A stretch of DNA of 64,000 nucleotides. Source: Chryseobacterium artocarpi. GTDB lineage: Bacteria > Bacteroidota > Bacteroidia > Flavobacteriales > Weeksellaceae. The first letter of the stretch is position 1. Every line of letters starts with the position of its first letter. Shown here in pieces: positions 1-64,000 of this stretch. Location of the stretch: assembly GCF_001684975.1 (NCBI RefSeq), contig NZ_MAYH01000023.1, positions 186,001-250,000 of the forward strand, in the 5' to 3' direction. A model generated the notes under the pieces. That model searched no databases, was not told the origin of the DNA, and saw only the letters and a program-made list of their open reading frames with translations. The position numbers and the translations under genes are program-made.

Positions 1-867
1 AACCTTTTAAAATATCACCGGGCTGTAAGCAATATTTTTATTGAGAGAGTCGGGGTAAATGATCGTGCTTATTTAAAGGATATTAAAAGCATTTCGAGTA
101 GCTATTTAGGCTTTGACGAGGAAGTATTCACTATAGAAAGCTATAGAGAAGGTATTTATGATTACCTTCCGGAGGGATTATTCCATCCGCCATCACTTGG
201 AGCTTCCAGAAAAAACGTAGATACAGTTGTCCGGGAAATCCGAAAACAGAAAAGAGTAGAGGATGATGCAAGAAAGTTTTTCCGTCCCTTTGAATTAGAA
301 GTTTTTTTTACGGAAATCAGCGCTTTACTTAAGGAATGCGAATTTGATATTACGAGCAATACGGATGTGTTGCTGGAAACTGTAAGTGAACTCTGGCCAC
401 TCATCAATATGCTTGACAGACAGAATGCATATATTTTTATGCATATTTTGCCTTTCTTTCATCAGATCAGAGGGGATAAGAAATGGTTTGAAAGATGTAT
501 GACCGCTTTTTTACAAGTGCCTGTGAAGGTAACTTTTTCTCCTAATGTCATTGATGAAATTGAGAAAAACGATGATTCAATGTTATTAGGGAATTCAAGG
601 TTAGGAGTTACATATATTCCGAGTGGAAGACATATGGATGGGCAAAGGAACTGGGTTGTCAATATTGGTCCTATTCCTTATCATGATATGAAAAAGTACA
701 TTCCGGGAAGCCCGTTCAGGCAGGTTCTTCAGACGTTGTATGATTATTTTCTTCCGGTAACAGTAGATGTGGAAGAAAATTTTGTAACAGAAAAAGTGGA
801 GTACTCATTCAGCCTTGAGGATGATGAAAGAAATGCCAGCCGCCTGGGATATTCTACCTTCCTCTAA
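1..867 (+). CDS. tssG: T6SS baseplate subunit, TssG-like (5' end missing)
   Basis: The reading frame is open from base 1, so the start lies left of the window and 288 residues are visible. The C-terminal third has the layout of TssG baseplate proteins: a LLGNSRLG segment, an IGPIPYHDMKKYIPG stretch and a terminal RLGYSTFL resembling the RLGxxTWL ending of proteobacterial TssG. TssG joins TssF in the wedge around the T6SS baseplate, in the cytoplasm. The next two genes are TssN and TssK, which fits the Bacteroidota T6SS-iii locus. The middle part (DYLPEGLFHPPSLG) is also seen in TssF/TssG-group proteins of this subtype, so TssF is the alternative. The family call rests on motif recall, not on a profile search. 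Confidence 0.65.
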   Translation, partial: NLLKYHRAVSNIFIERVGVNDRAYLKDIKSISSSYLGFDEEVFTIESYREGIYDYLPEGLFHPPSLGASRKNVDTVVREIRKQKRVEDDARKFFRPFELEVFFTEISALLKECEFDITSNTDVLLETVSELWPLINMLDRQNAYIFMHILPFFHQIRGDKKWFERCMTAFLQVPVKVTFSPNVIDEIEKNDDSMLLGNSRLGVTYIPSGRHMDGQRNWVVNIGPIPYHDMKKYIPGSPFRQVLQTLYDYFLPVTVDVEENFVTEKVEYSFSLEDDERNASRLGYSTFL

Positions 868-921
868 ATTATTTTATTATATTTACAACTACCAACAAAG
901 TATAAATTCGAAAAGAAACAA

Positions 922-1824
922 ATGGAAATTTCTTCAGTAAAAGGTATTTTTTTAAGGTATATCTTAATGCCTTTAATCGCAATTATTATGATGTTTATCC
1001 TGGGAATTATCAGGAGAAATAAACCTGCGATAAAAATTAAAGTAATTATTGTATACGTACTTCTGTGCAGTTTATGTCTGGCTCTTCCTGGTTTTTTTGG
1101 ATTTGCCGGAAATCTTTTTAATCCGTATTGGTATCTGATTGCGCAGATTGTTTACCTTATCTTCGGAATTATTCATGTTAACTTATTACACAAATATTTC
1201 AGAAAGCATATTGAGTCTGTAGGAATGAGTATTTTATTTGAATCTATACTTTCTTTGACATGTATAGCTTTGGGTGGATTCCTGTTTACACTATTGTTTA
1301 ACTGGATGAGTAACGGAACAGGGTATGCTGCAATGGCAGCTACAAGTATGCTGATCTTTGTTGTACCAATGGTATTTTACTATTGCTATATTCAGTTTAT
1401 CAGTATTCCGTTTGATATTTATAAAACATGGAGATATTCTCCTGAGCAGAAACTTCCTGATTTCGAAGGAGCAGATTTTGACAGATTAATGGTTTTAAAC
1501 GTTGAATTGAGTAAAAATCTTGAGGATTCAAACCGTTTCAGAATCAAAGCAAAAACTCTTCCTACTGGTGTAACTTTCGGAGATTGGTTCTATAGAGTGG
1601 TAGATGATTATAACCATAAAAATCCTGGATCTATTATTCATCTTTCAGATGCAGAAAAGGAACCTTACTATTGGATTTTCTACACTAAAAAATCGTTTTT
1701 CAGCTTTAGAAAATATATAGATTTCGATCAGGACATTATTACAAACAATATTTCTGAAAATGAAGTGGTTGTCTGTAAAAGAGTCATTCAACATGAAGAG
1801 GAGGGAGTCGCAAGAAATTCATAA
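922..1824 (+). CDS. tssN: T6SS-iii membrane protein TssN
   Basis: A 300-residue protein with about five hydrophobic segments in its first 165 residues (near 8-28, 38-60, 66-86, 105-130 and 138-160), followed by a soluble domain with a conserved-looking GDWFYRVVDDYNHKNPGS stretch. This matches TssN, a subunit specific to the T6SS-iii subtype of Bacteroidota, where TssN and other subtype-specific proteins are thought to replace the canonical TssJLM membrane complex. It sits 54 bp after the TssG-like gene and 30 bp before TssK on the same strand, so the three are probably one operon. Confidence 0.78.
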   Translation: MEISSVKGIFLRYILMPLIAIIMMFILGIIRRNKPAIKIKVIIVYVLLCSLCLALPGFFGFAGNLFNPYWYLIAQIVYLIFGIIHVNLLHKYFRKHIESVGMSILFESILSLTCIALGGFLFTLLFNWMSNGTGYAAMAATSMLIFVVPMVFYYCYIQFISIPFDIYKTWRYSPEQKLPDFEGADFDRLMVLNVELSKNLEDSNRFRIKAKTLPTGVTFGDWFYRVVDDYNHKNPGSIIHLSDAEKEPYYWIFYTKKSFFSFRKYIDFDQDIITNNISENEVVVCKRVIQHEEEGVARNS

Positions 1825-1854
1825 ACAAACACAAAAAATTAAAAAGTATTAAAC

Positions 1855-2994
1855 ATGATACAACCTATTAAACATTTTGCAATCAACTGGGTGGATGGGA
1901 TGAAGGTTTCCCAGAGGCATCTTAATGATCAGGATAATTTCTTAATCGATACTATCAGAGATTCCAATTCACTTGGAATTACTACATATAACTACGGGCT
2001 TTTGCCGATTTCTACTGAATTTACAGACCGTACCATTTTTGATGTTCATAATACAGCAACTAATGATGTACAGCTTGTGATCAAAAGATGCAGCGCTGTT
2101 ACTATGGCTGGGTATCGTATCGAATTGATTGACAGAAGAATCAGTGTGAAGTCTTTAGCTAAATCAATGAATGAGGAGCAGGCAGATGGAGAATATTATA
2201 TTCTAATCTCTGTAAATCCTTTTGATAAAGTTCCTTTTGGAGATATTGACCCGGAAGAAATCCCTCCGCGCCACCCAAATGCACAGCCCAATCACCATAT
2301 TGAATTACTTCCTGTAACTTCTTTAAACAGCAGCTACTCAGGAGGAAATTATTTAATTATCGGAAAAGTAGATTTAAAGGCTAATATTGCACAGGTAGAC
2401 TCTAATTTTATTCCGCCTTGTACTTCTGTTCAGAGCCATCCCGCTTTGGTAGATTATTACAGCAGCTATGCAAAATCTATCGGAAACCTACAGCAATATG
2501 CTTTCAAGATCATTCAGAAAGCATCTCATAAAAACCAAAATACAGCTTTAGCACAGAACGTTAAATTTTTGTGTAGTACAATGGTGAATACTTTTGGAGA
2601 TATGTATTTCCAATTCAGAAATATTACGCCTTATCAACCACCTGTATTTTTAATTGAGTCTTTTGCAAGACTGGCACTTCATTTATACAATTCTACGCAG
2701 CTTCTTGTTCCTGCAGAATTAGAGGAAATGTTGAACTATAGCTTAGAATGGAGTGAAATTGCTCCACACACTTTACTCAACCAACTTTCCATTGTTGCTG
2801 AAACGAACTATGATCATCACAATTGTGGAGAACCATTACTTTACATCCAGCAAATGCTAAGAAGCTTAGAAATGATATTCTCTAAACTAAGTGAACTGGA
2901 TTACATTGGTCAGAGAAAAGAAAATATCATTGTTAACGAACAGGAAGTTTCTACCAATACAAACCCTAAGAGAGGCTGGAGTGTATTAGATTAA
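1855..2994 (+). CDS. tssK: T6SS baseplate protein TssK
   Basis: The N-terminus carries the TssK signature: INWVDGMKVSQRHLNDQDNF corresponds to the WxxGMxLxPQHFQQQ region of classical TssK. TssK is the trimeric cytoplasmic connector between baseplate (TssF/TssG) and membrane complex. At 379 residues it is somewhat shorter than many proteobacterial TssK proteins (about 440). It is the last gene of the visible T6SS operon and is followed 20 bp later by a strong intrinsic terminator, which marks the operon end. The rest of the locus (sheath, Hcp, VgrG, ClpV) would lie left of the window. Confidence 0.85.
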   Translation: MIQPIKHFAINWVDGMKVSQRHLNDQDNFLIDTIRDSNSLGITTYNYGLLPISTEFTDRTIFDVHNTATNDVQLVIKRCSAVTMAGYRIELIDRRISVKSLAKSMNEEQADGEYYILISVNPFDKVPFGDIDPEEIPPRHPNAQPNHHIELLPVTSLNSSYSGGNYLIIGKVDLKANIAQVDSNFIPPCTSVQSHPALVDYYSSYAKSIGNLQQYAFKIIQKASHKNQNTALAQNVKFLCSTMVNTFGDMYFQFRNITPYQPPVFLIESFARLALHLYNSTQLLVPAELEEMLNYSLEWSEIAPHTLLNQLSIVAETNYDHHNCGEPLLYIQQMLRSLEMIFSKLSELDYIGQRKENIIVNEQEVSTNTNPKRGWSVLD

Positions 2995-3014
2995 TTCAAC
3001 CTCTATTAAAATAT

Positions 3015-3044
3015 AAATCCCGAATGAAAATTCGGGATTTTTTT
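3015..3044 (+). terminator. Intrinsic terminator of the T6SS operon
   Basis: A perfect 11-bp stem AAATCCCGAAT / ATTCGGGATTT around a GAAA loop is followed by TTTTA. It ends the tssK transcript and is also positioned to stop the converging beta-lactamase transcript. Confidence 0.9.
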
Positions 3045-3061
3045 ATTGAGATATTATAAAA

Positions 3062-3781
3062 TTATTTTTTATTCAAAAGTTCTAAGGTATGTTCTACGTG
3101 TCCGCCACCTTTCCATTCGTCATGTCCCGGAATGATTAAGGTTGCCTGAGAGTATTTGGATTTTAGGGCATTCATGGTTTGTGGCCATTGTTCCACGTTT
3201 GCTTCCTTGATATATCCTAAATCTGTTGCAGAAGTACTTTTTACAAGACAGCCACCATCCAGTACTTTATATTTTGGAAACCATACCACTACATTATCTA
3301 CCGTATGTCCTTCTCCAAGAAAATCAACCACAAATTCTTCACCGCCTATACGATAAGTCTTTCCTGTTTTTATAATATTGTTGGATACGGCTTTACCGTC
3401 TTTTTTCAATAATTCATTGGTTTTTGCTGTTGCATAGGTTTTAATCCCTTTTTTGTTAAAGAAGCTTAAATCTCCGGCTCTGTCATCATGAGAATGGGTA
3501 GCGAATACTGCAACAACAGGTAAGTTATGACGTTTTTGTATCGTGTCCATGAGACTTTGATATTGAACTTTTTCCCAAGGAACATCAAACAGGACCACTC
3601 CTTTCTTTGTGACAAGATAAACAGAGTTGGCAGAATATTCTTTTCCTCCGAATACTCCAAAAGTTTTATAAATATGTAAATTCTTGCTGATGGGTGGTTC
3701 TATTACAAAATCTTTTACCTGAGCATTAAACATTGGGGTAAGCATCATCGAAACCATAAAGAACTGAATTCTTTTTTTCAT
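3062..3781 (-). CDS. bla: Subclass B1 metallo-beta-lactamase, IND/CGB-like
   Basis: A 239-residue periplasmic zinc hydrolase that opens the beta-lactam ring, expected to include carbapenems. A signal peptide covers residues 1-20 (cleavage after NA before QV). All B1 zinc ligands are visible: H96, H98 and D100 in HSHDDRAGD, H159 in GEGHT, C178 in DGGCLVKS and H220 in PGHDEW. The body (FGVFGGKEYSANSVYLV, VQYQSLMDTIQKRHNLPVV) is very close to my memory of the chromosomal IND enzymes of C. indologenes and CGB of C. gleum, so it is probably an intrinsic species gene rather than an acquired one. It has its own promoter and is monocistronic. The exact allele class cannot be fixed without alignment. 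Confidence 0.95.
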   Translation of the reverse strand: MKKRIQFFMVSMMLTPMFNAQVKDFVIEPPISKNLHIYKTFGVFGGKEYSANSVYLVTKKGVVLFDVPWEKVQYQSLMDTIQKRHNLPVVAVFATHSHDDRAGDLSFFNKKGIKTYATAKTNELLKKDGKAVSNNIIKTGKTYRIGGEEFVVDFLGEGHTVDNVVVWFPKYKVLDGGCLVKSTSATDLGYIKEANVEQWPQTMNALKSKYSQATLIIPGHDEWKGGGHVEHTLELLNKK

Positions 3782-3848
3782 AATTTTTAAAGGTAATAGT
3801 TAAAGTTTAGGACTTATAGGAGATGTGATACCTCCACAGAATATTTTG

Positions 3849-3876
3849 CAAACCTAATCATTTTAAAGCAACACAA
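3849..3876 (-). promoter_or_regulatory. Flavobacterial promoter for the beta-lactamase
   Basis: On the minus strand TTG (3874-3876) is followed by a 17-bp spacer and TAGGTTTG (3849-3856), a full match to the flavobacterial TTG/TAnnTTTG consensus. It would give a leader of about 60 nt before the ATG at 3781. Confidence 0.72.
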
Positions 3877-3935
3877 TCTTTTTAAGACAGAATTTAACCG
3901 TTTTTTAACGAATTAAGTTAGCGTTGTAGTGATAA

Positions 3936-4409
3936 TCATAATAATAGATCCAAAGGAATATCAAGTCCTGATTTTACCGTATTCATAGTAACTAAGGTTC
4001 TAAAATGCTTAATATTTTCATTACTGTAAAATATTCTGCGGGTCAGAATTTCGTATTCTTTCATAGAGGGAACAAAAATGATCAAAACAAAATCGGATTC
4101 ACCGGTTACGTAGTAACATTGCTGTACTTCGGGAGCAGAAGTGAATAATGCCTGAGCTTCATCAATAAGATGTATTTTATCTCTTTCCAAAAAGACTTCT
4201 ACAATAAGGGTCACCGAATGACTAAGCTTTTCTGTATCAATAACAGATACATCGGCTTTTATAACTTCCGTTTCACGCATTCTTTTGATACGTCTCTGAA
4301 CAGCAGCAGCAGATAAACCAATAGAGTCTCCAATATCACGTTGTGGAGTAAGATTATTTTTCTGTAGTATCTTGAGGATTGAAATATCAAAATGATCCAG
4401 TTCATTCAT
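3936..4409 (-). CDS. Lrp/AsnC-family transcriptional regulator
   Basis: I take the ATG at 4409 (MNELDHFDISILKIL), giving 157 residues, the normal Lrp/AsnC length; the upstream in-frame extension to 4460 is atypical. The N-terminal winged HTH spans roughly residues 8-50 (TPQRDIGDSIGLSAAAVQRRI) and the C-terminal RAM ligand-binding domain follows (VEVFLERDK, YYVTGESDFVLIIFVP). Members bind amino acids and often control transport of the same compounds. The gene is divergent from an EamA exporter across about 110 bp that contain a strong inverted repeat, so it probably regulates that exporter and itself. Confidence 0.9.
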   Translation of the reverse strand: MNELDHFDISILKILQKNNLTPQRDIGDSIGLSAAAVQRRIKRMRETEVIKADVSVIDTEKLSHSVTLIVEVFLERDKIHLIDEAQALFTSAPEVQQCYYVTGESDFVLIIFVPSMKEYEILTRRIFYSNENIKHFRTLVTMNTVKSGLDIPLDLLL

Positions 4410-4480
4410 TTTTTTGAAAATTAATAGATTTATGAAACAAAATTGCAAATAATTACTCAAATTTCATTAAAAAGCAAAAG

Positions 4481-4510
4481 GTATTTGATGCAATTTTGCA
4501 TTTTAAATAC
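4481..4510. promoter_or_regulatory. Palindromic operator between lrp-like and eamA-like genes
   Basis: ATGCAA (4488-4493) and TTGCAT (4496-4501) form a perfect inverted repeat, nested inside GTATTT (4481-4486) and AAATAC (4505-4510). It lies 11 bp before the EamA start, in the divergent spacer. Lrp-family proteins bind such dyads, so this is the likely binding site of the neighbouring regulator (inference). Confidence 0.6.
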
Positions 4511-4521
4511 TGTTTGAACTT

Positions 4522-5430
4522 ATGAATATTGTAAAAGGATTTTGTTTAGCTGTTTTGGCAGCGTTATTTTGGGGAATCTCCGGAACCTTTGCCCAGTTTC
4601 TCTTTCAGCAACGAGGGATTAATATTGAATGGATGATTACAATGAGGCTGCTTATCTCAGGTTTTTTTCTGCTTTTTTTTGCAAAATTTGGTGAAAAATC
4701 AGATCTTTTTGAGATCTGGAAAAATAAAAAGGATGCTGTACAGCTTATTATTTTCAGCATAACAGGGATGTTGGCTGTTCAGTATACTTATTTTGCAGCC
4801 ATAAAGCATTCCAATGCTGCAACTGCTACAGTTTTGCAGTATGCAGGACCTGTAATTATTGCCATATATCTTGCTTTTAAAAATAAAAGAGTTCCTGTTT
4901 TATTGGAAATAATAGCTATTGTTCTGGCGGTATTGGGAACAGTATTACTTGTCACTCATGGAGATATTTCAAGTTTATCAATTTCCGGAGCTGCTTTGTT
5001 TTTTGGTTTGGCATCTGCCGTATCTTTGGCTATTTATACACTACAGCCAGTAAAGCTTCTTTCAAAATATAAATCTTCTTTGGTAATTGGATGGGGAATG
5101 TTATGTGGTGGTATTGTGTTCAGCTTTGTAAAAGCTCCTTGGCAGGTAGAAGGTACGTGGGATTTACAGGCATTGGGATATACAGCTTTTATTGTTATTT
5201 TGGGTACCTTAGTTGCATTTTATGCTTATTTATCAGCGGTGAAGATTATTGGTGGGCAGAAAACAAGCCTTCTTGCTTCCATGGAACCTCTTTCAGCAAC
5301 CATCTTAGCTGTGTTGTGGCTTAATGTTTCTTATTCTCCTGTAGATTGGGTGGGGAGCCTTTTTATTATATCAACTGTTTTTTTACTGAGTATAAAAACA
5401 AAAAAGGTAAAACCTATAGAAGAGCATTGA
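4522..5430 (+). CDS. EamA-type exporter (drug/metabolite transporter superfamily)
   Basis: A 302-residue inner-membrane protein with ten hydrophobic segments arranged as two EamA halves (about 8-140 and 153-293). The first helix carries AALFWGISGTFAQ and the first half closes with VLAVLGTVLLVTHGD, typical for the family. EamA proteins export amino acids and other small metabolites; the substrate cannot be read from sequence. The divergent Lrp/AsnC regulator favours an amino acid or related compound. A terminator follows, shared with the converging DtxR gene. Confidence 0.88.
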   Translation: MNIVKGFCLAVLAALFWGISGTFAQFLFQQRGINIEWMITMRLLISGFFLLFFAKFGEKSDLFEIWKNKKDAVQLIIFSITGMLAVQYTYFAAIKHSNAATATVLQYAGPVIIAIYLAFKNKRVPVLLEIIAIVLAVLGTVLLVTHGDISSLSISGAALFFGLASAVSLAIYTLQPVKLLSKYKSSLVIGWGMLCGGIVFSFVKAPWQVEGTWDLQALGYTAFIVILGTLVAFYAYLSAVKIIGGQKTSLLASMEPLSATILAVLWLNVSYSPVDWVGSLFIISTVFLLSIKTKKVKPIEEH

Positions 5431-5450
5431 AATTAATATATAAAGAAATA

Positions 5451-5480
5451 AAAAACAGTGAAAATCACTGTTTTTTATTT
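5451..5480. terminator. Bidirectional terminator between EamA and DtxR genes
   Basis: AAAAACAGTGA and TCACTGTTTTT form an 11-bp stem with a three-base loop, followed by T residues on the plus strand and flanked by A residues for the minus strand. It overlaps the stop codon of the DtxR-type gene. Confidence 0.85.
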
Positions 5481-6128
5481 CTTTACCAGTATTTTTTCAG
5501 TGGCTTTTTTACTTAGAATTTCCTTTTCCCCACCAATCTCTATAGTCATTGATTTGTCAAAACTTTCAATTTTAGTAATCTTTACTTTGGTATTAAGAAG
5601 AAGTTTTCTTTCATTCAAATAACTTAAAAAAGCATCGTCAGAAAGAGTAACAGAAGCAAAAACAACGGTTTCTCCCACTTCGCAGCTACTTAATTTCTGT
5701 AAATCCTGAGCAATAATATTTCCATCCTTATCAGGAATAGGCTCTCCGTGAGGATCAAATTTAGGATAATCAAGAATTTCGTCCATTTTATCAAAGAAAA
5801 CCTGAGAATGAACGTGCTCAAGCTGTTCCGCAATTTCATGAACATTTTCCCAGCCGAAATTCATTTTTTTAACCAGAAACATTTCGGTAAGTCTATGTTT
5901 ACGAACAACTAATGCCGCTTCGCGTCTTCCGTTTTCTGTGACAATCAGCGGTTTATAAGTCTCATAGATGACCCATTTTTTTTCCGCGAATTTTTTCATC
6001 ATATTATTAACGCTAGGCATTTTTACATTTAAAAATTTGCTGAGTTCGTTAATCGTAACCTTTCCTTCATTGTCAACTAAGTGAAACAAAGCTTTCAGGT
6101 AATTTTCTTCTGTTAGGGTTGTTTTCAA
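5475..6128 (-). CDS. DtxR/MntR-family metal-dependent repressor
   Basis: The order is HTH (EENYLKALFHLVDNEGKVTINELSKFLNVKMPSVNNMMKKF), a dimerisation and metal-binding domain (RKHRLTEMFLVKKM, then HEIAEQLEHVHSQ with H and E ligands) and a FeoA/SH3-like C-terminal domain. Such proteins sense Mn or Fe and repress metal uptake. No ATG start exists; in-frame TTG codons lie at 6161, 6152 and 6128. I choose 6128 (MKTTLTEENYL, 217 residues) because a TAGATTTG promoter element and an inverted repeat occupy 6131-6160, which would otherwise be coding. It is divergent from the threonine aldolase-like gene and convergent with EamA. Confidence 0.85.
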   Translation of the reverse strand: MKTTLTEENYLKALFHLVDNEGKVTINELSKFLNVKMPSVNNMMKKFAEKKWVIYETYKPLIVTENGRREAALVVRKHRLTEMFLVKKMNFGWENVHEIAEQLEHVHSQVFFDKMDEILDYPKFDPHGEPIPDKDGNIIAQDLQKLSSCEVGETVVFASVTLSDDAFLSYLNERKLLLNTKVKITKIESFDKSMTIEIGGEKEILSKKATEKILVKK

Positions 6129-6130
6129 AA

Positions 6131-6160
6131 TGTTAGATGATTTTCTATACAAATCTAACA
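6131..6160. promoter_or_regulatory. Inverted repeat over the DtxR-gene promoter
   Basis: TGTTAGAT (6131-6138) and ATCTAACA (6153-6160) are perfect inverted halves 14 bp apart. On the minus strand the outer arm overlaps TAGATTTG (6150-6157), a match to the TAnnTTTG -7 element. No TTG at the right distance upstream was found, so the promoter half is less certain. Autoregulation by the DtxR-type protein is the simplest reading. Confidence 0.5.
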
Positions 6161-6213
6161 AAATAATATGGAAAGTTTACTCTTGTTATTTTAACTTTTT
6201 TTAATTTTACTCT

Positions 6214-7245
6214 ATGAAATTTTCATTCAAAAACGACTATTCTGAGGGTTGTCACCCGAATATTTTACAAGCACTTTTACAATATAATCTTGATCAGCAG
6301 GCTGGCTATGGAGATGACGAGTATTCTTTAAAAGCTAAAGAGCTAATAAAGGCAAGAATCAATAAGAAAGATTCTGATGTTTATCTTGTTTCCGGAGGCA
6401 CACAGGCAAATCTAATTGTGATTTCTTCTATTCTAAAACCTTATCAATGTGCTATTTCAGCATCCACAGGACATATTCTGAATAATGAAACAGGAGCGAT
6501 TGAAGCAACCGGACATAAGATTTTAAGTATTGAAACCGAAGATGGAAAATTAAAACCATCAGACATTATTCCTGTATTGGAAAGTCATAAAAATGTACCA
6601 CATCAGGTAATGCCGAAGTTGGTTTATATTTCTAATTCTACAGAATTGGGAACGATTTATAAAGCAAAAGAGCTGGAAGAACTTTCAGAATTCTGTAAAC
6701 AAAACCGTCTGTATCTATTTATGGATGGGGCAAGGTTGGGGCATGGGCTTACTTCTGAAATCAGTGATCTTACATTGGAAAGGATAGCAGAGCTTACCGA
6801 TGTATTTTATCTTGGAGGTACGAAAAACGGGGCTTTGATAGGAGAGGCAGTTGTTATTAATAATCCTGATCTTCAGGAAGATTTTGGATTCAATATCAAA
6901 CAGAAAGGAGCTTTATTGGCAAAAGGAAGATTGCTGGGAATTCAGTTTATGGAATTGATGAAAAATGATCTGTATTTTGATTTGGCAAAACATGCGAATC
7001 AGCAGGCAATGAAGATTAAAAATACTTTGAAGGAAAAGGGAGTCAAATTTCTTTCAGATACTTACACCAACCAGATTTTCCCGATTCTAAGCAATGAGCT
7101 TATTCAAGTTTTATCAGAAAGTTTTGAATTTTATGTTTGGAAAAAAATAGATGAAGAATTTTCTGCCATTCGTCTTATTACTTCCTGGAGTACTGGAGAT
7201 GAAGCTGTAGATCGTTTTAGTGAAATTATTAGAAAAAAATTATAA
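6214..7245 (+). CDS. Low-specificity threonine aldolase-like PLP enzyme
   Basis: A 343-residue fold-type I PLP enzyme of the beta-eliminating lyase/threonine aldolase family. The Schiff-base lysine is K204 in GGTKNG; D171 in FMDGARLGHG binds the pyridine nitrogen; H87 in TGHILNNETGA is the residue that stacks on PLP in aldolases. The expected reaction is cleavage of threonine or allo-threonine to glycine and acetaldehyde, in the cytoplasm. The LtaE-type assignment is by motif; related lyases share the fold. The next gene, an APH-like kinase, starts 6 bp after the stop, so they are co-transcribed. The DtxR regulator is divergent upstream, but no metal link is evident. Confidence 0.85.
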   Translation: MKFSFKNDYSEGCHPNILQALLQYNLDQQAGYGDDEYSLKAKELIKARINKKDSDVYLVSGGTQANLIVISSILKPYQCAISASTGHILNNETGAIEATGHKILSIETEDGKLKPSDIIPVLESHKNVPHQVMPKLVYISNSTELGTIYKAKELEELSEFCKQNRLYLFMDGARLGHGLTSEISDLTLERIAELTDVFYLGGTKNGALIGEAVVINNPDLQEDFGFNIKQKGALLAKGRLLGIQFMELMKNDLYFDLAKHANQQAMKIKNTLKEKGVKFLSDTYTNQIFPILSNELIQVLSESFEFYVWKKIDEEFSAIRLITSWSTGDEAVDRFSEIIRKKL

Positions 7246-7251
7246 AATAAT

Positions 7252-8253
7252 ATGAAATATATTTTTCCCGCAATTTATTCAACGCTTTGTCCTACTGCTT
7301 TATCTATACTTATTGCTGAAAAATATGGGCTGAAAAATGTTCAATGTAAGCTTTTAGTGAGAGGAGTGGGCGATACTTATAGAATAGAGTCGGAAGAGAG
7401 AAATTTTATATTTCGTATTTATCGTTCTTCTCATCGAAGTTTTGGTCATATTAAAGAGGAAGTAAGGCTATTATTGGCATTAAAAGAAGCTAATGTCTCT
7501 GTGTCATATCCAATTGCAGATTTATCAGGAGATATTATTCTAGAATTGGAAGCAATCGAAGGAATAAGGCACGGTGTCTTGTTTTCTTTTGCTGAAGGTC
7601 GTGTTGCCAAATTCATGAATGATAAACAACTTCATGCTTTGGGAAATGAAATGGCTCGCTTTCATAATGTTTCTTCTCATTTTAAAGTAGAATATGAACG
7701 GTGGAATTTTGATTTTCAAACCACTGTTTTTAAGCCTTTGGAAAGATTAAAGTCGGTCTTTACAGAAAATCCGGAAGATTACGAATGGCTACAAAATATT
7801 GCTGTTGAGATAGAGCAAAAGTTAGCAAAATTTGAAACGTCAGCTTTTTCAAAAGGGTATTGTCATTTTGATTTTCTACCTAAGAATTTTCATTTTGACA
7901 ATGATTCTGTTACTCTTTTCGATTTTGATTTTATGGGATATGGCTGGCTGGTGAATGATATTATGACTTTTTGGATCTATTTAACATTGGATGTATATGC
8001 AGGAAGAATGACTTATGAAGAGTTTCAGAAAGCTTATCAAATTTTTCTGAATGGATATCTTGAATATCGTTCTGTGAGTTCGCAGGAACTTGCTTCTATA
8101 CCTTATCTTTCAATTGGATTTTGGCTTTTCTATATGAATTTTCATACTACTCATGATCAGTTTCAGGTTTTCAGCCAGCTTCCACACGTGAAATCATTTG
8201 TTGGCATTATGCGAAATATTGTAGAAAAATATTGGGAGAAAGAAATTGTTTAA
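7252..8253 (+). CDS. APH/choline-kinase-like phosphotransferase
   Basis: A 333-residue protein with the kinase signature of the aminoglycoside phosphotransferase family: the catalytic loop is H205-F-D207 followed by N212 (CHFDFLPKN), and the metal-binding DFD is D224-F-D226. These enzymes phosphorylate small hydroxylated compounds such as choline, homoserine, fructosamine or aminoglycosides. Nothing here identifies an aminoglycoside substrate. Tight coupling to the threonine aldolase-like gene suggests a small amino-alcohol or amino-acid substrate, which is inference. A terminator follows at 8351. Confidence 0.8.
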   Translation: MKYIFPAIYSTLCPTALSILIAEKYGLKNVQCKLLVRGVGDTYRIESEERNFIFRIYRSSHRSFGHIKEEVRLLLALKEANVSVSYPIADLSGDIILELEAIEGIRHGVLFSFAEGRVAKFMNDKQLHALGNEMARFHNVSSHFKVEYERWNFDFQTTVFKPLERLKSVFTENPEDYEWLQNIAVEIEQKLAKFETSAFSKGYCHFDFLPKNFHFDNDSVTLFDFDFMGYGWLVNDIMTFWIYLTLDVYAGRMTYEEFQKAYQIFLNGYLEYRSVSSQELASIPYLSIGFWLFYMNFHTTHDQFQVFSQLPHVKSFVGIMRNIVEKYWEKEIV

Positions 8254-8289
8254 TTGAGCTTCAAATTTTTATCTGATGAAATAAATTTC

Positions 8290-8312
8290 TTGCAGATTAA
8301 ACAGATTTTGCG
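8290..8312 (-). repeat. Degenerate dispersed intergenic repeat
   Basis: On the minus strand this reads CAAAATCTGTTTAATCTGCA, resembling AATCTGCGGAATCTGTGTGA and neighbouring bases near 55569. Tandem AATCTG-type relics are common between genes in Chryseobacterium. No function can be assigned. Confidence 0.4.
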
Positions 8313-8350
8313 AATGTTTAAGCTTTTAATTTTGAAACTTTATAAAAACA

Positions 8351-8386
8351 AAATGCTGTTCCCAAATATTGAGAACAGCATTTTTA
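8351..8386. terminator. Bidirectional terminator
   Basis: AAATGCTGTTC and GAACAGCATTT form an 11-bp stem with an 11-base loop, followed by TTTTT-like sequence on the plus strand and preceded by A residues. It separates the convergent phosphotransferase and lipoprotein genes. Confidence 0.85.
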
Positions 8387-8404
8387 TTTAAATAATATAC
8401 TGAT

Positions 8405-8905
8405 TTATTTTACGGCTTTTGCTACAACTTTACAGTCGGCAGTACTTAATTTTGCCCCATCTTTATAACTGATTTTCTTTTCATCAGCATACTTAGATTG
8501 TCCGTCTTCTTCTTTGTGATCTCCAATTCCTTCCGTTAAAGCATTGTCTTTCTGTAGGAAATAAATATCTCTTTTACTTTTCTTGCCTTCAGAAGTGAAT
8601 TCATAAGTCAGTTTTAAAGTATCCCCGGACTTGAAGCCTGTAATATCACCTTTTGAGCTGTCTTTTTCACTGTTTTTATATATTAATTTTCCTGTAACTG
8701 TTCCAAGGTTATCATCAATAGAAGCAAAAACACTGTCTTTTCCTGTAACTCCTACATAACAGTATGATTTTGGACCTAATGTATCTATCACAGGTTCTTC
8801 TACCGTAATGGTATCAGCTTCAACTTTAGTAGCAGGAGCTTCCGTCTTTTTATTACAATTGATCAGAAAAGCTGAAACAGTACCTAATAATATTAATTTT
8901 TTCAT
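8405..8905 (-). CDS. Small lipoprotein of unknown function
   Basis: A 166-residue protein with a lipoprotein signal: a hydrophobic stretch ends in the lipobox LINC (C17), so it should be lipid-anchored. A Thr/Glu/Val-rich linker leads into a compact domain with alternating charged beta strands (GKLIYKNSEKDSSKGDITG, DIYFLQKDN). I do not recognise the family. It is monocistronic, with a terminator shared with the upstream operon. Confidence 0.75.
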   Translation of the reverse strand: MKKLILLGTVSAFLINCNKKTEAPATKVEADTITVEEPVIDTLGPKSYCYVGVTGKDSVFASIDDNLGTVTGKLIYKNSEKDSSKGDITGFKSGDTLKLTYEFTSEGKKSKRDIYFLQKDNALTEGIGDHKEEDGQSKYADEKKISYKDGAKLSTADCKVVAKAVK

Positions 8906-9079
8906 ATACTTAATTATTATAACTAAATTTTATACTGCTAAATTAACAATAGTATTTATATATTAAAGTCTTGAACCCTCAGAAAAATGTAAATATGGAT
9001 AAAATTCCCCATGATCCCTGATCCAAGGTATGCTTATGATAAAGAAAAACAATATGATATTCACAGGCAGATCTGAGAA

Positions 9080-9330
9080 GATGTAAGCATGACTTATAGA
9101 AAGCCTTATCCGCAGTCTCATGAAATCGGATTGCCGCCTGCCTGGTATGGAATCCCAAATATGATAAGTGTGAAGAAGAGAAGAACCCCACAAATCCATG
9201 GATGCCGGAACTTTTTGCTATAAAGGAAAGGATTGAGAAAGAGTTTGGTTATCAGTTTAATGGAGTTTTATTAAATCTTTACAGGAATCATAATGATTCC
9301 GTAGCATGGATCATACAACAGCATGCTACG
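9080..9330 (+). pseudogene. Relic of an AlkB-like 2OG-Fe(II) oxygenase
   Basis: Two frames carry pieces of one AlkB-family protein. Frame 2 gives PYPQSHEIGLPPAWYGIPN (WYG at 9143-9151). Frame 1 then gives NPTNPWMPELFAIKERIEK and YQFNGVLLNLYRNHNDSVAW (around 9190-9320). These match the PxPR..AWYG, PW.PEL..IK..IE and FN..LLN.YR.G.DSv.WH blocks of AlkB proteins, which repair alkylated bases. The frame change and loss of everything after SVAW, including the HxD iron ligands, show that the gene is dead. Confidence 0.75.
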
Positions 9331-9379
9331 GGAAAAAAGAATATTAATACATTTTTTACAAATTTTGATATTTTTTTAA

Positions 9380-10348
9380 TCAATTACTCTGACGATTATC
9401 TCTCCTAAGTTCTCGTTCGACCTCATCAATTTCCGGTAATGGAAGCAGGAAACTATCATTTATATATTTTAAAATATTTTTATCTGTTTTATCATTTAGT
9501 TTTCTAATAAATAGATTATTGGAAGATTTTAGAATTTCGATGAAATTATCAACATATTGCTCTTTATTAAAGAAAGTTTTTTCGATGACTGCTCTTTTGT
9601 CATCATTCACAATAATGTCATTAAAGTCTGTATTGAGTAGAACTGTCTGGAAAAAAGATTCGGACGGTAAAAGAGTATGTAAATAATAATCTTCAAAATC
9701 CATTACCCTCTTATTATTCGTAAGGAAAACACAGGTTTCTCTTGTAAAAATAAACCATTTTCCACCAATATGAGGGATAACGCCCTTCATAAACTCTCTT
9801 CTATATATTAATGAAGAGATTTTGTGGGTCAGCTCTGTAAAGTGATTTTGTATTCTTTGAAGTGTATCTGGTCTGTAAAACTTCTGATCATAATAAAAAA
9901 TATAATTTCTTCCATTATTAACAGTTAGAAATTTACGTATAGTATTTTGTGATTTGAGGGGGGAATCTTCACCACTTAGATTGATAAAATACTCCCAGTC
10001 ATTACTAACATTCAAAAGATATTCCATTGCATTAAGTTCAGCCTGAATCATACTAAAGCCCTCGGCTATAATATTCATGCTTTCCAAAATATATACATTG
10101 GGAAAGTGTATTAAATATAATTGTATTTCTTCCGTAAATTCTGCTTTTGCATTTCGGTCAATATGGATGAGATAAAATTGATCCCTGGTATAAATTTTCT
10201 GAAACATTTCTTTAAATACATCAGGTTTATGATGAATCATAATAAAATAAGCAATCCTTACCTGCGAAGCAGAATGCAGATCTAAAGTTTGAGAATAAGT
10301 TCGAGGTGTAGGAAGTGAAGTTTGCATGGGAGTGAAATTTAAAATCAT
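9380..10348 (-). CDS. Core-2/I-branching-type glycosyltransferase (GT14-like)
   Basis: The protein resembles beta-1,6-N-acetylglucosaminyltransferase/xylosyltransferase family GT14: IAYFIMIHHKPDVF, YLIHIDRNAK, an acidic YFINLSGEDSPL block, GGKWFIFTRE and a late PSESFFQTVL. Bacterial members decorate surface polysaccharides or glycoproteins from nucleotide sugars. The start is uncertain: a TTG at 10408 opens the frame, ATG codons occur at 10348 (MILNFTPMQ) and 10327 (MQTSLPTPR), and the family domain begins about 40 residues in. I chose 10348. The gene stands alone between two decayed genes, and no sugar-synthesis genes are adjacent. Confidence 0.78.
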   Translation of the reverse strand: MILNFTPMQTSLPTPRTYSQTLDLHSASQVRIAYFIMIHHKPDVFKEMFQKIYTRDQFYLIHIDRNAKAEFTEEIQLYLIHFPNVYILESMNIIAEGFSMIQAELNAMEYLLNVSNDWEYFINLSGEDSPLKSQNTIRKFLTVNNGRNYIFYYDQKFYRPDTLQRIQNHFTELTHKISSLIYRREFMKGVIPHIGGKWFIFTRETCVFLTNNKRVMDFEDYYLHTLLPSESFFQTVLLNTDFNDIIVNDDKRAVIEKTFFNKEQYVDNFIEILKSSNNLFIRKLNDKTDKNILKYINDSFLLPLPEIDEVERELRRDNRQSN

Positions 10349-10443
10349 CCGCACAGGCAAACAATTCAGTTTATTTGCGTAAGCTACGAATATATTTTTG
10401 ATAATCAATTGATTAAATTAGCTGTGGTCCAGTTATTTTATTG

Positions 10444-10451
10444 TACATTTG
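10444..10451 (+). promoter_or_regulatory. Possible -7 element (TACATTTG)
   Basis: TACATTTG matches TAnnTTTG, in the spacer between the GT14 gene and the broken helicase. No TTG was found at 17-23 bp upstream, so this is weak. The rest of 10409-10657 shows nothing else I can support. Confidence 0.25.
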
Positions 10452-10762
10452 CAAAGCATTTATAAAACAGGTTTCTGCCTTTGCTATTCTGTAATAGTTT
10501 AAACTCACAATTTTTTCTTTTAGTCTTTGCTTTTTCAGCCGCCCAATTATCGATCGGGTTTCTAATATGAAATGCTATATGAATTTTTTCATCTTAGAAT
10601 GATATGTTATTGCTGGCTTATCAATAATAATTATTTGATTTATATTAAGTTAAGCAAGTGAAAGTAATGAGGGAAGAAGTTCTTTACTTGTCCTACCGTA
10701 CAACAATTCAAATTCTGAAAAGTGAATTTGCTTACAAAATATCGGGAAATCTGAAAATTATG

Positions 10763-11769
10763 ATGAGTTTTAAAAGTTTAAATTTAATTAATCCAATTAT
10801 CCGTGCTGTTACAGAATCGGGATATTCCAAACCAACTGAAATACAGTATTCGGCTATACCACATATTCTTGCCGGGAAAGATATTATAGGATGTGCTCAG
10901 ACAGGGACTGGTAAAACGGCAGCCTTTGTAATGCCTATCCTGCAGCTGTTAAAAAAATATACTCCTGAACATAAAGAAATAAGAACATTAATACTTACGC
11001 CGACTCGTGAGGCAGCAATACGGATTGAAGAGAATTTTGATGTTTACAGCAAATACTTACCTTTATCACAGCTTTCTATTTATGGAGGAGTTTTAGCAGG
11101 AGGTCAGCTTGCCGCCCTTAGAAAAAGAGTAGATATTCTTGTGGCTACACCTGACAGATTGCTGGATTTGGACAATACAAGACATATTGATCTTTCTAAA
11201 ATAGAAATACTTGTTTTTGATGAAGCAGACAGAATATTGAATATGAGATTTGTCAATGATGTCAAAAAAATTTTAAAACTAATTCCTCAGAAAAGACAGA
11301 CATTGTTTTTTTCTGCTACATTGCCTAAAAGTGTGAAGAAATTTGCAGAATCAATTCTGAATAACCCTATAGAGATTACTATCACTTCTTTATCTTCAAC
11401 GTTACAAACGATGAAAGAACCCGTTTATTTTGAGAAAAATAGAGATAAGACAGGTTTACTAATTGATTTATTACAAAATGAAAATATAAGGCGTTCACTA
11501 ATTTTTAGCCGTACTAAACATACTGCCAATAACTTTGTACAGGAATTGTAAGGGTAGGAATTTTTACCGTATCAATTCATTAATACAAATCTTACACGGC
11601 AAGACAGTATGAAATTCATGCTCTTCCTCATGCAGTAAACTAAGAGTTTCCTAATATTCCGGAAATTTTTATGTCCACCGGATCAGTAGGACAGCAATGA
11701 AAGGTATTGCTATTTCATTTTGTGATACAGATGAAAGGTCAGATCATTTTATAAATAAAATCTGTAGCG
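10763..11769 (+). pseudogene. Truncated DEAD-box RNA helicase (RhlE-like), broken C-terminal half
   Basis: The intact part (ATG 10763 to stop 11551) has the Q motif, motif I AQTGTGKT, Ia PTREAA (usually PTRELA), Ib ATPDR (usually TPGR), motif II DEAD, motif III SAT and the first strand of the second RecA domain (LIFSRTKHTAN), then stops. Downstream the remains of the second domain are readable in other frames: HAVN-stop-EFPNIPE (11629-11668) and YVHRISRT then GIAISFCDTDERS (11670-11741), where a normal protein reads HRIGRTGRAG. Frameshifts, a stop and deletions removed the arginine-finger motif VI, so it cannot be an active helicase. A cold-shock gene follows, a common pairing. Confidence 0.85.
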
Positions 11770-11812
11770 TTTACAGAAAAATAATAAATAATTTTTTTTA
11801 ATAATAATTACA

Positions 11813-12007
11813 ATGCAACAAGGCACAGTAAAATTTTTCAATGAAGCGAAAGGCTTCGGATTTATTTCTCCTATAGATGGGAGTAAGGATATATTTGTAC
11901 ATTCATCAGGATTAAGCACAAGCGCAATCCGTGAAAATGATAAAGTCGTTTTTGATGTACAAAAGAGTGATAAAGGGTTAAATGCGGTGAATGTAAAATT
12001 GGCGTAA
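11813..12007 (+). CDS. cspA: Cold-shock domain protein (CspA family)
   Basis: A 64-residue single cold-shock domain with both RNA-binding motifs intact: RNP1 KGFGFI and RNP2 DIFVH. Such proteins bind single-stranded RNA and act as chaperones for translation in the cold. It starts MQQGTVKFFNEAKGFGFI, the classical form. It lies about 50 bp after the relic of a DEAD-box helicase, its usual functional partner, and appears intact. A terminator at 12172 may end its transcript after a 165-nt 3' region. Confidence 0.95.
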   Translation: MQQGTVKFFNEAKGFGFISPIDGSKDIFVHSSGLSTSAIRENDKVVFDVQKSDKGLNAVNVKLA

Positions 12008-12171
12008 TTAATCTCTAATTATCTGTTTGAAATAGATATTATTTTCAATTTCAGTATTATATTTTTTATTTTTTTACAATTCAAAGTCCAGTAACCTTTG
12101 GAGTTTGAGTATATTGTTTGAAAGAACATTAGTGTAAGTTTAATTACTTTTTATTTTCATAATGTTCATTT

Positions 12172-12199
12172 ACCTCTCACATACTGTGAGAGGTTTTTC
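12172..12199 (+). terminator. Intrinsic terminator downstream of cspA
   Basis: ACCTCTCACA and TGTGAGAGGT form a perfect 10-bp stem with a TAC loop, followed by TTTT. It is 165 bp after the cspA stop. Confidence 0.8.
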
Positions 12200-12527
12200 A
12201 AGAAATGATTCTCATCAGCTTACATACTAAGACATTCAATCATGATTATTATTAACAATTTTATTGAATATCCGTATTTAGAAGAAAGAAACTGGTGGCT
12301 TAGAAATTGACCTATATGACGAATAAGAATGGAAAGGTATAAGAAGGAAGTTCGATAAGAATATAGGAAAGTTTGAATTTTTTTCTAAGAATGTGTGGAA
12401 GGAGAAGCAGAGTATGAAGAGAGGGAGGGGATTTGAAGGTAGATTATAAATACGCTTACTATCATAGTCTATCGATTTTAATTGAAATAAAAATACCCTA
12501 AATCTATTATTTTGAGAGGGTGGAAGT
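12200..12527. other. Purine-rich non-coding spacer
   Basis: No supported gene was found. Bases about 12280-12450 are strongly purine-rich on the plus strand (long A/G runs such as GGAAGGAGAAGCAG and GAGAGGGAGGGG), unlike the AT-rich surroundings. No coding pattern, hairpin or known element is visible in it. Confidence 0.5.
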
Positions 12528-12558
12528 TTGTGTTGATAAGATTACAAATGTATCTTTG
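12528..12558 (+). promoter_or_regulatory. Flavobacterial promoter upstream of the TPR/HTH gene
   Basis: TTG (12528-12530), a 20-bp spacer and TATCTTTG (12551-12558) match the TTG/TAnnTTTG consensus. Transcription would begin near 12565, giving a leader of about 190 nt before the ATG at 12758. The leader contains no obvious hairpin. Confidence 0.6.
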
Positions 12559-12757
12559 CAAAAATTAAGAAAACACATCTCTATGTCCCAACCGTAATAC
12601 TGTAATCCTTGATTATAACTACTATATTTTTTATTACAATAAAGAAAATTTCTGGCATAAATCTCAAAATTTTATTAGAAAAGCAAATATATCAGGGAAA
12701 ATTTAATTAGTCAAATGACATTTATTTTGTTTTTTATCATTATTTAGATAATTATTT

Positions 12758-14182
12758 ATGAACTTTTACTTTTACCCCAATAGAATATTTTCTTTTTTCT
12801 TTTTGATATTCTTTTCATATTCATTTGCACAAGTAGGGAATAAAATAAGTTTTATTGACAGTATGCAGTTAAAAGAATATGCAAGATTGCAGGATATTGG
12901 GGACTATAAAAGTATTATTTTAAATGAACAAAAGCTCATTAAAGAATCAGAAGAACTGGATTATACTAAGGGAATAATTACAGGCTACTTAAATATAGTA
13001 AATTCATTATTTGTACTCAACAACAATAAGGAAAGTTTGCATTTTCTTGATATTGCAAAGCAAAAATTAGAAAAAGATCAAGATCCGGTATTGAATGCAA
13101 GATTATATTTTTTCTATGCTAGAAATTATTCAGTATTAGGTTTATATGAGCAATCAAATAAAAATCTTAATAAAGCACTGCAGTTTTCTGCTAATATGTC
13201 TAATATAGAGGAAAGAAAAAAACGAGAGTATCTTATTTATACCTGGAAAAGAAAGAATTTTATGCAATTGCAATTAACAGATTCTGTTTTTAAAATGGAA
13301 CGTAAAAGCCTTGCGTTAGGTGCTGAAATTGAACTGTATGTAGCAATTGCAGAGAGAAATTTAGATAGTAAAAAAATAGATTCAACAGAGTATTACCTTA
13401 ATAAAGCATTACAATTATATAAAAAAAGTACAGCAAGACAACAAGCCGTTGTTTTAAGAACTTTTGGGAAAATGTATGTAGAAAGAAAGGATAATAAAAA
13501 GGCATTGGATTATTTTTTTCGGTCATTAGAACTTTCTCAGAAATTAGGTTTGAAAAAAGTATCGTTAGAAACCTATAAAGAAATATATGAGACTTATAAG
13601 TCTATGGACGAAGTAGATCATGAAAAGGAGTTTCTTGAGAAATATACTGTTTTAAATGATAGTCTAAATAAAGCCGAAAAAAGTATTTTAAATAGTACGA
13701 TAGAAAAATGTCTAAAGGAGAAGGAAAAAGATGAAAAGAAGAAATTTCACTATATAACGATCGCTATTATTTTAATTGTTATTACAATAGGTATTATATT
13801 ATTTAGTATTTATAAAAAAAATAACAGATACAAAGACATTTTAATTGATAAAAAAAATAAAGATATCGATGTTCTTGAAAAAAAATTAGATACGAGTTAC
13901 GAAGAAGTTATACAGCTTGCAATAAATGGAGATAATCTATTCATGGTAAAATTTAAAGAAATTTATCCTGATTTTTATAATAGCCTAATTAAATGTTATC
14001 CAGATCTTAATGCTGGTGATTTAAAGTTCTGTGCTTTAGTGAGACTGAATTTTTCCAATAAAGAGATCGCCCAATATGGTAATATGTCTGTACGTACTGT
14101 TGAATCAAAGAAATATAGACTGCGAAAAAAAATAGGTCTTCCTGCAAACACTGACTTCAATAAATGGATAAGTGATCAATAG
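12758..14182 (+). CDS. TPR membrane protein with C-terminal LuxR-like HTH
   Basis: A 474-residue protein with a signal peptide (about 1-24), TPR-type helical repeats to about residue 310 (for example YYLNKALQLYKKSTARQQAVVLRTFGKMYVERKD split over two repeats), one membrane helix (about 330-351), a short coiled coil, and a LuxR/GerE-like DNA-binding domain at about 421-462 (FSNKEIAQYGNMSVRTVESKKYRLRKKI). This architecture is a common Bacteroidota one-component regulator that senses in the periplasm and binds DNA from the membrane. Its targets are unknown; the surface-protein genes downstream are candidates by position only. Confidence 0.85.
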   Translation: MNFYFYPNRIFSFFFLIFFSYSFAQVGNKISFIDSMQLKEYARLQDIGDYKSIILNEQKLIKESEELDYTKGIITGYLNIVNSLFVLNNNKESLHFLDIAKQKLEKDQDPVLNARLYFFYARNYSVLGLYEQSNKNLNKALQFSANMSNIEERKKREYLIYTWKRKNFMQLQLTDSVFKMERKSLALGAEIELYVAIAERNLDSKKIDSTEYYLNKALQLYKKSTARQQAVVLRTFGKMYVERKDNKKALDYFFRSLELSQKLGLKKVSLETYKEIYETYKSMDEVDHEKEFLEKYTVLNDSLNKAEKSILNSTIEKCLKEKEKDEKKKFHYITIAIILIVITIGIILFSIYKKNNRYKDILIDKKNKDIDVLEKKLDTSYEEVIQLAINGDNLFMVKFKEIYPDFYNSLIKCYPDLNAGDLKFCALVRLNFSNKEIAQYGNMSVRTVESKKYRLRKKIGLPANTDFNKWISDQ

Positions 14183-14256
14183 TTTTATTAAGATACACTT
14201 TAGAATAATTTAGTAAAAGACAAATTATACTATGAAGTGTATTAGTCAGAATATTG

Positions 14257-14290
14257 GGGCTTGGGTTTATAATCTAAGCCCTTATTCATA
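14257..14290 (+). terminator. Probable terminator after the TPR/HTH gene
   Basis: GGGCTTGGGT and ATCTAAGCCC pair over 10 bp with two G-U pairs and a TTATA loop. The following sequence is only moderately T-rich, so efficiency is uncertain. Confidence 0.5.
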
Positions 14291-15318
14291 ATAAAATAAA
14301 AGCAAATTTAAGCTTTCGTATTCTATATTTTTTATTCTTAACAGCGCGGTGATTTCTGAAACACCTCCAAGTCAAATATTACTGTAATTTGTCTTACTAC
14401 ACAGTTTTTCCAAAATAATAAGCTTCTTTTATCCCACATCTCTTGTGGTAATCTTCTATTACCAGATTTCTTTTTTTTCATTTTCCAAATTAGAATTATG
14501 CTCAACCTTGAGAATATTTCCTTTCGATTTCCTAAGCAACTCTTTTAAAAATGAAGGTAAAATTATATTATTTTAATAATTTCAAAAGTCATAGTATTGT
14601 CATTTTTTTTATTGATTATAATAGGTGAAAATCAAAATGAGTTTTTACATTATATTGTTAATAAGAGAAAATCGATATTTTTTTTGCACTGCATTTACAC
14701 TTTAGGCGGTTTGTATGTTTTTGATTTTCAGTGTTTTTTAATTTTGCAGTGTAAGTGCAGTGTGTATATTTTTAGATGAAGATATTACCTTTGTGCCAAG
14801 ATTTAAAATGTTCATTTTCTTTAAACTTTATAAAGAATTCAGACAATGCAAAGCTTATTTAAAATTCACTAAAATGGAAAAAAAACTCTTTCTTAAAGAG
14901 CTTCACCGGGAGCTCTTCAAGTATGCCACTGCTTACTTTACCGATTTTATAAAGATTAGAATATTAGTTCCAGCTTCTTTACCTTCTATGAAATAGATAA
15001 GTTAATATCTGATTTAGTTCCTACCCTAAATTATTCCATAGTTTATTATCTTATTTAAAATGGTTGTTAGATATATTCTTGCACATTTCAAATAAAAATA
15101 CCAGAACCCATCTGACAGAAAGCGAGTTTTTTCTTCTCGACCTTTTAAAAACAACGAAGACCTTAAGTAGAGTGTTTCTGGTACGAAAAAAAACTTACTG
15201 TAATTCTAAACACTGTTTTACGAAGATTCTAATTACACAAATGATTCAAGATGAATTGCAGTATACACACTATATGTAGTGTAAAACATCAATACATTAA
15301 TAATAAATATACTCACTA
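14290..15318. other. Long AT-rich spacer without a convincing gene
   Basis: About 1 kb before the surface-protein operon. Short open frames here (14597-14779, 14760-14996, 15064-15279) have no recognised domain and biased AT-driven composition. The last one, with HLTESEFFLLDLLKTTKTLS, faintly recalls the start of a Crp/Fnr-type sensor domain, so it could be a relic, but this is weak. The stretch holds an imperfect inverted repeat at 14687-14762, a small hairpin at 14896-14917 (AAGAGCT / AGCTCTT) and a dyad at 15267-15282. Confidence 0.5.
14687..14762. repeat. Imperfect inverted repeat sharing a TTACACT core
   Basis: CACTGCATTTACACT (14687-14701) and AGTGTAAGTGCAGTG (14748-14762) are inverted copies with 14 of 15 positions matching, 46 bp apart. 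A related dyad, ACACTA-TATG-TAGTGT (15267-15282), stands 37 bp before the next gene. All carry a TTACACT-like core, so they may bind one regulator (inference). Confidence 0.5.
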
Positions 15319-15849
15319 ATGAAGAAAAGTTTAATTATGACGATTACTGTATTTACAACAGTAGCTGTAAAGTCACAGGTAGCAATTGGGAAACAGGCTG
15401 TTTCTAACAGCTCAGTATCGATAGAGTTTGCCAGTGATGAGAACAGGGGATTGATCTTACCCTACGTAGAAAATAAAAGCAATATCCTTCAGGAAGGTAC
15501 TATTATTTACGATACAACAGATTATAAAGTAAAATATCTGAAAAATAGCGGACAATGGGTGAATCTTAGTGAAGATGACGGAACAATAGCTACCATTGGT
15601 ACTGTAAGCTTATCTGTTCAAGGGACCGATAAAACAGAAAATACAACGGCTAAAACAACCATTGGAACACCTGGTGCTACAAATGGGATTTTTGTATTGG
15701 AAGCTTTAGATAAAGCTATGATTCTTCCAAAAGTCACAAGCCCGCATCTTAATATTATAGATCCGGCTCCCGGGATGATGGTATATGATACTGTAAAAAA
15801 ACAGCTTGCTGTTTATAACGGAAAAATGTGGTCTTTCTGGAAACCATAA
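15319..15849 (+). CDS. Secreted protein of a flavobacterial surface family
   Basis: A 176-residue exported protein: signal peptide with cleavage near residue 19 (VKS before QVAIGK). The pattern of short blocks RGLILPYV, EGTIIYDTTDYKVKYLKNSGQWVNL and PGMMVYDTVKKQLAVYNGKMW is the recurring motif of flavobacterial secreted proteins in which a GxLLP strand is followed by a GMxVYDT...YNGxxW unit. The same unit ends the larger protein encoded 35 bp downstream, so the two are likely one operon. Biochemical function is unknown. Confidence 0.75.
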   Translation: MKKSLIMTITVFTTVAVKSQVAIGKQAVSNSSVSIEFASDENRGLILPYVENKSNILQEGTIIYDTTDYKVKYLKNSGQWVNLSEDDGTIATIGTVSLSVQGTDKTENTTAKTTIGTPGATNGIFVLEALDKAMILPKVTSPHLNIIDPAPGMMVYDTVKKQLAVYNGKMWSFWKP

Positions 15850-15884
15850 ATACTGAATAATCTCAAAATTTTATAATAAAAACG

Positions 15885-18209
15885 ATGAAAAATAAGAATT
15901 TATTTCTTTTTATATTACTCACCTGGGGTAATATAATGATTTTTGCCCAAGACTGTAGTATCAATGCTGGAGGAAATGCAACGATTTGTGGTACCTCATA
16001 TACATTACAGGGGAGTGTTGAAGGGAGCGGAAATAGTACTCCTACCTGGACGTTGATATCAAAACCAGCAGGAGCACCCAATCCTGTAATCAATGGAGCG
16101 AATACCTACACACCCAACGTGACTGGGATGACTTCGCCGGGAAACTATGTTTTTGAAATTTCTCAATCTTGTACAACAGGAACAGTAACATCACAAGTAA
16201 CTATAACTGCTCCGGGAGAGGTATCTACTTTTACGGCAGGACCAGATATCACAAATGTATCGGCTTTAACGGGTACTGCCACTTTAGCAGGAGTTATCCC
16301 ACCCGGCTACACCGCATCCTGGACCTATTATAGTATTATTAATTATGAAAATTATGGCATTATTACAACGCGGAATGCTACAATGTCAAATAATACAACA
16401 GCAAATCCTTCCCTTATTTTAACAAAGAAGGCAAATCATGATACTGATCCTGCTTATCGTGCCGTATTAAGGATTACTTCGATCAATAATCCAAACTGTT
16501 GGTACGAAGATGATGCTGTTGTCAGATTCATTCCAAATCCACAAATAAGTATTCCAGTGATGAATGATTTTTGCTATCAGTCAGCAAGCAATGATCGTTA
16601 TATATATTTAGAGGGCACTTCGCCAGTATTTTCAACGACATCACCAGGCTCTTCAGGTAATCCTGCATTTGGAACTACTGTAAGTTTAAATGTAATCAGT
16701 CAGCCTGCGGGAGGTAATATTTCTTTTTCATCATTACTTGAAGGAGCAATATATTTCAATGGGGTAAATGCGATAGGAACTTATATATTTACAGTAACAG
16801 TCACCAATGCGAATGGAACTTATACAACCCCTCAGATTTCGTATACATATAATGGTATATCACCTAAAAATGTAGATTTCCTTGATTCTTCGTACCCAGA
16901 ACAGATGGCGGTGTACAGTTCAGGGGGAAGTGCCGGTGCTGTATACTGCAATTATGTAGGAAAAACAACGCCTATCAACGTCTATTTTAAGATTGATCCT
17001 GCAGATCCTGCATCTGTTATAACAAATATTAGCAATATAAGGACTACACCACCGGGAGGAGCCCCTATTCTAACTTTAAATGGAGCAGGGACAATGAATA
17101 GGAATATAGTAGCAACCCCGCCTGCTGGAGGATGGCAGGTAGGAACGTATGTAATTAGTATAAATACCCAAAATGGGACTTGTAATACAACACAAGCCTA
17201 TTATATTCATATTTCTGACGGTAATCGCTCAGATGTATCAGTACCCAATACGACAACATGTTATCCTGGATCAGGTGTAGTAACAGCAACAATACCACTG
17301 CCAGAGGTATACAAAGGGGTCGTTAACAGTAGTTATTTTCAGGATTTTAATGGTCGATATGATTTCACCCTTGTTTCTAAGCCTGCCGGAGCGGCAAACC
17401 CTACGTACGAAGCTGGTAATTTAAGAACACTTACCAATACCTCAACTGTAATAAGTAATCTGGATACGCAGGGGGAATACATTTTTAAAATAAAAGCAGT
17501 ACCAGGTCCAGGAACCGATCCTCGTTTCTTAGAAAAAGAATATGAATGCTCAGGAGCAGCTCTTGAAAGTACATTTTCCATATTTGTGTCAAAACAGATT
17601 AATTCTAATGCCGGAAGTGATAAAGCTGTTTCTTGTAACACCACAGTGTCATTGGCGGGTAATGATCCGGGAGTAACAAGCACTGGACAGTGGGAACTTA
17701 TATCAAAACCTGCTGGGGCCACAGATCCGATTATTGTAAATCCATCATTGTATAATACTGCTGTAACGGGCTTGTCTGTATTTGGAGCTTATAAATTTTC
17801 TTGGAAAGTTACTACCGGAACATGTACAAGCATGGACGAAGTAGTTATTACTTTTAACCAATGTACAGCCTGTTATAAACCAGGTGCTATGGCTACAACA
17901 GGAAACCCTGCCTTAAATACGAACTTTGGTATTACATCATTAGGAAGAGCGGGTGCTGGTCATGCTGATAATTGGCCAATGATTAGAAAAGGGGGATGGA
18001 TAGCTCTTGAATCCAAGACCAAAGGATTTGTTCCCAATAGGGTCGATTTTAATACTTCTGGAAATCCGGTAGGAATACCTGTTGCTAATTTTATTGAGGG
18101 AATGTTGGTATATGATATGACCAATAAATGTATGAAGATGTACACGCTTAAGGAAGGAGATACCTCTATGGCTTGGCACTGTATTTCTACACAAGCTTGT
18201 CCGGACTAA
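15885..18209 (+). CDS. Large secreted adhesin-like protein with PKD/Ig-like repeats
   Basis: A 774-residue protein with a signal peptide (about 1-21, FAQ before DCSIN). At least four beta-sandwich-type repeats carry a LISKPAGA or similar motif (about residues 57, 265, 490 and 605) within a pattern of GxxxTICG or AGSDKAVSCN, then TWTL/WELI and xxGxYxFxxxV, resembling PKD-like domains of T9SS-exported surface proteins. The last 110 residues (ITSLGRAGAG, EGMLVYDMTNKCMKMY) form a terminal domain like the one in the preceding small gene. No canonical T9SS type A ending is visible. Surface adhesion is inferred. Confidence 0.75.
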   Translation: MKNKNLFLFILLTWGNIMIFAQDCSINAGGNATICGTSYTLQGSVEGSGNSTPTWTLISKPAGAPNPVINGANTYTPNVTGMTSPGNYVFEISQSCTTGTVTSQVTITAPGEVSTFTAGPDITNVSALTGTATLAGVIPPGYTASWTYYSIINYENYGIITTRNATMSNNTTANPSLILTKKANHDTDPAYRAVLRITSINNPNCWYEDDAVVRFIPNPQISIPVMNDFCYQSASNDRYIYLEGTSPVFSTTSPGSSGNPAFGTTVSLNVISQPAGGNISFSSLLEGAIYFNGVNAIGTYIFTVTVTNANGTYTTPQISYTYNGISPKNVDFLDSSYPEQMAVYSSGGSAGAVYCNYVGKTTPINVYFKIDPADPASVITNISNIRTTPPGGAPILTLNGAGTMNRNIVATPPAGGWQVGTYVISINTQNGTCNTTQAYYIHISDGNRSDVSVPNTTTCYPGSGVVTATIPLPEVYKGVVNSSYFQDFNGRYDFTLVSKPAGAANPTYEAGNLRTLTNTSTVISNLDTQGEYIFKIKAVPGPGTDPRFLEKEYECSGAALESTFSIFVSKQINSNAGSDKAVSCNTTVSLAGNDPGVTSTGQWELISKPAGATDPIIVNPSLYNTAVTGLSVFGAYKFSWKVTTGTCTSMDEVVITFNQCTACYKPGAMATTGNPALNTNFGITSLGRAGAGHADNWPMIRKGGWIALESKTKGFVPNRVDFNTSGNPVGIPVANFIEGMLVYDMTNKCMKMYTLKEGDTSMAWHCISTQACPD

Positions 18210-18305
18210 GGAATATATTAACCCAACGCAATTAGTAATAGGCTTTCAGTAGGAAACTTATATTTACTGTCTTCTCATTACTGACTTCTATATAGATAAT
18301 ATAAA

Positions 18306-18725
18306 ATGGAAAATTTAAAAGAGATCCATATTGGAGATTTGTTGTATAAAAGAGTAAAAGAAGAAAACATAGAGATAAATCGGATATGTAAATTTCTTAA
18401 GGCAACAGAAAAAGAGATTCTAGAAATGTATACAGCGAAAACATTAGACACAGATATTCTTTTAAGATGGTGTAAGTTGCTTGAATATGATTTTTTTAGG
18501 CTCTATTCCAGCCATTTGATTTTGTATGCTCCGGTGGCGAGGGTAAATAATAAAAATGATAAAAAGCAGATGCCTCAGTTTAGAAAAAGCTTATATACAA
18601 AGGAGATTATTAATTATATAGTAGAACTTATAGATACTGAGAAGAAAACCACTTTAGAAATCATAAATGAATATAGAATTCCTAAAACTACTTTAAGCAA
18701 ATGGATCATAAAATACAAAAAGTAG
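18306..18725 (+). CDS. Small two-domain HTH protein (first of an overlapping pair)
   Basis: A 139-residue protein. The N-terminal half (RICKFLKATEKEILEMY, DTDILLRWCKLLEYDFFRLYS) looks like a helical regulator domain, and the C-terminal half ends in an HTH resembling those of IS-type transposases (TTLEIINEYRIPKTTLSKW). Similar pairs recur in Chryseobacterium beside surface-protein genes, often annotated as transposase or HTH protein; this is from memory. There are no DDE residues and no inverted repeats, so it is a DNA-binding factor rather than a transposase. It overlaps the next gene by 25 bp in another frame. Confidence 0.72.
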   Translation: MENLKEIHIGDLLYKRVKEENIEINRICKFLKATEKEILEMYTAKTLDTDILLRWCKLLEYDFFRLYSSHLILYAPVARVNNKNDKKQMPQFRKSLYTKEIINYIVELIDTEKKTTLEIINEYRIPKTTLSKWIIKYKK

Positions 18726-19033
18726 TCTGCCAACCCGACTATAAAAGAATTTATAGTGATTTTATAGCAGTAAAATGCCCGGAAAAGAAGGAAATTGTAG
18801 CATGTTTTTTATCTAAAGATATCCTTTCGTTATCTGATATTCTAAAAATTAACAATTTGTTATTTGATAAGAATTCTGCTGAAAATCAAAAGCATAAGTC
18901 CTATGATGAAAAAGCAATTTTGGAGATGCTGGAATATCAACAAAAACACAGATTAAATAATACCCAATTAGCAAATCATTTTAAATTAAGCAGAAATTCC
19001 GTAGCAAAATGGAAGCGTATGTTTTTAAAATAA
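18701..19033 (+). CDS. Small HTH protein (second of the overlapping pair)
   Basis: A 110-residue protein starting inside the previous gene. The N-terminal part (PDYKRIYSDFIAVKCPEKKE) is of unknown function, and the C-terminal part is a transposase-like HTH (NNTQLANHFKLSRNSVAKWKRMF). Its own HTH resembles that of the preceding protein in design, which suggests the pair acts together on DNA. The 25-bp overlap implies translational coupling. A strong terminator follows 60 bp later. The target is unknown; the upstream adhesin operon is the obvious candidate. Confidence 0.7.
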   Translation: MDHKIQKVVCQPDYKRIYSDFIAVKCPEKKEIVACFLSKDILSLSDILKINNLLFDKNSAENQKHKSYDEKAILEMLEYQQKHRLNNTQLANHFKLSRNSVAKWKRMFLK

Positions 19034-19092
19034 AATAATTTGCATTTTACAGTAAAAAGTAGTTCTGTTATTACTTTTTTCTAAGTTTTTAG

Positions 19093-19125
19093 AGAGTATA
19101 TTCAAATTTTGAATATACTCTTTTT
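19093..19125 (+). terminator. Strong intrinsic terminator
   Basis: AGAGTATATTCAA and TTGAATATACTCT form a perfect 13-bp stem with an ATT loop, followed by TTTT. It ends the HTH pair transcript and is near the end of the converging AraC gene. Confidence 0.88.
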
Positions 19126-19203
19126 GGTTGAATACCTTGATGAGATAATGCTCTGGATATACTTACAAACAATTGTTCAGGGATTGGTTTTGATTATAAA
19201 AAT

Positions 19204-20007
19204 TTAAGGAACTAAAGAGGTCGGTGTAATCCCGAATTGCTTTTTGAAAGCAAATGAAAAATGGGAGAGGTTTTCAAATCCTACTTCATAGCAAACATCC
19301 AATGGTCTTTTTTTCTTTTCAGTAATCTGATAATAGGCAAGTTCCAAGCGTTTATGAGTCAACCACCTTTGTGGAGTCATGGTGAAAGCCTTTTTGAAAT
19401 CCCGCTTAAAGGTGGTAAGGCTTCTGCCCGTGAGGTAACCAAATTTTTCCAGCGGGAGATTGAACATAAAATTCTTTTCCATATAGTCGACAAGATTGAT
19501 TTTTCCGGGTTCTTCAAAATTAGCAAGCACATGATCGATTTCCTGGTTCAGGGTTCTCAGAATACTGATAGCTTCGGTAATTTTAATGGAAGCAATATCC
19601 ACAGGGATATCCTTCATGTCAAAATAGGGAATAAGCGATGCCAGACAACTTTCCAGCAGAGGGTGATTATTGAAACAAAAAATTTTAGGTGAATTTTTGG
19701 GTTGAGGATTTATATCCTTGTCTGCATAAAAATTCCTTAATGTTTCCAACGATAAATGCATGACCACAGTTTTGTGGGGTTCACCGTCTTTAGGATAATT
19801 AATAATAGTAGCCAGCTGATTTCTGGGAATCAGAAAAATATCCCCCTTTCCAAATATATAGGTAGCATCTGCCTGTACAATCTTGGTTTCTCCTGAAAGA
19901 AACCAGACCAGCATATGCTCATCAAACATAATGTCCGACTTGAAAAACTTGTCTTCGTAGCTTGAAAGCTTTATATCGTCGGTAATGTATCGGGCTTGGT
20001 ATTCCAT
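19204..20007 (-). CDS. AraC-family transcriptional regulator
   Basis: A 267-residue protein with an N-terminal cupin-like sensor region (FGKGDIFLIPRNQLATI) and a C-terminal double HTH, first near residues 170-215 (LPLEKFGYLTGRSLTTFKRDFKKAF then TPQRWL) and second near 225-265 (PLDVCYEVGFENLSHFSFAFKKQFGITP). It lies downstream of two short-chain dehydrogenase genes on the same strand. Two 14-bp direct repeats sit in front of the first dehydrogenase, and a one-mismatch copy of the core sits before this gene, which suggests it controls both the dehydrogenases and itself. Confidence 0.93.
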   Translation of the reverse strand: MEYQARYITDDIKLSSYEDKFFKSDIMFDEHMLVWFLSGETKIVQADATYIFGKGDIFLIPRNQLATIINYPKDGEPHKTVVMHLSLETLRNFYADKDINPQPKNSPKIFCFNNHPLLESCLASLIPYFDMKDIPVDIASIKITEAISILRTLNQEIDHVLANFEEPGKINLVDYMEKNFMFNLPLEKFGYLTGRSLTTFKRDFKKAFTMTPQRWLTHKRLELAYYQITEKKKRPLDVCYEVGFENLSHFSFAFKKQFGITPTSLVP

Positions 20008-20066
20008 GATTTTTGCTTTTTTAAGAAGGAAATCAATAACGTAAAGATAAGAAATAGCATCATTTA

Positions 20067-20079
20067 CTTTGTTTAAAAG
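20067..20079. promoter_or_regulatory. Single half-site for the AraC regulator
   Basis: CTTTGTTTAAAAG differs at one base from the CTTTGTTCAAAAG core of the direct repeats at 21977 and 22000. It is 60 bp upstream of the araC-type start, a position that suits autoregulation (inference). Confidence 0.5.
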
Positions 20080-20143
20080 TTCATAGGTAATGGAAGAGAA
20101 GCAAAATAGCTATCTTGCCTCTCTTTTATGATTGTCATTAGTT

Positions 20144-20872
20144 CTAAATAGATTGTCCGCCATCCACCAGAAAATTGGCTCCGGTTAGAAAACCTGCATT
20201 TTCATTTGTTAAATAATGGATCATATCAGCCACTTCTTCTGCTTTTCCCATTCTTCCCATCGGAATGCTTTGTATCAGATGATTTTCCAATTCTTCATTT
20301 AAACCGATTTTATCCATGATTTCTGTCGCTATGGGACCTGGACTTACAGCGTTAATGCGTATTTTTCTCGAAGCCAGTTCAAGTGCCGCTATTTTTACGA
20401 CTGCATTGATGGCAGCTTTACTGGCGGCATATATAGAAGCACTTTGTGGCGAAATGGTTGCAGAAGTAGAAGAAAGCATAATGACAGAAGCACCATCATT
20501 AAGTAACGGAATAAAGCGACTCAATGTAAAAAAGGCTCCTTTAAAATTCACATTCATGATTTCATCAAATAAACTTTCCGTTGTCTGCTCAATGGTGGAA
20601 AATTTTGTAATACCGGCGTTGATAAGCAAGATATCAACCTTTCCAAATTGTTGTTTTACCTGACTGACCAGATTTTCTATATCATTTAATTTCGACTGGT
20701 CAGCCATCATTGCTGTTGCATTCAATTCATCAGTAGCTTTCTCAATAGCTTCTTTCCGTCTTCCGGTGATGATAATGTGGGCACCGTTTTCTTTTAGTTT
20801 CTTGGCTGTGGCATAGCCAATACCGCTGTTGCCACCGGTAATAACGGCTATTTTACCTTTTAAATTTTTCAT
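20144..20872 (-). CDS. Short-chain dehydrogenase/reductase
   Basis: The start is the ATG at 20872 (MKNLKGKIAVITGG); the longer in-frame version would overlap the upstream gene. The 242-residue protein has the classical SDR fold: NAD(P) motif TGGNSGIG, NAG after strand beta-4 (INAGI), catalytic S in MLSSTSA, Y-A-A-S-K (YAASKAA), and the C-terminal GxLVDGG-type ending (ANFLVDGG). An R after strand beta-2 (TGRRKEA) points to NADP(H). The substrate is unknown. It follows another SDR on the same strand 53 bp away and precedes the AraC gene. Confidence 0.93.
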   Translation of the reverse strand: MKNLKGKIAVITGGNSGIGYATAKKLKENGAHIIITGRRKEAIEKATDELNATAMMADQSKLNDIENLVSQVKQQFGKVDILLINAGITKFSTIEQTTESLFDEIMNVNFKGAFFTLSRFIPLLNDGASVIMLSSTSATISPQSASIYAASKAAINAVVKIAALELASRKIRINAVSPGPIATEIMDKIGLNEELENHLIQSIPMGRMGKAEEVADMIHYLTNENAGFLTGANFLVDGGQSI

Positions 20873-20925
20873 TTTTTTGCTTTTTAGGACTGAGTTAGAT
20901 AAAACATTCGGAGAATAATCAGTAT

Positions 20926-21918
20926 TTACGGATTGAAGCGGATATCCGTCATCTCTTCGGTCAGCTTCCATAGTTTCTTGGCATTGTTTTCATCCAGTGA
21001 ATAGGGATTTACTCCTTTCTGGTTGGTACTATCTAATGAAAGTACTGCGATATCCCCATCCTCACAGTAGACTCCACCAATTTGTTCAAGTAAAGAACTG
21101 GTAGCGCACCAAACTGTTGTAGCAGCTCCTTGTGGGACGGTTTTTAAGGATGCCGCTATTTCAGGTAACATATTGCCATCAGCATCCACGAAACCCATTT
21201 TTTGAAATAGTTCCAGTGGAGCTTCCCTGCCTAATTCTGTTCCGCCAATAGAACCGGGATGTACCGCATAGCTTCTGATATGGGAAGATTGTCCTCGCAC
21301 ATCCAGTTCCATCGAAAAAAGATTGACAGCTGTCTTGGATTGTCCATAACCCTGTAAAGTTTCATATTCTCTATGCAGGAAATTAGGATCATCAAAATTA
21401 AAAGACGCAAAATGATGACCGTGGGAAGAAACATTAATAACCCGTGCTCCATTGGCTTTTTTTAATGCAGTCCATAATCTGGCTGTGAGTTGAAACAGGG
21501 CCAAATAGTTGGTCGCCAGCTGGGATTCTATACCCCGTTCATCTCTGCGGAGGGGTACCCACATAATGCCTGCATTGTTGATCAATAAATGTAAAGGTCT
21601 TTCTGATGCTATAAAATTTTCTGCAAAAGCATCAATAGAGGCGGGAGACATTAAATCCATTTCAGCAATTTCAACATTGGCAATTCCTCCCAGATTTTTC
21701 TTTGCCTTTTCAATATCACGTGCGGGTACGATTACTGTAGCTCCTGCTGCGGCGAGAACTTTTGTGGTTTCCAGTCCAATTCCAGTATTGCCACCTGTGA
21801 CAATAGCTACTTTTCCGGTAAGATCAATGTTTTGAATGACATCATGAGTTGTTGATTTTGCATTAAAGCCTGAACCGATTGGTTGTTGTTGAGCTCCCTG
21901 ATAATTATTCTTTTCCAT
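20926..21918 (-). CDS. SDR oxidoreductase (retinol dehydrogenase/WWOX-like)
   Basis: A 330-residue SDR with NAD(P) motif TGGNTGIG, PARD after strand beta-2 (R suggests NADP), NNAG (LINNAGIM), catalytic S in NVSSHGH and Y-G-Q-S-K. The length and the C-terminal part (GAATTVWCATS, GGVYCEDGDIA) resemble retinol dehydrogenase/WW-domain oxidoreductase-type proteins. An N-terminal extension (about 30 residues, Gln- and Ser-rich) precedes the fold. It is the first gene of the SDR-SDR unit and has the AraC-type direct repeats in its upstream region. Confidence 0.9.
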   Translation of the reverse strand: MEKNNYQGAQQQPIGSGFNAKSTTHDVIQNIDLTGKVAIVTGGNTGIGLETTKVLAAAGATVIVPARDIEKAKKNLGGIANVEIAEMDLMSPASIDAFAENFIASERPLHLLINNAGIMWVPLRRDERGIESQLATNYLALFQLTARLWTALKKANGARVINVSSHGHHFASFNFDDPNFLHREYETLQGYGQSKTAVNLFSMELDVRGQSSHIRSYAVHPGSIGGTELGREAPLELFQKMGFVDADGNMLPEIAASLKTVPQGAATTVWCATSSLLEQIGGVYCEDGDIAVLSLDSTNQKGVNPYSLDENNAKKLWKLTEEMTDIRFNP

Positions 21919-21948
21919 TTTGAATACGTTTAATTGTTATTACTGAGA

Positions 21949-21956
21949 CAAAATTA
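21949..21956 (-). promoter_or_regulatory. Possible -7 element of the SDR operon
   Basis: On the minus strand TAATTTTG fits TAnnTTTG, about 30 bp before the SDR start. No TTG lies at the right distance; instead the AraC-type repeats occupy that position, as expected for an activator-dependent promoter. Confidence 0.4.
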
Positions 21957-21976
21957 GGGAAGCTTAACCTGCTCTG

Positions 21977-22013
21977 CTTTGTTCAAAAGGTCTAATTAAC
22001 TTTGTTCAAAAGG
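21977..22013. promoter_or_regulatory. AraC-type operator: two perfect 14-bp direct repeats
   Basis: CTTTGTTCAAAAGG occurs at 21977-21990 and again at 22000-22013, a 23-bp period (about two helical turns). It begins 21 bp upstream of the -7 element of the SDR operon, overlapping the -33 position. Direct repeats at this spacing are the usual AraC-family binding arrangement. Confidence 0.75.
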
Positions 22014-22226
22014 GCAGGTGATTTTATAATAATTATTGCAAATGTCTAAAAATCGAACAGTTTAAAACTAAACATGCATATTTAGATTTAAATCATAAGA
22101 TGAACAAAACAGTTTCTGAATACCAGCAGTTCATTTTTCTTTGTTTTGGTTAGATAATCCTCATTCCGGCAACGTAAGTATATCTGTTTAGAAGCAACTT
22201 TGCATTCATAGTAATACAAGTAAAAA

Positions 22227-22655
22227 ATGGAAAATAGACAGAAAGAAAAAGTTTGTTTCATTATAGGATCTTCAAGAGGATTTGGAAAAATATGGACAGA
22301 AGTCGCCTTGAAACGATGAGACAAAGTGTTTGCTACAGCACATAATATCAATAGTATTGCAGTCTTAAAAGAAAGGTACTGCGATCAGGTTTTGGTTCTT
22401 GAAGCGGATGTAACCAACGCCTTACAAGTGCAAAACGCTATGAATAAGGGCAATGAATATTTTGGAAGATTGGATGTCGTGTTTAATAATGCCGGATATT
22501 CTTTGGTAGGAACAATCCAGGGCAGCACCGATGAGGTAAAAACCATGTACGAAACCAAGGCTTATAATACTGAATTTAGCAGTACCGAATCGCTAAAAAT
22601 AGCTTATTTCGCTATAGTTTCTTTTGTTACCGCACGATTTAATGTTGTATGCTAG
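22227..22655 (+). pseudogene. Broken short-chain dehydrogenase
   Basis: The frame starts MENRQKEKVCFIIGSSRGFGK, has a TGA at 22317-22319 where a Gly codon is expected (ALKR-stop-DKVFATA), then continues in the same frame through VLEADVTNALQVQNA and LDVVFNNAGYSLVGTI. After about MYET the sequence no longer resembles an SDR, and the catalytic S-Y-K region is absent. So it carries a nonsense mutation plus a C-terminal deletion. The coenzyme motif is also changed (IGSSRGFG rather than TGxxxGIG-like). It is divergent from the SDR operon. Confidence 0.82.
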
Positions 22656-22660
22656 GTAAT

Positions 22661-22689
22661 AAAAAAACTCACATTTTGCGAGTTTTTTT
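22661..22689 (+). terminator. Terminator after the broken SDR gene
   Basis: AAAAAACTC and GAGTTTTTT form a 9-bp stem around ACATTTTGC, ending in a T run. Confidence 0.7.
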
Positions 22690-23046
22690 ATATACGTGGG
22701 GCTAATCTTTCATTAAGATACAAAAAAACAATAGTTATGAAAGGAACATTAACAGCTGCATACATTAAGCGCCCAAAGAAGCATACTGGGTGTGATATTC
22801 TTTATTTTCATAATACCAATTAATTCTTTTAAAACACATGCTTTAGCTAAATTCATTTGAAATAATCATGTATATATGTTTATTGTAAAATTTACTGTAA
22901 TCAAATACAAATAATTTCGTATTTTGGTTTGCTTGTTAAAATAATAATTTAAAGTACTTAAAATTATTTAAAATATTAGCTTTAATGCTTTGATTGTCAT
23001 TTTTTAATAATCAAAAATGAAAAGTCTCTAATTGTTGATATAGTAT
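22690..23046. other. Spacer before the hybrid kinase operon
   Basis: A 28-codon frame (22737-22823, MKGTLTAAYIKRPKKHTGCD) has no recognised relatives and may be a relic. The remainder is AT-rich with no clear TAnnTTTG promoter, hairpin or repeat. Confidence 0.4.
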
Positions 23047-26000
23047 ATGAAAAAGTATCCAATTCCTGTGAATGAAGAAGAGAGAATTAAGAAACTGGAG
23101 TATTTTGATCTTTTAAATCTTGAAAAAGATCCCCAGTTAGACATCTTTGCAGAAACAGCATGCTTGGTGACAGACTGTCCTGCATCGCTTATTGCTATGA
23201 TGGAAAGCGAAACCCAGACCATCCAAAGCTGTGTGGGACTTGCCCTTGATTTTGTAGACAGAAAAAGCACAGTATGCCAATATTCTATTGCAAGTGGGGA
23301 TATTCTAATTATCAATGATACGCTATTAGATGAAAGATCATCTGATAATCCACTTATTCTGGCTGGTGGGATCCGGTTTTATGCAGGAATACCTCTTATT
23401 GATGATGAAGGATTCGTATTAGGAACCATCTGTGTTATCGATTATAAACCTAAAACAATCACAGACGAGCAGATTTCAACCCTAAAAAAAATAGGAGAGG
23501 CAATCACAAAAGTCCTGATGGGAAAAAGGAAAAATATTGAGGCTGAGTATTTTCAACAAACTTTTACCATCTCCAATAACCTGATCTGTGTTCTGGATAA
23601 AAATTTTTTACTGAAAGAAATTAATCCGGCTTTTGAAAATGCCTTTCAAATGGAAAAGGGTAAGATTCTTAACCAGAATTTTATGGATCTGATAGGAAAT
23701 CATAATTCTCAACTCCAATTACTGTCCAAAAACCTTTCCAATACGGATGAAGAAGTAACATTTACTACATCAACAAACATAGATAATACCCAAACTATCA
23801 TTATTGAATGGTATTTAAAACTCAATCAAAATCATTCAGAGATCTTTTGTTTCGGAATTAATATCACCCATCGCATTGAAGAAAAACTTAAACTGGAAAG
23901 TTCTGAACGTCGCTTCAGAAGCTTTTTCGAAAATGCCATAGGTTTGATGAGTATGCATGATATGAGAGGAAATATCATTGCAGTCAACGAAAAAGGTAGG
24001 GAAACCTTGCAATATTCTGCTGAAGAGGTAGAAAGATTGAACCTAAAGGACCTTGTTCCTCAAAAAAATTGGACTCTCCTTGAGCAATATCTCGAAAGAA
24101 TCAACAAAAATCAGGAAGATTTCGGAACCATGATCCTGAAAACAAAAGGAGGTGAAGAAATGATCTGGATGTATCACAATCTTGTGGAGATCAATAAAGA
24201 AGGGAACCCTTATGTTGTGAGTACTGCACTGAATGTTACTGAAAGAATAACTTTGGAAAAAGATCTTGTTCATACAAAAAAGATGCTGGAGCAAACAAGT
24301 GCTGTTGCCCAGGTGGGAGGATGGGAGGTCAACCTGAAAAACAACACCGTTTTTTGGTCACAGTCTACCAGGGAAATTCATAAAATAGATAGAAATTTCC
24401 AGCCTGATTTTGAAAATGCACTGGGTTTTTACAGTGAAAAAAGCCGTGAAAAGCTGGAAGGTTTATTTGAAAAGGCTGTAAAAGAAGGTGTTCCTTACGA
24501 TGAAGAATTACAGCTTATACAAAATGACGGCGTGATGATTTGGGTAAGGGTAAAAGGCATACCGGAATTTGAAGACGGCGTATGCACAAGGGTTTACGGA
24601 ATTATTCAGAATATTGATACCTTCAAAAAAATCTATCTGGAACTGGCCAAAAAAGAGGCTATGCTGCAGTCTTTTGTAAAATATGTACCTTCTACGGTAG
24701 CCATGTTTGATAAAGATCTTAATTATCTTTCTGTAAGCAGAAGCTGGAAAGATGAGTTTCAGATGAACGACATCAGGCTTATTGGTGAAAATATATTTAA
24801 GATTTCACCTAATGTACCGGATGAAAGAATAAAAATATATCAGGATGCACTGGCAGGAAAGGCCTACAAAAATGAAGACATGGCCATCGAAGTTCCGGGT
24901 AAAGGAATTATTCAGCATTACAGCGTAGAGGTTACACCATGGTATCTTTCCAGTAATATCATAGGCGGGATTATTGTTTCTGCACAGAATATTACAGCCT
25001 CTGTGAAAATCAATAAAGAACTGAAAAATGCCAAGAAAATGGCAGATATTGCGAGCAAGGCAAAATCTGAATTCTTAGCCAATATGAGCCATGAAATTCG
25101 GACTCCTCTAAATGGTGTTATCGGTTTCTCTGATCTTCTTTTGAAAACTCCATTGAATGATATACAGACTCAATACCTCAATTATATCAATGAATCAGGA
25201 GAGAATTTATTGAATATCATCAACGATATCCTTGATTTTTCTAAGGTAGAATCTGGAAAAATGGATCTTCTCATTGAGAAATCTAATATTTATGACATGG
25301 TAAGTCAGGTGATCAATGTCATCCTTTACCAGTCGCAGAAAAAAAATATAGAATTACTGTTGAATATAGAACAGGGGCTTCCTGAAACCATTTGGCTGGA
25401 TGAATCAAGGTTGAAACAGATTTTAATAAACCTCCTTGGAAATGCAGTGAAATTTACAGAACAGGGAGAAATAGAACTTAAAGTAGAACAACTGAATCTG
25501 GACGGTAAGAATATCAAATTAAGATTTTCCGTAAGAGATACGGGAATTGGTATTCCAAAGGAAAAACAACAGCATATTTTCAATGCCTTTACCCAGGAAA
25601 ACAGTTCTATTAGCAAACGATATGGAGGAACAGGTCTCGGATTGACCATTTCCAATAATATCCTGAAATATATGGGAAGCAGCCTGTCATTGACGAGCGA
25701 ACTACAGAAAGGATCTGTTTTCTATTTTGACATAGAGGTTCCTTATGAAACTTCTGAGAACCATAAGGATGAAGACCTGAAAATAAATAACGTCCTTATT
25801 GTAGATGATAATGAAGCGAACAGGATTATTATTCAGCACATGCTTGCCTATAAAAATATAGACTCAAAGCTTGCCGCCAATGGAATGGAAGCGCTACAGA
25901 TACTGCTTGCAGGAGAACGTTTTGATGTCATTCTGATGGATTATCATATGCCTGTTATTTCCGGGCTGGAAACGATAGAAAAAATCAAAGAGCTGTTCAA

Positions 26001-26955
26001 CAAACAAAATGAATCTTCTCCTCTGATTATTCTTCACACGTCTTCTGAGGAACACGATGTTATTAATTCTTTCCGCCAGGAAAACGATTCATATTTCCTG
26101 CTGAAGCCTATCAAGTCTGAAGAACTCTATAAAACATTAAGAAGAACGGTAAAAAATACTGACAAGGAGATAACCGCTATCACACAACCGGAAAAGGAAA
26201 CTTCCATGCTGATGCAGGCACCGAAGGTTTTACTCGTAGATGATAATCCGGTCAATATGGTTCTTAATCATAAAATGCTGCGTTCACTGGTTCCGGATGC
26301 ACAGCTTACAGAAGCTACGGATGGACTTCAGGCGGTTTTGCAGTGTAAAGAAAAAACATTCAATATCATTTTAATGGATGTTCAGATGCCGGTAATGGAT
26401 GGTCTTGAAGCTACCAAACAAATCCGCTTACTCCCGGAATATTCCAATGTTCCGATTATTGGGGTAACGGCAGGTAATGTTCTGGGCGAGAAAGAAAAGT
26501 GTCTGGATTCCGGGATGAATGACTTCCTGCCTAAACCTTTAAGACAGGCAGATCTGCTGGAGATGCTTAAAAAGTATATCATTAACGAAAACAATAACGC
26601 AGCTGAAGATTCTGCCCATAAGGAAAATTATCTTGATATAAATCTACTGAATGAACAAATAGGTGATGACGATGAGGATTTCAGAAAAATATTTTTGAAC
26701 CTTGTAATAGATCAACTTACTCAGGCGGAAGAAAATATCAGAAAAAGCACAGCAGAAAAAGAAAGTGCTGATCTGAAATTGATTCTTCACAAGCTCAAAG
26801 GAACGGCAGGAACAGCAGGATTGGTGAAGCTTTCGGAATGTACTGCCAACTGGGAAAATAAAGCAGATCCTGACATGGATTTTGTTTCCATGGAAGAAGA
26901 AATTATCCACGAGATAACAACAGGATTACAATTAATTAAAAATCTAATACAATAA
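23047..26955 (+). CDS. GAF/multi-PAS hybrid sensor histidine kinase with two receivers and Hpt
   Basis: A 1302-residue soluble kinase. In order: GAF (about 15-160), four PAS/PAC units (about 165-660), HisKA with H682 in ANMSHEIRTPLNG, HATPase (about 785-900, DTGIGIPKEKQ and GGTGLGL), receiver 1 with D965 (ILMDYHMP), receiver 2 with D1111 (ILMDVQMP) and a C-terminal Hpt domain with H1248 (ILHKLKGTAGTAG). No membrane helix is visible, so it senses cytoplasmic signals. It leads an operon with a lone receiver, a HEAT protein and a polysaccharide synthase; the Hpt could pass phosphate to the lone receiver 12 bp downstream. Confidence 0.95.
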   Translation: MKKYPIPVNEEERIKKLEYFDLLNLEKDPQLDIFAETACLVTDCPASLIAMMESETQTIQSCVGLALDFVDRKSTVCQYSIASGDILIINDTLLDERSSDNPLILAGGIRFYAGIPLIDDEGFVLGTICVIDYKPKTITDEQISTLKKIGEAITKVLMGKRKNIEAEYFQQTFTISNNLICVLDKNFLLKEINPAFENAFQMEKGKILNQNFMDLIGNHNSQLQLLSKNLSNTDEEVTFTTSTNIDNTQTIIIEWYLKLNQNHSEIFCFGINITHRIEEKLKLESSERRFRSFFENAIGLMSMHDMRGNIIAVNEKGRETLQYSAEEVERLNLKDLVPQKNWTLLEQYLERINKNQEDFGTMILKTKGGEEMIWMYHNLVEINKEGNPYVVSTALNVTERITLEKDLVHTKKMLEQTSAVAQVGGWEVNLKNNTVFWSQSTREIHKIDRNFQPDFENALGFYSEKSREKLEGLFEKAVKEGVPYDEELQLIQNDGVMIWVRVKGIPEFEDGVCTRVYGIIQNIDTFKKIYLELAKKEAMLQSFVKYVPSTVAMFDKDLNYLSVSRSWKDEFQMNDIRLIGENIFKISPNVPDERIKIYQDALAGKAYKNEDMAIEVPGKGIIQHYSVEVTPWYLSSNIIGGIIVSAQNITASVKINKELKNAKKMADIASKAKSEFLANMSHEIRTPLNGVIGFSDLLLKTPLNDIQTQYLNYINESGENLLNIINDILDFSKVESGKMDLLIEKSNIYDMVSQVINVILYQSQKKNIELLLNIEQGLPETIWLDESRLKQILINLLGNAVKFTEQGEIELKVEQLNLDGKNIKLRFSVRDTGIGIPKEKQQHIFNAFTQENSSISKRYGGTGLGLTISNNILKYMGSSLSLTSELQKGSVFYFDIEVPYETSENHKDEDLKINNVLIVDDNEANRIIIQHMLAYKNIDSKLAANGMEALQILLAGERFDVILMDYHMPVISGLETIEKIKELFNKQNESSPLIILHTSSEEHDVINSFRQENDSYFLLKPIKSEELYKTLRRTVKNTDKEITAITQPEKETSMLMQAPKVLLVDDNPVNMVLNHKMLRSLVPDAQLTEATDGLQAVLQCKEKTFNIILMDVQMPVMDGLEATKQIRLLPEYSNVPIIGVTAGNVLGEKEKCLDSGMNDFLPKPLRQADLLEMLKKYIINENNNAAEDSAHKENYLDINLLNEQIGDDDEDFRKIFLNLVIDQLTQAEENIRKSTAEKESADLKLILHKLKGTAGTAGLVKLSECTANWENKADPDMDFVSMEEEIIHEITTGLQLIKNLIQ

Positions 26956-26967
26956 AAAACTAAAATT

Positions 26968-27324
26968 ATGCTGATTCTAATCGCCGAAGACGACGAACTG
27001 ATTCTAAAAACGATTGAACATAAATTATTAAAAGAAGGACACGAGGTGATCCTGACCCGAAACGGGAAAGACGCTATCGAAACCCTTAAAACCAAAGAGG
27101 TAGACCTGGCCATCACAGATATTATGATGCCGTTTGCCTCAGGAATTGAAATACTTTCAGCCATTCAAAGCATGGGTAAGCAGATACCGGTAATCATGCT
27201 TTCCAGTATGGGGCAGGAAGAAGTAGTACTGAATGCTTTTGACCTCGGAGCAGCCGATTTTATTGTGAAGCCATTCAGCCCCAATGAATTGATATTAAGA
27301 ATAAAAAGATTTTCTTCAAAATAA
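26968..27324 (+). CDS. Stand-alone response-regulator receiver
   Basis: A 118-residue CheY-like receiver with acidic pair E7-D8-D9 (IAEDDE), phospho-acceptor D51 (AITDIMMP), switch S (MLSSMG) and K in VKPFSP. No output domain exists, so it works by protein contact or as a phosphate shuttle. It sits directly after the Hpt-ending hybrid kinase and before the HEAT and GT2 genes (12 and 9 bp spacings), which suggests that it carries the signal to the synthase complex. Confidence 0.93.
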   Translation: MLILIAEDDELILKTIEHKLLKEGHEVILTRNGKDAIETLKTKEVDLAITDIMMPFASGIEILSAIQSMGKQIPVIMLSSMGQEEVVLNAFDLGAADFIVKPFSPNELILRIKRFSSK

Positions 27325-27333
27325 ACTAAAGCC

Positions 27334-28401
27334 ATGTTTCTCACCACTTCTGTACATTTTCTTTTTCTAGTTTTCCTGGGAATGCTATCCTTAGTACTGT
27401 TACTGATTATCGGTGTACTTATTTATGGCTTTTATCAGTACAGAGAATCTGTTCAGATCTTCAGATGGTCTGAAGTGATCAATAAAAAAATCTCGGAAGT
27501 GATTGTGTACGATGAGGAAGAAATGTCTGCGGATACTAGCTTTTCAGCGGCTTCCGGCAATCCTTTATTCAGAAACCTATTCCTTCAGAAACTGGCAGAA
27601 TCTGAGAAAAAATTTTCCGGGGCAGCACAAAATAAACTTAAAGACCTATTTCAGGAGTATGGTCTTCAGGAAGAAGCATTGAAAAAACTCAATCAAAAGA
27701 AAGAACACATCATTGCAGGAGGAATACAGGAGCTTACAGCGATGCAAGTGGAAGAAGCATTGCCAAAAATTTCTACATTTTTAGCCCATCCTTCAGCTCA
27801 GGTGTATCAGGAGGCACAGTATGCGATGGTAAATTTTAAAGGATTCGAAGGTCTTCATTTCCTGAACAGTATTTCCTCCAGAATATCAGAATGGCAGCAG
27901 CTTCGTCTGCTTATTTCGATCACCCGCATTCCTGAGAACTCAGAGGACAGTATTAAAAGTTGGATGGAAAGTTCTAATGATTCCGTAGTCATTTTTACCC
28001 TTAAACTTTTAAGAAAATTCCAGATATTATCTCTGTATCCTGTAGTAACTGATTTATTGGATCATCCTGCTGTTGACGTAAGAGTACAAGCAGTACAAAC
28101 TTTATTATCATTGGAAAATTCTTCCACCATTGAACATCTTATGGGAATATATTCAGATCAACCGGTTGAAGTGCAGAAAGAGATGCTGAAAGTCATGAAA
28201 AAGTCAAAAGACCAATGCAGTACAGATTTTCTGAAAAATCAATTATTGAACAATGGTGATTCAGGGATAAAAGTTCATGCTGCAGAAGCTTTGTGTGCTT
28301 TGAACCAACAAAAATACCTGACAGAAGTATCTCAAAAAGAAACCTCTTCTGAAGAACTCATTCAAATTATTAAATACGCATTACAGGAAAAAGTATGTTA
28401 G
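27334..28401 (+). CDS. Membrane-anchored HEAT-repeat protein
   Basis: A 355-residue protein with one N-terminal membrane helix (about 8-35) and a cytoplasmic alpha-helical solenoid; HEAT-like repeats are clear from about residue 135 onwards (EEALPKISTFLAHPSAQVYQEAQYAM, TDLLDHPAVDVRVQAVQTLLS, IKVHAAEALCALN, each given in part). Such proteins are scaffolds. Its gene overlaps the GT2 synthase gene by 7 bp, implying coupled translation and a physical complex. It probably links the receiver to the synthase (inference). Confidence 0.82.
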   Translation: MFLTTSVHFLFLVFLGMLSLVLLLIIGVLIYGFYQYRESVQIFRWSEVINKKISEVIVYDEEEMSADTSFSAASGNPLFRNLFLQKLAESEKKFSGAAQNKLKDLFQEYGLQEEALKKLNQKKEHIIAGGIQELTAMQVEEALPKISTFLAHPSAQVYQEAQYAMVNFKGFEGLHFLNSISSRISEWQQLRLLISITRIPENSEDSIKSWMESSNDSVVIFTLKLLRKFQILSLYPVVTDLLDHPAVDVRVQAVQTLLSLENSSTIEHLMGIYSDQPVEVQKEMLKVMKKSKDQCSTDFLKNQLLNNGDSGIKVHAAEALCALNQQKYLTEVSQKETSSEELIQIIKYALQEKVC

Positions 28402-31400
28402 AATTCTCACACATCATCTATGAAGTTGTTATCTGGCTGTTTTTGGTTTACGGAACAGCAGTAACTCTTATCTATGGCTGGATAGGAATTTATGCGCTTG
28501 GTGCTGTATTGCGTTATAAAAAAGAAAATACATTTACAGATTACAGCATCATTGCGGCAAATCCCAATGCGCCGGTATTCAGCGTTATTGCTCCGGCATA
28601 TAATGAAGGAATGACCATTGTGGAAAATGTACGCTCCCTCTTATCCCTTTACTATCATAACCTGGAAATTATCATTGTGAATGACGGAAGTAAGGATGAT
28701 TCTATTCAGAAGCTGATCGAAGCATACGAACTTGAGTCTGTAGCTTATTTTATTCAGGGAAAAATAGAAACCAATGCGGTAAGAGGAGTTTATAAAAGTA
28801 AAAATCCGGCGTTTAAAAAACTGATTGTTGTTGATAAAGAAAATGGAGGAAAGGCAGATGCTTTAAATGTCGGTGTCAATATTTCTTCCGGTGAATATCT
28901 GGTCTGCATTGATGTTGACTGTATTCTTGAGCAGGATTCGATTTTAAAACTAGCAAAACCAATGCTGGAACAAACCGACAAAAAGTTCATTGCATGCGGT
29001 GGAGTCATTCGTCTGGCTAACAATTGTGTCATCGAAAATGGAAAAATTGTAAGTGTCAATATGCCGAAAACTCTTTTGGGAAGAACACAGGCATTGGAGT
29101 ATATAAGAGCTTTTGTATTGGGGCGTATGGCATGGTCCAGAGCTTCAGGATTGATTCTCATCTCCGGTGCTTTCGGAGTATTTGACAGAAAAATTGTACT
29201 GGCATGCGGCGGTTATGATAAAAACACAGTGGGAGAGGACATGGAGCTGGTGGTAAGAATGAGAAAGTATATGGAGGAAAAAAATGAACCTTATGAAGTA
29301 CTCACCATTCCGGATCCTCTATGCTGGACTGAAGTTCCCGAATCCAAAGATATTCTCAGAAAACAAAGAAACAGATGGATGCGCGGTACCATGGAAACCC
29401 TATGGAAACACCGCAAAATGATGTTCAATCCGAAGTATAAAAAACTGGGAATGATCAGTCTTCCCTATTGGTTCTTTTTCGAATTTCTGGGTCCGCTTAT
29501 CGAATTTTCAGGATATATTATCTTTATCATCTTTTTAGTTCTGGGAATTATCAACTGGCCGTTCTTTATGGTACTGTTTGCCCTCGTTATTTCAATGGGA
29601 TTCCTCTATTCTATTTACGCAATACTGGTGGATCTGGTAAGTCATCAGGTGTATACCAAAAGAAAAGACTTTCTTAAATTAATTTTTACAGCTTTTTCCG
29701 AGCCTTTTTATTTTCATCCAATTGTGGTAAAAGCAGGGGTTAATGGGTTTATAGATTATTTCAAAAAATCCCACGGCTGGGGCGAAATGACAAGACAGGG
29801 TTTTAATCAAAGCACACAACATTTGCCTCTGAAAGAAAGAATATACGCTATACTTCAGGCAGGGCTCAAAAAGTGGGGAATGTTGGCGTTGGTGTTCTTT
29901 GCCTTATTTTTAATAGGAGTCATCGCAGAATCATTACGGTATCAATATACCTTTCCTAAATTTGAAACATCAGCCATTATTGGTCATCTTTTCTTTGAAA
30001 ATATTGTATTTGCACTTCAACTGACATTCTGGGTTGGAATTTTATATCTGATCATTAATTTTATCAAAGAAGGCTGGGCAAGAATCCTGGGAATGCTAAC
30101 CCTGGTGATTGTAGCAGTTACTCAATATATTTTATTCCTTTATTTTTCTGAAAGCCGTAACGTACTTGGGGCGGACATTTTATACTACAGTAAAGAGGAG
30201 ATGAAGCAGATTTTGCAGGCAAGTGGAATGCTTAATTTTAAAAACTTTGCTTTACTGGGGATTTTAATAACAGGTTCACTTGTTCCGTTATGGATTGCAG
30301 GTAAAACAGCTTTAAAATCAATCTATCCGGCAATAGTACTATTCATTTTTGGTTTGGCAGCATTCTTTATTCCTTCCAATATAATAGGAGGGAAAGCTCT
30401 GAGTTCTGAGAGTGAATTTAAGCAAAATGCTTCAAAAAGTAAATGGGCTTATTTCTTTAAATCCAATGAAGACAATTTCATAAGTGATCACCCGGAACTG
30501 AATGACCTGCTGAGTGGGAACGATGATTTTACTGCCAATGCAGAAATGATCGATAAAAACTTTCCGTTCTGGAGAAAAGAAAATACCTCGGATTTCCTGG
30601 GATCTTATATGAATACATCAGAAAAGGTTCCTAATCTTGTTTTTCTTGTGATGGAAGGTTTCGGACATGCCTACACATCTCCGAAAGGATATATCGGTAA
30701 TTTTACCCCTTATCTTGATTCTTTATCCAATAAAGGGTTGTATTGGGAAAACAGTTTAAGCTCAGCAGGAAGAACATTTGGAGCATTGCCATCATTAACA
30801 GGATCACTTCCTTTCGGAAAGAACGGCTTCCTTGAAATAGAAAAAACACCGGAGAATTTCAACCTTTATAATATTCTGAAGGCGAATGGTTTTGAAACAG
30901 GATTTTATTACGGAGGTCATGTATCATTTGACCGCTATCGTGAGTTTCTGAAATATAGTGGGGTAGATCATATTGTAGATGAAGCTTCCTTCAGTAGTCC
31001 TTACCGTAAGCTTCCAGCCAACAACGGAGAAAGCTGGGGATATGAAGATCAGGCTGTTTTCAGTAAAATGCTGCAGCAGCAAAAACCACAGAATCAGCCG
31101 TATTTCAATATGATACTTACGCTTTCAACACACAATCCTTTTTTAATAAACAATAAGGATTATTATGAAAAGCTGTACAACCAAAGACTTAACTCCGGGA
31201 TTTTAACTCCGGAACAGAAAAAATGGGCAATTGCTCAAAAAGATCAACTCATCTCGGTATTGAATGCTGATGATGCTATAAAAGGATTTTTTGAAAATTA
31301 CAGCAAACGTCCGGATTTCAAAAATACCATTTTCGTTATTACAGGAGATCACAGTATGCCTGAAATTACCTTAGAATCTAAAATTGACAGGTTCCATGTG

Positions 31401-31832
31401 CCCTTATTAATTTATTCACCCTTATTAAAAGAATCAAAACGTTTTCACAAAACAGTAAGTCATTTTGATATTGCGCCTTCTATTTTAGCGTACTACAGAA
31501 ATAATTATAAAATTACTACCCCTTCTACGGTAACATGGGTTGGGAGAGGTTTCTTAGCAGATTCTGAAATCAGTAATGCGGGAATCCCTATGATGCAAAG
31601 TAAAAACCAGCTTATTGATTTTGTCTCTGAGAAGTATTATATTCATGACGGACAGCTTTTCACGCTTAAAGACATGCAGGAAGATGCTTCTAATGATGCT
31701 TCAGCCATGAGTAAAATCAACGGCAGGTTCAATCAGTATAAAAGCATGAATGCTCAGTTTTATTCCACGAAAAAACTAATGCCGGATTCAGTAATGATCA
31801 ATTTTAAGAAAAAAACAAAGTCAAAGTTTTAA
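28395..31832 (+). CDS. Processive GT2 synthase fused to an LtaS/sulfatase-like domain
   Basis: A 1145-residue membrane protein. The N-terminal half is a processive GT2 (cellulose/chitin synthase type): helix about 9-40, D97 (VNDGSK), DxD 173-175 (CIDVDC), E281-D282, and Q324-R-N-R-W328, followed by membrane helices (355-430 and several between 490 and 685). The C-terminal 400 residues form an alkaline-phosphatase-superfamily domain like LTA synthase: E754 (VMEGFGH), candidate nucleophile T794 (AGRTFGALPS), and D985-H986 (TGDHSMP). A GT2 plus LtaS-type fusion could polymerise a glycan and decorate it with a phospho-alcohol group. Product and donor are unknown. It ends 4 bp inside the converging yaiO-like gene. 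Confidence 0.88.
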   Translation: MLEFSHIIYEVVIWLFLVYGTAVTLIYGWIGIYALGAVLRYKKENTFTDYSIIAANPNAPVFSVIAPAYNEGMTIVENVRSLLSLYYHNLEIIIVNDGSKDDSIQKLIEAYELESVAYFIQGKIETNAVRGVYKSKNPAFKKLIVVDKENGGKADALNVGVNISSGEYLVCIDVDCILEQDSILKLAKPMLEQTDKKFIACGGVIRLANNCVIENGKIVSVNMPKTLLGRTQALEYIRAFVLGRMAWSRASGLILISGAFGVFDRKIVLACGGYDKNTVGEDMELVVRMRKYMEEKNEPYEVLTIPDPLCWTEVPESKDILRKQRNRWMRGTMETLWKHRKMMFNPKYKKLGMISLPYWFFFEFLGPLIEFSGYIIFIIFLVLGIINWPFFMVLFALVISMGFLYSIYAILVDLVSHQVYTKRKDFLKLIFTAFSEPFYFHPIVVKAGVNGFIDYFKKSHGWGEMTRQGFNQSTQHLPLKERIYAILQAGLKKWGMLALVFFALFLIGVIAESLRYQYTFPKFETSAIIGHLFFENIVFALQLTFWVGILYLIINFIKEGWARILGMLTLVIVAVTQYILFLYFSESRNVLGADILYYSKEEMKQILQASGMLNFKNFALLGILITGSLVPLWIAGKTALKSIYPAIVLFIFGLAAFFIPSNIIGGKALSSESEFKQNASKSKWAYFFKSNEDNFISDHPELNDLLSGNDDFTANAEMIDKNFPFWRKENTSDFLGSYMNTSEKVPNLVFLVMEGFGHAYTSPKGYIGNFTPYLDSLSNKGLYWENSLSSAGRTFGALPSLTGSLPFGKNGFLEIEKTPENFNLYNILKANGFETGFYYGGHVSFDRYREFLKYSGVDHIVDEASFSSPYRKLPANNGESWGYEDQAVFSKMLQQQKPQNQPYFNMILTLSTHNPFLINNKDYYEKLYNQRLNSGILTPEQKKWAIAQKDQLISVLNADDAIKGFFENYSKRPDFKNTIFVITGDHSMPEITLESKIDRFHVPLLIYSPLLKESKRFHKTVSHFDIAPSILAYYRNNYKITTPSTVTWVGRGFLADSEISNAGIPMMQSKNQLIDFVSEKYYIHDGQLFTLKDMQEDASNDASAMSKINGRFNQYKSMNAQFYSTKKLMPDSVMINFKKKTKSKF

Positions 31833-33064
31833 AACTTTCGGGTATAGCCTAAAGTAACATCAAACTGATTTCCTTTCTCACCCGGACGGAATTCCTGATT
31901 GTAATACATTGTTCCCACGGAAAAAAGATTGACGGAACGATAAGAAAAATTATACTCAGCACCTACTTTAAAGGTTTTAAGCTTGAAAGTTTCATTTCCC
32001 AGAAGGTTATTTCGGAATTCTTCCGGGCTTATCCCGGTTCCGATCTGAAAAGCAAAATAGTCCTGAGCTCCTTTAGTATAATAACGAACCGTTCCTGTAT
32101 AAGAATGGGAAATGTTTTTGCTGTCAGGCGTTATATAAGTACGAAGATTGAACCAGAAATTTTTATAATACTTTCCTACAGCAGCAGTATACATCCAGAT
32201 ATTATTGCTGAAGTGAAGCTGACGGTAGCCTAATTCTGCCTCAAAACTGTGAGGAAGATTGGCATTCAGGGAAACTCCGGTGCGGTATTTCGGAAACAGA
32301 CCTACATCATCAGAATACCCTCCACCTACATATAGATAGAACATTTTGGAAAGTCTTGGATACGCTTCCAGCTCAATCTGTGTACCGCTTTGTGCAAACT
32401 TGTTCGCATAGTTACCACGAAGAATTACAGAACCAATAGGAGTAATCCTTTTGTAGCTTACCCCTACGATATGCCAGTCATTATCAAACTGTTTGTCAAA
32501 ATGGGAATAATTGTAAATAATTCCAACAGCATTTTTAGAAGACAAATCCTTGATCCTTACTGCAAGAGCCCTTGCTTCTGTGTTTTTGGGATGAATAGAT
32601 AAAAGAGTTGTTACTGCTTTGTCAGCTTCCTCATAGCTATCCATTCCAAAATATACTTTTGCCTTTAGCAGTAGCAAAGCCTCCGATTTAGAATGATAGG
32701 AAAGCCCTTTATCTATAATTTCGATAGCCTTTTTATTCTGATCATTCCAGTATTCCAATGAAGCATACGCCAGAAAATAATCTTCATCCTGAACATCTCT
32801 TTTTGCGAGTTCTTCAAACACGGTTCTTGCTGCAGGCAGATCCTTATTCCAGGTATATAGCCTTCCGAGAAAAACTGATATATCGGTATAATTGGGAGCT
32901 TTTTCCAATGCCTCTTTTGCCAGTGCAATAGATGTAATATAATCTTTCTGCTCGAAAGCCGTGGTACGGGCTTTAACAAACAATTCATCAGCAGTAAGAT
33001 TCTGCTGGCTATACATAGTAAGTGGAAAAAGTAATACTAATAAAAAGGTAGGATATCTTTTCAT
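31829..33064 (-). CDS. YaiO-family outer-membrane beta-barrel with TPR domain
   Basis: A 411-residue protein with a signal peptide (cleavage near residue 19, YSQ before QNLT), a periplasmic TPR region (about 25-165, EALEKAPNYTDISVFLGRLYTWNKD in two overlapping helices) and a C-terminal antiparallel barrel (about 175-411) with alternating strands, ending in GYTRKF with terminal F, as outer-membrane proteins do. YaiO proteins are often encoded beside GT2 synthases and are thought to help polysaccharide leave the cell. It converges on the GT2-LtaS fusion, overlapping by 4 bp, so the pair forms an export module. Confidence 0.87.
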   Translation of the reverse strand: MKRYPTFLLVLLFPLTMYSQQNLTADELFVKARTTAFEQKDYITSIALAKEALEKAPNYTDISVFLGRLYTWNKDLPAARTVFEELAKRDVQDEDYFLAYASLEYWNDQNKKAIEIIDKGLSYHSKSEALLLLKAKVYFGMDSYEEADKAVTTLLSIHPKNTEARALAVRIKDLSSKNAVGIIYNYSHFDKQFDNDWHIVGVSYKRITPIGSVILRGNYANKFAQSGTQIELEAYPRLSKMFYLYVGGGYSDDVGLFPKYRTGVSLNANLPHSFEAELGYRQLHFSNNIWMYTAAVGKYYKNFWFNLRTYITPDSKNISHSYTGTVRYYTKGAQDYFAFQIGTGISPEEFRNNLLGNETFKLKTFKVGAEYNFSYRSVNLFSVGTMYYNQEFRPGEKGNQFDVTLGYTRKF

Positions 33065-33099
33065 CGAGGTTTATTATTAATGAACTGCATCTAGCATCA

Positions 33100-33107
33100 C
33101 AAATATA
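33100..33107 (-). promoter_or_regulatory. Possible -7 element of the yaiO-like gene
   Basis: On the minus strand TATATTTG matches TAnnTTTG, about 36 bp before the start at 33064. No TTG at the right spacing was found. Confidence 0.45.
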
Positions 33108-33280
33108 TTGAACTTTTACCTCACTACCCAGAGATTATTCATTAAAAAATATCTTTTTAAGATTATTATTATATAAAAAATAGATAAGAGGTATTTATAA
33201 TGAAATTTTTTGATAAAAAGTTAGAAATCTATGTTAAAGTAGTTCTTGATCCGCGAATATATTCGCTTTGTAAGCCTAAA

Positions 33281-33340
33281 TACCATTACTAAATCACTGC
33301 CTTGATTTTACAATACCTTATAAACCTTTATTTAATAATT
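33281..33340 (+). repeat. Intergenic repeat, copy A
   Basis: About 60 bp matching 52765-52824 at most positions. It has two small dyads: AAATCA-CTGCCT-TGATTT and TTTACAA-TACC-TTATAAA (one mismatch). A terminator follows 15 bp later at 33356, so the copy could be the end of a short RNA (inference). Confidence 0.7.
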
Positions 33341-33355
33341 TTTTTTAGAGTAAGC

Positions 33356-33393
33356 CCTGGTTTTATATTATATATAAAACCAGGCATTTTTAA
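33356..33393 (+). terminator. Strong terminator in the yaiO-marR spacer
   Basis: CCTGGTTTTATAT and ATATAAAACCAGG form a perfect 13-bp stem with a TAT loop, followed by CATTTTT. No plus-strand gene ends nearby, so it either stops an unannotated short transcript or insulates the downstream operon. Confidence 0.85.
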
Positions 33394-33583
33394 TATGGCT
33401 CTAGAATAAAATAAATTTAAGGTTATTAATATACTTCTTTTAATATATTAACGATTCTTATGACCTGTCTGTAGAAAGACGGATTTTTTATTTTTCTTAT
33501 TGTAAATGAACGGATTAAAAATTTAATTAATTCTTGGATATAAAATAAAGTAAATCAAAAGTATATTTATAAACTTTAATAAG

Positions 33584-33597
33584 TATATTTGTATACT
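33584..33597 (+). promoter_or_regulatory. Promoter/operator box of the first marR-like gene
   Basis: GTATATTTGTATAC (33583-33596) is a near-palindrome (GTATA / TATAC) containing the -7 match TATATTTG (33584-33591). The second marR-like gene has GTATTTTTGTAAAC at the same distance from its start, and the photolyase gene has GTATATTTGTAT. Autoregulation is likely. Confidence 0.6.
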
Positions 33598-33609
33598 AAT
33601 TTGATTGAT

Positions 33610-34263
33610 GTGAATTTTGATCTTCTAAAATCAATGGTTGACCTCGTTCAGCAATTTATAGAGCAGAATGAAGGAAAATGTATATATAGCAACGATCTGC
33701 AGGGGTTTACAGAATGGCTAAATGTTTCACATAAGAATGATTCTATAGAAGAACCTGATTGGTTCGGAAAAGAATTAGGAAGAAGCTCTGATAGTATCAT
33801 CAATACTTTATTGATAAGAATGGGGAGGTATGCAAAAATCTACTCCCGGTCAATTGGTAATTCCGTTTTTTCAAGCCAAGATGATTTTATTTATCTGATA
33901 AGCCTGAAAACCATGGGAGCTATGACAAAAATGGAGCTCATAAGACATAATGTAACTGAGAAGTCTTCAGGTATGTTGATTATTAACCGTTTAATCCGTA
34001 ATGGCTGGGCTGAGCAGACTATTTGTTTAAAAGATAAAAGAAAGAAATATATTCAGATAACTGAGAACGGGCTAATTGTACTGGAGCAGCACAGAGAGGA
34101 GATCCGTAAAGCTTCAAGAGTGGTAGTGGGAAATCTGAACCCCTCTGAACAAATGCTGCTCATCGCTATACTCTCTAAACTGGATGAATTTCATGATTCT
34201 TTTTATCGGTTGCATATGAATTCTAATGATTTGTTGGATGTTGTGTTTAAAAAATTGAATTAA
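33610..34263 (+). CDS. MarR-family regulator at the head of the carotenoid operon
   Basis: I choose the GTG at 33610 (MNFDLLKSMVDL, 217 residues): the earlier TTG at 33589 lies inside the promoter box, and alignment with the paralogue at 51022 (MNYTLIKDYIDL) starts at the same place. The winged HTH lies around residues 100-165 (TMGAMTKMELIRHNVTEKS and DKRKKYIQIT). It is 43 bp upstream of crtI on the same strand, so it probably controls pigment synthesis. The paralogue, about 17 kb away, follows photolyase and ferrochelatase. The ligand is unknown. Confidence 0.88.
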   Translation: MNFDLLKSMVDLVQQFIEQNEGKCIYSNDLQGFTEWLNVSHKNDSIEEPDWFGKELGRSSDSIINTLLIRMGRYAKIYSRSIGNSVFSSQDDFIYLISLKTMGAMTKMELIRHNVTEKSSGMLIINRLIRNGWAEQTICLKDKRKKYIQITENGLIVLEQHREEIRKASRVVVGNLNPSEQMLLIAILSKLDEFHDSFYRLHMNSNDLLDVVFKKLN

Positions 34264-34306
34264 TGACACAGATAAAACTATCTGATAAACTATTAAATAA
34301 ATAACA

Positions 34307-35797
34307 ATGAATACTGGAAACGTAAGAAAGAAAATTGCTGTCATCGGTTCTGGATTTTCCGGGCTTTCTGCTGCTGCATATGCTGCAAAATCTGGAAATG
34401 AAGTACATGTATTTGAGAAGCATCAGCAGCCAGGAGGGCGGGCACGACAATTTAAGACAAAAGAAGGATATGTGTTCGATATGGGACCCAGCTGGTACTG
34501 GATGCCTGATATTATCGAAAGCTTTTTCAGTGATTTTGGCTATAAAGTGTCTGATTTCTTTAATCTTGTTTCTTTAGACCCTCAGTTTGAAATGGTTTTT
34601 TCAGAAGAAAAAATTTCAATTCCTGAAAAAAATGAAGGTATCCGTAAACTATTTGAAAAAATTGAACCCGGAGCAGCTAAAAAATATGACCAATTTATGC
34701 GTTCTGCTCAATTCAAGTATGAGGTGGGCATGAAAGACTTTGTAACAAAACCTTGTTATAACTGGCTGGAATTTGCTTCTTTAAAAATAGCTGGAAGTGC
34801 ACTGAAACTTGATCTTTTAAGTAATTTCAGAAAATACGTTTCAGGTTATTTTACTGATCCCAAACTAAAATCTCTGATGGAATTTCCGGTTATATTTCTT
34901 GGTGCTTCCCCGCAACGTATTCCGGCTCTTTACAGTTTGATGAATTACGGAGGTTATGTTTTGGGAACAAAATATCCTATGGGAGGTTTTTATCAGCTTG
35001 TTCTTGCAATGAAGGAAGTGGCACAAAGACAAGGGGTAACCTTTCATTTTAATCACGAAGTACAGGGAATCAATACAAAAAATGGAACGATATCTTCCAT
35101 AACAGTAAATGATGAAACGTATGAATTTGATGCAGTAATCGCCTCATCAGATTATTATCATACGGAAACATTACTCCCAAAATCTCTTAGAAACTACAAC
35201 AAAGTATATTGGAAAACCAGAACCTTTGCTCCCTCTTGTCTTATTTATTATCTGGGGATCAGGGGAAAAATTGCTCATTTAAAACATCATACCCTGTTCT
35301 TTGAAAATAATCTGGACAATCATATAGATTGTATTTATAAAAATAAGAAATGGCCTGCCAAACCTCTTTTTTATACCTGTAGCCCTTCTAAAACAGATCC
35401 GGAGGTAGCTCCAGAAGGTTGTGAGAATCTGTTTTTGTTATTACCTCTTGCAACTGGAATACATGATGAGGAATCCATCAGAGAAAAATATTTGATGGAA
35501 ATGCTTGAAAGAATTGAAAAGCATACCGGTGAAACTGATCTTATTTCCAGAATTGAATATAAAAGAAGCTATTGTGTAAGCGATTTTATTTCCGATTATA
35601 ATGCTTATGAGGGTAATGCCTACGGATTATCCAATACTTTATCACAGACAGCAGTTTTAAAGCCTAAGATCAAAAACAGAAAGCTCAGGAATCTTTTTTA
35701 TACTGGGCAGTTAACGGTTCCGGGACCTGGTGTTCCCCCGTCAATAATTTCCGGAAAAATTGTAGCGGGTGAAGTGAGTAAACTAAAAATAAAATAA
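34307..35797 (+). CDS. crtI: Phytoene desaturase
   Basis: A 496-residue flavoprotein with the N-terminal FAD motif G14-S-G-F-S-G19 and the dinucleotide follow-on FEKHQQPGGRARQF, then FDMGPSWYWMPD. The C-terminus has the CrtI hallmark YTGQLTVPGPGVPPSIISG. It introduces double bonds into phytoene to yield lycopene (in flavobacteria usually four steps), at the membrane. It is second in the operon, and its stop codon is one base before crtB. Confidence 0.95.
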   Translation: MNTGNVRKKIAVIGSGFSGLSAAAYAAKSGNEVHVFEKHQQPGGRARQFKTKEGYVFDMGPSWYWMPDIIESFFSDFGYKVSDFFNLVSLDPQFEMVFSEEKISIPEKNEGIRKLFEKIEPGAAKKYDQFMRSAQFKYEVGMKDFVTKPCYNWLEFASLKIAGSALKLDLLSNFRKYVSGYFTDPKLKSLMEFPVIFLGASPQRIPALYSLMNYGGYVLGTKYPMGGFYQLVLAMKEVAQRQGVTFHFNHEVQGINTKNGTISSITVNDETYEFDAVIASSDYYHTETLLPKSLRNYNKVYWKTRTFAPSCLIYYLGIRGKIAHLKHHTLFFENNLDNHIDCIYKNKKWPAKPLFYTCSPSKTDPEVAPEGCENLFLLLPLATGIHDEESIREKYLMEMLERIEKHTGETDLISRIEYKRSYCVSDFISDYNAYEGNAYGLSNTLSQTAVLKPKIKNRKLRNLFYTGQLTVPGPGVPPSIISGKIVAGEVSKLKIK

Positions 35798-35798
35798 T

Positions 35799-36635
35799 AT
35801 GAAAAAACTGTTTGATGAATTGTCTTACGAAGTCAGTAAGTACACTACGCAAAAATACAGTACCAGTTTTTCATTAGGAATACTGGCGTTGAAGCCTTCC
35901 ATCAGACCTGCAGTTTATGCTGTTTACGGGTATGTTCGTCTGGCGGATGAAATTGTAGATAGCTTTCATGGGTATGATAAAGAAAAGCTTCTGAAGAGAT
36001 TAAAGACTGAAACTTATGAGGCATTAGAAGATGGCATATCACTCAATCCTATTTTGCATTCATTTCAGGAAATAGTTCGGCAGTATGAGATTGACAGACA
36101 TCTGATTGATAAGTTTCTGCACAGCATGGAAATGGATCTTCATAAAATTGATTATAATTCCGAATTGTATAAAGAATATATCTATGGATCTGCGGAAGTG
36201 GTGGGACTGATGTGCCTGCAGATATTTACAGAAGGCAATAAACAGCAATATGAGAAGCTTAAACCGTTCGCGATGAAGTTGGGATCTGCTTTTCAAAAAG
36301 TTAATTTCTTACGGGATCTGAAGGATGATTATCAGATTTTAGGAAGGACCTACTTTCCATCTCTGAATATGTCAGTCTTTGATAATACAGTGAAAACCCG
36401 GATTGAAAAGGAGATTGATGAAGAATTCAAAGAAGCATTGCAGGGGATTAAAAAACTGCCGGGCTCATCCATTTTCGGAGTCTATCTTGCTTACAGGTAT
36501 TACCTTTCCCTTTTTGAAAAAATAAAGAAAACAAGTTCACAAAATATGCTTCAGCAAAGAATAAGAATTGCCAATTCGCAAAAGCTGCTGGTTGCATTCA
36601 AAAGCTATATCCGTTACAAATCTGCTTATTTCTAA
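35799..36635 (+). CDS. crtB: Phytoene synthase
   Basis: A 278-residue head-to-head prenyl synthase that joins two geranylgeranyl diphosphates into phytoene. The first acidic motif is D50-E-I-V-D54 (RLADEIVDSF), the second is DLKDD in FLRDLKDDYQILGRTYFP. The start TTSFSLGI-type segment (YSTSFSLGILAL) fits CrtB. It follows crtI after a single base, the tightest coupling in the operon. No GGPP synthase is in this window, so the substrate is supplied from elsewhere. Confidence 0.95.
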   Translation: MKKLFDELSYEVSKYTTQKYSTSFSLGILALKPSIRPAVYAVYGYVRLADEIVDSFHGYDKEKLLKRLKTETYEALEDGISLNPILHSFQEIVRQYEIDRHLIDKFLHSMEMDLHKIDYNSELYKEYIYGSAEVVGLMCLQIFTEGNKQQYEKLKPFAMKLGSAFQKVNFLRDLKDDYQILGRTYFPSLNMSVFDNTVKTRIEKEIDEEFKEALQGIKKLPGSSIFGVYLAYRYYLSLFEKIKKTSSQNMLQQRIRIANSQKLLVAFKSYIRYKSAYF

Positions 36636-36692
36636 CAGTAAATTCCGGGTTAAAAATGATTTTGTGTAATGTTTAACGATCAATAAAAATAA

Positions 36693-37160
36693 ATGATGTA
36701 CAGATTATACAGAGAGCAACAATTGAATTGCAGTATTGAAACAGCATGGGATTTTTTTTCATCTCCTCATAATTTATCGGAAATAACTCCTGAGAGTATG
36801 GGGTTTATAGTACTTTCCGATGTAAAGAATAAGCCTATTTTTAAAGGAATGGAAATAGATTACACAGTCTCTCCTTTGCTTGGAATTCCGTTGAAATGGA
36901 AGACCATTATAAGCCAGGTAAAAGATTATGAAAGTTTTACGGACCTTCAGAAAGAAGGTCCATACAAGTATTGGAATCATTTTCATGAATTTATTCCTAA
37001 TGAAAATGGAGTACTCATGAAAGATACGGTAGACTATGAACTTCCGCTAGGGATTTTAGGAAAAATAGCCCATCAGCTGTTTGTAAAAGAAAAGCTTAAA
37101 AGCATTTTTGATTTCAGATACAGGGTTTTAAATAATCTTTTTAATAATAAGCATAATTAA
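36693..37160 (+). CDS. SRPBCC/START-like protein in the carotenoid operon
   Basis: A 155-residue protein of the SRPBCC superfamily: SIETAWDFFSSPHNLSEITP at the start and DTVDYELPLGILGKIAHQLFV near the end are typical for ligand-binding SRPBCC/START-type folds found in carotenoid operons of Bacteroidota. It probably binds a hydrophobic pigment intermediate, but no catalytic residues can be named. It lies between crtB and crtZ with only one base to crtZ. Confidence 0.82.
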   Translation: MMYRLYREQQLNCSIETAWDFFSSPHNLSEITPESMGFIVLSDVKNKPIFKGMEIDYTVSPLLGIPLKWKTIISQVKDYESFTDLQKEGPYKYWNHFHEFIPNENGVLMKDTVDYELPLGILGKIAHQLFVKEKLKSIFDFRYRVLNNLFNNKHN

Positions 37161-37161
37161 A

Positions 37162-37614
37162 ATGAATGTTTTGATCGTTTTAGGTGTATTTATTTCCATG
37201 GAAGGGGCTACGTGGCTGATCCACCGGTATATTATGCACGGCTTTCTGTGGATTCTGCACCGGGACCATCATGATCATAGCCACAACGGGAAACTTGAAA
37301 GAAATGATTGGTTCTTTTTCATTTTTGCAACTCCGGCTATTGCTTTATTATATCTGGGAGTACAACAGAATTTTAGTTATTGGTTTTTTACCGGTCTTGG
37401 AATAAGCCTTTACGGAATGTCCTATTTTTTTGTACACGATATTTTTATCCATCAGAGGGTAAAGATTTTTACCCAAACAAAGAATCCGTATTTACTTGCC
37501 ATCAGACGTGCTCATAAACAACATCACAAACATCTGGGCAAAGAAGATGGGGAATGTTTTGGTTTTTTGTGGGTTCCTGTTAAATATTTTAAAATGTATT
37601 TTAATAAAAAATGA
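37162..37614 (+). CDS. crtZ: Beta-carotene hydroxylase
   Basis: A 150-residue membrane diiron hydroxylase. All four histidine motifs are visible: H21-x4-H26 (HRYIMH), H33-x2-HH (HRDHH), H-x4-H (HDIFIH) and HKQHH near residue 125. It adds hydroxyl groups to both beta-ionone rings, giving zeaxanthin, a standard yellow flavobacterial pigment. The stop overlaps the start of the lycopene cyclase gene by 4 bp (ATGA). Confidence 0.95.
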   Translation: MNVLIVLGVFISMEGATWLIHRYIMHGFLWILHRDHHDHSHNGKLERNDWFFFIFATPAIALLYLGVQQNFSYWFFTGLGISLYGMSYFFVHDIFIHQRVKIFTQTKNPYLLAIRRAHKQHHKHLGKEDGECFGFLWVPVKYFKMYFNKK

Positions 37615-38300
37615 TGCCTTATACTTACATATTGATTAACTTTTTTACTGTAATCATCTGCTTTTTGGCTTCTTTCGACGGAAGAATACAGTTTAATAGA
37701 CTTTTTGGGAAATTTCTGCTCTCATCCACTATTGTCGCAATTCCTTTTATTGCCTGGGATATTTGGTTCACGGCTAAAGGAGTCTGGTGGTTTGATCTAA
37801 AGTATACCTTAGGATTTAAAATAGCGGGGCTTCCCATAGAGGAGTGGCTGTTTTTTTACTGTATTCCTTTCGCCTGTGTTTTTACTTATTATTGCCTGGA
37901 AAAATATTTTACTCTTAGATGGACTGATGGTTTAAACAATCTCATTGTATTTACGTCTTTCATTGTTCTTGGAGTTGTAGGGCTTCTGTACAATGAAAGA
38001 ATATATACTTTGTTGACGGTAATGGTAACGATAGTTACACTTGGCTACCTGCATTTTATCGCTCAAAAAGAATGGATAGGGAAAGCCAGTTTTGTGTATC
38101 TGGTTCTGATGCCCGGCTTTTTTGCAGTGAATGGAATCTTGACGGGCTCTTTAATTCCATCGCCGGTTGTTAATTATAATCCTGGTGACTTTTTAGGAAT
38201 TAGAATGGGAACAATCCCTTTAGAAGATGCTGTTTATGGCTATAGCCAGTTTTTACTCAATATTTATTTCTTTAAAAAAATAACTGAAAATGAAAAATAG
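37611..38300 (+). CDS. crtYcd: Lycopene cyclase, CrtYc/CrtYd heterodimer type (fused)
   Basis: A 229-residue polytopic protein with about seven hydrophobic segments and two copies of the lycopene-cyclase domain motif: IAGLPIEEWLFFYCIPF in the first half and GIRMGTIPLEDAVYGYS in the second, where PxE(E/D) is the conserved acidic core. It converts lycopene to beta-carotene. This membrane type is typical for Bacteroidota, actinobacteria and archaea, in contrast to the flavin-dependent CrtY. It starts with a 4-bp overlap to crtZ. Confidence 0.92.
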   Translation: MMPYTYILINFFTVIICFLASFDGRIQFNRLFGKFLLSSTIVAIPFIAWDIWFTAKGVWWFDLKYTLGFKIAGLPIEEWLFFYCIPFACVFTYYCLEKYFTLRWTDGLNNLIVFTSFIVLGVVGLLYNERIYTLLTVMVTIVTLGYLHFIAQKEWIGKASFVYLVLMPGFFAVNGILTGSLIPSPVVNYNPGDFLGIRMGTIPLEDAVYGYSQFLLNIYFFKKITENEK

Positions 38301-38838
38301 AATAATTCTTACAGTATTATTAAGCTTTTTATTGCTGAACAGTATAATATCCTGTTCCACTATGCCTGAAAAAGCACAGCCTGTCGGACAGTTTGATGTC
38401 AATCGGTATTTAGGAACATGGTATGAAATCGCAAGATTCGATTATCGCTTTGAGAAAGACCTTGATAATGCAATGGCTGAGTATAGCCTTAACGCAGATG
38501 GAAGTGTAAAGGTAGTCAATAGCGGATATAATTTTAAAAAGAATAAATGGGTTTCTGTCAATGGTACAGCTAAATTCAGAGGAGAGAAAGATATTGCAGC
38601 CTTGAAGGTGAGTTTTTTCGGACCTTTCTATGCCGGATATAATGTAGTTGCTCTGAATGATTACAAATATGCACTGGTTGCAGGTAAAAACTTAGATTAT
38701 CTCTGGATTCTTTCCCGTGAAAAGACTATTCCGGAGAATATAAAACAGGCTTTTATCACCAAAGCCCAGGAAATCGGTTATGATACATCAAAATTAATAT
38801 GGGTAAAACAGGACAAAAAAAGTCCGTTCGATCAATAA
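38290..38838 (+). CDS. blc: Lipocalin lipoprotein (Blc-like)
   Basis: A 182-residue lipoprotein with lipobox SIISC22 and the lipocalin signature GTWYEIARFDYRFE (42-55). Bacterial Blc binds fatty acids or lysophospholipids and is made under envelope stress. Here the start overlaps the lycopene cyclase by 11 bp, so it is part of the carotenoid operon and may carry pigment or oxidised lipids (inference). The export and anchoring are clear from the lipobox. Confidence 0.9.
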   Translation: MKNRIILTVLLSFLLLNSIISCSTMPEKAQPVGQFDVNRYLGTWYEIARFDYRFEKDLDNAMAEYSLNADGSVKVVNSGYNFKKNKWVSVNGTAKFRGEKDIAALKVSFFGPFYAGYNVVALNDYKYALVAGKNLDYLWILSREKTIPENIKQAFITKAQEIGYDTSKLIWVKQDKKSPFDQ

Positions 38839-38862
38839 TGATATAACTTTAAAAAAGAAAAA

Positions 38863-39453
38863 ATGCTCAAAATACAAGCAGAATCAAAAATACCTACAGA
38901 TTACGGCATCTTCACGGTATATGCATTTTCAGAAAGAGAAGAAGACTGGAGTCCTCATTTGGTTTGGATTGCAGAGAATACAGATTTTACCAAACCAGTA
39001 AATGTACGTTTCCATTCAGAGTGTATTACAGGGGAAGTTTTTCATTCCAAAAAATGTGAATGCGGGCAACAACTGGATGCTGCTATGAAATACATGTCTG
39101 AAAAAGGAGGGGTGATTGTTTACCTCCGTCAGGAAGGAAGAAATATTGGAATTATCAACAAACTTAGGGCTTACGGACTTCAGGAAAAAGGATTGGATAC
39201 CGTTGAAGCCAATTTGAAGCTCGGACTCCTGGCAGATGGAAGAAACTTTGATATAGCTATTGAGATGCTCGATATTTTAAAGATAAAAGAGATAAATTTA
39301 TTAACTAATAACCCCGACAAGATCAAATCTGTTGAGAACAGTAATATCATTCTCAACAGCAGAATTCCTCTGGAAATTGACTCTAATGAAATGAATCAAA
39401 ATTATCTCATGAAGAAAAAAGATTATTTTGGTCACCTTTTGGAGAAGATATAA
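38863..39453 (+). CDS. ribA: GTP cyclohydrolase II
   Basis: A 196-residue RibA without the fused RibB domain. The zinc ligands are C54, C65 and C67 (SECITGEVFHSKKCECG), and the GTP-binding YLRQEGRNIGI follows. It starts riboflavin synthesis by opening the imidazole ring of GTP. A flavin gene at the end of a carotenoid operon fits FAD-needing neighbours (CrtI, photolyase). It starts 25 bp after blc. A second, bifunctional ribBA elsewhere in the genome is possible. Confidence 0.93.
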   Translation: MLKIQAESKIPTDYGIFTVYAFSEREEDWSPHLVWIAENTDFTKPVNVRFHSECITGEVFHSKKCECGQQLDAAMKYMSEKGGVIVYLRQEGRNIGIINKLRAYGLQEKGLDTVEANLKLGLLADGRNFDIAIEMLDILKIKEINLLTNNPDKIKSVENSNIILNSRIPLEIDSNEMNQNYLMKKKDYFGHLLEKI

Positions 39454-39614
39454 AGTCTTATACATTTGGTATGGATTTGAATATGAGGTGAATAGGTTGA
39501 TGTACAATAAATAGCTAAATGGTAATTTGATATTTTAAGACAATTTAACATTTTAAATATTCTTTTAGGCATAAACATTGTTTATTTATATACCAATTAT
39601 TAAAATATTATATT

Positions 39615-39914
39615 ATGAACAATTCAGATTACAACAAAGCGGAAAATGCAGTTAATGAAACAGAAAATTCTTTAAAAAATGCAGCTGATAATGCAAAATG
39701 GAAAATCAGTGAATTAGCGGACAAAGCGAAAGATTATATTAATGAAAAAAGAGATAATGATCAGGAAGCTACTCAGGAAGACTGGTTAGATCGAGTGAAA
39801 TCAAATGTTTCAGATGCATGGGAAGATATTAAAGACAAAGCGGACGATGCATGGGAAAAAACAAAAGATGCCGCTGAAGATGTAAAAGCAGAATGGAGAA
39901 AGAAAACCAATTAA
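39615..39914 (+). CDS. LEA-like / amphipathic helical stress protein
   Basis: A 99-residue, highly charged, Ala/Lys/Asp/Glu-rich protein with Trp-spaced 11-mer-like helices (KISELADKAKDYINEK, AWEDIKDKADDAWEKTKDA, EDVKAEW). It has no signal peptide. It resembles LEA/YtxH/CsbD-type desiccation and envelope-stress proteins that are disordered in solution. The family cannot be fixed. Its stop is followed by a terminator. Confidence 0.7.
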   Translation: MNNSDYNKAENAVNETENSLKNAADNAKWKISELADKAKDYINEKRDNDQEATQEDWLDRVKSNVSDAWEDIKDKADDAWEKTKDAAEDVKAEWRKKTN

Positions 39915-39936
39915 TGCATTAAGTTAGTTTAATAGT

Positions 39937-39980
39937 CAATGACCGTTGCCGTAAGGTTCCGGTCATTGTTTGTATTTTTA
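39937..39980 (+). terminator. Terminator after the LEA-like gene
   Basis: CAATGACCG and CGGTCATTG form a 9-bp stem with an inner GCC/GGT part, followed by TTTGTATTTTT. Confidence 0.75.
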
Positions 39981-40054
39981 ATGGTTTATTTATATTCTAT
40001 TTTTCGTTAGTCAGTAGGTTTTCAATACAAGGTAGTAGATGAAAAAATCAAATT

Positions 40055-40672
40055 TTAGTATAAAATTTTGCGACCTTCCAGTTTTACAATTTCCTGATTA
40101 ACCATTTTTTTAATCGTTCTGATCACTGTTTCAACCCGTAATCCGGTAAGGTCAGCAATTTGCTGGCGAGTAAGTTCTATAGGAAAACACTGTTGGCAGT
40201 CTCCATCATGATAACTTTTCAGATAATCCAATAAGCCTCTAAGACGCTGTATAGGATCTGCTGACGCCATATCACGTACCATTAGACTGTTATAATATAA
40301 TCTTTGAGATAAGCACATATTCATTTCCAGGGAAAGATCCGGGTGGGCTTTAATCATTTCTATGAAACTATTTTTAGGGATCCTCACCAATTCTGTGGTC
40401 TGTAAACTTACGGCATTGGTGGGGTAAGCTTTTTCGATAAAAAGTAGCGGGTCTCCAAAACTTTGATTTTTGCCCAGGATATTATGAATAAATTCTTTCC
40501 CGCTTTCAGTATAGGTATTCAGCTTTACTTTCCCGCTGATAATCTGGAAATAGTACTGCGAATTTTCACCTTCTTTGAAAATGAAATCCTTAGGTTTATA
40601 CATTACGGTTTCACCTCCGAATGAATAAAGAATCTGCAGATCAATATTCATGCAGCTTATTGTTTTTTTCAT
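40055..40672 (-). CDS. Crp/Fnr-family regulator
   Basis: A 205-residue protein with an N-terminal cNMP-type beta-roll (about 25-125, FKEGENSQYYFQIISGKVKL) and a C-terminal winged HTH (LTRQQIADLTGLRVETVIRTI, about 165-185). The Fe-S cysteine pattern of Fnr is absent. It lies between the carotenoid and two-component clusters, on the opposite strand, divergent from the first kinase. The ligand and targets are unknown. Confidence 0.9.
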   Translation of the reverse strand: MKKTISCMNIDLQILYSFGGETVMYKPKDFIFKEGENSQYYFQIISGKVKLNTYTESGKEFIHNILGKNQSFGDPLLFIEKAYPTNAVSLQTTELVRIPKNSFIEMIKAHPDLSLEMNMCLSQRLYYNSLMVRDMASADPIQRLRGLLDYLKSYHDGDCQQCFPIELTRQQIADLTGLRVETVIRTIKKMVNQEIVKLEGRKILY

Positions 40673-40819
40673 AGTCTGTTTTTTGAAATTAGAGCCGTTT
40701 TTCTTAAAATACTATAACAGTTTCAATCCTTGTGCCATTGATTTTTTTTCATGTAAAATGTGGTATGGAATTATTAAGGATTATCCTTTAAAAATTACTG
40801 TTTTTCGAAATATTGTGAG

Positions 40820-40827
40820 TATTTTTG
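40820..40827 (+). promoter_or_regulatory. Possible -7 element of the receiver-kinase gene
   Basis: TATTTTTG matches TAnnTTTG, 40 bp before the start, within GTATTTTTG, the same nine bases as before the second marR gene. No proper TTG lies upstream. Confidence 0.4.
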
Positions 40828-40867
40828 AAGCTAAAGTATCCGTAACTAATTATTGATTTTAACTTCT

Positions 40868-42343
40868 ATGATTTTAATTGTTGATGACAACCAAAGTAAC
40901 CTTTATTCACTCCAGAAATTACTTGAATCTAAGGACTTTCAGGTCGAAACGGCCAGTTCCGGTGAAGAGGCTCTTGGTAAAGCGCTGAAAAATGAATATG
41001 CCTTAATCATTTTAGATGTTCAGATGCCCGATATGGACGGCTTTGAAGTTGCAGAAACCCTTTCAGATTACAGCAAAACGAAAGATGTACCCATTATATT
41101 TTTATCAGCAGTCAATACAGATAAAAAATTTATCACGCAAGGTTATGCTTCCGGTGCTAAAGATTACGTTACCAAACCAGTAGATCCCGAAATACTTTTA
41201 CTTAAAGTAAAAACGTTCTATAATCTTCAGGAGCAGAACCTTGCGATGAAAAAAACACAGCAGAATCTCGAACTTGAAGTGAAAGGACGACGGGAATCTC
41301 AGGTTACCATGAAATCTCAGCTGGATCATTTTCATCTCATGTTAGAATCTCTTCCTCAAATTGCATTTACCCTTAATGAAGACGGAATTGTGGATTTTGT
41401 GAATGGTAAATGGCACCAATATTCTGGCAATGAACAAAGTTTCCCTGAAACACATCCTGATGATCGTGATATAAAGGAAGAATTAGAAAGGTGCAGAAAG
41501 AAAGGAAAAGCTCTGGAATTAGAAATCAGAATTAAAAATATTGTCTCAGGTAAATACCGTTACCATTTGCTGAGAATAACTCCGGTATACGATGAAAATC
41601 ATATTAAAAACTGGGTAGGAACATTTACTGATATTGATGATCAGAAAAAAGTAGAAAAGGAAAAAGACGAATTTTTAAGTATTGCAAGCCATGAATTGAA
41701 AACTCCTTTAACCAGTATTAAAGCATATGTTCAGCTCTTGGAAAGAAAGCTGAAACTAGATAAAGAAAGTCCGGAAGCAGGATTTGTTACTAAAGTTCAG
41801 GGGCAAATTGAAAAACTCAATACCCTAATTACTGATCTATTGGATGTGTCAAAAATTGAAAATGGCAAACTCAAAATTAACAAAAAGCCCGTTAACCTGG
41901 AAAGCGTTATCAGTAATGCGGTGGAAACGATATTACAGACCCATGACGAGCAACAGGTTAGAATAGAGCGCCACGGAACAAAACCAGATATTTTAATTCC
42001 ATTGGATGAGATTCGCATTGAGCAGGTGCTCATTAATTTTCTGACAAATGCTATTAAATATTCCCCTGACAATAATCAGGTAATTGTAACAACATTTGTA
42101 GATAAAGAAGCTCAGGAAGTAAGAGTAAATGTAACAGACTTTGGTATTGGAATCCCTGATTTTAAACAGGATGCTGTATTTAAAAAATTCTATAGAGTAG
42201 AAGAATCATCATTGCAGTTCCAGGGAATGGGAATCGGATTGTTTATATGTGCTGAGATTATCAAGCAGCATCATGGGAGTGTGGGGGTTTCCAGTATCGT
42301 AAACGAAGGCTCTACCTTTTATTTTACTCTACCTTTAAATTAA
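40868..42343 (+). CDS. Receiver-PAS-histidine kinase
   Basis: The start is the ATG at 40868 (MILIVDDNQS, 491 residues); the earlier in-frame TTG adds five residues and is less likely. In order: receiver with D50 (ILDVQMPDMDGF), a coiled stretch (about 125-145), a PAS domain (about 150-260), HisKA with H275 (IASHELKTPLTS) and HATPase with DFGIGIP and FQGMGIGLFI. A soluble kinase with an N-terminal receiver is usually driven by phosphate from another kinase, such as the CHASE3 hybrid kinase 5 bp downstream. Confidence 0.93.
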   Translation: MILIVDDNQSNLYSLQKLLESKDFQVETASSGEEALGKALKNEYALIILDVQMPDMDGFEVAETLSDYSKTKDVPIIFLSAVNTDKKFITQGYASGAKDYVTKPVDPEILLLKVKTFYNLQEQNLAMKKTQQNLELEVKGRRESQVTMKSQLDHFHLMLESLPQIAFTLNEDGIVDFVNGKWHQYSGNEQSFPETHPDDRDIKEELERCRKKGKALELEIRIKNIVSGKYRYHLLRITPVYDENHIKNWVGTFTDIDDQKKVEKEKDEFLSIASHELKTPLTSIKAYVQLLERKLKLDKESPEAGFVTKVQGQIEKLNTLITDLLDVSKIENGKLKINKKPVNLESVISNAVETILQTHDEQQVRIERHGTKPDILIPLDEIRIEQVLINFLTNAIKYSPDNNQVIVTTFVDKEAQEVRVNVTDFGIGIPDFKQDAVFKKFYRVEESSLQFQGMGIGLFICAEIIKQHHGSVGVSSIVNEGSTFYFTLPLN

Positions 42344-42348
42344 TTTTC

Positions 42349-45300
42349 ATGCCTAAAAAAATTATACGAAATCTTCAGGTTGGGATAGGTCTTTCTCTTC
42401 TGATTTTAATAACAAGTTCAGTAGCTTCATACTGGAGTATCCAGAATCAGATGAACCACCGTGAAAGTCTTTCCAAAAGCAGACGTTCAGTGACAGCCGT
42501 GAAAGATGTGCTGGTGGCGCTGTTGGATGCAGAAACAGGAAACAGAGGGTATCAGCTTACCGGAAGAGAAGATTTTCTGGAGCCTTATAAGCGCGGTGTA
42601 AGAGAATATTCTAAAGCTTTGGTGTTGGCAGAATCATTGGGATTACAGGATAAAAACCAGCAGGAAAGACTGACCGGATTAAAACTCGCAGTCAGTCAGG
42701 TGATGGATAATCTGAAAAATCTGGTAGAGAACAGACGAAGAGGGAATGTGATGACTCAGCAGCAGATTACTAGAGGTAAAGCCTATATGGATGAATGTCG
42801 CAAAATTGTAAAAGATTTTGTACAATATGAGGAGAATCAGGTTGAAATTAAAAATAAAGATTTAACACGTTCATCAGAAACAACAGTGATTTTTATTGTT
42901 TTTTCTGCACTGGCGGCAGTAGTTGTAACTGCATTTTTCTATTTTAAAATGCGCGCGGATCTCATCAGAAGAGATGAGCTTGAGAAGATGCTGAGAGATA
43001 AAGATCAGGAAATGACGCGTCGTGTAAGTGCCATTCAAAAAATTGCGAACAGAGTAGCCAATGGTGATTACAGTGAGAAAGCAGTGGATAATTCGGAAGA
43101 TGATCTTGGGGACCTTGTAGAATCTCTGAATCACATGACTGAATCCCTTAAAATATCTTTTGATAAGATTAATAAGAGCGACTGGCGTCAGAAAGGTCTT
43201 GCTTTACTGAATGAATCCCTGGTTGGAAATAAATCAGTACAGGAAGTTTCTGGTAAGGCTTTACATCAGTTGATTGAATATGGAAATTGTATCAACGGTT
43301 CATTATATCTTTTTGATGAGGGTATGCTAAAGCTTAATAAAGCATTTGGACTAGAAACCAACATGAAGAAAACTTTTGATCCGGGTGAAGGAATGGTAGG
43401 ACAGGCTTTTCTGAACGCTAAAACACAGGTATATAACAATCTTCATGAAGACGATTTTGTCGTAACTTTTGCCAGTAGCACTATTAAGATCTACGGAATA
43501 ATTCTGATACCTATTTTTGCAGATGGGCATGCAATAGGAGTTCTTGAAATGGGATCTACCTCCAATTTTGATGAAGACAGAATCAGCTATTTTGAGGAGT
43601 GTTGTGTGAATATAGGAATAGCACTGAATGCTGCCAAGGGAAGAGAAAAAGAGCAGCAGCTTCTGGAAGAGACTCAGGCTCAGTCTGAAGAATTACAGGT
43701 ACAGCACTCAGAGCTTGAAAATCTCAATACTGAATTGGAAGCCCAGACACAAAAACTTCAGGCATCAGAAGAAGAGTTAAAAGTACAGCAGGAAGAATTA
43801 ATGCAGGCAAATGCTGAGTTGGAAGAGCGATCACGATTACTGGAAGAAAAAAATCATTTAATTGCAGAACGAAATAATGAAATTCAGAAAAAGGTAGAGG
43901 AGCTGGCACTCAGCACAAAATATAAGTCTGAATTCTTAGCCAATATGTCCCACGAATTGAGAACTCCCCTTAATTCAATTCTTCTTTTATCAAGGCTAAT
44001 GGCAGAAAATCCGGATAAAAACCTTAATGAAGACCAGGTGGAGTCTGCAAGAGTCATTCAAAGTTCAGGAACAAGTTTATTGACCTTAATAGATGAAATT
44101 CTTGACCTGGCAAAAATAGAATCCGGTAAAATGACACTGGAATACCAGGAAGTGGTAATTGAAGACGTTGTTAAAGATCTGAAAAGTCTTTTCAGTCCTG
44201 TATTTCAAGAGAAAGCACTTCCGTTCAATATTCAGATTGATTCAGACGTACAGAAACTGATAGAAACTGATCGTTTCAAAGTTGACCAGGTCCTAAGAAA
44301 CCTGTTGTCTAATGCTTTAAAATTCACAACAGAAGGAAGCATTGATTTGCATATCAAAAAACACTCTCAAAAGCCTAAATTTATTGTGTTCTCGGTAAAA
44401 GATACCGGCATAGGAATCGCGACAGATAAACAGAAAATTATTTTTGAAGCATTCCAGCAGGCTGATGGATCTACAAAAAGAAAATTTGGAGGTACCGGTC
44501 TGGGACTTTCAATAAGCCGTGAAATTGCAAAACTTTTAGGAGGAGAATTAGCACTGAAAAGTGAAATCAATAAAGGCAGTGAATTCAGTTTTACTATTCC
44601 TGTATATCCCGTCACTGAAATTACTCATTCTGAAACTGAACAGGATCTGGTCGAGATTATTCGTGAAGATGTTGAAGAAATTCAAAGTATTCTTGATGAA
44701 GGGGAAGTTGGTCAGGTCAATACCTTAAAAATACCTGATGATGTGGAGGACGATAGGGATAATATCCAGCAAGGTGATAAAATAATCCTTATTATTGAAG
44801 ATGATACTAATTTTGCAAAAGCATTACTGAAATACGCTCATTTACAAGATTATAAAGGAATTGTGGTAGTAAGAGGTGATTACGCTCTTTCTGCTGCTCA
44901 GCAGTATCATCCTCATGCAATCTTACTGGATGTTCAACTTCCTGTAAAAGATGGATGGGAAGTGATGGATGAACTGAAGTCGAACTCTGAGGTGAAACAT
45001 ATTCCTGTACATATGATGTCTGCCCTTCATGTAAAAAAAGAAAGCCTTATGAAAGGTGCTGTTGATTTTATTAATAAACCGATAGCTCTTGATAAAATGA
45101 CTGATGTATTCATGAAAATTGAAGAAGCACTACAAAAAGGACCTCAAAAGGTTTTGATTGTTGAGGAAAACGCCAAGCATGCCAATGCATTATCTTATTT
45201 TCTAAGTAATTTTAATATTTCCTTATCAGTAGAAGATAATGTAGAAGATAGTGTAAAAGCACTTACTTCAAATCTTGTTGATTGTGTAATCCTCGATGTT

Positions 45301-45951
45301 GGAGCTGCAAAAGATAATGATTACCATATTATTGAATCTATCAAAAGCTATGAGGGACTTGAAAATCTTCCTATCATTATTTTTACTGAACACCATTTAT
45401 CAAAAGAAGAAGAACTTAAAATAAAACAGTACGCAGATTCTATTGTGGTAAAAACAGCCCATTCCTATCAGAGAGTTTTAGATGAAGTTGGTCTATTTTT
45501 ACATCTGGTAGAAGAAAAAAATGAGTCTGCGGAAAATAACAGAGGTAGAATGTTGGGATCTTTAACGGAGGTTCTGAGTGGCAAGAAAATATTGATTACT
45601 GATGATGATGTTCGCAATATTTTTTCTTTAACCAAAGCACTGGAAAAATATAAAGTTGAAGTCATTGTGGCTATGGATGGTAAACATGCTCTTGAACAAC
45701 TTGATAATAATCCTGATATAGACGTTATCCTGATGGATATGATGATGCCGGAAATGGATGGTTATGAAACCATTAAGGTGATAAGAAAAATGCCGGCATT
45801 TAAAAAGCTGCCTATTATAGCGATTACTGCCAAATCGATGATTGGAGAGCGTGAAAAATGTATTACCGCAGGAGCTTCTGACTATATCTCAAAACCGGTA
45901 GATATTGATCAGTTACTATCGCTCCTTCGCGTTTGGTTGTATGAAAGTTAA
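42349..45951 (+). CDS. CHASE3/HAMP/GAF hybrid histidine kinase with three receivers
   Basis: A 1200-residue membrane kinase: helix about 10-30, CHASE3 domain (35-175, LLDAETGNRGYQLTG), helix about 180-202, HAMP, GAF (about 285-430), coiled coil (430-515), HisKA with H535 (ANMSHELRTPLNS), HATPase (DTGIGIATDKQ, GGTGLGL) and three receivers with D861 (LLDVQLP), D983 (CVILDVGA) and D1130 (LMDMMMPEMDGY). The middle receiver has VEEN where VDDN is usual and lacks the MP after its aspartate, so it may be degenerate. The gene is part of a tandem array with receivers, CheR and CheB. Confidence 0.94.
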   Translation: MPKKIIRNLQVGIGLSLLILITSSVASYWSIQNQMNHRESLSKSRRSVTAVKDVLVALLDAETGNRGYQLTGREDFLEPYKRGVREYSKALVLAESLGLQDKNQQERLTGLKLAVSQVMDNLKNLVENRRRGNVMTQQQITRGKAYMDECRKIVKDFVQYEENQVEIKNKDLTRSSETTVIFIVFSALAAVVVTAFFYFKMRADLIRRDELEKMLRDKDQEMTRRVSAIQKIANRVANGDYSEKAVDNSEDDLGDLVESLNHMTESLKISFDKINKSDWRQKGLALLNESLVGNKSVQEVSGKALHQLIEYGNCINGSLYLFDEGMLKLNKAFGLETNMKKTFDPGEGMVGQAFLNAKTQVYNNLHEDDFVVTFASSTIKIYGIILIPIFADGHAIGVLEMGSTSNFDEDRISYFEECCVNIGIALNAAKGREKEQQLLEETQAQSEELQVQHSELENLNTELEAQTQKLQASEEELKVQQEELMQANAELEERSRLLEEKNHLIAERNNEIQKKVEELALSTKYKSEFLANMSHELRTPLNSILLLSRLMAENPDKNLNEDQVESARVIQSSGTSLLTLIDEILDLAKIESGKMTLEYQEVVIEDVVKDLKSLFSPVFQEKALPFNIQIDSDVQKLIETDRFKVDQVLRNLLSNALKFTTEGSIDLHIKKHSQKPKFIVFSVKDTGIGIATDKQKIIFEAFQQADGSTKRKFGGTGLGLSISREIAKLLGGELALKSEINKGSEFSFTIPVYPVTEITHSETEQDLVEIIREDVEEIQSILDEGEVGQVNTLKIPDDVEDDRDNIQQGDKIILIIEDDTNFAKALLKYAHLQDYKGIVVVRGDYALSAAQQYHPHAILLDVQLPVKDGWEVMDELKSNSEVKHIPVHMMSALHVKKESLMKGAVDFINKPIALDKMTDVFMKIEEALQKGPQKVLIVEENAKHANALSYFLSNFNISLSVEDNVEDSVKALTSNLVDCVILDVGAAKDNDYHIIESIKSYEGLENLPIIIFTEHHLSKEEELKIKQYADSIVVKTAHSYQRVLDEVGLFLHLVEEKNESAENNRGRMLGSLTEVLSGKKILITDDDVRNIFSLTKALEKYKVEVIVAMDGKHALEQLDNNPDIDVILMDMMMPEMDGYETIKVIRKMPAFKKLPIIAITAKSMIGEREKCITAGASDYISKPVDIDQLLSLLRVWLYES

Positions 45952-45966
45952 ACAGATAAAATTCTG

Positions 45967-46329
45967 ATGGATAAGAAAATCTTAATTGTGGATGATGACC
46001 CACGCAATATATTTGCATTGAAATTAACCCTTAAAGCAAGGGGATATGCGGTTGAATCCTGTACTATGGCTCAGGATGCTTTAGAAATCCTGAAATCGGG
46101 TTCCTCTTATATTGTTCTGATGGACATGATGATGCCCGGAATAGATGGTTACGAGGCTGTAAAAATGATAAGAAATACTCCTGAAATCAAACATGTTCCT
46201 GTAATTGCAGTAACTGCGCAGGCAATGCCTGAAGATCGCCAGAAATGCCTGGAAGCAGGAGCCGATGATTACGTATCAAAACCAATTGATGTTGATCTTT
46301 TAATAGTAGCAATAGAAAAAATTTCATAG
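45967..46329 (+). CDS. Stand-alone response-regulator receiver
   Basis: A 120-residue CheY-like receiver with acidic pair VDDD, phospho-acceptor in VLMDMMMPGIDGY and K in SKPIDV. No output domain. It is closely similar in motif to the third receiver of the upstream hybrid kinase, and its stop codon runs into the start of the CheR gene. It is the likely next step in the same relay. Confidence 0.92.
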   Translation: MDKKILIVDDDPRNIFALKLTLKARGYAVESCTMAQDALEILKSGSSYIVLMDMMMPGIDGYEAVKMIRNTPEIKHVPVIAVTAQAMPEDRQKCLEAGADDYVSKPIDVDLLIVAIEKIS

Positions 46330-47160
46330 ATGCTGGAACCAAGTATCATAAAAGATGAAGAAATAGAATATCTTATCCGGGATGTTTATGATTTGTATGG
46401 TTATGACTTTTCTGGTTATAGCAGGGCTTCTTTTAAAAGAAGAGTAAATCGAATATGTCTTTTAGACAGATTTACAAGTTTTGCAGAGCTCAGATATACC
46501 ATTATCAAGGATGCTGAATATCTGAAACGCTTTGTAGAAGAAGTGACAGTGAATGTTACCGAAATGTTCAGAGACCCCTCTTTTTTTAAAATATTAAGGG
46601 AGAAAATACTCCCTCAGTTAGGTACTTATCCCCTGATCAGGATCTGGATCGCAGGCTGCTCAACAGGTGAAGAAGCTTATTCTATAGCAATTCTACTGAA
46701 AGAAGCCGGTCTTTACAGTAAGTCTCTGATTTATGGGACTGACCTAAACCCCGCGGTTCTTGAAACTGCAAGAGCAGGTGTTTTTCCTCTACAGCAGATG
46801 AAAGTTTATTCGGAAAATTATATGCTTTCTGGTGGGATCAGAGATTTTTCTGATTATTATACTGCCAATTATGACAGCGTAAGATTTGATAAAAGTTTAC
46901 AGGAAAAACTGATTTTATCAACGCACAATCTTGTATCGGATAGTTCCTTTAATAGCTTTCAACTGATTGTCTGTAGAAATGTACTTATTTACTTTGACAG
47001 GGAACTTCAGGAAAGAGTATTCAAACTTTTTGATAACAGCTTAGAGAATTTAGGTTTTCTTGCATTAGGTGCAAAAGAAACACTACGATTTTCTGCTATT
47101 GACAAACATTATCATCAGATTGAAGATCAGAAAATCTGGAAAAAAATTGACCATCACTAA
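46330..47160 (+). CDS. cheR: CheR-type methyltransferase
   Basis: A 276-residue SAM-dependent methyltransferase. The N-terminal helical domain (YDLYGYDFSGYSRASFKRRV) and the SAM motif IWIAGCSTGEEAYSIA are both present, with the NVTEMFRD loop before it and later LIVCRNVLIYFD. CheR methylates glutamates in chemoreceptors. No chemoreceptor or flagellar gene is nearby, so in this sensory array it more likely modifies a kinase or works in an adaptation loop with CheB (inference). Confidence 0.93.
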   Translation: MLEPSIIKDEEIEYLIRDVYDLYGYDFSGYSRASFKRRVNRICLLDRFTSFAELRYTIIKDAEYLKRFVEEVTVNVTEMFRDPSFFKILREKILPQLGTYPLIRIWIAGCSTGEEAYSIAILLKEAGLYSKSLIYGTDLNPAVLETARAGVFPLQQMKVYSENYMLSGGIRDFSDYYTANYDSVRFDKSLQEKLILSTHNLVSDSSFNSFQLIVCRNVLIYFDRELQERVFKLFDNSLENLGFLALGAKETLRFSAIDKHYHQIEDQKIWKKIDHH

Positions 47161-47171
47161 TATCTTATACT

Positions 47172-47741
47172 ATGAAATCACCAATCAGTACGAGATTAAT
47201 TTTGATTGGAGGATCAGCGGGAAGCCTTCAGGTAATTATTGAAATGATTAAAAACCTGGATGATAATATTCATATTCCCATTTTGCTGGTCATCCATCGC
47301 AAAGCACAGTCCGGAGATATTCTTAGGACGTTACTGCAACAGTTTACCAGAATATCTGTTGTAGAGGTTGAGGATAAAACACAGCTTGAAGACAATACGA
47401 TATATATTGTTCCTGCCGATTATCACTTATTGTTTGAGAATAATAAAATTATGTCTTTAGACAGTTCTGAGAAAATGAATTATTCGCGTCCTTCCATAGA
47501 TGTGACATTCAGGTCTGCAGCAGAGATTTACGGTGAAGATGTAATTGGTGTTCTGCTGTCGGGAGCTAATGCTGATGGAGTAGAAGGGTTAAATTATATC
47601 AAAAAACATAATGGAAAAGTATGGATTCAGGATCCTGAATCCGCAGAAGTGGAATACATGCCCAGGCATGCTATGGAAGAAATTGATTATGATCTGATTA
47701 TTAGACCTGATACTTTAGCGAATTATATAAAACAATTATAA
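47172..47741 (+). CDS. cheB: CheB-type methylesterase domain
   Basis: A 189-residue CheB catalytic domain without the usual receiver. The catalytic triad is S15 (IGGSAGS), H41 (VIHRKA) and D134 (GANADGVEG). It removes the methyl groups that CheR adds. Coupled to cheR 11 bp upstream and a receiver 30 bp downstream, it completes an adaptation module outside a chemotaxis operon. Confidence 0.92.
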   Translation: MKSPISTRLILIGGSAGSLQVIIEMIKNLDDNIHIPILLVIHRKAQSGDILRTLLQQFTRISVVEVEDKTQLEDNTIYIVPADYHLLFENNKIMSLDSSEKMNYSRPSIDVTFRSAAEIYGEDVIGVLLSGANADGVEGLNYIKKHNGKVWIQDPESAEVEYMPRHAMEEIDYDLIIRPDTLANYIKQL

Positions 47742-47771
47742 TATTTAAGAATATAAATAATCATAAACAAT

Positions 47772-48143
47772 ATGAGTAAAAAGAAAATTTTAATATTTGA
47801 TGATGATACGGCGATATTAGAAGTTATTACCATCATATTTGAAGAAAATGGATATGAAGTTAAAATCTCAGAAACATCACATGATATTATTGAGAAAGTA
47901 GCAGATTATCAGCCCGATGTTATTCTCATGGATAACTGGATCCCGAAAATAGGAGGTGTAGAAGCTACAAAACTTCTTAAGAGCACGGAAGAATTTAAAC
48001 ATATTCCGGTAATTTATGTCACGGCTAATAATGATATCGTTGCCTTAGCATCAGAAGCACGGGCAGATGACTATGTTTCGAAACCATTTAATTTAGATGA
48101 TCTTGAAAGAATGGTAGAAAAACATATAAAAGAACAGGTCTGA
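47772..48143 (+). CDS. Stand-alone response-regulator receiver
   Basis: A 123-residue receiver with FDDDT (acidic pair), D in VILMDNWIP and K in SKPFNL. The final gene in the sensory array. The N-W after the acceptor, where MP is typical, is slightly unusual. It is followed by a terminator shared with the converging small gene. Confidence 0.92.
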   Translation: MSKKKILIFDDDTAILEVITIIFEENGYEVKISETSHDIIEKVADYQPDVILMDNWIPKIGGVEATKLLKSTEEFKHIPVIYVTANNDIVALASEARADDYVSKPFNLDDLERMVEKHIKEQV

Positions 48144-48161
48144 CATCAGTCAGATAGCGAT

Positions 48162-48190
48162 AAAATCTCTCAGATTATGAGAGATTTTTT
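48162..48190. terminator. Terminator after the sensory array
   Basis: AAAATCTCTCA and TGAGAGATTTT form an 11-bp stem with a GATTA loop, followed by TTAC. It overlaps the stop codon of the converging gene at 48189. Confidence 0.85.
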
Positions 48191-48509
48191 ACTTTTCATA
48201 AAGGAAATTTATAATCTGTGTCTTCGTTAATGTGCGCATGTTAACTCCTTGAATTAAAGAAGATAATAGTAAATAAAGATCAGGGTTTTCCAAAATAATG
48301 CTTGAAAAAGTCTTGACGAGGATTAATTTTTGTGATACAATATTATGGGCAGCAACATATTCATCGCTAACATTTATTTCGATATTCAAATCTTTCTTTA
48401 TAACTAAGTTGAAGAATTCAGTGATGAGCTTTTGATCTTTCAATATATCTAATTGTTCGGTTTCCAACGAGTCCATAACACTTATTTTATACTCTTTAAA
48501 ATCTTTCAA
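48189..48509 (-). CDS. Small protein of unknown function
   Basis: A 106-residue soluble protein, alpha-helical, with an acidic N-terminus (MKDFKEYKISVMDSLETEQL). I do not recognise it. It converges on the sensory array and stands alone between it and photolyase. The ATG at 48509 is natural; there is no clear Shine-Dalgarno sequence. Confidence 0.55.
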   Translation of the reverse strand: MKDFKEYKISVMDSLETEQLDILKDQKLITEFFNLVIKKDLNIEINVSDEYVAAHNIVSQKLILVKTFSSIILENPDLYLLLSSLIQGVNMRTLTKTQIINFLYEK

Positions 48510-48565
48510 ACTTTATGCCGTACACTTATAAAGTTTATTAATGTTCTTTGTTTTATTATTATTGG

Positions 48566-48576
48566 TATATTTGTAT
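48566..48576 (+). promoter_or_regulatory. Photolyase promoter box
   Basis: GTATATTTGTAT (48565-48576) contains TATATTTG (48566-48573), a TAnnTTTG match; a TTG lies 15 bp upstream (48548-48550), slightly short spacing. The same 12 bases occur before the first marR gene. Leader about 39 nt. Confidence 0.55.
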
Positions 48577-48611
48577 TATAATATAGGGAGAATTTTTTTA
48601 AGAATTAAATT

Positions 48612-49898
48612 ATGAATAAAGTGAATATTTTTTGGTTCCGGAGAGATCTCAGGCTGGAAGACAATACAGGGCTTTATCATGCACTTAATACAGGGTTAAA
48701 GGTTGTTCCTGTCTTTATTTTCGATACTGATATTTTAAACAGTCTTCAGAATAAAAATGACAGAAGGGTTGACTATATCCATCAGGCGTTACAATACATT
48801 CATAAAGAACTTAAGAGGTATGATAGCGGACTTTATGTTTATTATGGGACTCCAATGGAAGCCTTTCAAAAAATAATTAAGGATTTTAACGTAGATAGTG
48901 TTTTTTGTAATAGAGATTATGAACCGCAGGCTATAAAAAGGGATTTGTATATAGCTGAGCTTCTTCGGAATCATCATATCAAGATGAAGGATTTTAAAGA
49001 TCAGGTCATATTTGAAAAAGAAAATATTCTGAAAAATGATCTTTCTCCATATACTGTTTTTACCCCATACTCTAAGAAATGGAAAGAAAATCTGAAAAAT
49101 ATAAAAACGCTTGTCACAAACCGGGATCAGTTTGCTGATTATAATGGTTCTTCGGATATCATTTCGTTAAAAGAAATTGGATTTAAAAAGTCGAATTTTG
49201 AATTCGTGAAGCCTGAACTCAATAGCGATATAATAGATTCTTACGGAGATTACCGCGATTTCCCAGCAATGGATCATACCACCCATCTTGGTGCAGCATT
49301 GCGCTTTGGAACCATTTCCATTCGAAAATGTGTTCAATATGCTGTTAAACATAATGATACCTGGCTTAATGAACTTATCTGGAGAGAATTTTTTATGCAG
49401 ATTCTTTATCATTTTCCAAGTGTTGTTCATCATTGTTTTAAAACAAAATATGAGAATATTGACTGGAGAAATAACGAAAAGGAATTTAAGGCATGGTGTG
49501 AGGGAAGAACAGGATATCCCATTGTAGATGCTGGAATGAGACAACTTAATGAAACAGGCTTTATGCACAATAGAGTAAGAATGATCACAGCCAGTTTTCT
49601 TACTAAACATCTGCTTATTGACTGGCGATGGGGTGAAGCCTATTTTGCTGAAAAATTATTAGACTATGACCTTGCTTCCAATAACGGAAACTGGCAGTGG
49701 GCGGCAGGTTGTGGTTGTGATGCAGCACCATATTTCAGGATTTTCAATCCTTACGAACAGACAAAAAAGTTTGATAAGGATCATTATTACATTAGAAAAT
49801 GGCTTCCCGAAGATTACAATGTAGAACCTATTGTAGAACATTCAAAGGCAAGGGAGAGAGCATTAAAGATCTATAAGGAAGCACTCGCAGAATATTAG
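48612..49898 (+). CDS. phrB: Cryptochrome/photolyase family DNA repair protein
   Basis: A 428-residue class I type photolyase. The N-terminal antenna-binding domain begins NIFWFRRDLRLEDN; the C-terminal FAD domain has RTGYPIVDAGMRQL and the WxxNNGNWQWAAGCGCDAAPYFRIF-type core (given in parts: NNGNWQWAAG, DAAPYFRIFNP). It uses blue light and FAD to repair pyrimidine dimers. The neighbours (carotenoid operon, ribA, ferrochelatase, MarR paralogues) support a light-response role. A cryptochrome function cannot be excluded. Confidence 0.94.
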   Translation: MNKVNIFWFRRDLRLEDNTGLYHALNTGLKVVPVFIFDTDILNSLQNKNDRRVDYIHQALQYIHKELKRYDSGLYVYYGTPMEAFQKIIKDFNVDSVFCNRDYEPQAIKRDLYIAELLRNHHIKMKDFKDQVIFEKENILKNDLSPYTVFTPYSKKWKENLKNIKTLVTNRDQFADYNGSSDIISLKEIGFKKSNFEFVKPELNSDIIDSYGDYRDFPAMDHTTHLGAALRFGTISIRKCVQYAVKHNDTWLNELIWREFFMQILYHFPSVVHHCFKTKYENIDWRNNEKEFKAWCEGRTGYPIVDAGMRQLNETGFMHNRVRMITASFLTKHLLIDWRWGEAYFAEKLLDYDLASNNGNWQWAAGCGCDAAPYFRIFNPYEQTKKFDKDHYYIRKWLPEDYNVEPIVEHSKARERALKIYKEALAEY

Positions 49899-49928
49899 TA
49901 TAACCATTCATTTATAAAATAAATAACA

Positions 49929-50957
49929 TTGACTAAAAAAGGAATTTTATTAATCAATCTTGGATCACCGAGGTCAACTGCTGTAAAAGATGTAAAGGAA
50001 TATCTGGATGAATTTCTGATGGATGAAAAAGTAATTGATTATCGTTGGATTTTCCGGGCGCTTCTTGTTCAGGGAATAATACTTAAAACTAGACCTGCTA
50101 AATCTGCAGAAGCTTATAAAACCGTATGGACAGAAGAAGGCTCTCCACTTATTGTCATCACAAAAAAGGTACAGCAAAAATTGCAGAATCTGGTGGATAT
50201 CCCTGTTGAAATAGGCATGAGATATGCAGAACCAAGTATTGAAATGGGTATCAGTAATCTTGTTGAAAAAGGTGTCAAACAAATTGTACTTTTTCCTCTT
50301 TATCCACATTATGCAATGAGTACCACTGAAACAGTGATTGAAAAAGCAGAAGAAATTAGAAAGCAGAAATTCCCAGATGTAAGAATAAACTATGTACAGC
50401 CTTTTTATAACCGAGATTTTTATATAGATTGTCTGGCGGAAAGTATAAGGGAGAAACTTCCCGAAAATTTTGATGCCTTATTATTTTCTTATCATGGTGT
50501 TCCCGAGCGACATATTTATAAAACAGACCCTACAAAAACATGTAATATGAATGATTGCTGCTATAAAGATCATCATCCAAGCCATGCATTTTGCTATCGC
50601 CACCAGTGTTTTAGTACCACTGAGCAGGTCATCAGAAAATTAGGATTATCAAAAGATAAGGTTATTGTTTCTTTTCAATCCAGATTGGGAAAAGACAAAT
50701 GGATAGAGCCCTATACAGACCATACGTTAGAAACTATTCCAGGAAAGGGCATTAAAAAAATAGCAGTGGTCTGCCCGGCGTTTGTTTCAGACTGCCTGGA
50801 AACTCTTGAGGAAATTTCGGTTGAAGGACAAGCGCAGTTTTTGGATGCTGGGGGTAAAGATTTCAATTACATCCCTTGCCTGAATGATGATGATCGCTGG
50901 ATTGAAGTGATCCGAACCCTGTGCGAAGAGCAGCTTGAACAATTTTATTTCCTCTAG
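49929..50957 (+). CDS. hemH: Ferrochelatase
   Basis: A 342-residue enzyme that inserts Fe(II) into protoporphyrin IX, the last step of protoheme synthesis. The start is TTG at 49929 (MTKKGILLINLGSP); no ATG is nearby. Visible motifs: LLINLGSPRS, the catalytic H in SYHGVPERH and SFQSRLGKDKWIEPYTD. A CNMNDCCYKDHHPSHAFCYRHQC region is rich in Cys and His and could hold an Fe-S centre or extra metal site. It lies 30 bp after photolyase. Heme is a photosensitiser precursor, which fits the light-related context. Confidence 0.95.
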   Translation: MTKKGILLINLGSPRSTAVKDVKEYLDEFLMDEKVIDYRWIFRALLVQGIILKTRPAKSAEAYKTVWTEEGSPLIVITKKVQQKLQNLVDIPVEIGMRYAEPSIEMGISNLVEKGVKQIVLFPLYPHYAMSTTETVIEKAEEIRKQKFPDVRINYVQPFYNRDFYIDCLAESIREKLPENFDALLFSYHGVPERHIYKTDPTKTCNMNDCCYKDHHPSHAFCYRHQCFSTTEQVIRKLGLSKDKVIVSFQSRLGKDKWIEPYTDHTLETIPGKGIKKIAVVCPAFVSDCLETLEEISVEGQAQFLDAGGKDFNYIPCLNDDDRWIEVIRTLCEEQLEQFYFL

Positions 50958-50996
50958 TTTTGAGTATATTATTACAATATTCTTTAGAAAATTAGG

Positions 50997-51010
50997 TATT
51001 TTTGTAAACT
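50997..51010 (+). promoter_or_regulatory. Promoter/operator box of the second marR-like gene
   Basis: GTATTTTTGTAAAC (50996-51009) contains TATTTTTG (50997-51004), a TAnnTTTG match, 18 bp before the ATG. It parallels GTATATTTGTATAC, which lies 19 bp before the GTG of the first marR gene. Confidence 0.55.
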
Positions 51011-51021
51011 ATTTAACGGAT

Positions 51022-51702
51022 ATGAATTATACACTTATTAAAGATTATATAGACTTGTTGCAGAAGTTCGAAAATGAAACCCTTGCTTATCCTGAGTTGT
51101 ATCCGGGAACAGTTGAAGGCTTTAAAGCTTGGATTTCTGATAATGAAAATTCAACCCGAAAAAGTCATTCTGAGGAGCCTTATTGGGAAGGGAAGGAGAA
51201 TGGAAGAACACCTGAAAGTGCTATAAGTACATTGCTTGTTCATCTAAACCGATATGCTAAGACTTATTCAAAATCTGCCATTCTGGATTCTGAATTTTCT
51301 ACTCAGGAAGACTTTATTTATCTCATTAATTTAAAAGCGTTTGGTGAAATGACGAAGATGGCTCTTATCAAAAAAAATATTCATGATAAGCCTGTAGGAA
51401 TGCTCATTATCACCAGACTTTTGCGTCAGGGACTTATTGAACAAACAGATTCTGACCTTGATAAAAGAAGCAAGCTGGTCCGTATTACTGAAAGAGGACA
51501 GCAGATCCTGGAAAACCAAATGGAAAAGATTCGACAGGCTACTAATATTGTTGCAGGAAATCTTACTCACACAGAAAAAATGGACCTTATACGTATCCTT
51601 AATAAGCTGGATCGTTTTCATTATCCTATTTTTTCACGCAACATTAATTCAGAACAACTTATTAGTACTGTGTATGATGAGTATACTTTTAAAATTTCGT
51701 AG
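51022..51702 (+). CDS. MarR-family regulator, paralogue of the one before crtI
   Basis: The start is the ATG at 51022 (MNYTLIKDYIDL, 226 residues); the in-frame extension to 50935 runs into hemH and the promoter. It is clearly homologous to the first MarR protein over its length (GKExGR, YAKxYSxS, QxDFIYLIxLK, GxMTKMxLI, GMLII, DKRxK). Differences in the ligand-side half could mean another signal. The gene lies immediately after hemH, the end of the pigment/light island. Confidence 0.87.
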   Translation: MNYTLIKDYIDLLQKFENETLAYPELYPGTVEGFKAWISDNENSTRKSHSEEPYWEGKENGRTPESAISTLLVHLNRYAKTYSKSAILDSEFSTQEDFIYLINLKAFGEMTKMALIKKNIHDKPVGMLIITRLLRQGLIEQTDSDLDKRSKLVRITERGQQILENQMEKIRQATNIVAGNLTHTEKMDLIRILNKLDRFHYPIFSRNINSEQLISTVYDEYTFKIS

Positions 51703-51848
51703 AATATTAAAGTTCTAATGAATAAACAGGCTTTTAGCTTAATTAGGAAACACCGATTAGATTGGAAACCAGCATATATCTATGATATTATGTTTATAAT
51801 AGGACGGATGGATTTTATTTAAAATATTCTATTTAATACTTGAATAAT

Positions 51849-52472
51849 ATGAAAAAAACAATTAGATCAAAGATTTTTTATGCCCAGCTGATTCTATGTT
51901 TATTTTTTTCCTGTGTAAAAGCAAACGATAGAAAATTTCTAGGGTATTGGATCATGGTGGGAGACCAATATTCTGAAGTAATTGAAATAAAGGAAGTGGG
52001 TTCTGTATTATATGTTAAAAATCAAGATGTTGAATTTCCTGCAGAATTGGATAAAGCAAGGGCTACTATAAGTTCAAAGCTCCGTATTGGACCCGACAAT
52101 ATTCCAATCTTAATACAACTGTCAGAAGATCCATACAAAATGACTCTGCATACGGAGCAATATGCTTTAAACTGGGTCAAGATCAGTAGGAACGAAGCGA
52201 CAAAACAAATGAAAAAAGTCAACCAATATTGTAATCCTGATTTTTTTATAGGGCATTGGCAACGAGTTGATATGGAAGGTAGCCATCAAATTAAAAAAGA
52301 AGGTGGTACTTACTATTATGTTACCAATCAATATACCAAGAAAATGACGTATAATGCATTCAATCATATCCTTTACTGTGACCTTGGTGTTGGTATTTTA
52401 ACATTTCAACGGAGTGGAAATAACGAGATCAAAGCTTTTGGCAGGAATATTTACCGCCGAGTTTCTCCCTAA
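51849..52472 (+). CDS. Probable lipoprotein of unknown function
   Basis: The start is the ATG at 51849 (MKKTIRSKIFYAQ; the TTG at 51840 is less likely), giving 207 residues. A signal segment with lipobox LFFSC is present, so it is lipid-anchored. The mature part has two similar halves, each with a WxxV/WxRV core (FLGYWIMVGDQYSEVIEIKE; FIGHWQRVDMEGSHQIKKE), suggesting an internal duplication of a small lipocalin- or DUF-like beta domain. The family is not recognised. A terminator follows. Confidence 0.72.
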   Translation: MKKTIRSKIFYAQLILCLFFSCVKANDRKFLGYWIMVGDQYSEVIEIKEVGSVLYVKNQDVEFPAELDKARATISSKLRIGPDNIPILIQLSEDPYKMTLHTEQYALNWVKISRNEATKQMKKVNQYCNPDFFIGHWQRVDMEGSHQIKKEGGTYYYVTNQYTKKMTYNAFNHILYCDLGVGILTFQRSGNNEIKAFGRNIYRRVSP

Positions 52473-52550
52473 TGATAACGTATAGTTTTTAGACGAGAAA
52501 TAATTTATTTAGTCAGATAATAATAACAAATTGACTTTAAAATATTTTTT

Positions 52551-52588
52551 AAGCAGACACCTTTAAAAGTGTCTGCTTAAATTTTTTA
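52551..52588. terminator. Terminator after the lipoprotein gene
   Basis: AAGCAGACAC and GTGTCTGCTT form a perfect 10-bp stem around CTTTAAAA, with T-runs on both sides, so it should work in both directions. Confidence 0.88.
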
Positions 52589-52881
52589 ATTGCGGGAAGG
52601 GAGAACCTTACGATACCACATCTTTTTTAAAAAAATGATCTGGTTAGAGATAGAATAGCTCAAAGTATTTTTAAATTATTAAAAACTATTATCAACAATG
52701 CTATAAATTTTTTTTTATACTAAAGAGTTATGATGACAGTTCTTTGAAATCAAGTGAAATGTACACCATTACTAAATCATTACCTTGATTTTTACAAAAC
52801 CTTGTAAACCTTTATTCAATAACGTTTCTATAAAGTAGGATTAATCATAAAAAATACAAAAGTTTTTCATTTTTAACACTC
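52589..52881. other. Spacer with repeat copy B
   Basis: This region holds copy B (52765-52824) of the intergenic repeat and is otherwise AT-rich with no gene. No terminator follows copy B, unlike copy A. Confidence 0.5.
52765..52824 (+). repeat. Intergenic repeat, copy B
   Basis: About 60 bp matching 33281-33340. Its second dyad is perfect (TTTACAA-AACC-TTGTAAA) where copy A has one mismatch, and its first (AAATCA-TTACCT-TGATTT) keeps the stem with a different loop. Both copies are preceded by AGTTCTT. Confidence 0.7.
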
Positions 52882-53439
52882 TCAAACATTCAAACTCCCA
52901 CGGAATCCTCTCGCAGCATAATAAGAATCTGCGCCATTATGATATAGAAATACAGTATTGTAACGTCTGTCACAGAAAATAGCTCCACCAAGTTCTCGTA
53001 TGGAAGCAGGTGTTTGTACCCAACTGGACGTTTTTTGATCAAACTTGCCGAGCTGTTGAAGATGGCGATATTGTTCTTCTGTTAAAAGTTCAATGCCCAT
53101 TTCATTGGCTTTATCCACTGCATTACTTTCCGGTTTATTGGTCTTTCGGGATTCCCATGCAGGGTAATCATAGCATAAGCTGCGGCGTTTTGGACTTTCA
53201 GCAGAGCAGTCAAAGAAGAAATATTTGTCTGTCTTTTTATCATAATCTACTACGTCGGGTTCGCCTTCCGATTCTTCCATTTCGTTTAAAGACCACAACT
53301 TTTCAGGATTTTCTTGCAATTTTGTTTGAATTTTTTCCCATTTTAGGTCTTTATGACGATTCATATTTTTTTCAAAACGAGCTTTAAGTACTTCCAGGAG
53401 GTTCTTGGTTTGTTCAGATGTTAATTGTTTCTTTTTCAT
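52882..53439 (-). CDS. DUF4256-family protein
   Basis: A 185-residue cytoplasmic protein with the family blocks ARFEKNMNRHKDLKWEKI, SLNEMEESEGEPDVV and FFDCSAESPKRRSLCYD, ending AIFCDRRYNTVFLYHNGADSY. The function is unknown. It is the last gene of the ArsR-led operon here; similar clusters occur in other flavobacteria (memory). Confidence 0.85.
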   Translation of the reverse strand: MKKKQLTSEQTKNLLEVLKARFEKNMNRHKDLKWEKIQTKLQENPEKLWSLNEMEESEGEPDVVDYDKKTDKYFFFDCSAESPKRRSLCYDYPAWESRKTNKPESNAVDKANEMGIELLTEEQYRHLQQLGKFDQKTSSWVQTPASIRELGGAIFCDRRYNTVFLYHNGADSYYAARGFRGSLNV

Positions 53440-53475
53440 ATCAAATTTTTGAAGCGGTTGATTAAAAGTATAAAA

Positions 53476-53877
53476 TTATTGAGGATTGATAATTATTTTT
53501 CTGTTGGCAGGTCTAAAGTACCAGGAGATTATAACAAGAACAAATAATAGCACCGCAGGTAAGGTTCTTCCGGCAGTATCACCTACAATTAGATGAGAAA
53601 TAACTGCGCCGGACATCACGAAGAAAAATCCTGCATACGCCCATTCTTTCAATAATAAACGTTTTGGCATCAGTATAGCAATTACGCCAAGAATTTTCCA
53701 TACTCCAATGATGAACATAAGATATGCCGGATATCCAAGGTTGGTAAAGTTGGTAAGTTCATCTTTATTTTTCATTAGTTGAACGATGGCTGTAGAAACC
53801 ATGCCTAATGACATCCAAAGTGTAAAGATCCAATAAATGATTCTTTTTCTTTTTTCAGATTGATTTGAAGTTTCCAT
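53476..53877 (-). CDS. DoxX-like membrane protein
   Basis: A 133-residue protein with four hydrophobic segments (about 12-32, 50-70, 78-98 and 103-122) and the small DoxX-like layout (LGYPAYLMFIIGVWKILGV). The function is unknown; the family is often linked with redox or with stress operons. It lies between the YdeI-like and DUF4256 genes. Confidence 0.85.
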   Translation of the reverse strand: METSNQSEKRKRIIYWIFTLWMSLGMVSTAIVQLMKNKDELTNFTNLGYPAYLMFIIGVWKILGVIAILMPKRLLLKEWAYAGFFFVMSGAVISHLIVGDTAGRTLPAVLLFVLVIISWYFRPANRKIIINPQ

Positions 53878-53895
53878 ATTGATTAAGTTTTGTGA

Positions 53896-54474
53896 TTAGT
53901 CATTAAGTCCTTTTCCATCAAGAATTTGAGGAATGCATTTTTCAATTCTTGATTCTCTGGTTTTAGATTGTTTTGCGGAAGAAAAATAGAGTAGGTAAGC
54001 GCGTTGTCTCCCTTGAGTTAAGCTTTCGAAGGCTTTTTTCAGTTCAAAATTTTCGTTTAATTTTTGTTGAAATTCTTCTGATATTTCGAAATCTTTGGTT
54101 TTCTTCATTTTCACTTTTACACCTGATTCTTCAATTTCTACTGCTTCAAACATATAAGCTTTAAGCTCTTTTTCTAAGTCAATAATCTGTTGTACATCCG
54201 TAAAGCGAACCTGTCTTGCCGCCTGCACATTTTTACTTTGCTGGATTAAAATATGATCCGGATCTTTCATTAATGCTCCTTTAAAAAACAAAAGGGCACA
54301 ATATTCTTTAAATCCGTGAATTAAGAATATATTCTTTCCTTCAAAAGTATAGCAGGGGCATCCCCATTTTAAATCTTCTACAAGTTCAGTACTTAAGGCA
54401 ATTATTCTTAATTTTTCAAATTCTTCTTTCCATTGTGTGGTATTCTCGAAGAAAAAATTAACTTTTGGATTCAT
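53896..54474 (-). CDS. YdeI/OmdA-family protein with DUF1801-like domain
   Basis: A 192-residue protein. The first half is DUF1801-like (LVEDLKWGCPCYTFEGKNIF, CALLFFKGAL) and the second is the YdeI/OmdA-type tail (RQRAYLLYFSSAKQSKTRESRIEKC), a bacteriocin-protection-related fold. The function is unknown. It sits 19 bp upstream of the DoxX-like gene. Confidence 0.88.
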   Translation of the reverse strand: MNPKVNFFFENTTQWKEEFEKLRIIALSTELVEDLKWGCPCYTFEGKNIFLIHGFKEYCALLFFKGALMKDPDHILIQQSKNVQAARQVRFTDVQQIIDLEKELKAYMFEAVEIEESGVKVKMKKTKDFEISEEFQQKLNENFELKKAFESLTQGRQRAYLLYFSSAKQSKTRESRIEKCIPQILDGKGLND

Positions 54475-54561
54475 GTGTGTTGGTTTTAGGGGTTCGGGAT
54501 ACGAGATGCGGGTTATTGAGTTTTGTGATACAAAGCATAAGATGGTTAAGCAATAAAAATT

Positions 54562-55053
54562 TTAAGATTTACTATCTAAACCCGAAACACGTACTCCATT
54601 AAACATTTCCTGTAAACGATTATGCGCCATATTAATTCCCTGAGCGAATGGCATTTTCAGGTGCTGATCTCTGAAATCTACAGATTTGTAAATGGTTTGA
54701 ATGGTGATTTTGCTGGTAGTATCCGTTAGCTTTTCAAATTCTAAAAACTCGATCTGTACCGGAAAAGGAGTGTTTTCCATTTGGAAAGTCCTTATAATTC
54801 TTTCATTATGAACAATATCGTGAATGGTTCCATTGGCACTGAACATCACTTCTCCCTGAGGATTGGAAGTCTCGAAACGATAGCTTCCGTGTTGTTTGTT
54901 TTCAAACTTAGTCACTTTGGTGCCCATCCATTGTTCGAAAAGTTCTGCTTCTGTATAGGCTTTGAAGAGCAATTCTACAGGAAGATCAAATTCTCTGATG
55001 ATGAAGATTTCCTGTTTTCCATCTTCTGCTTGAATTTTTGTTTTAAGTTCCAT
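54562..55053 (-). CDS. SRPBCC protein, AHSA1/Aha1 C-terminal-like
   Basis: A 163-residue START-like protein: IIREFDLPVELLFKAYTEAELFEQWMG is the classical AHSA1-type opening (given in parts over 20 residues: FDLPVELLFKAYTEAELFEQ). The enzymes or binders in this family accept hydrophobic compounds. Such genes are usually paired with an ArsR regulator, as here, with 94 bp between them. Confidence 0.9.
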   Translation of the reverse strand: MELKTKIQAEDGKQEIFIIREFDLPVELLFKAYTEAELFEQWMGTKVTKFENKQHGSYRFETSNPQGEVMFSANGTIHDIVHNERIIRTFQMENTPFPVQIEFLEFEKLTDTTSKITIQTIYKSVDFRDQHLKMPFAQGINMAHNRLQEMFNGVRVSGLDSKS

Positions 55054-55147
55054 ATTTTGAGTTTGAGGGTTTTGGTGTTTGGGTGTATGAGAGTGTGTGG
55101 CAATCGCTATTATTTAAAGTCTATTATCTATCATCTTTTATCTCTTA

Positions 55148-55477
55148 TTACTCTTTTTTCAAGTTCTGGTACGCTTTCATCACTTCTTCAAGTTTATTGA
55201 ATTTCTCATCCCACATTTGGCGGAACGGCTCTATAAAATTGGCTATTTCTTTCATTTTATTGGGATTAAGGTGGTAAATAATTTCACGTCCGTTTTGTTC
55301 AGATCTCAACAGTTCGCATTCTGTAAGGATCTGAAGATGCTTGGAAACGGTAGGTCTTGCGGTATCGAAATTGGAAGCAATGGCTCCTGCAGTCATGGAT
55401 TGTGCTGCTACCAACATCAGTATAGATCTTCTGGTAGGGTCTGCGATTGCCTGAAAAACATCTCTTCTTAAATTCAT
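55148..55477 (-). CDS. ArsR-family transcriptional repressor
   Basis: A 109-residue winged [15 protein letters not shown], the recognition part [19 protein letters not shown] and the wing [12 protein letters not shown]. No CxC metal site is visible, so it is the non-metal type that pairs with AHSA1 proteins. It heads the operon with AHSA1, YdeI, DoxX and DUF4256 genes. Two palindromes overlap its promoter, so it is probably autoregulated. Confidence 0.94.
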
Positions 55478-55480
55478 TGT

Positions 55481-55526
55481 GTAGTTATTTGACTACAAAT
55501 ATATATGTAGTTATTTAGCTACGCAA
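55481..55526 (-). promoter_or_regulatory. arsR promoter with two operator palindromes
   Basis: On the minus strand TTG (55524-55526), a 20-bp spacer and TATATTTG (55496-55503) form a full flavobacterial promoter. GTAGTTATTTGACTAC (55481-55496) and GTAGTTATTTAGCTAC (55507-55522) are imperfect palindromes whose centres are 26 bp apart, one at the start point and one between the promoter elements, which is the ideal place for repression. Confidence 0.8.
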
Positions 55527-55568
55527 ATTTTTTGAGAAATATTTTTAATAATTATACTAAAAGAGAAA

Positions 55569-55595
55569 AATCTGCGGAATCTGTGTGATCTGCGG
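55569..55595 (+). repeat. Degenerate dispersed intergenic repeat
   Basis: Three tandem-like ATCTG units (AATCTGCGGAATCTG and GTGATCTGCGGG) resembling the minus-strand relic at 8290-8312. Confidence 0.45.
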
Positions 55596-55662
55596 GATAA
55601 ATTCGTATAAAGCTTGAAAGTTATCTTAATAAATACGAAAAAGAGTAGTCATGAAATTACCT

Positions 55663-55670
55663 TATCTTTG
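55663..55670 (+). promoter_or_regulatory. -7 element before the DUF218 gene
   Basis: TATCTTTG matches TAnnTTTG, 42 bp before the start. No TTG at 17-23 bp upstream. Confidence 0.4.
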
Positions 55671-55712
55671 TAAATCCAATGTTTTCTTTGCATTAATCAA
55701 TAACTATCATAG

Positions 55713-56495
55713 ATGAAATTTTTACTAGATCTCTTATTTCGTGTTTTACAGCTTTTTACAGAACCTTATTTTTTACTATTTCTTGCGGTAATTATTATTG
55801 CTCTGCTGAAAAGAAAAAATAAAGGTAAAAATCTGAGAATAGGAATTTTCACATCGGTAGTTTTAGTGATTATCCTTATAGGAAACGGATTTCTGGGTAA
55901 ATTGATCTCCGGATATCTACAGAAAAATTATATCAATAGTCCTGAAATAAAGTATTCAACTGATCAGAATCCTATTATTGTAGTACTGGGTGGCGGTATT
56001 GTAAATATCGATAATACAGAAAAATTACACACGATGTCTTATTCCAGAATCGTGGAAGCCTACCAATTGTATCATGATTATAGGAAAAATAATAAGTCTT
56101 GTAAAATATTGATTTCCGGGAAAGGAAGAGGACACATCAGTGAAGCAGAATTATTCCGTGAGGATTTTAAAAAGATGGGCGTACCGGATTCTGATATTAT
56201 TAAAGAAGATCAAAGTATGAATACCTATCAGAATGCAAAATTTTCCACCGAGATATTGAAAAAAATGGGTACTTCCAGTCTATATCTGGTGACTTCAGGT
56301 TTTCATATGAAGAGATCTGTTGCGTTGTTTCAGACATTTGGATTAAAACCTATTCCGAAAGCATCAGATTTTATTGATACCGAGATCACTGTATTTCCAA
56401 ATAGTTATAATGCTGCGTTTACGTTTGTTATGCTTAAAGAAGTCGTTGGAATCTGGCAGGTACAATTATATAATAGTTTGGGAATTAATAAATAG
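55713..56495 (+). CDS. ElyC/YdcF-family (DUF218) membrane protein
   Basis: A 260-residue protein with two N-terminal membrane helices (about 8-27 and 38-60) and a DUF218 domain: PIIVVLGGGI, KILISGKGRG, EDQSMNTYQNA and LVTSGFHMKRSV. ElyC-type proteins affect peptidoglycan precursor lipid handling. Its role here is not known. It is a single gene. Confidence 0.88.
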   Translation: MKFLLDLLFRVLQLFTEPYFLLFLAVIIIALLKRKNKGKNLRIGIFTSVVLVIILIGNGFLGKLISGYLQKNYINSPEIKYSTDQNPIIVVLGGGIVNIDNTEKLHTMSYSRIVEAYQLYHDYRKNNKSCKILISGKGRGHISEAELFREDFKKMGVPDSDIIKEDQSMNTYQNAKFSTEILKKMGTSSLYLVTSGFHMKRSVALFQTFGLKPIPKASDFIDTEITVFPNSYNAAFTFVMLKEVVGIWQVQLYNSLGINK

Positions 56496-56610
56496 GAGCT
56501 TTCCATCTGTTATTAACAAAACAGAAGACTAATTTCTTTAATTTTCTTTAAAAATATACATCAAGCATAAGAAGCTCAAAAATCGAGTGTTTTTCAATCC
56601 TCAACCTATG

Positions 56611-56633
56611 CTATCTTGTTGAAAATAAGATAG
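56611..56633. terminator. Weak hairpin between converging genes
   Basis: CTATCTT and AAGATAG form a 7-bp stem with a 9-base loop and no good T-run on either strand. It lies between the DUF218 and VOC genes. Confidence 0.3.
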
Positions 56634-56673
56634 ATTTATGAGTAAAACAGTATTTTAAATATTCAGCGTTGTT

Positions 56674-57069
56674 TTACATATGAAAAACATTAAATTTATG
56701 ACCATCAGGGTCTGCAAAGACAAAACCATAATAATTAGTTCCAAAACTTTCTGGTCTTGAAATAAGTGTTCCGCCGGCTTTTCCAATTTCTTCAGCCCAT
56801 TCATCCGTTTGATTTTTACTTTCTGCATAAAGGGTGAATATTATTTCGTTATTTTTTTGTGCATCTCCGAATTCTACATTTTTCACATTAGTTTCCAGTA
56901 TATTTTTAAGAAAAAAGTGGATTACAAAATCATTTTCTCCGAAAAAGAAGCTTACTAATTCATTAGAAGAGTGTGGGTTGTTAGGCTTAAATCCAAGTTC
57001 TGTATAAAACTTCTGTGTACGTTCCAGATCAGAAACGGCTAGGTTTGCCCAAATCATTTTAGGTTTCAT
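56674..57069 (-). CDS. VOC-family (glyoxalase/bleomycin-resistance-like) protein
   Basis: A 131-residue protein with the two-module beta-alpha-beta VOC pattern (MIWANLAVSDLERTQKFYTELGF; ADPDGHKFNVFHM). It probably forms a dimer; the usual metal-binding residues cannot be fully assigned, so it may lack catalytic metal. Substrate unknown. It is a single gene. Confidence 0.9.
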   Translation of the reverse strand: MKPKMIWANLAVSDLERTQKFYTELGFKPNNPHSSNELVSFFFGENDFVIHFFLKNILETNVKNVEFGDAQKNNEIIFTLYAESKNQTDEWAEEIGKAGGTLISRPESFGTNYYGFVFADPDGHKFNVFHM

Positions 57070-57242
57070 ATTTTTATATTTTTGGTTGAATAAAGTTAGT
57101 CCCTTTCAATGAATTGAAGCTTGTCATGTGGCAAGATTTTGTATTTTTAGACAATTAGTAGGAGAGTAGTTGGTCTGAAACTGAATCAAAATTATTTTCC
57201 GAAAATAAATTTAACATAATATATTAGTTAAATGTATTAATA

Positions 57243-57782
57243 ATGATGACATTAAGAGAAGAGATAGAGCCTAATTTTGATTTGGCAGAGCAAAGATATC
57301 CTGAGGTTTTAAGGCTTATTTTGGAATATACCGATTTTTGTGATGAGCATGGAGATGAAGATTCTAAAGAATATCAAAGGCTTGAAAATAAATTATATGA
57401 AATGACTGGTAAAGAAATGTCTCAATTCAACCTTTGGGAATGGTGGGAAGGAAATGGAGCAGAGTATTTGTCTTTCGATATCAGTTTACCTGATCCAAAA
57501 GTAGTAAAAGATATTACAAAGGATGAACTTGCAGAAATTGTAAAAAGAATGAGTACTTTTGAAGCTCCGGACTTGAATGATAAGTCATTTAAAGGTATGT
57601 TTTACAGCTATATATGCTTTGGCAGTGATTATTTTCCTCAATTTTTGAAGCTCAATTTTAAAAGTTATGATATTAAACTGTTCCAGGCTCATCAGGATAA
57701 AGATGGTAACTATTATGAATACAGTCCGGAAGAAATAACGGATGCCTTATGGAATGGAAAACTAATCCATAAAAATAAATAA
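57243..57782 (+). CDS. Acidic protein of unknown function (possible immunity-type), first of a pair
   Basis: A 179-residue soluble protein, strongly acidic (for example DEHGDEDSKEYQRLENKLYE) with FNLWEWWEGNGAEYLSFDIS and a Trp-rich centre. I do not recognise the family. Such acidic solo proteins often act as immunity factors against secreted toxins, and this window has a T6SS, but no toxin gene is adjacent. The second gene begins 9 bp later. Confidence 0.6.
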   Translation: MMTLREEIEPNFDLAEQRYPEVLRLILEYTDFCDEHGDEDSKEYQRLENKLYEMTGKEMSQFNLWEWWEGNGAEYLSFDISLPDPKVVKDITKDELAEIVKRMSTFEAPDLNDKSFKGMFYSYICFGSDYFPQFLKLNFKSYDIKLFQAHQDKDGNYYEYSPEEITDALWNGKLIHKNK

Positions 57783-57790
57783 TTCACACT

Positions 57791-58384
57791 ATGAATCAGA
57801 ATATTATACATAAAATCAATGCTTTAGGAGGAATCACAGATGCTGTAAATGCTGAGAAAAGCTTTACTGAAAACTGGCAGAGTATCATTTTTAATCATCA
57901 TTTATATGATAAAGATTGGGATGTTTATGGAATTGATCAGTTTTATGAGGAAAATAAAGAATTGTATCACAGTAATCAGGAAAAATTTTATGAGAATCTT
58001 CTGGAGCATTATTTTTCAGATCATGAGCTGCCGTATGGACAGTATTTTGTAAGAAGCTGGAATTTTACGCCATTTAAAGAAAACTCAGAAGATCAAGAAG
58101 AATTTGATGGACTGATTGATGAGAATTACGTACAGGAAGTTGTAGGAATTTCTCAGCCGGATTTTCTTTGTATATTTTATTCTTACGGATATCCGGATCA
58201 TTTTTTTATCTGTACAAATGATCCGGATCAATCTAATCCGAAGGTTTACAGTACAGATCATGAAGTATATTTTGATGAGCTTGAAAATGAAGGAAGCTTT
58301 GAAGAGTTTCTGGATCGGTTTATGACCAAAGAAGAGTTCCGAGAAACTGTTGTAGGATATTTGGCTGAGAAATTTGGTAAATAA
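57791..58384 (+). CDS. Acidic protein of unknown function (possible SUKH/immunity-type), second of a pair
   Basis: A 197-residue, very acidic protein (ENSEDQEEFDGLIDENYV). A late segment (DQSNPKVYSTDHEVYF; EGSFEEFLDRFMTKEEF) recalls SMI1/KNR4 (SUKH) proteins, many of which are immunity factors. This is a resemblance only. It is coupled to the previous gene. No toxin gene is adjacent on either strand. Confidence 0.6.
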   Translation: MNQNIIHKINALGGITDAVNAEKSFTENWQSIIFNHHLYDKDWDVYGIDQFYEENKELYHSNQEKFYENLLEHYFSDHELPYGQYFVRSWNFTPFKENSEDQEEFDGLIDENYVQEVVGISQPDFLCIFYSYGYPDHFFICTNDPDQSNPKVYSTDHEVYFDELENEGSFEEFLDRFMTKEEFRETVVGYLAEKFGK

Positions 58385-58481
58385 GGGATTTTGGAGTGGT
58401 TAATACTCTATTCTGTTTTAATATTATTTTTCCTATAATTTATATTATGTTAAATTGAATATAACAGCCCATTTGATCTCA

Positions 58482-58498
58482 ATGACTAAAAGAGTCAT
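58482..58498. terminator. Small hairpin between converging genes
   Basis: ATGACT and AGTCAT form a 6-bp stem around AAAAG, followed by ATTTAATT. Weak. Confidence 0.35.
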
Positions 58499-58504
58499 AT
58501 TTAA

Positions 58505-59293
58505 TTATTTATAGTCTATTTTATGATTTAATTCTATAGGATTATTCTCTTGTAAAATATCACTTTGCATTTCCTTACTTTTTACAGAAATATCCATTTT
58601 ATTACCATTCGGGTCAGTAAATGTAATCGTTTTCCCTATTTTTGAATTTATATCATATGGGTCATTAAAATATGATTTAGCAAGTGTTTCATATTTTTTC
58701 CAATCAATTTTTATAGTTTTTTGTCTTACATCAAATAGATCTCCTCCTTTTTTTATCTGTACTAAATTGAATGAATAATCATTGTTTGTGTCTTGAAGTG
58801 ATATTATTAAGCCTGGTAAACCATTGAAAATGTATGGTCCATCACTAAAAGGTAGCTCAGTTGTAAACCATGCAATCCAATTTCTCCCACCGTAATTTGT
58901 TTCCGCTTTTTGAGATTTATATTTTCCAATTGTTTTTTGTTCAGAAGTAATTTTCCAATTTAACTTTTCATCTATTGGAAGAAGATAATCTGTTTTTAAA
59001 TAGGTTATTATTTTTTCTATTTTGTTTTGACTCAAATCTTTCTTTACATAAAATTGGTTTTCAACACCCATTTTATACATTCCGTTTCCATTATTTAATT
59101 TTATCGAATCGGATTTCTTATCCTGTGATTCTCTAAATATTGAACTATTATTTTTATAGTCTAGAATCATAGTACCCGAATTAATGTCATCGGGTTTTTC
59201 AGAGTTCAATTTATATTTGGTGTCATAAATGAAACTAAATTTTTGAGAGAAGCAAAATGAAGAAATTCCAAGCAAGATTAATATATATTTCAT
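58505..59293 (-). CDS. GLPGLI-family secreted protein
   Basis: A 262-residue exported protein with a signal peptide (about 1-16, CFS before QKFSF) and the eponymous motif GLPGLI in IFNGLPGLIISLQD (about residue 163). GLPGLI proteins are Bacteroidota secreted proteins that accompany TonB-dependent receptors or porins; their role is unknown. Here a TonB-dependent receptor gene lies about 2.8 kb away on the same strand. Confidence 0.9.
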   Translation of the reverse strand: MKYILILLGISSFCFSQKFSFIYDTKYKLNSEKPDDINSGTMILDYKNNSSIFRESQDKKSDSIKLNNGNGMYKMGVENQFYVKKDLSQNKIEKIITYLKTDYLLPIDEKLNWKITSEQKTIGKYKSQKAETNYGGRNWIAWFTTELPFSDGPYIFNGLPGLIISLQDTNNDYSFNLVQIKKGGDLFDVRQKTIKIDWKKYETLAKSYFNDPYDINSKIGKTITFTDPNGNKMDISVKSKEMQSDILQENNPIELNHKIDYK

Positions 59294-59436
59294 TTGAGAA
59301 GTTTGTTTGTTACTAATATAAAATTTATTTTGATGATTTTTTGAATATTCACCTTAATCTTGTTCGAATTTAAGATGCCCTTAATGTAAAATATATAGTA
59401 CACTCTCCTATTAAAGATTATTGATTTCCTATAATA

Positions 59437-60222
59437 TTAATTAAGTTCAAGCTCATCAAAATCCTTTATTTCAGATAGTTTCATAAGTTTGTTGAGTTTG
59501 ATTGTTTCCCATGTATCCTTGTACTTAACTTCATAATTATCTCCATCATCATTTTTATTTAAATTATCTTTTGTGAGCTTCTTCTTTGTCAGAAAATTAA
59601 TACTCACTTCATATTGTGGTACTGGACCATTGCTTGAATAAGAATCATAACCAATAAGTTCCATATCTCCATTTTGATACCTAAAAGTATATCCCCAGTT
59701 TCCATATCTTCCGTGTCCATAATTGATGTGTAAGCTTCCTTTTTCAATACTTACATTTAATTCGGGGGCAAAATAGGCACCGCCATCCTCATTTTCGGAG
59801 GAAAAGCAATTGTAGTTTTTGGAAGCCAGTTCATAATAATTTCCTTTATTCAAAAGAACAATAATCCCTCTTCGGTTCCGATCTAACGCACCACGATCTT
59901 CGTCTTGTATAATTTTATTTTTGTCTGTTCCTTTAATAATTAGTACTACGTCTTCAAGTCCGTCTTTATTCAGATCTCCCTTAATTTCATCCCAGCCTTC
60001 CGCTGAAATTCCTCCTCCATATTTATTAATTACATAGCCTTCCGGGATAAAATCATTTGGATTTTTCTTTCCTTCAATACTTTGAGATGATTGGTTTACA
60101 GAAGTTTTGCTTGGTTGTGTTTTTTGATTTTCTGTATTTTTGCTTTCAGTTGATTTTTGTTTTTCGTTTTTACAGGATTGTAGTGCAAAAGCAACTGTTA
60201 GAAATATAAATATTTTTTTCAT
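59437..60222 (-). CDS. Lipoprotein with FG-GAP/EF-hand-like Asp motif
   Basis: A 261-residue lipoprotein with lipobox LQSC (C17). A Lys/Ser/Gln-rich linker precedes a domain with KGDLNKDGLEDVVLI, a DxNxDGxxD calcium-binding motif as in FG-GAP or dockerin-type repeats, and a glycine-rich beta part (YGHGRYGNWGYTF). Function unknown. Single copy, flanked by a GLPGLI gene and a BspA-type gene. Confidence 0.8.
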   Translation of the reverse strand: MKKIFIFLTVAFALQSCKNEKQKSTESKNTENQKTQPSKTSVNQSSQSIEGKKNPNDFIPEGYVINKYGGGISAEGWDEIKGDLNKDGLEDVVLIIKGTDKNKIIQDEDRGALDRNRRGIIVLLNKGNYYELASKNYNCFSSENEDGGAYFAPELNVSIEKGSLHINYGHGRYGNWGYTFRYQNGDMELIGYDSYSSNGPVPQYEVSINFLTKKKLTKDNLNKNDDGDNYEVKYKDTWETIKLNKLMKLSEIKDFDELELN

Positions 60223-60343
60223 GGAGGTTTATAACTTTGAATGAAGCTAAATTAGAATCAGGAACATTATTTACTGACGAATATAAATAAATTTTACAAT
60301 TTTATAAAACTTGATTTAATTTCTTGAAAGTTTAAAAATCAAT

Positions 60344-61843
60344 CTATTTCTTAATAATTTTAGTGAAAATTGTATTACTTTTTAACATATAATTTCCAGA
60401 CGGATATTCAGAAAGGTCAATACGGTTATTTCCTTTGTTTAAAGATATTGTTTTAATGATTTTACCTGTAATGTCATATAAATAAACATTTTCGCTAGCT
60501 GTTGACTCAATATTAATCACGCCTGTTGTTGGATTTGGATAAGCCTGAGCCTTGATTTGTTTTGACGTTTCTACAGTTGATAAACTGCCATTGCAACTCG
60601 CATTATAAGAGTCTCCAATAATAGTAAAACCTTTGTTAATCAATTGAGCTCTAGCCATAATAGCTTGTGATGTAGAATAATTGAGTCCTGTTGCATATAT
60701 ATTTCCTCCTGTTATTGTTGACGTTGCCCATGTAGGATTATTGATGAGAGCAATCAGGAATTTATTATAATTGATACACGACAACCCCGAATCTTTAAAT
60801 CCAAAAGAGATAAAGTTTGCATCAAAATTTTGAAGCTGAATATTCCATGTAGAAATATCTTGGTCAAAATGCGAAGCACCATTAAACATATTAAAACCAG
60901 TGCTATTAATAACTTTACTCACATTCCAATTTCCTATGGGTTGATTGAATGCTACTGCATTTTCAAACATATATTCAAAAGATGTTGATTTACCGGTATT
61001 CCAATTATTAAGTGGTTGATTAAAGGATGTTGCATTAGAAAATGTATAACGAAAATTAGTAACATTGGCAGTATTCCATGAATTCAACGGTTGGTTGAAA
61101 GCCACAGCATCTTTGAACATAGCAGAGAATGTGATTCCGGAAGTTGTATTCCATCCAGAAATATTTTGATTAAAAGTTGATGCAAAAGAGAACATCCCAC
61201 TAAAATCTTTTACCTTCGCTGTATTCCAGGTTCCAATATTTTGATTAAATAATGTTGCTCTGTTAAACATACCATTCATATTAGTAATTGTACTTGTATT
61301 CCAATTAGAAAATGAATTATTGCCAATTAAAGATGAACAATTATAAAACATTTGTGATAAATTGTTTATTTGTGTCAGATTAGGCGCATCTGTAGCGGTT
61401 ACATTAAGGTTTGGACAGCCTGCAAATCCCTGATTGAATTGCTGAAGCCAAGTGGTTTCTCCCCATTGACTGATCTCGACGAGTTCAGGATTGGCATTAG
61501 GATCAATATAATTTGTACTGGCTCTAAATCCATAAAATAGTCCGCTCCCATTTGATACTTTTAATTTGTAAACTGCCTGGATAGGATTTGTATGCAAAGA
61601 CGGACCAAAAGATATGATCGTTGGAGTATTGCTATTAGAAGTGATCGAACTTAGGACTCCATTATGCTGAGGATATCCTACTTCTTCCCAGCTAATGGTA
61701 TAATCTGTGCCGGTACCGCCAAAAGAGATCGAATTATCAATAGTTCCATTGATGTTAGGTTTCCACAATGTAATAAATTCACTTTGCGCATAAGAAATAA
61801 AAAATAGAAAAAAGAAAATGGTTACTAGTTGTTTTTTCTGCAT
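60344..61843 (-). CDS. BspA-like repeat protein with T9SS type A sorting domain
   Basis: A 499-residue secreted protein: signal peptide (about 1-19, YAQ before SEF), a beta-rich N-terminal domain, then about seven repeats of roughly 25 residues with the pattern FNQxIxxWNTxxVxxxxxMFxxA (DUF285/BspA type, residues about 160-345), and a C-terminal sorting domain beginning AYPNPTTGVINIE and ending IFTKIIKK. T9SS exports it to the surface or medium. BspA repeats are associated with surface attachment in other bacteria. Single gene, no adjacent T9SS component. Confidence 0.9.
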   Translation of the reverse strand: MQKKQLVTIFFFLFFISYAQSEFITLWKPNINGTIDNSISFGGTGTDYTISWEEVGYPQHNGVLSSITSNSNTPTIISFGPSLHTNPIQAVYKLKVSNGSGLFYGFRASTNYIDPNANPELVEISQWGETTWLQQFNQGFAGCPNLNVTATDAPNLTQINNLSQMFYNCSSLIGNNSFSNWNTSTITNMNGMFNRATLFNQNIGTWNTAKVKDFSGMFSFASTFNQNISGWNTTSGITFSAMFKDAVAFNQPLNSWNTANVTNFRYTFSNATSFNQPLNNWNTGKSTSFEYMFENAVAFNQPIGNWNVSKVINSTGFNMFNGASHFDQDISTWNIQLQNFDANFISFGFKDSGLSCINYNKFLIALINNPTWATSTITGGNIYATGLNYSTSQAIMARAQLINKGFTIIGDSYNASCNGSLSTVETSKQIKAQAYPNPTTGVINIESTASENVYLYDITGKIIKTISLNKGNNRIDLSEYPSGNYMLKSNTIFTKIIKK

Positions 61844-62016
61844 AATTTGAAATAATAATTTAAAGGTTAAAATTTGGTTTGATAAGGTTGTAACTTCCCG
61901 GAGTTCTGTATCTTATCTCTAATGTAAAGATATAGCTGCACAGCGACAGAACGTGTCGTATTATAATTTTAAGAGTAATTTTTTTTAATTTTTTTTCATG
62001 AGGTTTTAATCAACTG

Positions 62017-62055
62017 CAAAAGAAATCCGCTATTATTATAACAATAACAGCGGAT
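62017..62055 (-). terminator. Terminator of the TonB-dependent receptor gene
   Basis: ATCCGCT (62025-62031) and AGCGGAT (62049-62055) form a stem extended by TTATT/AATAA with one A-C mismatch. On the minus strand it is followed by TTTCTTTT. Confidence 0.7.
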
Positions 62056-62083
62056 CAAGTGTTGATATTTAAGTTTCAGAATA

Positions 62084-64000
62084 TTAGATAGTTACCTTTA
62101 CCCCGACGGAAATATTAATTCCAGGAAGCGGACTCAAAAATTTTAATTGTGAATTTTGAAGCCTTGCCTCTGAATTCAAAAGATTATTTCCTACAATATA
62201 GTATTCCATTTCTCCAAAATTAAATGTGCTATCCTTGTATGAAACACGGGCGTTCAATAAAGAAAATGCAGGCATCGGAAGTTCAGGATTAATATTTTTC
62301 CCTAAGTATTTTTGCTTTAAATAATGATCCAGAGCTACATTAATGCTTAGTTTTTGTAATGTTCCGGTAAGACTGAAACCAAAACGGCTGGTAGGCATAT
62401 TAGGCATATAATCTCCATCGCTCCATTTTCTTATTGAGCTGTCGGCGGTGCTGATATTTCTTACAAGGTCATAATAACCTCCTATCTCCCACTTCCCTAG
62501 CTTATTCAAATCTATTTTATAAGCTGCTTCTGCTTCTATACCATTGATTTCGGTATCATCAGAGCGCCATTCTTTTACCAAATAAATTTCTCTGGAAATT
62601 CCTGTATGAGCAAGGTAAATGTAGTTTTTATAGGTAGTATGATACCAATTGGCAGATAATCTGAGGTTTTTCAAATTGATTCCGCCACCAATTTCCAATG
62701 TTTTTGCGGTTTCTTTTTCCAGGCTGTCATCTCCGTTTTCTTCTGTAAGTATGGCAAAGTGGTTGTTACCTGCATAAAGTTCATTGACTTCCGGCGCTCT
62801 TTCAGAGTAATTATACTGCACTTTCAGAAATCCTTTTTTTAATATATTCCATTGACCTGCAGCATGAAACTGATTGAGTGTGAAATTTCTATCACTCAAT
62901 TGCCCACCAGATAAACCACGGCTTCGGATGTATTCTTTGTCTGTACCATCAGCTCTTCGCTGAACATGATCGTTTCGGTATCCTAAATCAAATTCAATAA
63001 ATTTAAAATCAAGATGCTGCATGGTGAATACTCCAGTTTCACGACTGATTGTATTGGGTAAATATCTTTGATTTCCTTCACCTTTCATATCTCGGTACTG
63101 AACTTCAAGCCCTGTGGTACCTGTAAGGAACTTTAGTTTTTTTTGATTGATTTCCAGGCGTCCATTATGTTGATTAACGCTAAACTCATTAGCCCGATGA
63201 CGTTCAAGAAGTTCCGCATTTTTAGAAAATACTCCCATATAATTAAGTTTTATACTGGAAATTGGAAAGTTGTTGAATGTATAACCTGTTTCAAGCATTG
63301 CTTTATGAGAAAGGCTTCTTATGTTGATAGGCAGATATTCAATCTTGGGTTGAGGAGCTGCATGAGAATTCCCCGGTATTTTGTAAATAGCATATCCAGG
63401 CACTCCAAAGTATGAATAAGAATTTTGATAGGCTCCTCCTGCATAAAATGATTTTCCGATATAACTTGTGCCTACATAAAATGAATTACTTTCCGAGTGA
63501 CTGTTAGGAATAGTTCCGTCTTTAGTCTCAACATAATCTTTGATGCTGTTTACCTCACTTCTATAACGGTCTTTTATTGGATCTTGTCCGGAAATATATT
63601 TGTCATTTTTAGGATTAGGATAATATTTACCGTCTGAAGGGTTATAATAGGTAGCATTGAAGGTATAAAGATCCCCTTCCGAAAGACCATACTCTTCCAT
63701 GTGGTCCAAAGCAAACTGACTGATGTATGGGAAAAGACTGGTATTAAGGACATTTCTTGAATTTACATCTATCTGGCAAAGCGATTGTAAAATACTATTG
63801 AATCCAACTAATTGAGGATCAAAACATCTGCTGTCTTTAGATTTTCCCGGAATTCTGACGATTTCTTGTTTCTGATTAGCTGCTCCAACCGTCCATACCC
63901 AGTTTTTAGAAATGACACCTTTGGCTGAAAGTGCCTGCCTTTGCCCACTGTTACTTCCGCCTTCAAGAACTGCCCTAAGATTTAAATTTTTTGAAGGCAG
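62084..64000 (-). CDS. TonB-dependent receptor, ZnuD-like (5' end outside window)
   Basis: The frame is open to base 64000, so 638 residues of the C-terminal part are visible; plug domain and signal peptide are missing. Features are ZnuD-like: SERAPEVNELYAGNNHFA followed by GDDSLEKETAKTLEIGG, then NWYHTTYKNYIYLA, and the ending LSPLPGINISVGVKVTI. ZnuD receptors take up zinc (and some haem) through the outer membrane with TonB energy. The substrate is inferred. The ATG inside the frame around 63700 is not the start. It ends at a terminator. Confidence 0.88.
   Translation of the reverse strand: MPSKNLNLRAVLEGGSNSGQRQALSAKGVISKNWVWTVGAANQKQEIVRIPGKSKDSRCFDPQLVGFNSILQSLCQIDVNSRNVLNTSLFPYISQFALDHMEEYGLSEGDLYTFNATYYNPSDGKYYPNPKNDKYISGQDPIKDRYRSEVNSIKDYVETKDGTIPNSHSESNSFYVGTSYIGKSFYAGGAYQNSYSYFGVPGYAIYKIPGNSHAAPQPKIEYLPINIRSLSHKAMLETGYTFNNFPISSIKLNYMGVFSKNAELLERHRANEFSVNQHNGRLEINQKKLKFLTGTTGLEVQYRDMKGEGNQRYLPNTISRETGVFTMQHLDFKFIEFDLGYRNDHVQRRADGTDKEYIRSRGLSGGQLSDRNFTLNQFHAAGQWNILKKGFLKVQYNYSERAPEVNELYAGNNHFAILTEENGDDSLEKETAKTLEIGGGINLKNLRLSANWYHTTYKNYIYLAHTGISREIYLVKEWRSDDTEINGIEAEAAYKIDLNKLGKWEIGGYYDLVRNISTADSSIRKWSDGDYMPNMPTSRFGFSLTGTLQKLSINVALDHYLKQKYLGKNINPELPMPAFSLLNARVSYKDSTFNFGEMEYYIVGNNLLNSEARLQNSQLKFLSPLPGINISVGVKVTI

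Follow-up and report, generated by a model that had tools for sequence, protein, structure and literature searches.

The PgaABCD (PNAG), Bcs cellulose and alginate systems each combine a translocating GT2 synthase with a periplasmic TPR part and an outer-membrane beta-barrel, as does the locus reported here. The Bcs system, the regulation of which uses c-di-GMP, also has a phosphoethanolamine transferase, BcsG (by annotation). In the Bacteroidota, exopolysaccharide secretion has mostly been described via Wzx/Wzy-type pathways.

The modification of glycans outside the cytoplasmic membrane is known from other systems. Osmoregulated periplasmic glucans (OPG) are made by the GT2 glucan synthase OpgH, which is paired with the phosphoglycerol transferase OpgB, a single-unit transferase. 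Both LtaS and OpgB transfer phosphoglycerol, which is taken from phosphatidylglycerol. In LtaS, five membrane helices precede the extracytoplasmic domain. GacH is an LtaS-like enzyme of the glycan glycerophosphate transferase type, which decorates a glycan, and PbgA/YejM, which has lost most of its active site, is a pseudoenzyme acting in LPS control.

The general scheme of synthase-dependent export has three parts, namely synthase, TPR, and barrel, and no mention of YaiO is made in the part of the source that sets out this scheme (PMC9601211). This study concerns a locus of Chryseobacterium artocarpi in which a GT2 synthase and an LtaS-type enzyme form a single protein. All positions refer to the window, that is, the whole stretch of 64,000 nucleotides that was analysed. 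We show here which domains the fusion contains, to which fold classes they belong, how its residues are conserved, and with which genes it is associated.

Results

The fusion gene and its cassette

The central gene is an intact ORF with an ATG start, located among the following genes (homologue counts refer to the named loci, the best 80 of 583).

23047..26955, + strand: hybrid histidine kinase with GAF, PAS, HisKA, HATPase, two receivers and Hpt; kinase-like ORF in 56 of 80
26968..27324, + strand: stand-alone CheY-like receiver; in 78 of 80
27334..28401, + strand: HEAT-repeat protein with one N-terminal membrane helix and a 7-nt overlap with the start of the fusion; HEAT homologue in 79 of 80
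28395..31832, + strand: fusion of a GT2 synthase and an LtaS/OpgB-type phosphotransferase, 1145 aa (ORF, Pfam, model, and fold matches)
31829..33064, - strand: YaiO, with a signal-peptide-like N terminus, TPRs, and an outer-membrane beta-barrel (PF19413, 2.1e-67; TPR_19); in 71 of 80

The fusion is real, conserved, and mechanistically readable. A sequence-only reading of this DNA had reported GT2 and LtaS/sulfatase-like domains in one 1145-residue protein, accompanied by a YaiO-type barrel, a HEAT scaffold, and relay proteins. The intact ORF, Pfam matches, and fold matches bore out the former statement, and Pfam located the kinase, receiver, HEAT, and YaiO genes around the fusion. In the protein itself, Pfam detected GT2 (PF00535, 2.2e-20; PF13641, residues 61-331) and, in the C half, PF00884 "Sulfatase" (residues 746-1032, 3e-34). 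The opposite strand was stop-ridden in the single frame translated, and only one opposite-strand ORF of at least 100 aa lay inside the gene (123 aa, at 28790-29161). Since full-length fusions with 61-95% identity to the window protein occur in other genomes of the genus, a chance ORF was ruled out; the nearest named relatives among the best 80 of 583 loci were those of Chryseobacterium. Chance gene adjacency and assembly error were likewise ruled out, because many independent assemblies carry the same fusion.

The YaiO gene and the fusion are convergent, with a 4-nt overlap. Synthase, periplasmic TPR, and outer-membrane barrel are encoded together, the arrangement that marks a synthase-dependent EPS system. 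The order of response regulator, HEAT protein, GT2, LtaS (where present), and YaiO TPR/outer-membrane barrel constitutes a conserved cassette. The named loci, as the best 80 of 583, are biased to the fusion, and absence of a gene means that it was not found within the flanks. In this set, the LtaS half occurred in 73 of 80 loci (43 fused and 30 separate) and was not found in seven. When only those 70 of the best 80 loci were counted that have 4 kb or more on either side, HEAT and receiver genes were found in 70 each, YaiO in 65 (and not nearby in five), and the LtaS half in 63. The HEAT gene lay directly upstream of GT2 (gap of -60 to 200 nt) in 78 of the best 80 of 583 loci. Separately from these genes, a neighbour protein of about 390 aa, which has no tblastn match in the window, gave a model with pLDDT 76, the fold of which weakly resembled GH42 beta-galactosidases, Agd3, and amidotransferase/ThuA-like proteins (TM-scores of 0.35 or less when normalised by query length); no trustworthy Pfam hit was obtained in its 16 members.

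Distribution in the Bacteroidota

A sample of 395 Bacteroidota genomes, drawn evenly, was matched to the window protein at 1e-60, all matches including GT2. GT2 was found in 94 genomes, YaiO in 93, and both in 92 (hypergeometric 7e-87, shared ancestry ignored); counted by genus, the numbers were 49 of 170 for GT2 and 48 of 170 for YaiO. For the 97 YaiO genes of this sample, GT2 was located within 10 kb in 84 cases and within 3 kb in 68, and the 13 genes with no GT2 match within 10 kb may owe this in some cases to contig ends. An LtaS half was not detected in 57 of the 94 GT2 genomes, which is an upper bound, since two candidates per genome were scored and the LtaS counts of the phylum sample are lower bounds. 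In some of these genomes, where short flanks were inspected, YaiO, HEAT, and GT2 form compact sets without LtaS. Therefore, HEAT, GT2, and YaiO are the core of the cassette, and LtaS is accessory.

The search for the fusion across the Bacteroidota, suggested by the sequence-only reading, found the two halves fused, as adjacent genes, or with the LtaS half missing. That reading had named separate and unrelated genes in all relatives as the observation that would speak against it. Instead, all 30 separate LtaS genes among the best 80 of 583 loci were on the same strand as GT2 and 29 were within 30 nt of it, and, among the 26 LtaS-only matches of the phylum sample, 22 had GT2 and 24 had YaiO within 10 kb.

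In the genus of the window, nine of 23 sampled relatives matched, eight of them over the full length. The ninth (G008) encodes a 701-aa protein that contains GT2 and all five helices and then ends, the catalytic domain being absent. YaiO follows 102 nt after this gene, and the receiver, HEAT, and YaiO neighbours were confirmed by BLAST. Both G008 and the LtaS-less cassettes fit a core exporter with an accessory decorator.

The GT2 half

The features of the N-terminal half are as follows (counts over all 80 GT2 rows, the best 80 of 583 loci).

28575..29387, + strand: GT2 catalytic domain, residues 61-331, predicted cytoplasmic (PF13641; hyaluronan-synthase fold over 11-477)
28683..28685, + strand: GT2 motif D97; 80 of 80
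28911..28919, + strand: GT2 motif D173-V-D175; D173 and D175 in 80 of 80
29235..29240, + strand: GT2 motif E281-D282; 80 of 80
29364..29378, + strand: GT2 processivity motif QRNRW, residues 324-328; Q324, R327, and W328 in 80 of 80

All the GT2 motifs noticed earlier (D97, DxD, ED, and QxxRW) are thus present in the window protein and invariant in the 80 named homologues (the best 80 of 583). The fusion was modelled with AlphaFold (mean pLDDT 84.1, pTM 0.60; 34 other fusions in the alignment), and the model was compared with known structures by Foldseek and VIA-align. Residues 11-477 matched the hyaluronan synthase 8snc, membrane part included (Z 25.7, 392 aligned, 3.2 A), and have the HAS/BcsA-type fold of a catalytic domain with a transmembrane channel. 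By its motifs and predicted fold, the GT2 half appears to be a processive polysaccharide synthase, hyaluronan-synthase/PgaC-like. As an equivalog of the PNAG synthase proper (PgaC/IcaA, TIGR03937) it was rejected, with 121.3 bits against a curated cut-off of 422.3. The same genome encodes another protein (L002, 796 aa) that looks like a deacetylase-GT2 fusion and would be closer to PgaB/PgaC.

The LtaS half

The features of the C-terminal half are as follows (counts over all 73 LtaS-bearing rows among the best 80 of 583 loci).

29862..30386, + strand: five-helix LtaS-type membrane segment, residues about 490-664 (five hydrophobic segments; spanned by the PbgA match over 475-1125)
30630..31490, + strand: extracytoplasmic alkaline-phosphatase-superfamily domain (PF00884), residues 746-1032 (Pfam, profile, and fold match)
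30654..30656, + strand: E754, predicted metal ligand; E 70 and D 3 of 73
30774..30776, + strand: T794, predicted nucleophile; T 68, S 3, N 1, and A 1 of 73
31131..31133, + strand: H913, predicted active-site histidine; 70 of 73
31347..31352, + strand: D985-H986, predicted metal ligands; D in 69 of 73 and H in 72 of 73, the single gap in each being a contig end

By hydropathy, one helix (7-25) precedes the GT domain, and 375-412 (two helices), 496-514, 536-554, 564-582, 618-636, and 646-664 follow it; a weaker hydrophobic stretch inside the GT domain (253-271) was taken as core. The predicted helices (one before the GT domain, two plus five after it) would put the GT domain inside and the phosphotransferase outside, since seven crossings follow the cytoplasmic GT domain and the C-terminal domain would then be periplasmic.

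In the structure comparison, the C half matched LtaS and LtaP with Z 33-34, and residues from about 700-720 to 1139 superposed on LtaS, LtaP, and VP1736 with Z 33 to 38, with lower Z for sulfatases. VP1736, LtaS, and LtaP were also the best matches in a PDB profile search. Residues 475-1125 matched full-length PbgA, membrane part included (Z 30.6, rmsd 16.5 A), the high rmsd probably being caused by domain movement. The superfamily architecture, five membrane helices and then an alkaline-phosphatase-fold extracytoplasmic domain, is found in this region. Because the match to PbgA takes in the membrane part, the C half represents an entire LtaS-type protein and not the soluble domain alone. The structure prediction proposed for both halves thus gave a hyaluronan-synthase fold for the N half of the model and an LtaS/LtaP/PbgA fold for the C half.

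As to the branch, the C-half profile found E. coli OpgB (44.7 bits, 3e-15), and EptB, OpgE, and BcsG all scored below 0 bits, so that a phosphoethanolamine transferase of the EptB/OpgE/BcsG type had no profile support. Judged by these profiles, the C half is a member of the OpgB/LtaS branch and not of the EptB/OpgE/BcsG branch. The NCBIfam equivalog cut-offs were missed for both LtaS (40.5 against 970 bits) and OpgB (36.5 against 574 bits); the scores place the C half in the superfamily but not with either of these enzymes. Of the 73 LtaS-bearing loci among the best 80 of 583, 21 (19 split and 2 fused) have a C-terminal TPR stretch attached to LtaS.

The predicted active site of the C half

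Near-duplicates or contig-end pieces were dropped from the alignments, so that of 43 fused loci 34 were included and of 30 split loci 22; residues were counted over all 73 LtaS-bearing rows. The alkaline-phosphatase-type site named in the sequence-only reading (E754, T794, and D985-H986) was recovered in these rows, with E in 70, T or S in 71, and D in 69 of 73 (best 80 of 583 loci). H913, kept in 70 of the 73 rows, should be joined to this predicted site. At D985, the row counts were D 69, S 3, and one gap (L120, a contig end). Further residues kept among the 73 rows of the best 80 of 583 loci were R793 (70), W881 (70), R999 (72), H1001 (64), and H1023 (72).

In the model, strand 747-753 leads to E754 and strand 978-984 to D985-H986, and T794 lies at the start of helix 794-803; we take these to be the usual ligand places in the LtaS/alkaline-phosphatase superfamily. 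In B. subtilis LtaS (2w8d), the residues to which the C-half profile aligned these positions are Glu, Thr, and Asp-His. A C-terminal domain lacking a metal site had been named as evidence against the earlier reading; the model instead matches LtaS/LtaP/PbgA folds and has predicted ligand residues in suitable places.

A formylglycine sulfatase, with the nucleophile motif C/S-x-P-x-R, was ruled out. The nucleophile position is never Cys in the 73 rows of the best 80 of 583 loci, the motif of the window protein is GRTFGALPS, and neither CxPxR nor SxPxR was present at this position in any of the 23 aligned rows inspected.

Apart from the gap in L120, all departures at E754, R793, W881, H913, and D985 were found in the same three rows of the best 80 of 583 loci, namely Zeaxanthinibacter L118, Muriicola L122, and Robiginitalea L127, which retain the neighbouring genes. 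Judged by their residues, the three resemble pseudoenzymes that have been retained at the locus. As five residues were lost together and the neighbours were kept, the domain probably has a second, non-catalytic role, at least there. Of all the results, these rows speak most strongly against a reading in which the domain is purely catalytic.

Discussion

Proposed mechanism and alternatives

We consider it fairly probable that the fusion acts in the inner membrane as the enzyme of a system for synthase-dependent exopolysaccharide secretion, in which a glycan is exported and phospho-decorated. The GT2 half would polymerise the glycan in the cytoplasm and thread the chain through the membrane by a channel of its own. 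The LtaS/OpgB-type half, on the periplasmic side, would take a head group off a membrane phospholipid via a Thr-linked intermediate at a predicted metal site and place it on the emerging chain, and YaiO, with its TPRs and beta-barrel, would then bring the chain through the outer membrane. The synthase may be switched through protein contact with the membrane-anchored HEAT protein and the kinase-receiver relay. That a polymer is made, that the group is placed on the glycan, that the chain is exported, and that the synthase is switched are inferences of ours, and the earlier proposal of an order of "polymerise, then decorate" fits the predicted topology.

The pseudoenzyme-like rows raise the alternative that the LtaS half serves the synthase mainly in a structural or regulatory way, as the pseudoenzyme PbgA/YejM serves LPS control, and gates it or senses lipid while leaving the glycan unmodified. 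Two observations agree with this idea: in three loci the gene persists although its catalytic residues are lost, and the C half matches full-length PbgA, membrane part included, though with the high rmsd given above. Against it, the other 70 of 73 rows (best 80 of 583 loci) retain E754 and H913, and 69 retain D985, with one contig-end gap, in fused and split forms alike. Moreover, the catalytic domain is missing in G008 and the LtaS half was not found in seven of the best 80 of 583 loci; therefore, the LtaS half is not a required structural part. We regard this alternative as unlikely.

As the closest solved relatives of the C half include true LTA synthases and an LTA primase, the LtaS half could instead make its own polymer, a teichoic-acid-like poly-phosphoglycerol, on a glycan or glycolipid primer supplied by the GT2 half. 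This is quite improbable: the GT2 half has the processive fold and QxxRW, unlike the single-addition type expected for a glycolipid primer, the single-unit transferase OpgB is also found by the C-half profile, and the YaiO exporter is paired with GT2 even where LtaS is not found. A periplasmic, non-exported glucan like the E. coli OPG is more improbable still, since, despite the likewise paired GT2 synthase and OpgB-type enzyme, a TPR and outer-membrane barrel co-occurs almost one to one with GT2 and a Pfam scan of 18 window proteins gave no match to the OpgG family.

As to the transferred group, membership of the OpgB/LtaS branch makes phosphoglycerol the first guess by family. A search of the genome for PgsA (TIGR00560) gave no match over the cut-off, which seems awkward for a phosphatidylglycerol donor; as 7 of 13 matching control genomes miss the same cut-off, phosphatidylglycerol may still serve. 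PF01066 picked out just two CDP-alcohol transferases in the genome; the first is PssA-like, the second comes closest to inositol-phosphate synthases, and both fall below the NCBIfam cut-offs. Phosphoglycerol is the group favoured by family, and phosphoethanolamine or another lipid head group may be transferred instead.

Evolution and significance

The fused and split states interchange. In a GT2 tree of 81 rows, made by a quick method and with three long end branches, the states fused, split, and no LtaS need 13 changes, and even the starred branches by themselves require six or more changes in the fused state. The rows of Chryseobacterium, Kaistella, and Myroides were nested within those of Sphingobacterium (95*), a placement that points to transfer between orders. 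A natural series is on hand for testing, including fused, split, and LtaS-less forms, a form with the catalytic domain missing, and pseudoenzyme forms.

Neither the fusion nor the cassette was recognised in any description in the open-access literature covered (search listings and abstract starts, with the YaiO literature covered in part), and this polymer-export system of the Bacteroidota is apparently widespread and undescribed. Going further, and with somewhat less than even confidence, we propose a class of synthase-dependent exopolysaccharide secretion of the Bacteroidota's own, which would consist of HEAT, GT2, and YaiO and be switched by a phosphorelay. An LtaS-type enzyme would have been captured repeatedly, the chain being phospho-decorated on membrane exit to give a charged, teichoic-acid-like surface glycan in Gram-negatives, and in some marine Flavobacteriaceae the decorator would have become a PbgA-like, synthase-regulating pseudoenzyme. 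If this is true, the GT2 and YaiO pair, found in 92 of the 395 sampled Bacteroidota genomes, is a second, simpler secretion route, and in some lineages a single protein builds the chain and chemically marks it.

Comparison with known systems

LtaS and LtaP share with the C half the extracytoplasmic alkaline-phosphatase-fold domain with its Glu/Thr/Asp-His site; compared with LtaS, LtaP, and GacH, the enzyme of this cassette is attached to a glycan synthase in the fused forms and, in 21 of the 73 LtaS-bearing named loci, carries a TPR extension at its C terminus. The whole architecture of PbgA/YejM is the same as that of the C half, three homologues of which likewise lack most of the active site, and to our knowledge PbgA is not fused to a GT2. 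The OpgH/OpgB pair also joins a GT2 glucan synthase with a phosphoglycerol transferase, the latter found by the C-half profile; as far as we know, this pair is unfused and has no dedicated outer-membrane exporter.

The E. coli cluster yaiO-yaiX-yaiP-yaiS has a YaiO barrel gene near the GT2 gene yaiP, as in the cassette. YaiP has 26% identity to the GT2 half over 261 aligned positions, and the two YaiO proteins match the same Pfam family with no significant pairwise similarity. The modifier genes of this cluster are acyltransferase fragments and a putative deacetylase, yaiX being interrupted by IS2 in MG1655, and LtaS-type, HEAT, and receiver genes are not annotated there. Therefore, the pairing of YaiO with GT2, with interchangeable modifier genes, extends beyond the Bacteroidota.

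Compared with Pga and Bcs, the Chryseobacterium cassette has a YaiO-type barrel instead of PgaA/BcsC. Its modifier, in contrast to BcsG, belongs to the LtaS/OpgB branch and forms one protein with the synthase, and its operon has a receiver and a HEAT protein where Bcs uses c-di-GMP.

Natural variation in the cassette

A natural variant of the synthase occurs within the genus of the window, in another Chryseobacterium genome (G008), where the GT2 domain and five membrane helices are encoded in a gene missing the phosphotransferase domain, and this locus retains the receiver, HEAT and YaiO genes. Among the best 80 of 583 loci, the LtaS homologues of L118, L122 and L127 are substituted at all five positions corresponding to the predicted active-site residues E754, R793, W881, H913 and D985 of the window's fusion protein, and the cassettes around these altered genes look complete in other respects.

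L017:1501-3606, GT2 with five membrane helices, phosphotransferase domain missing (G008)
L118:11414-13792, LtaS homologue, these five positions changed (Zeaxanthinibacter)
L122:3636-6008, the same (Muriicola)
L127:11411-13771, the same (Robiginitalea)

The HEAT protein measures 694-1187 aa in marine Flavobacteriaceae (loci L103-L106, L108, L110, L111, L118, L122, L123, L126 and L127), compared with about 355 aa otherwise, and the long forms occupy an unchanged operon position.

A conserved protein family, with members about 390 aa long (L129:9537-10700 and 15 further loci), adjoins 16 of the 73 LtaS-bearing cassettes and none of the seven LtaS-less ones among these best 80 of 583 loci. Its members carry a single hydrophobic helix at the N-terminus; Pfam gave no trustworthy match, and comparison of the predicted fold of one member returned weak, amidotransferase-like matches.

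Other genes of the C. artocarpi genome

The window also holds carotenoid genes, including a phytoene desaturase identified as CrtID above the NCBIfam cut-off.

33589-34263, MarR-type regulator (weak match), directly upstream of the carotenoid genes
34307-38297, phytoene desaturase, phytoene synthase and lycopene cyclase

Elsewhere in the genome (G000), an LtaS-type gene that stands alone adjoins a PssA-like phosphatidylserine synthase gene, and a second synthase is encoded on another contig.

L004:1207-3135, stand-alone LtaS-type gene (contig 34)
L004:3225-3938, PssA-like phosphatidylserine synthase gene (contig 34)
L002:46-2436, second synthase, 796 aa (contig 12)

This second synthase looks like a polysaccharide-deacetylase domain fused to a PgaC-like GT2.
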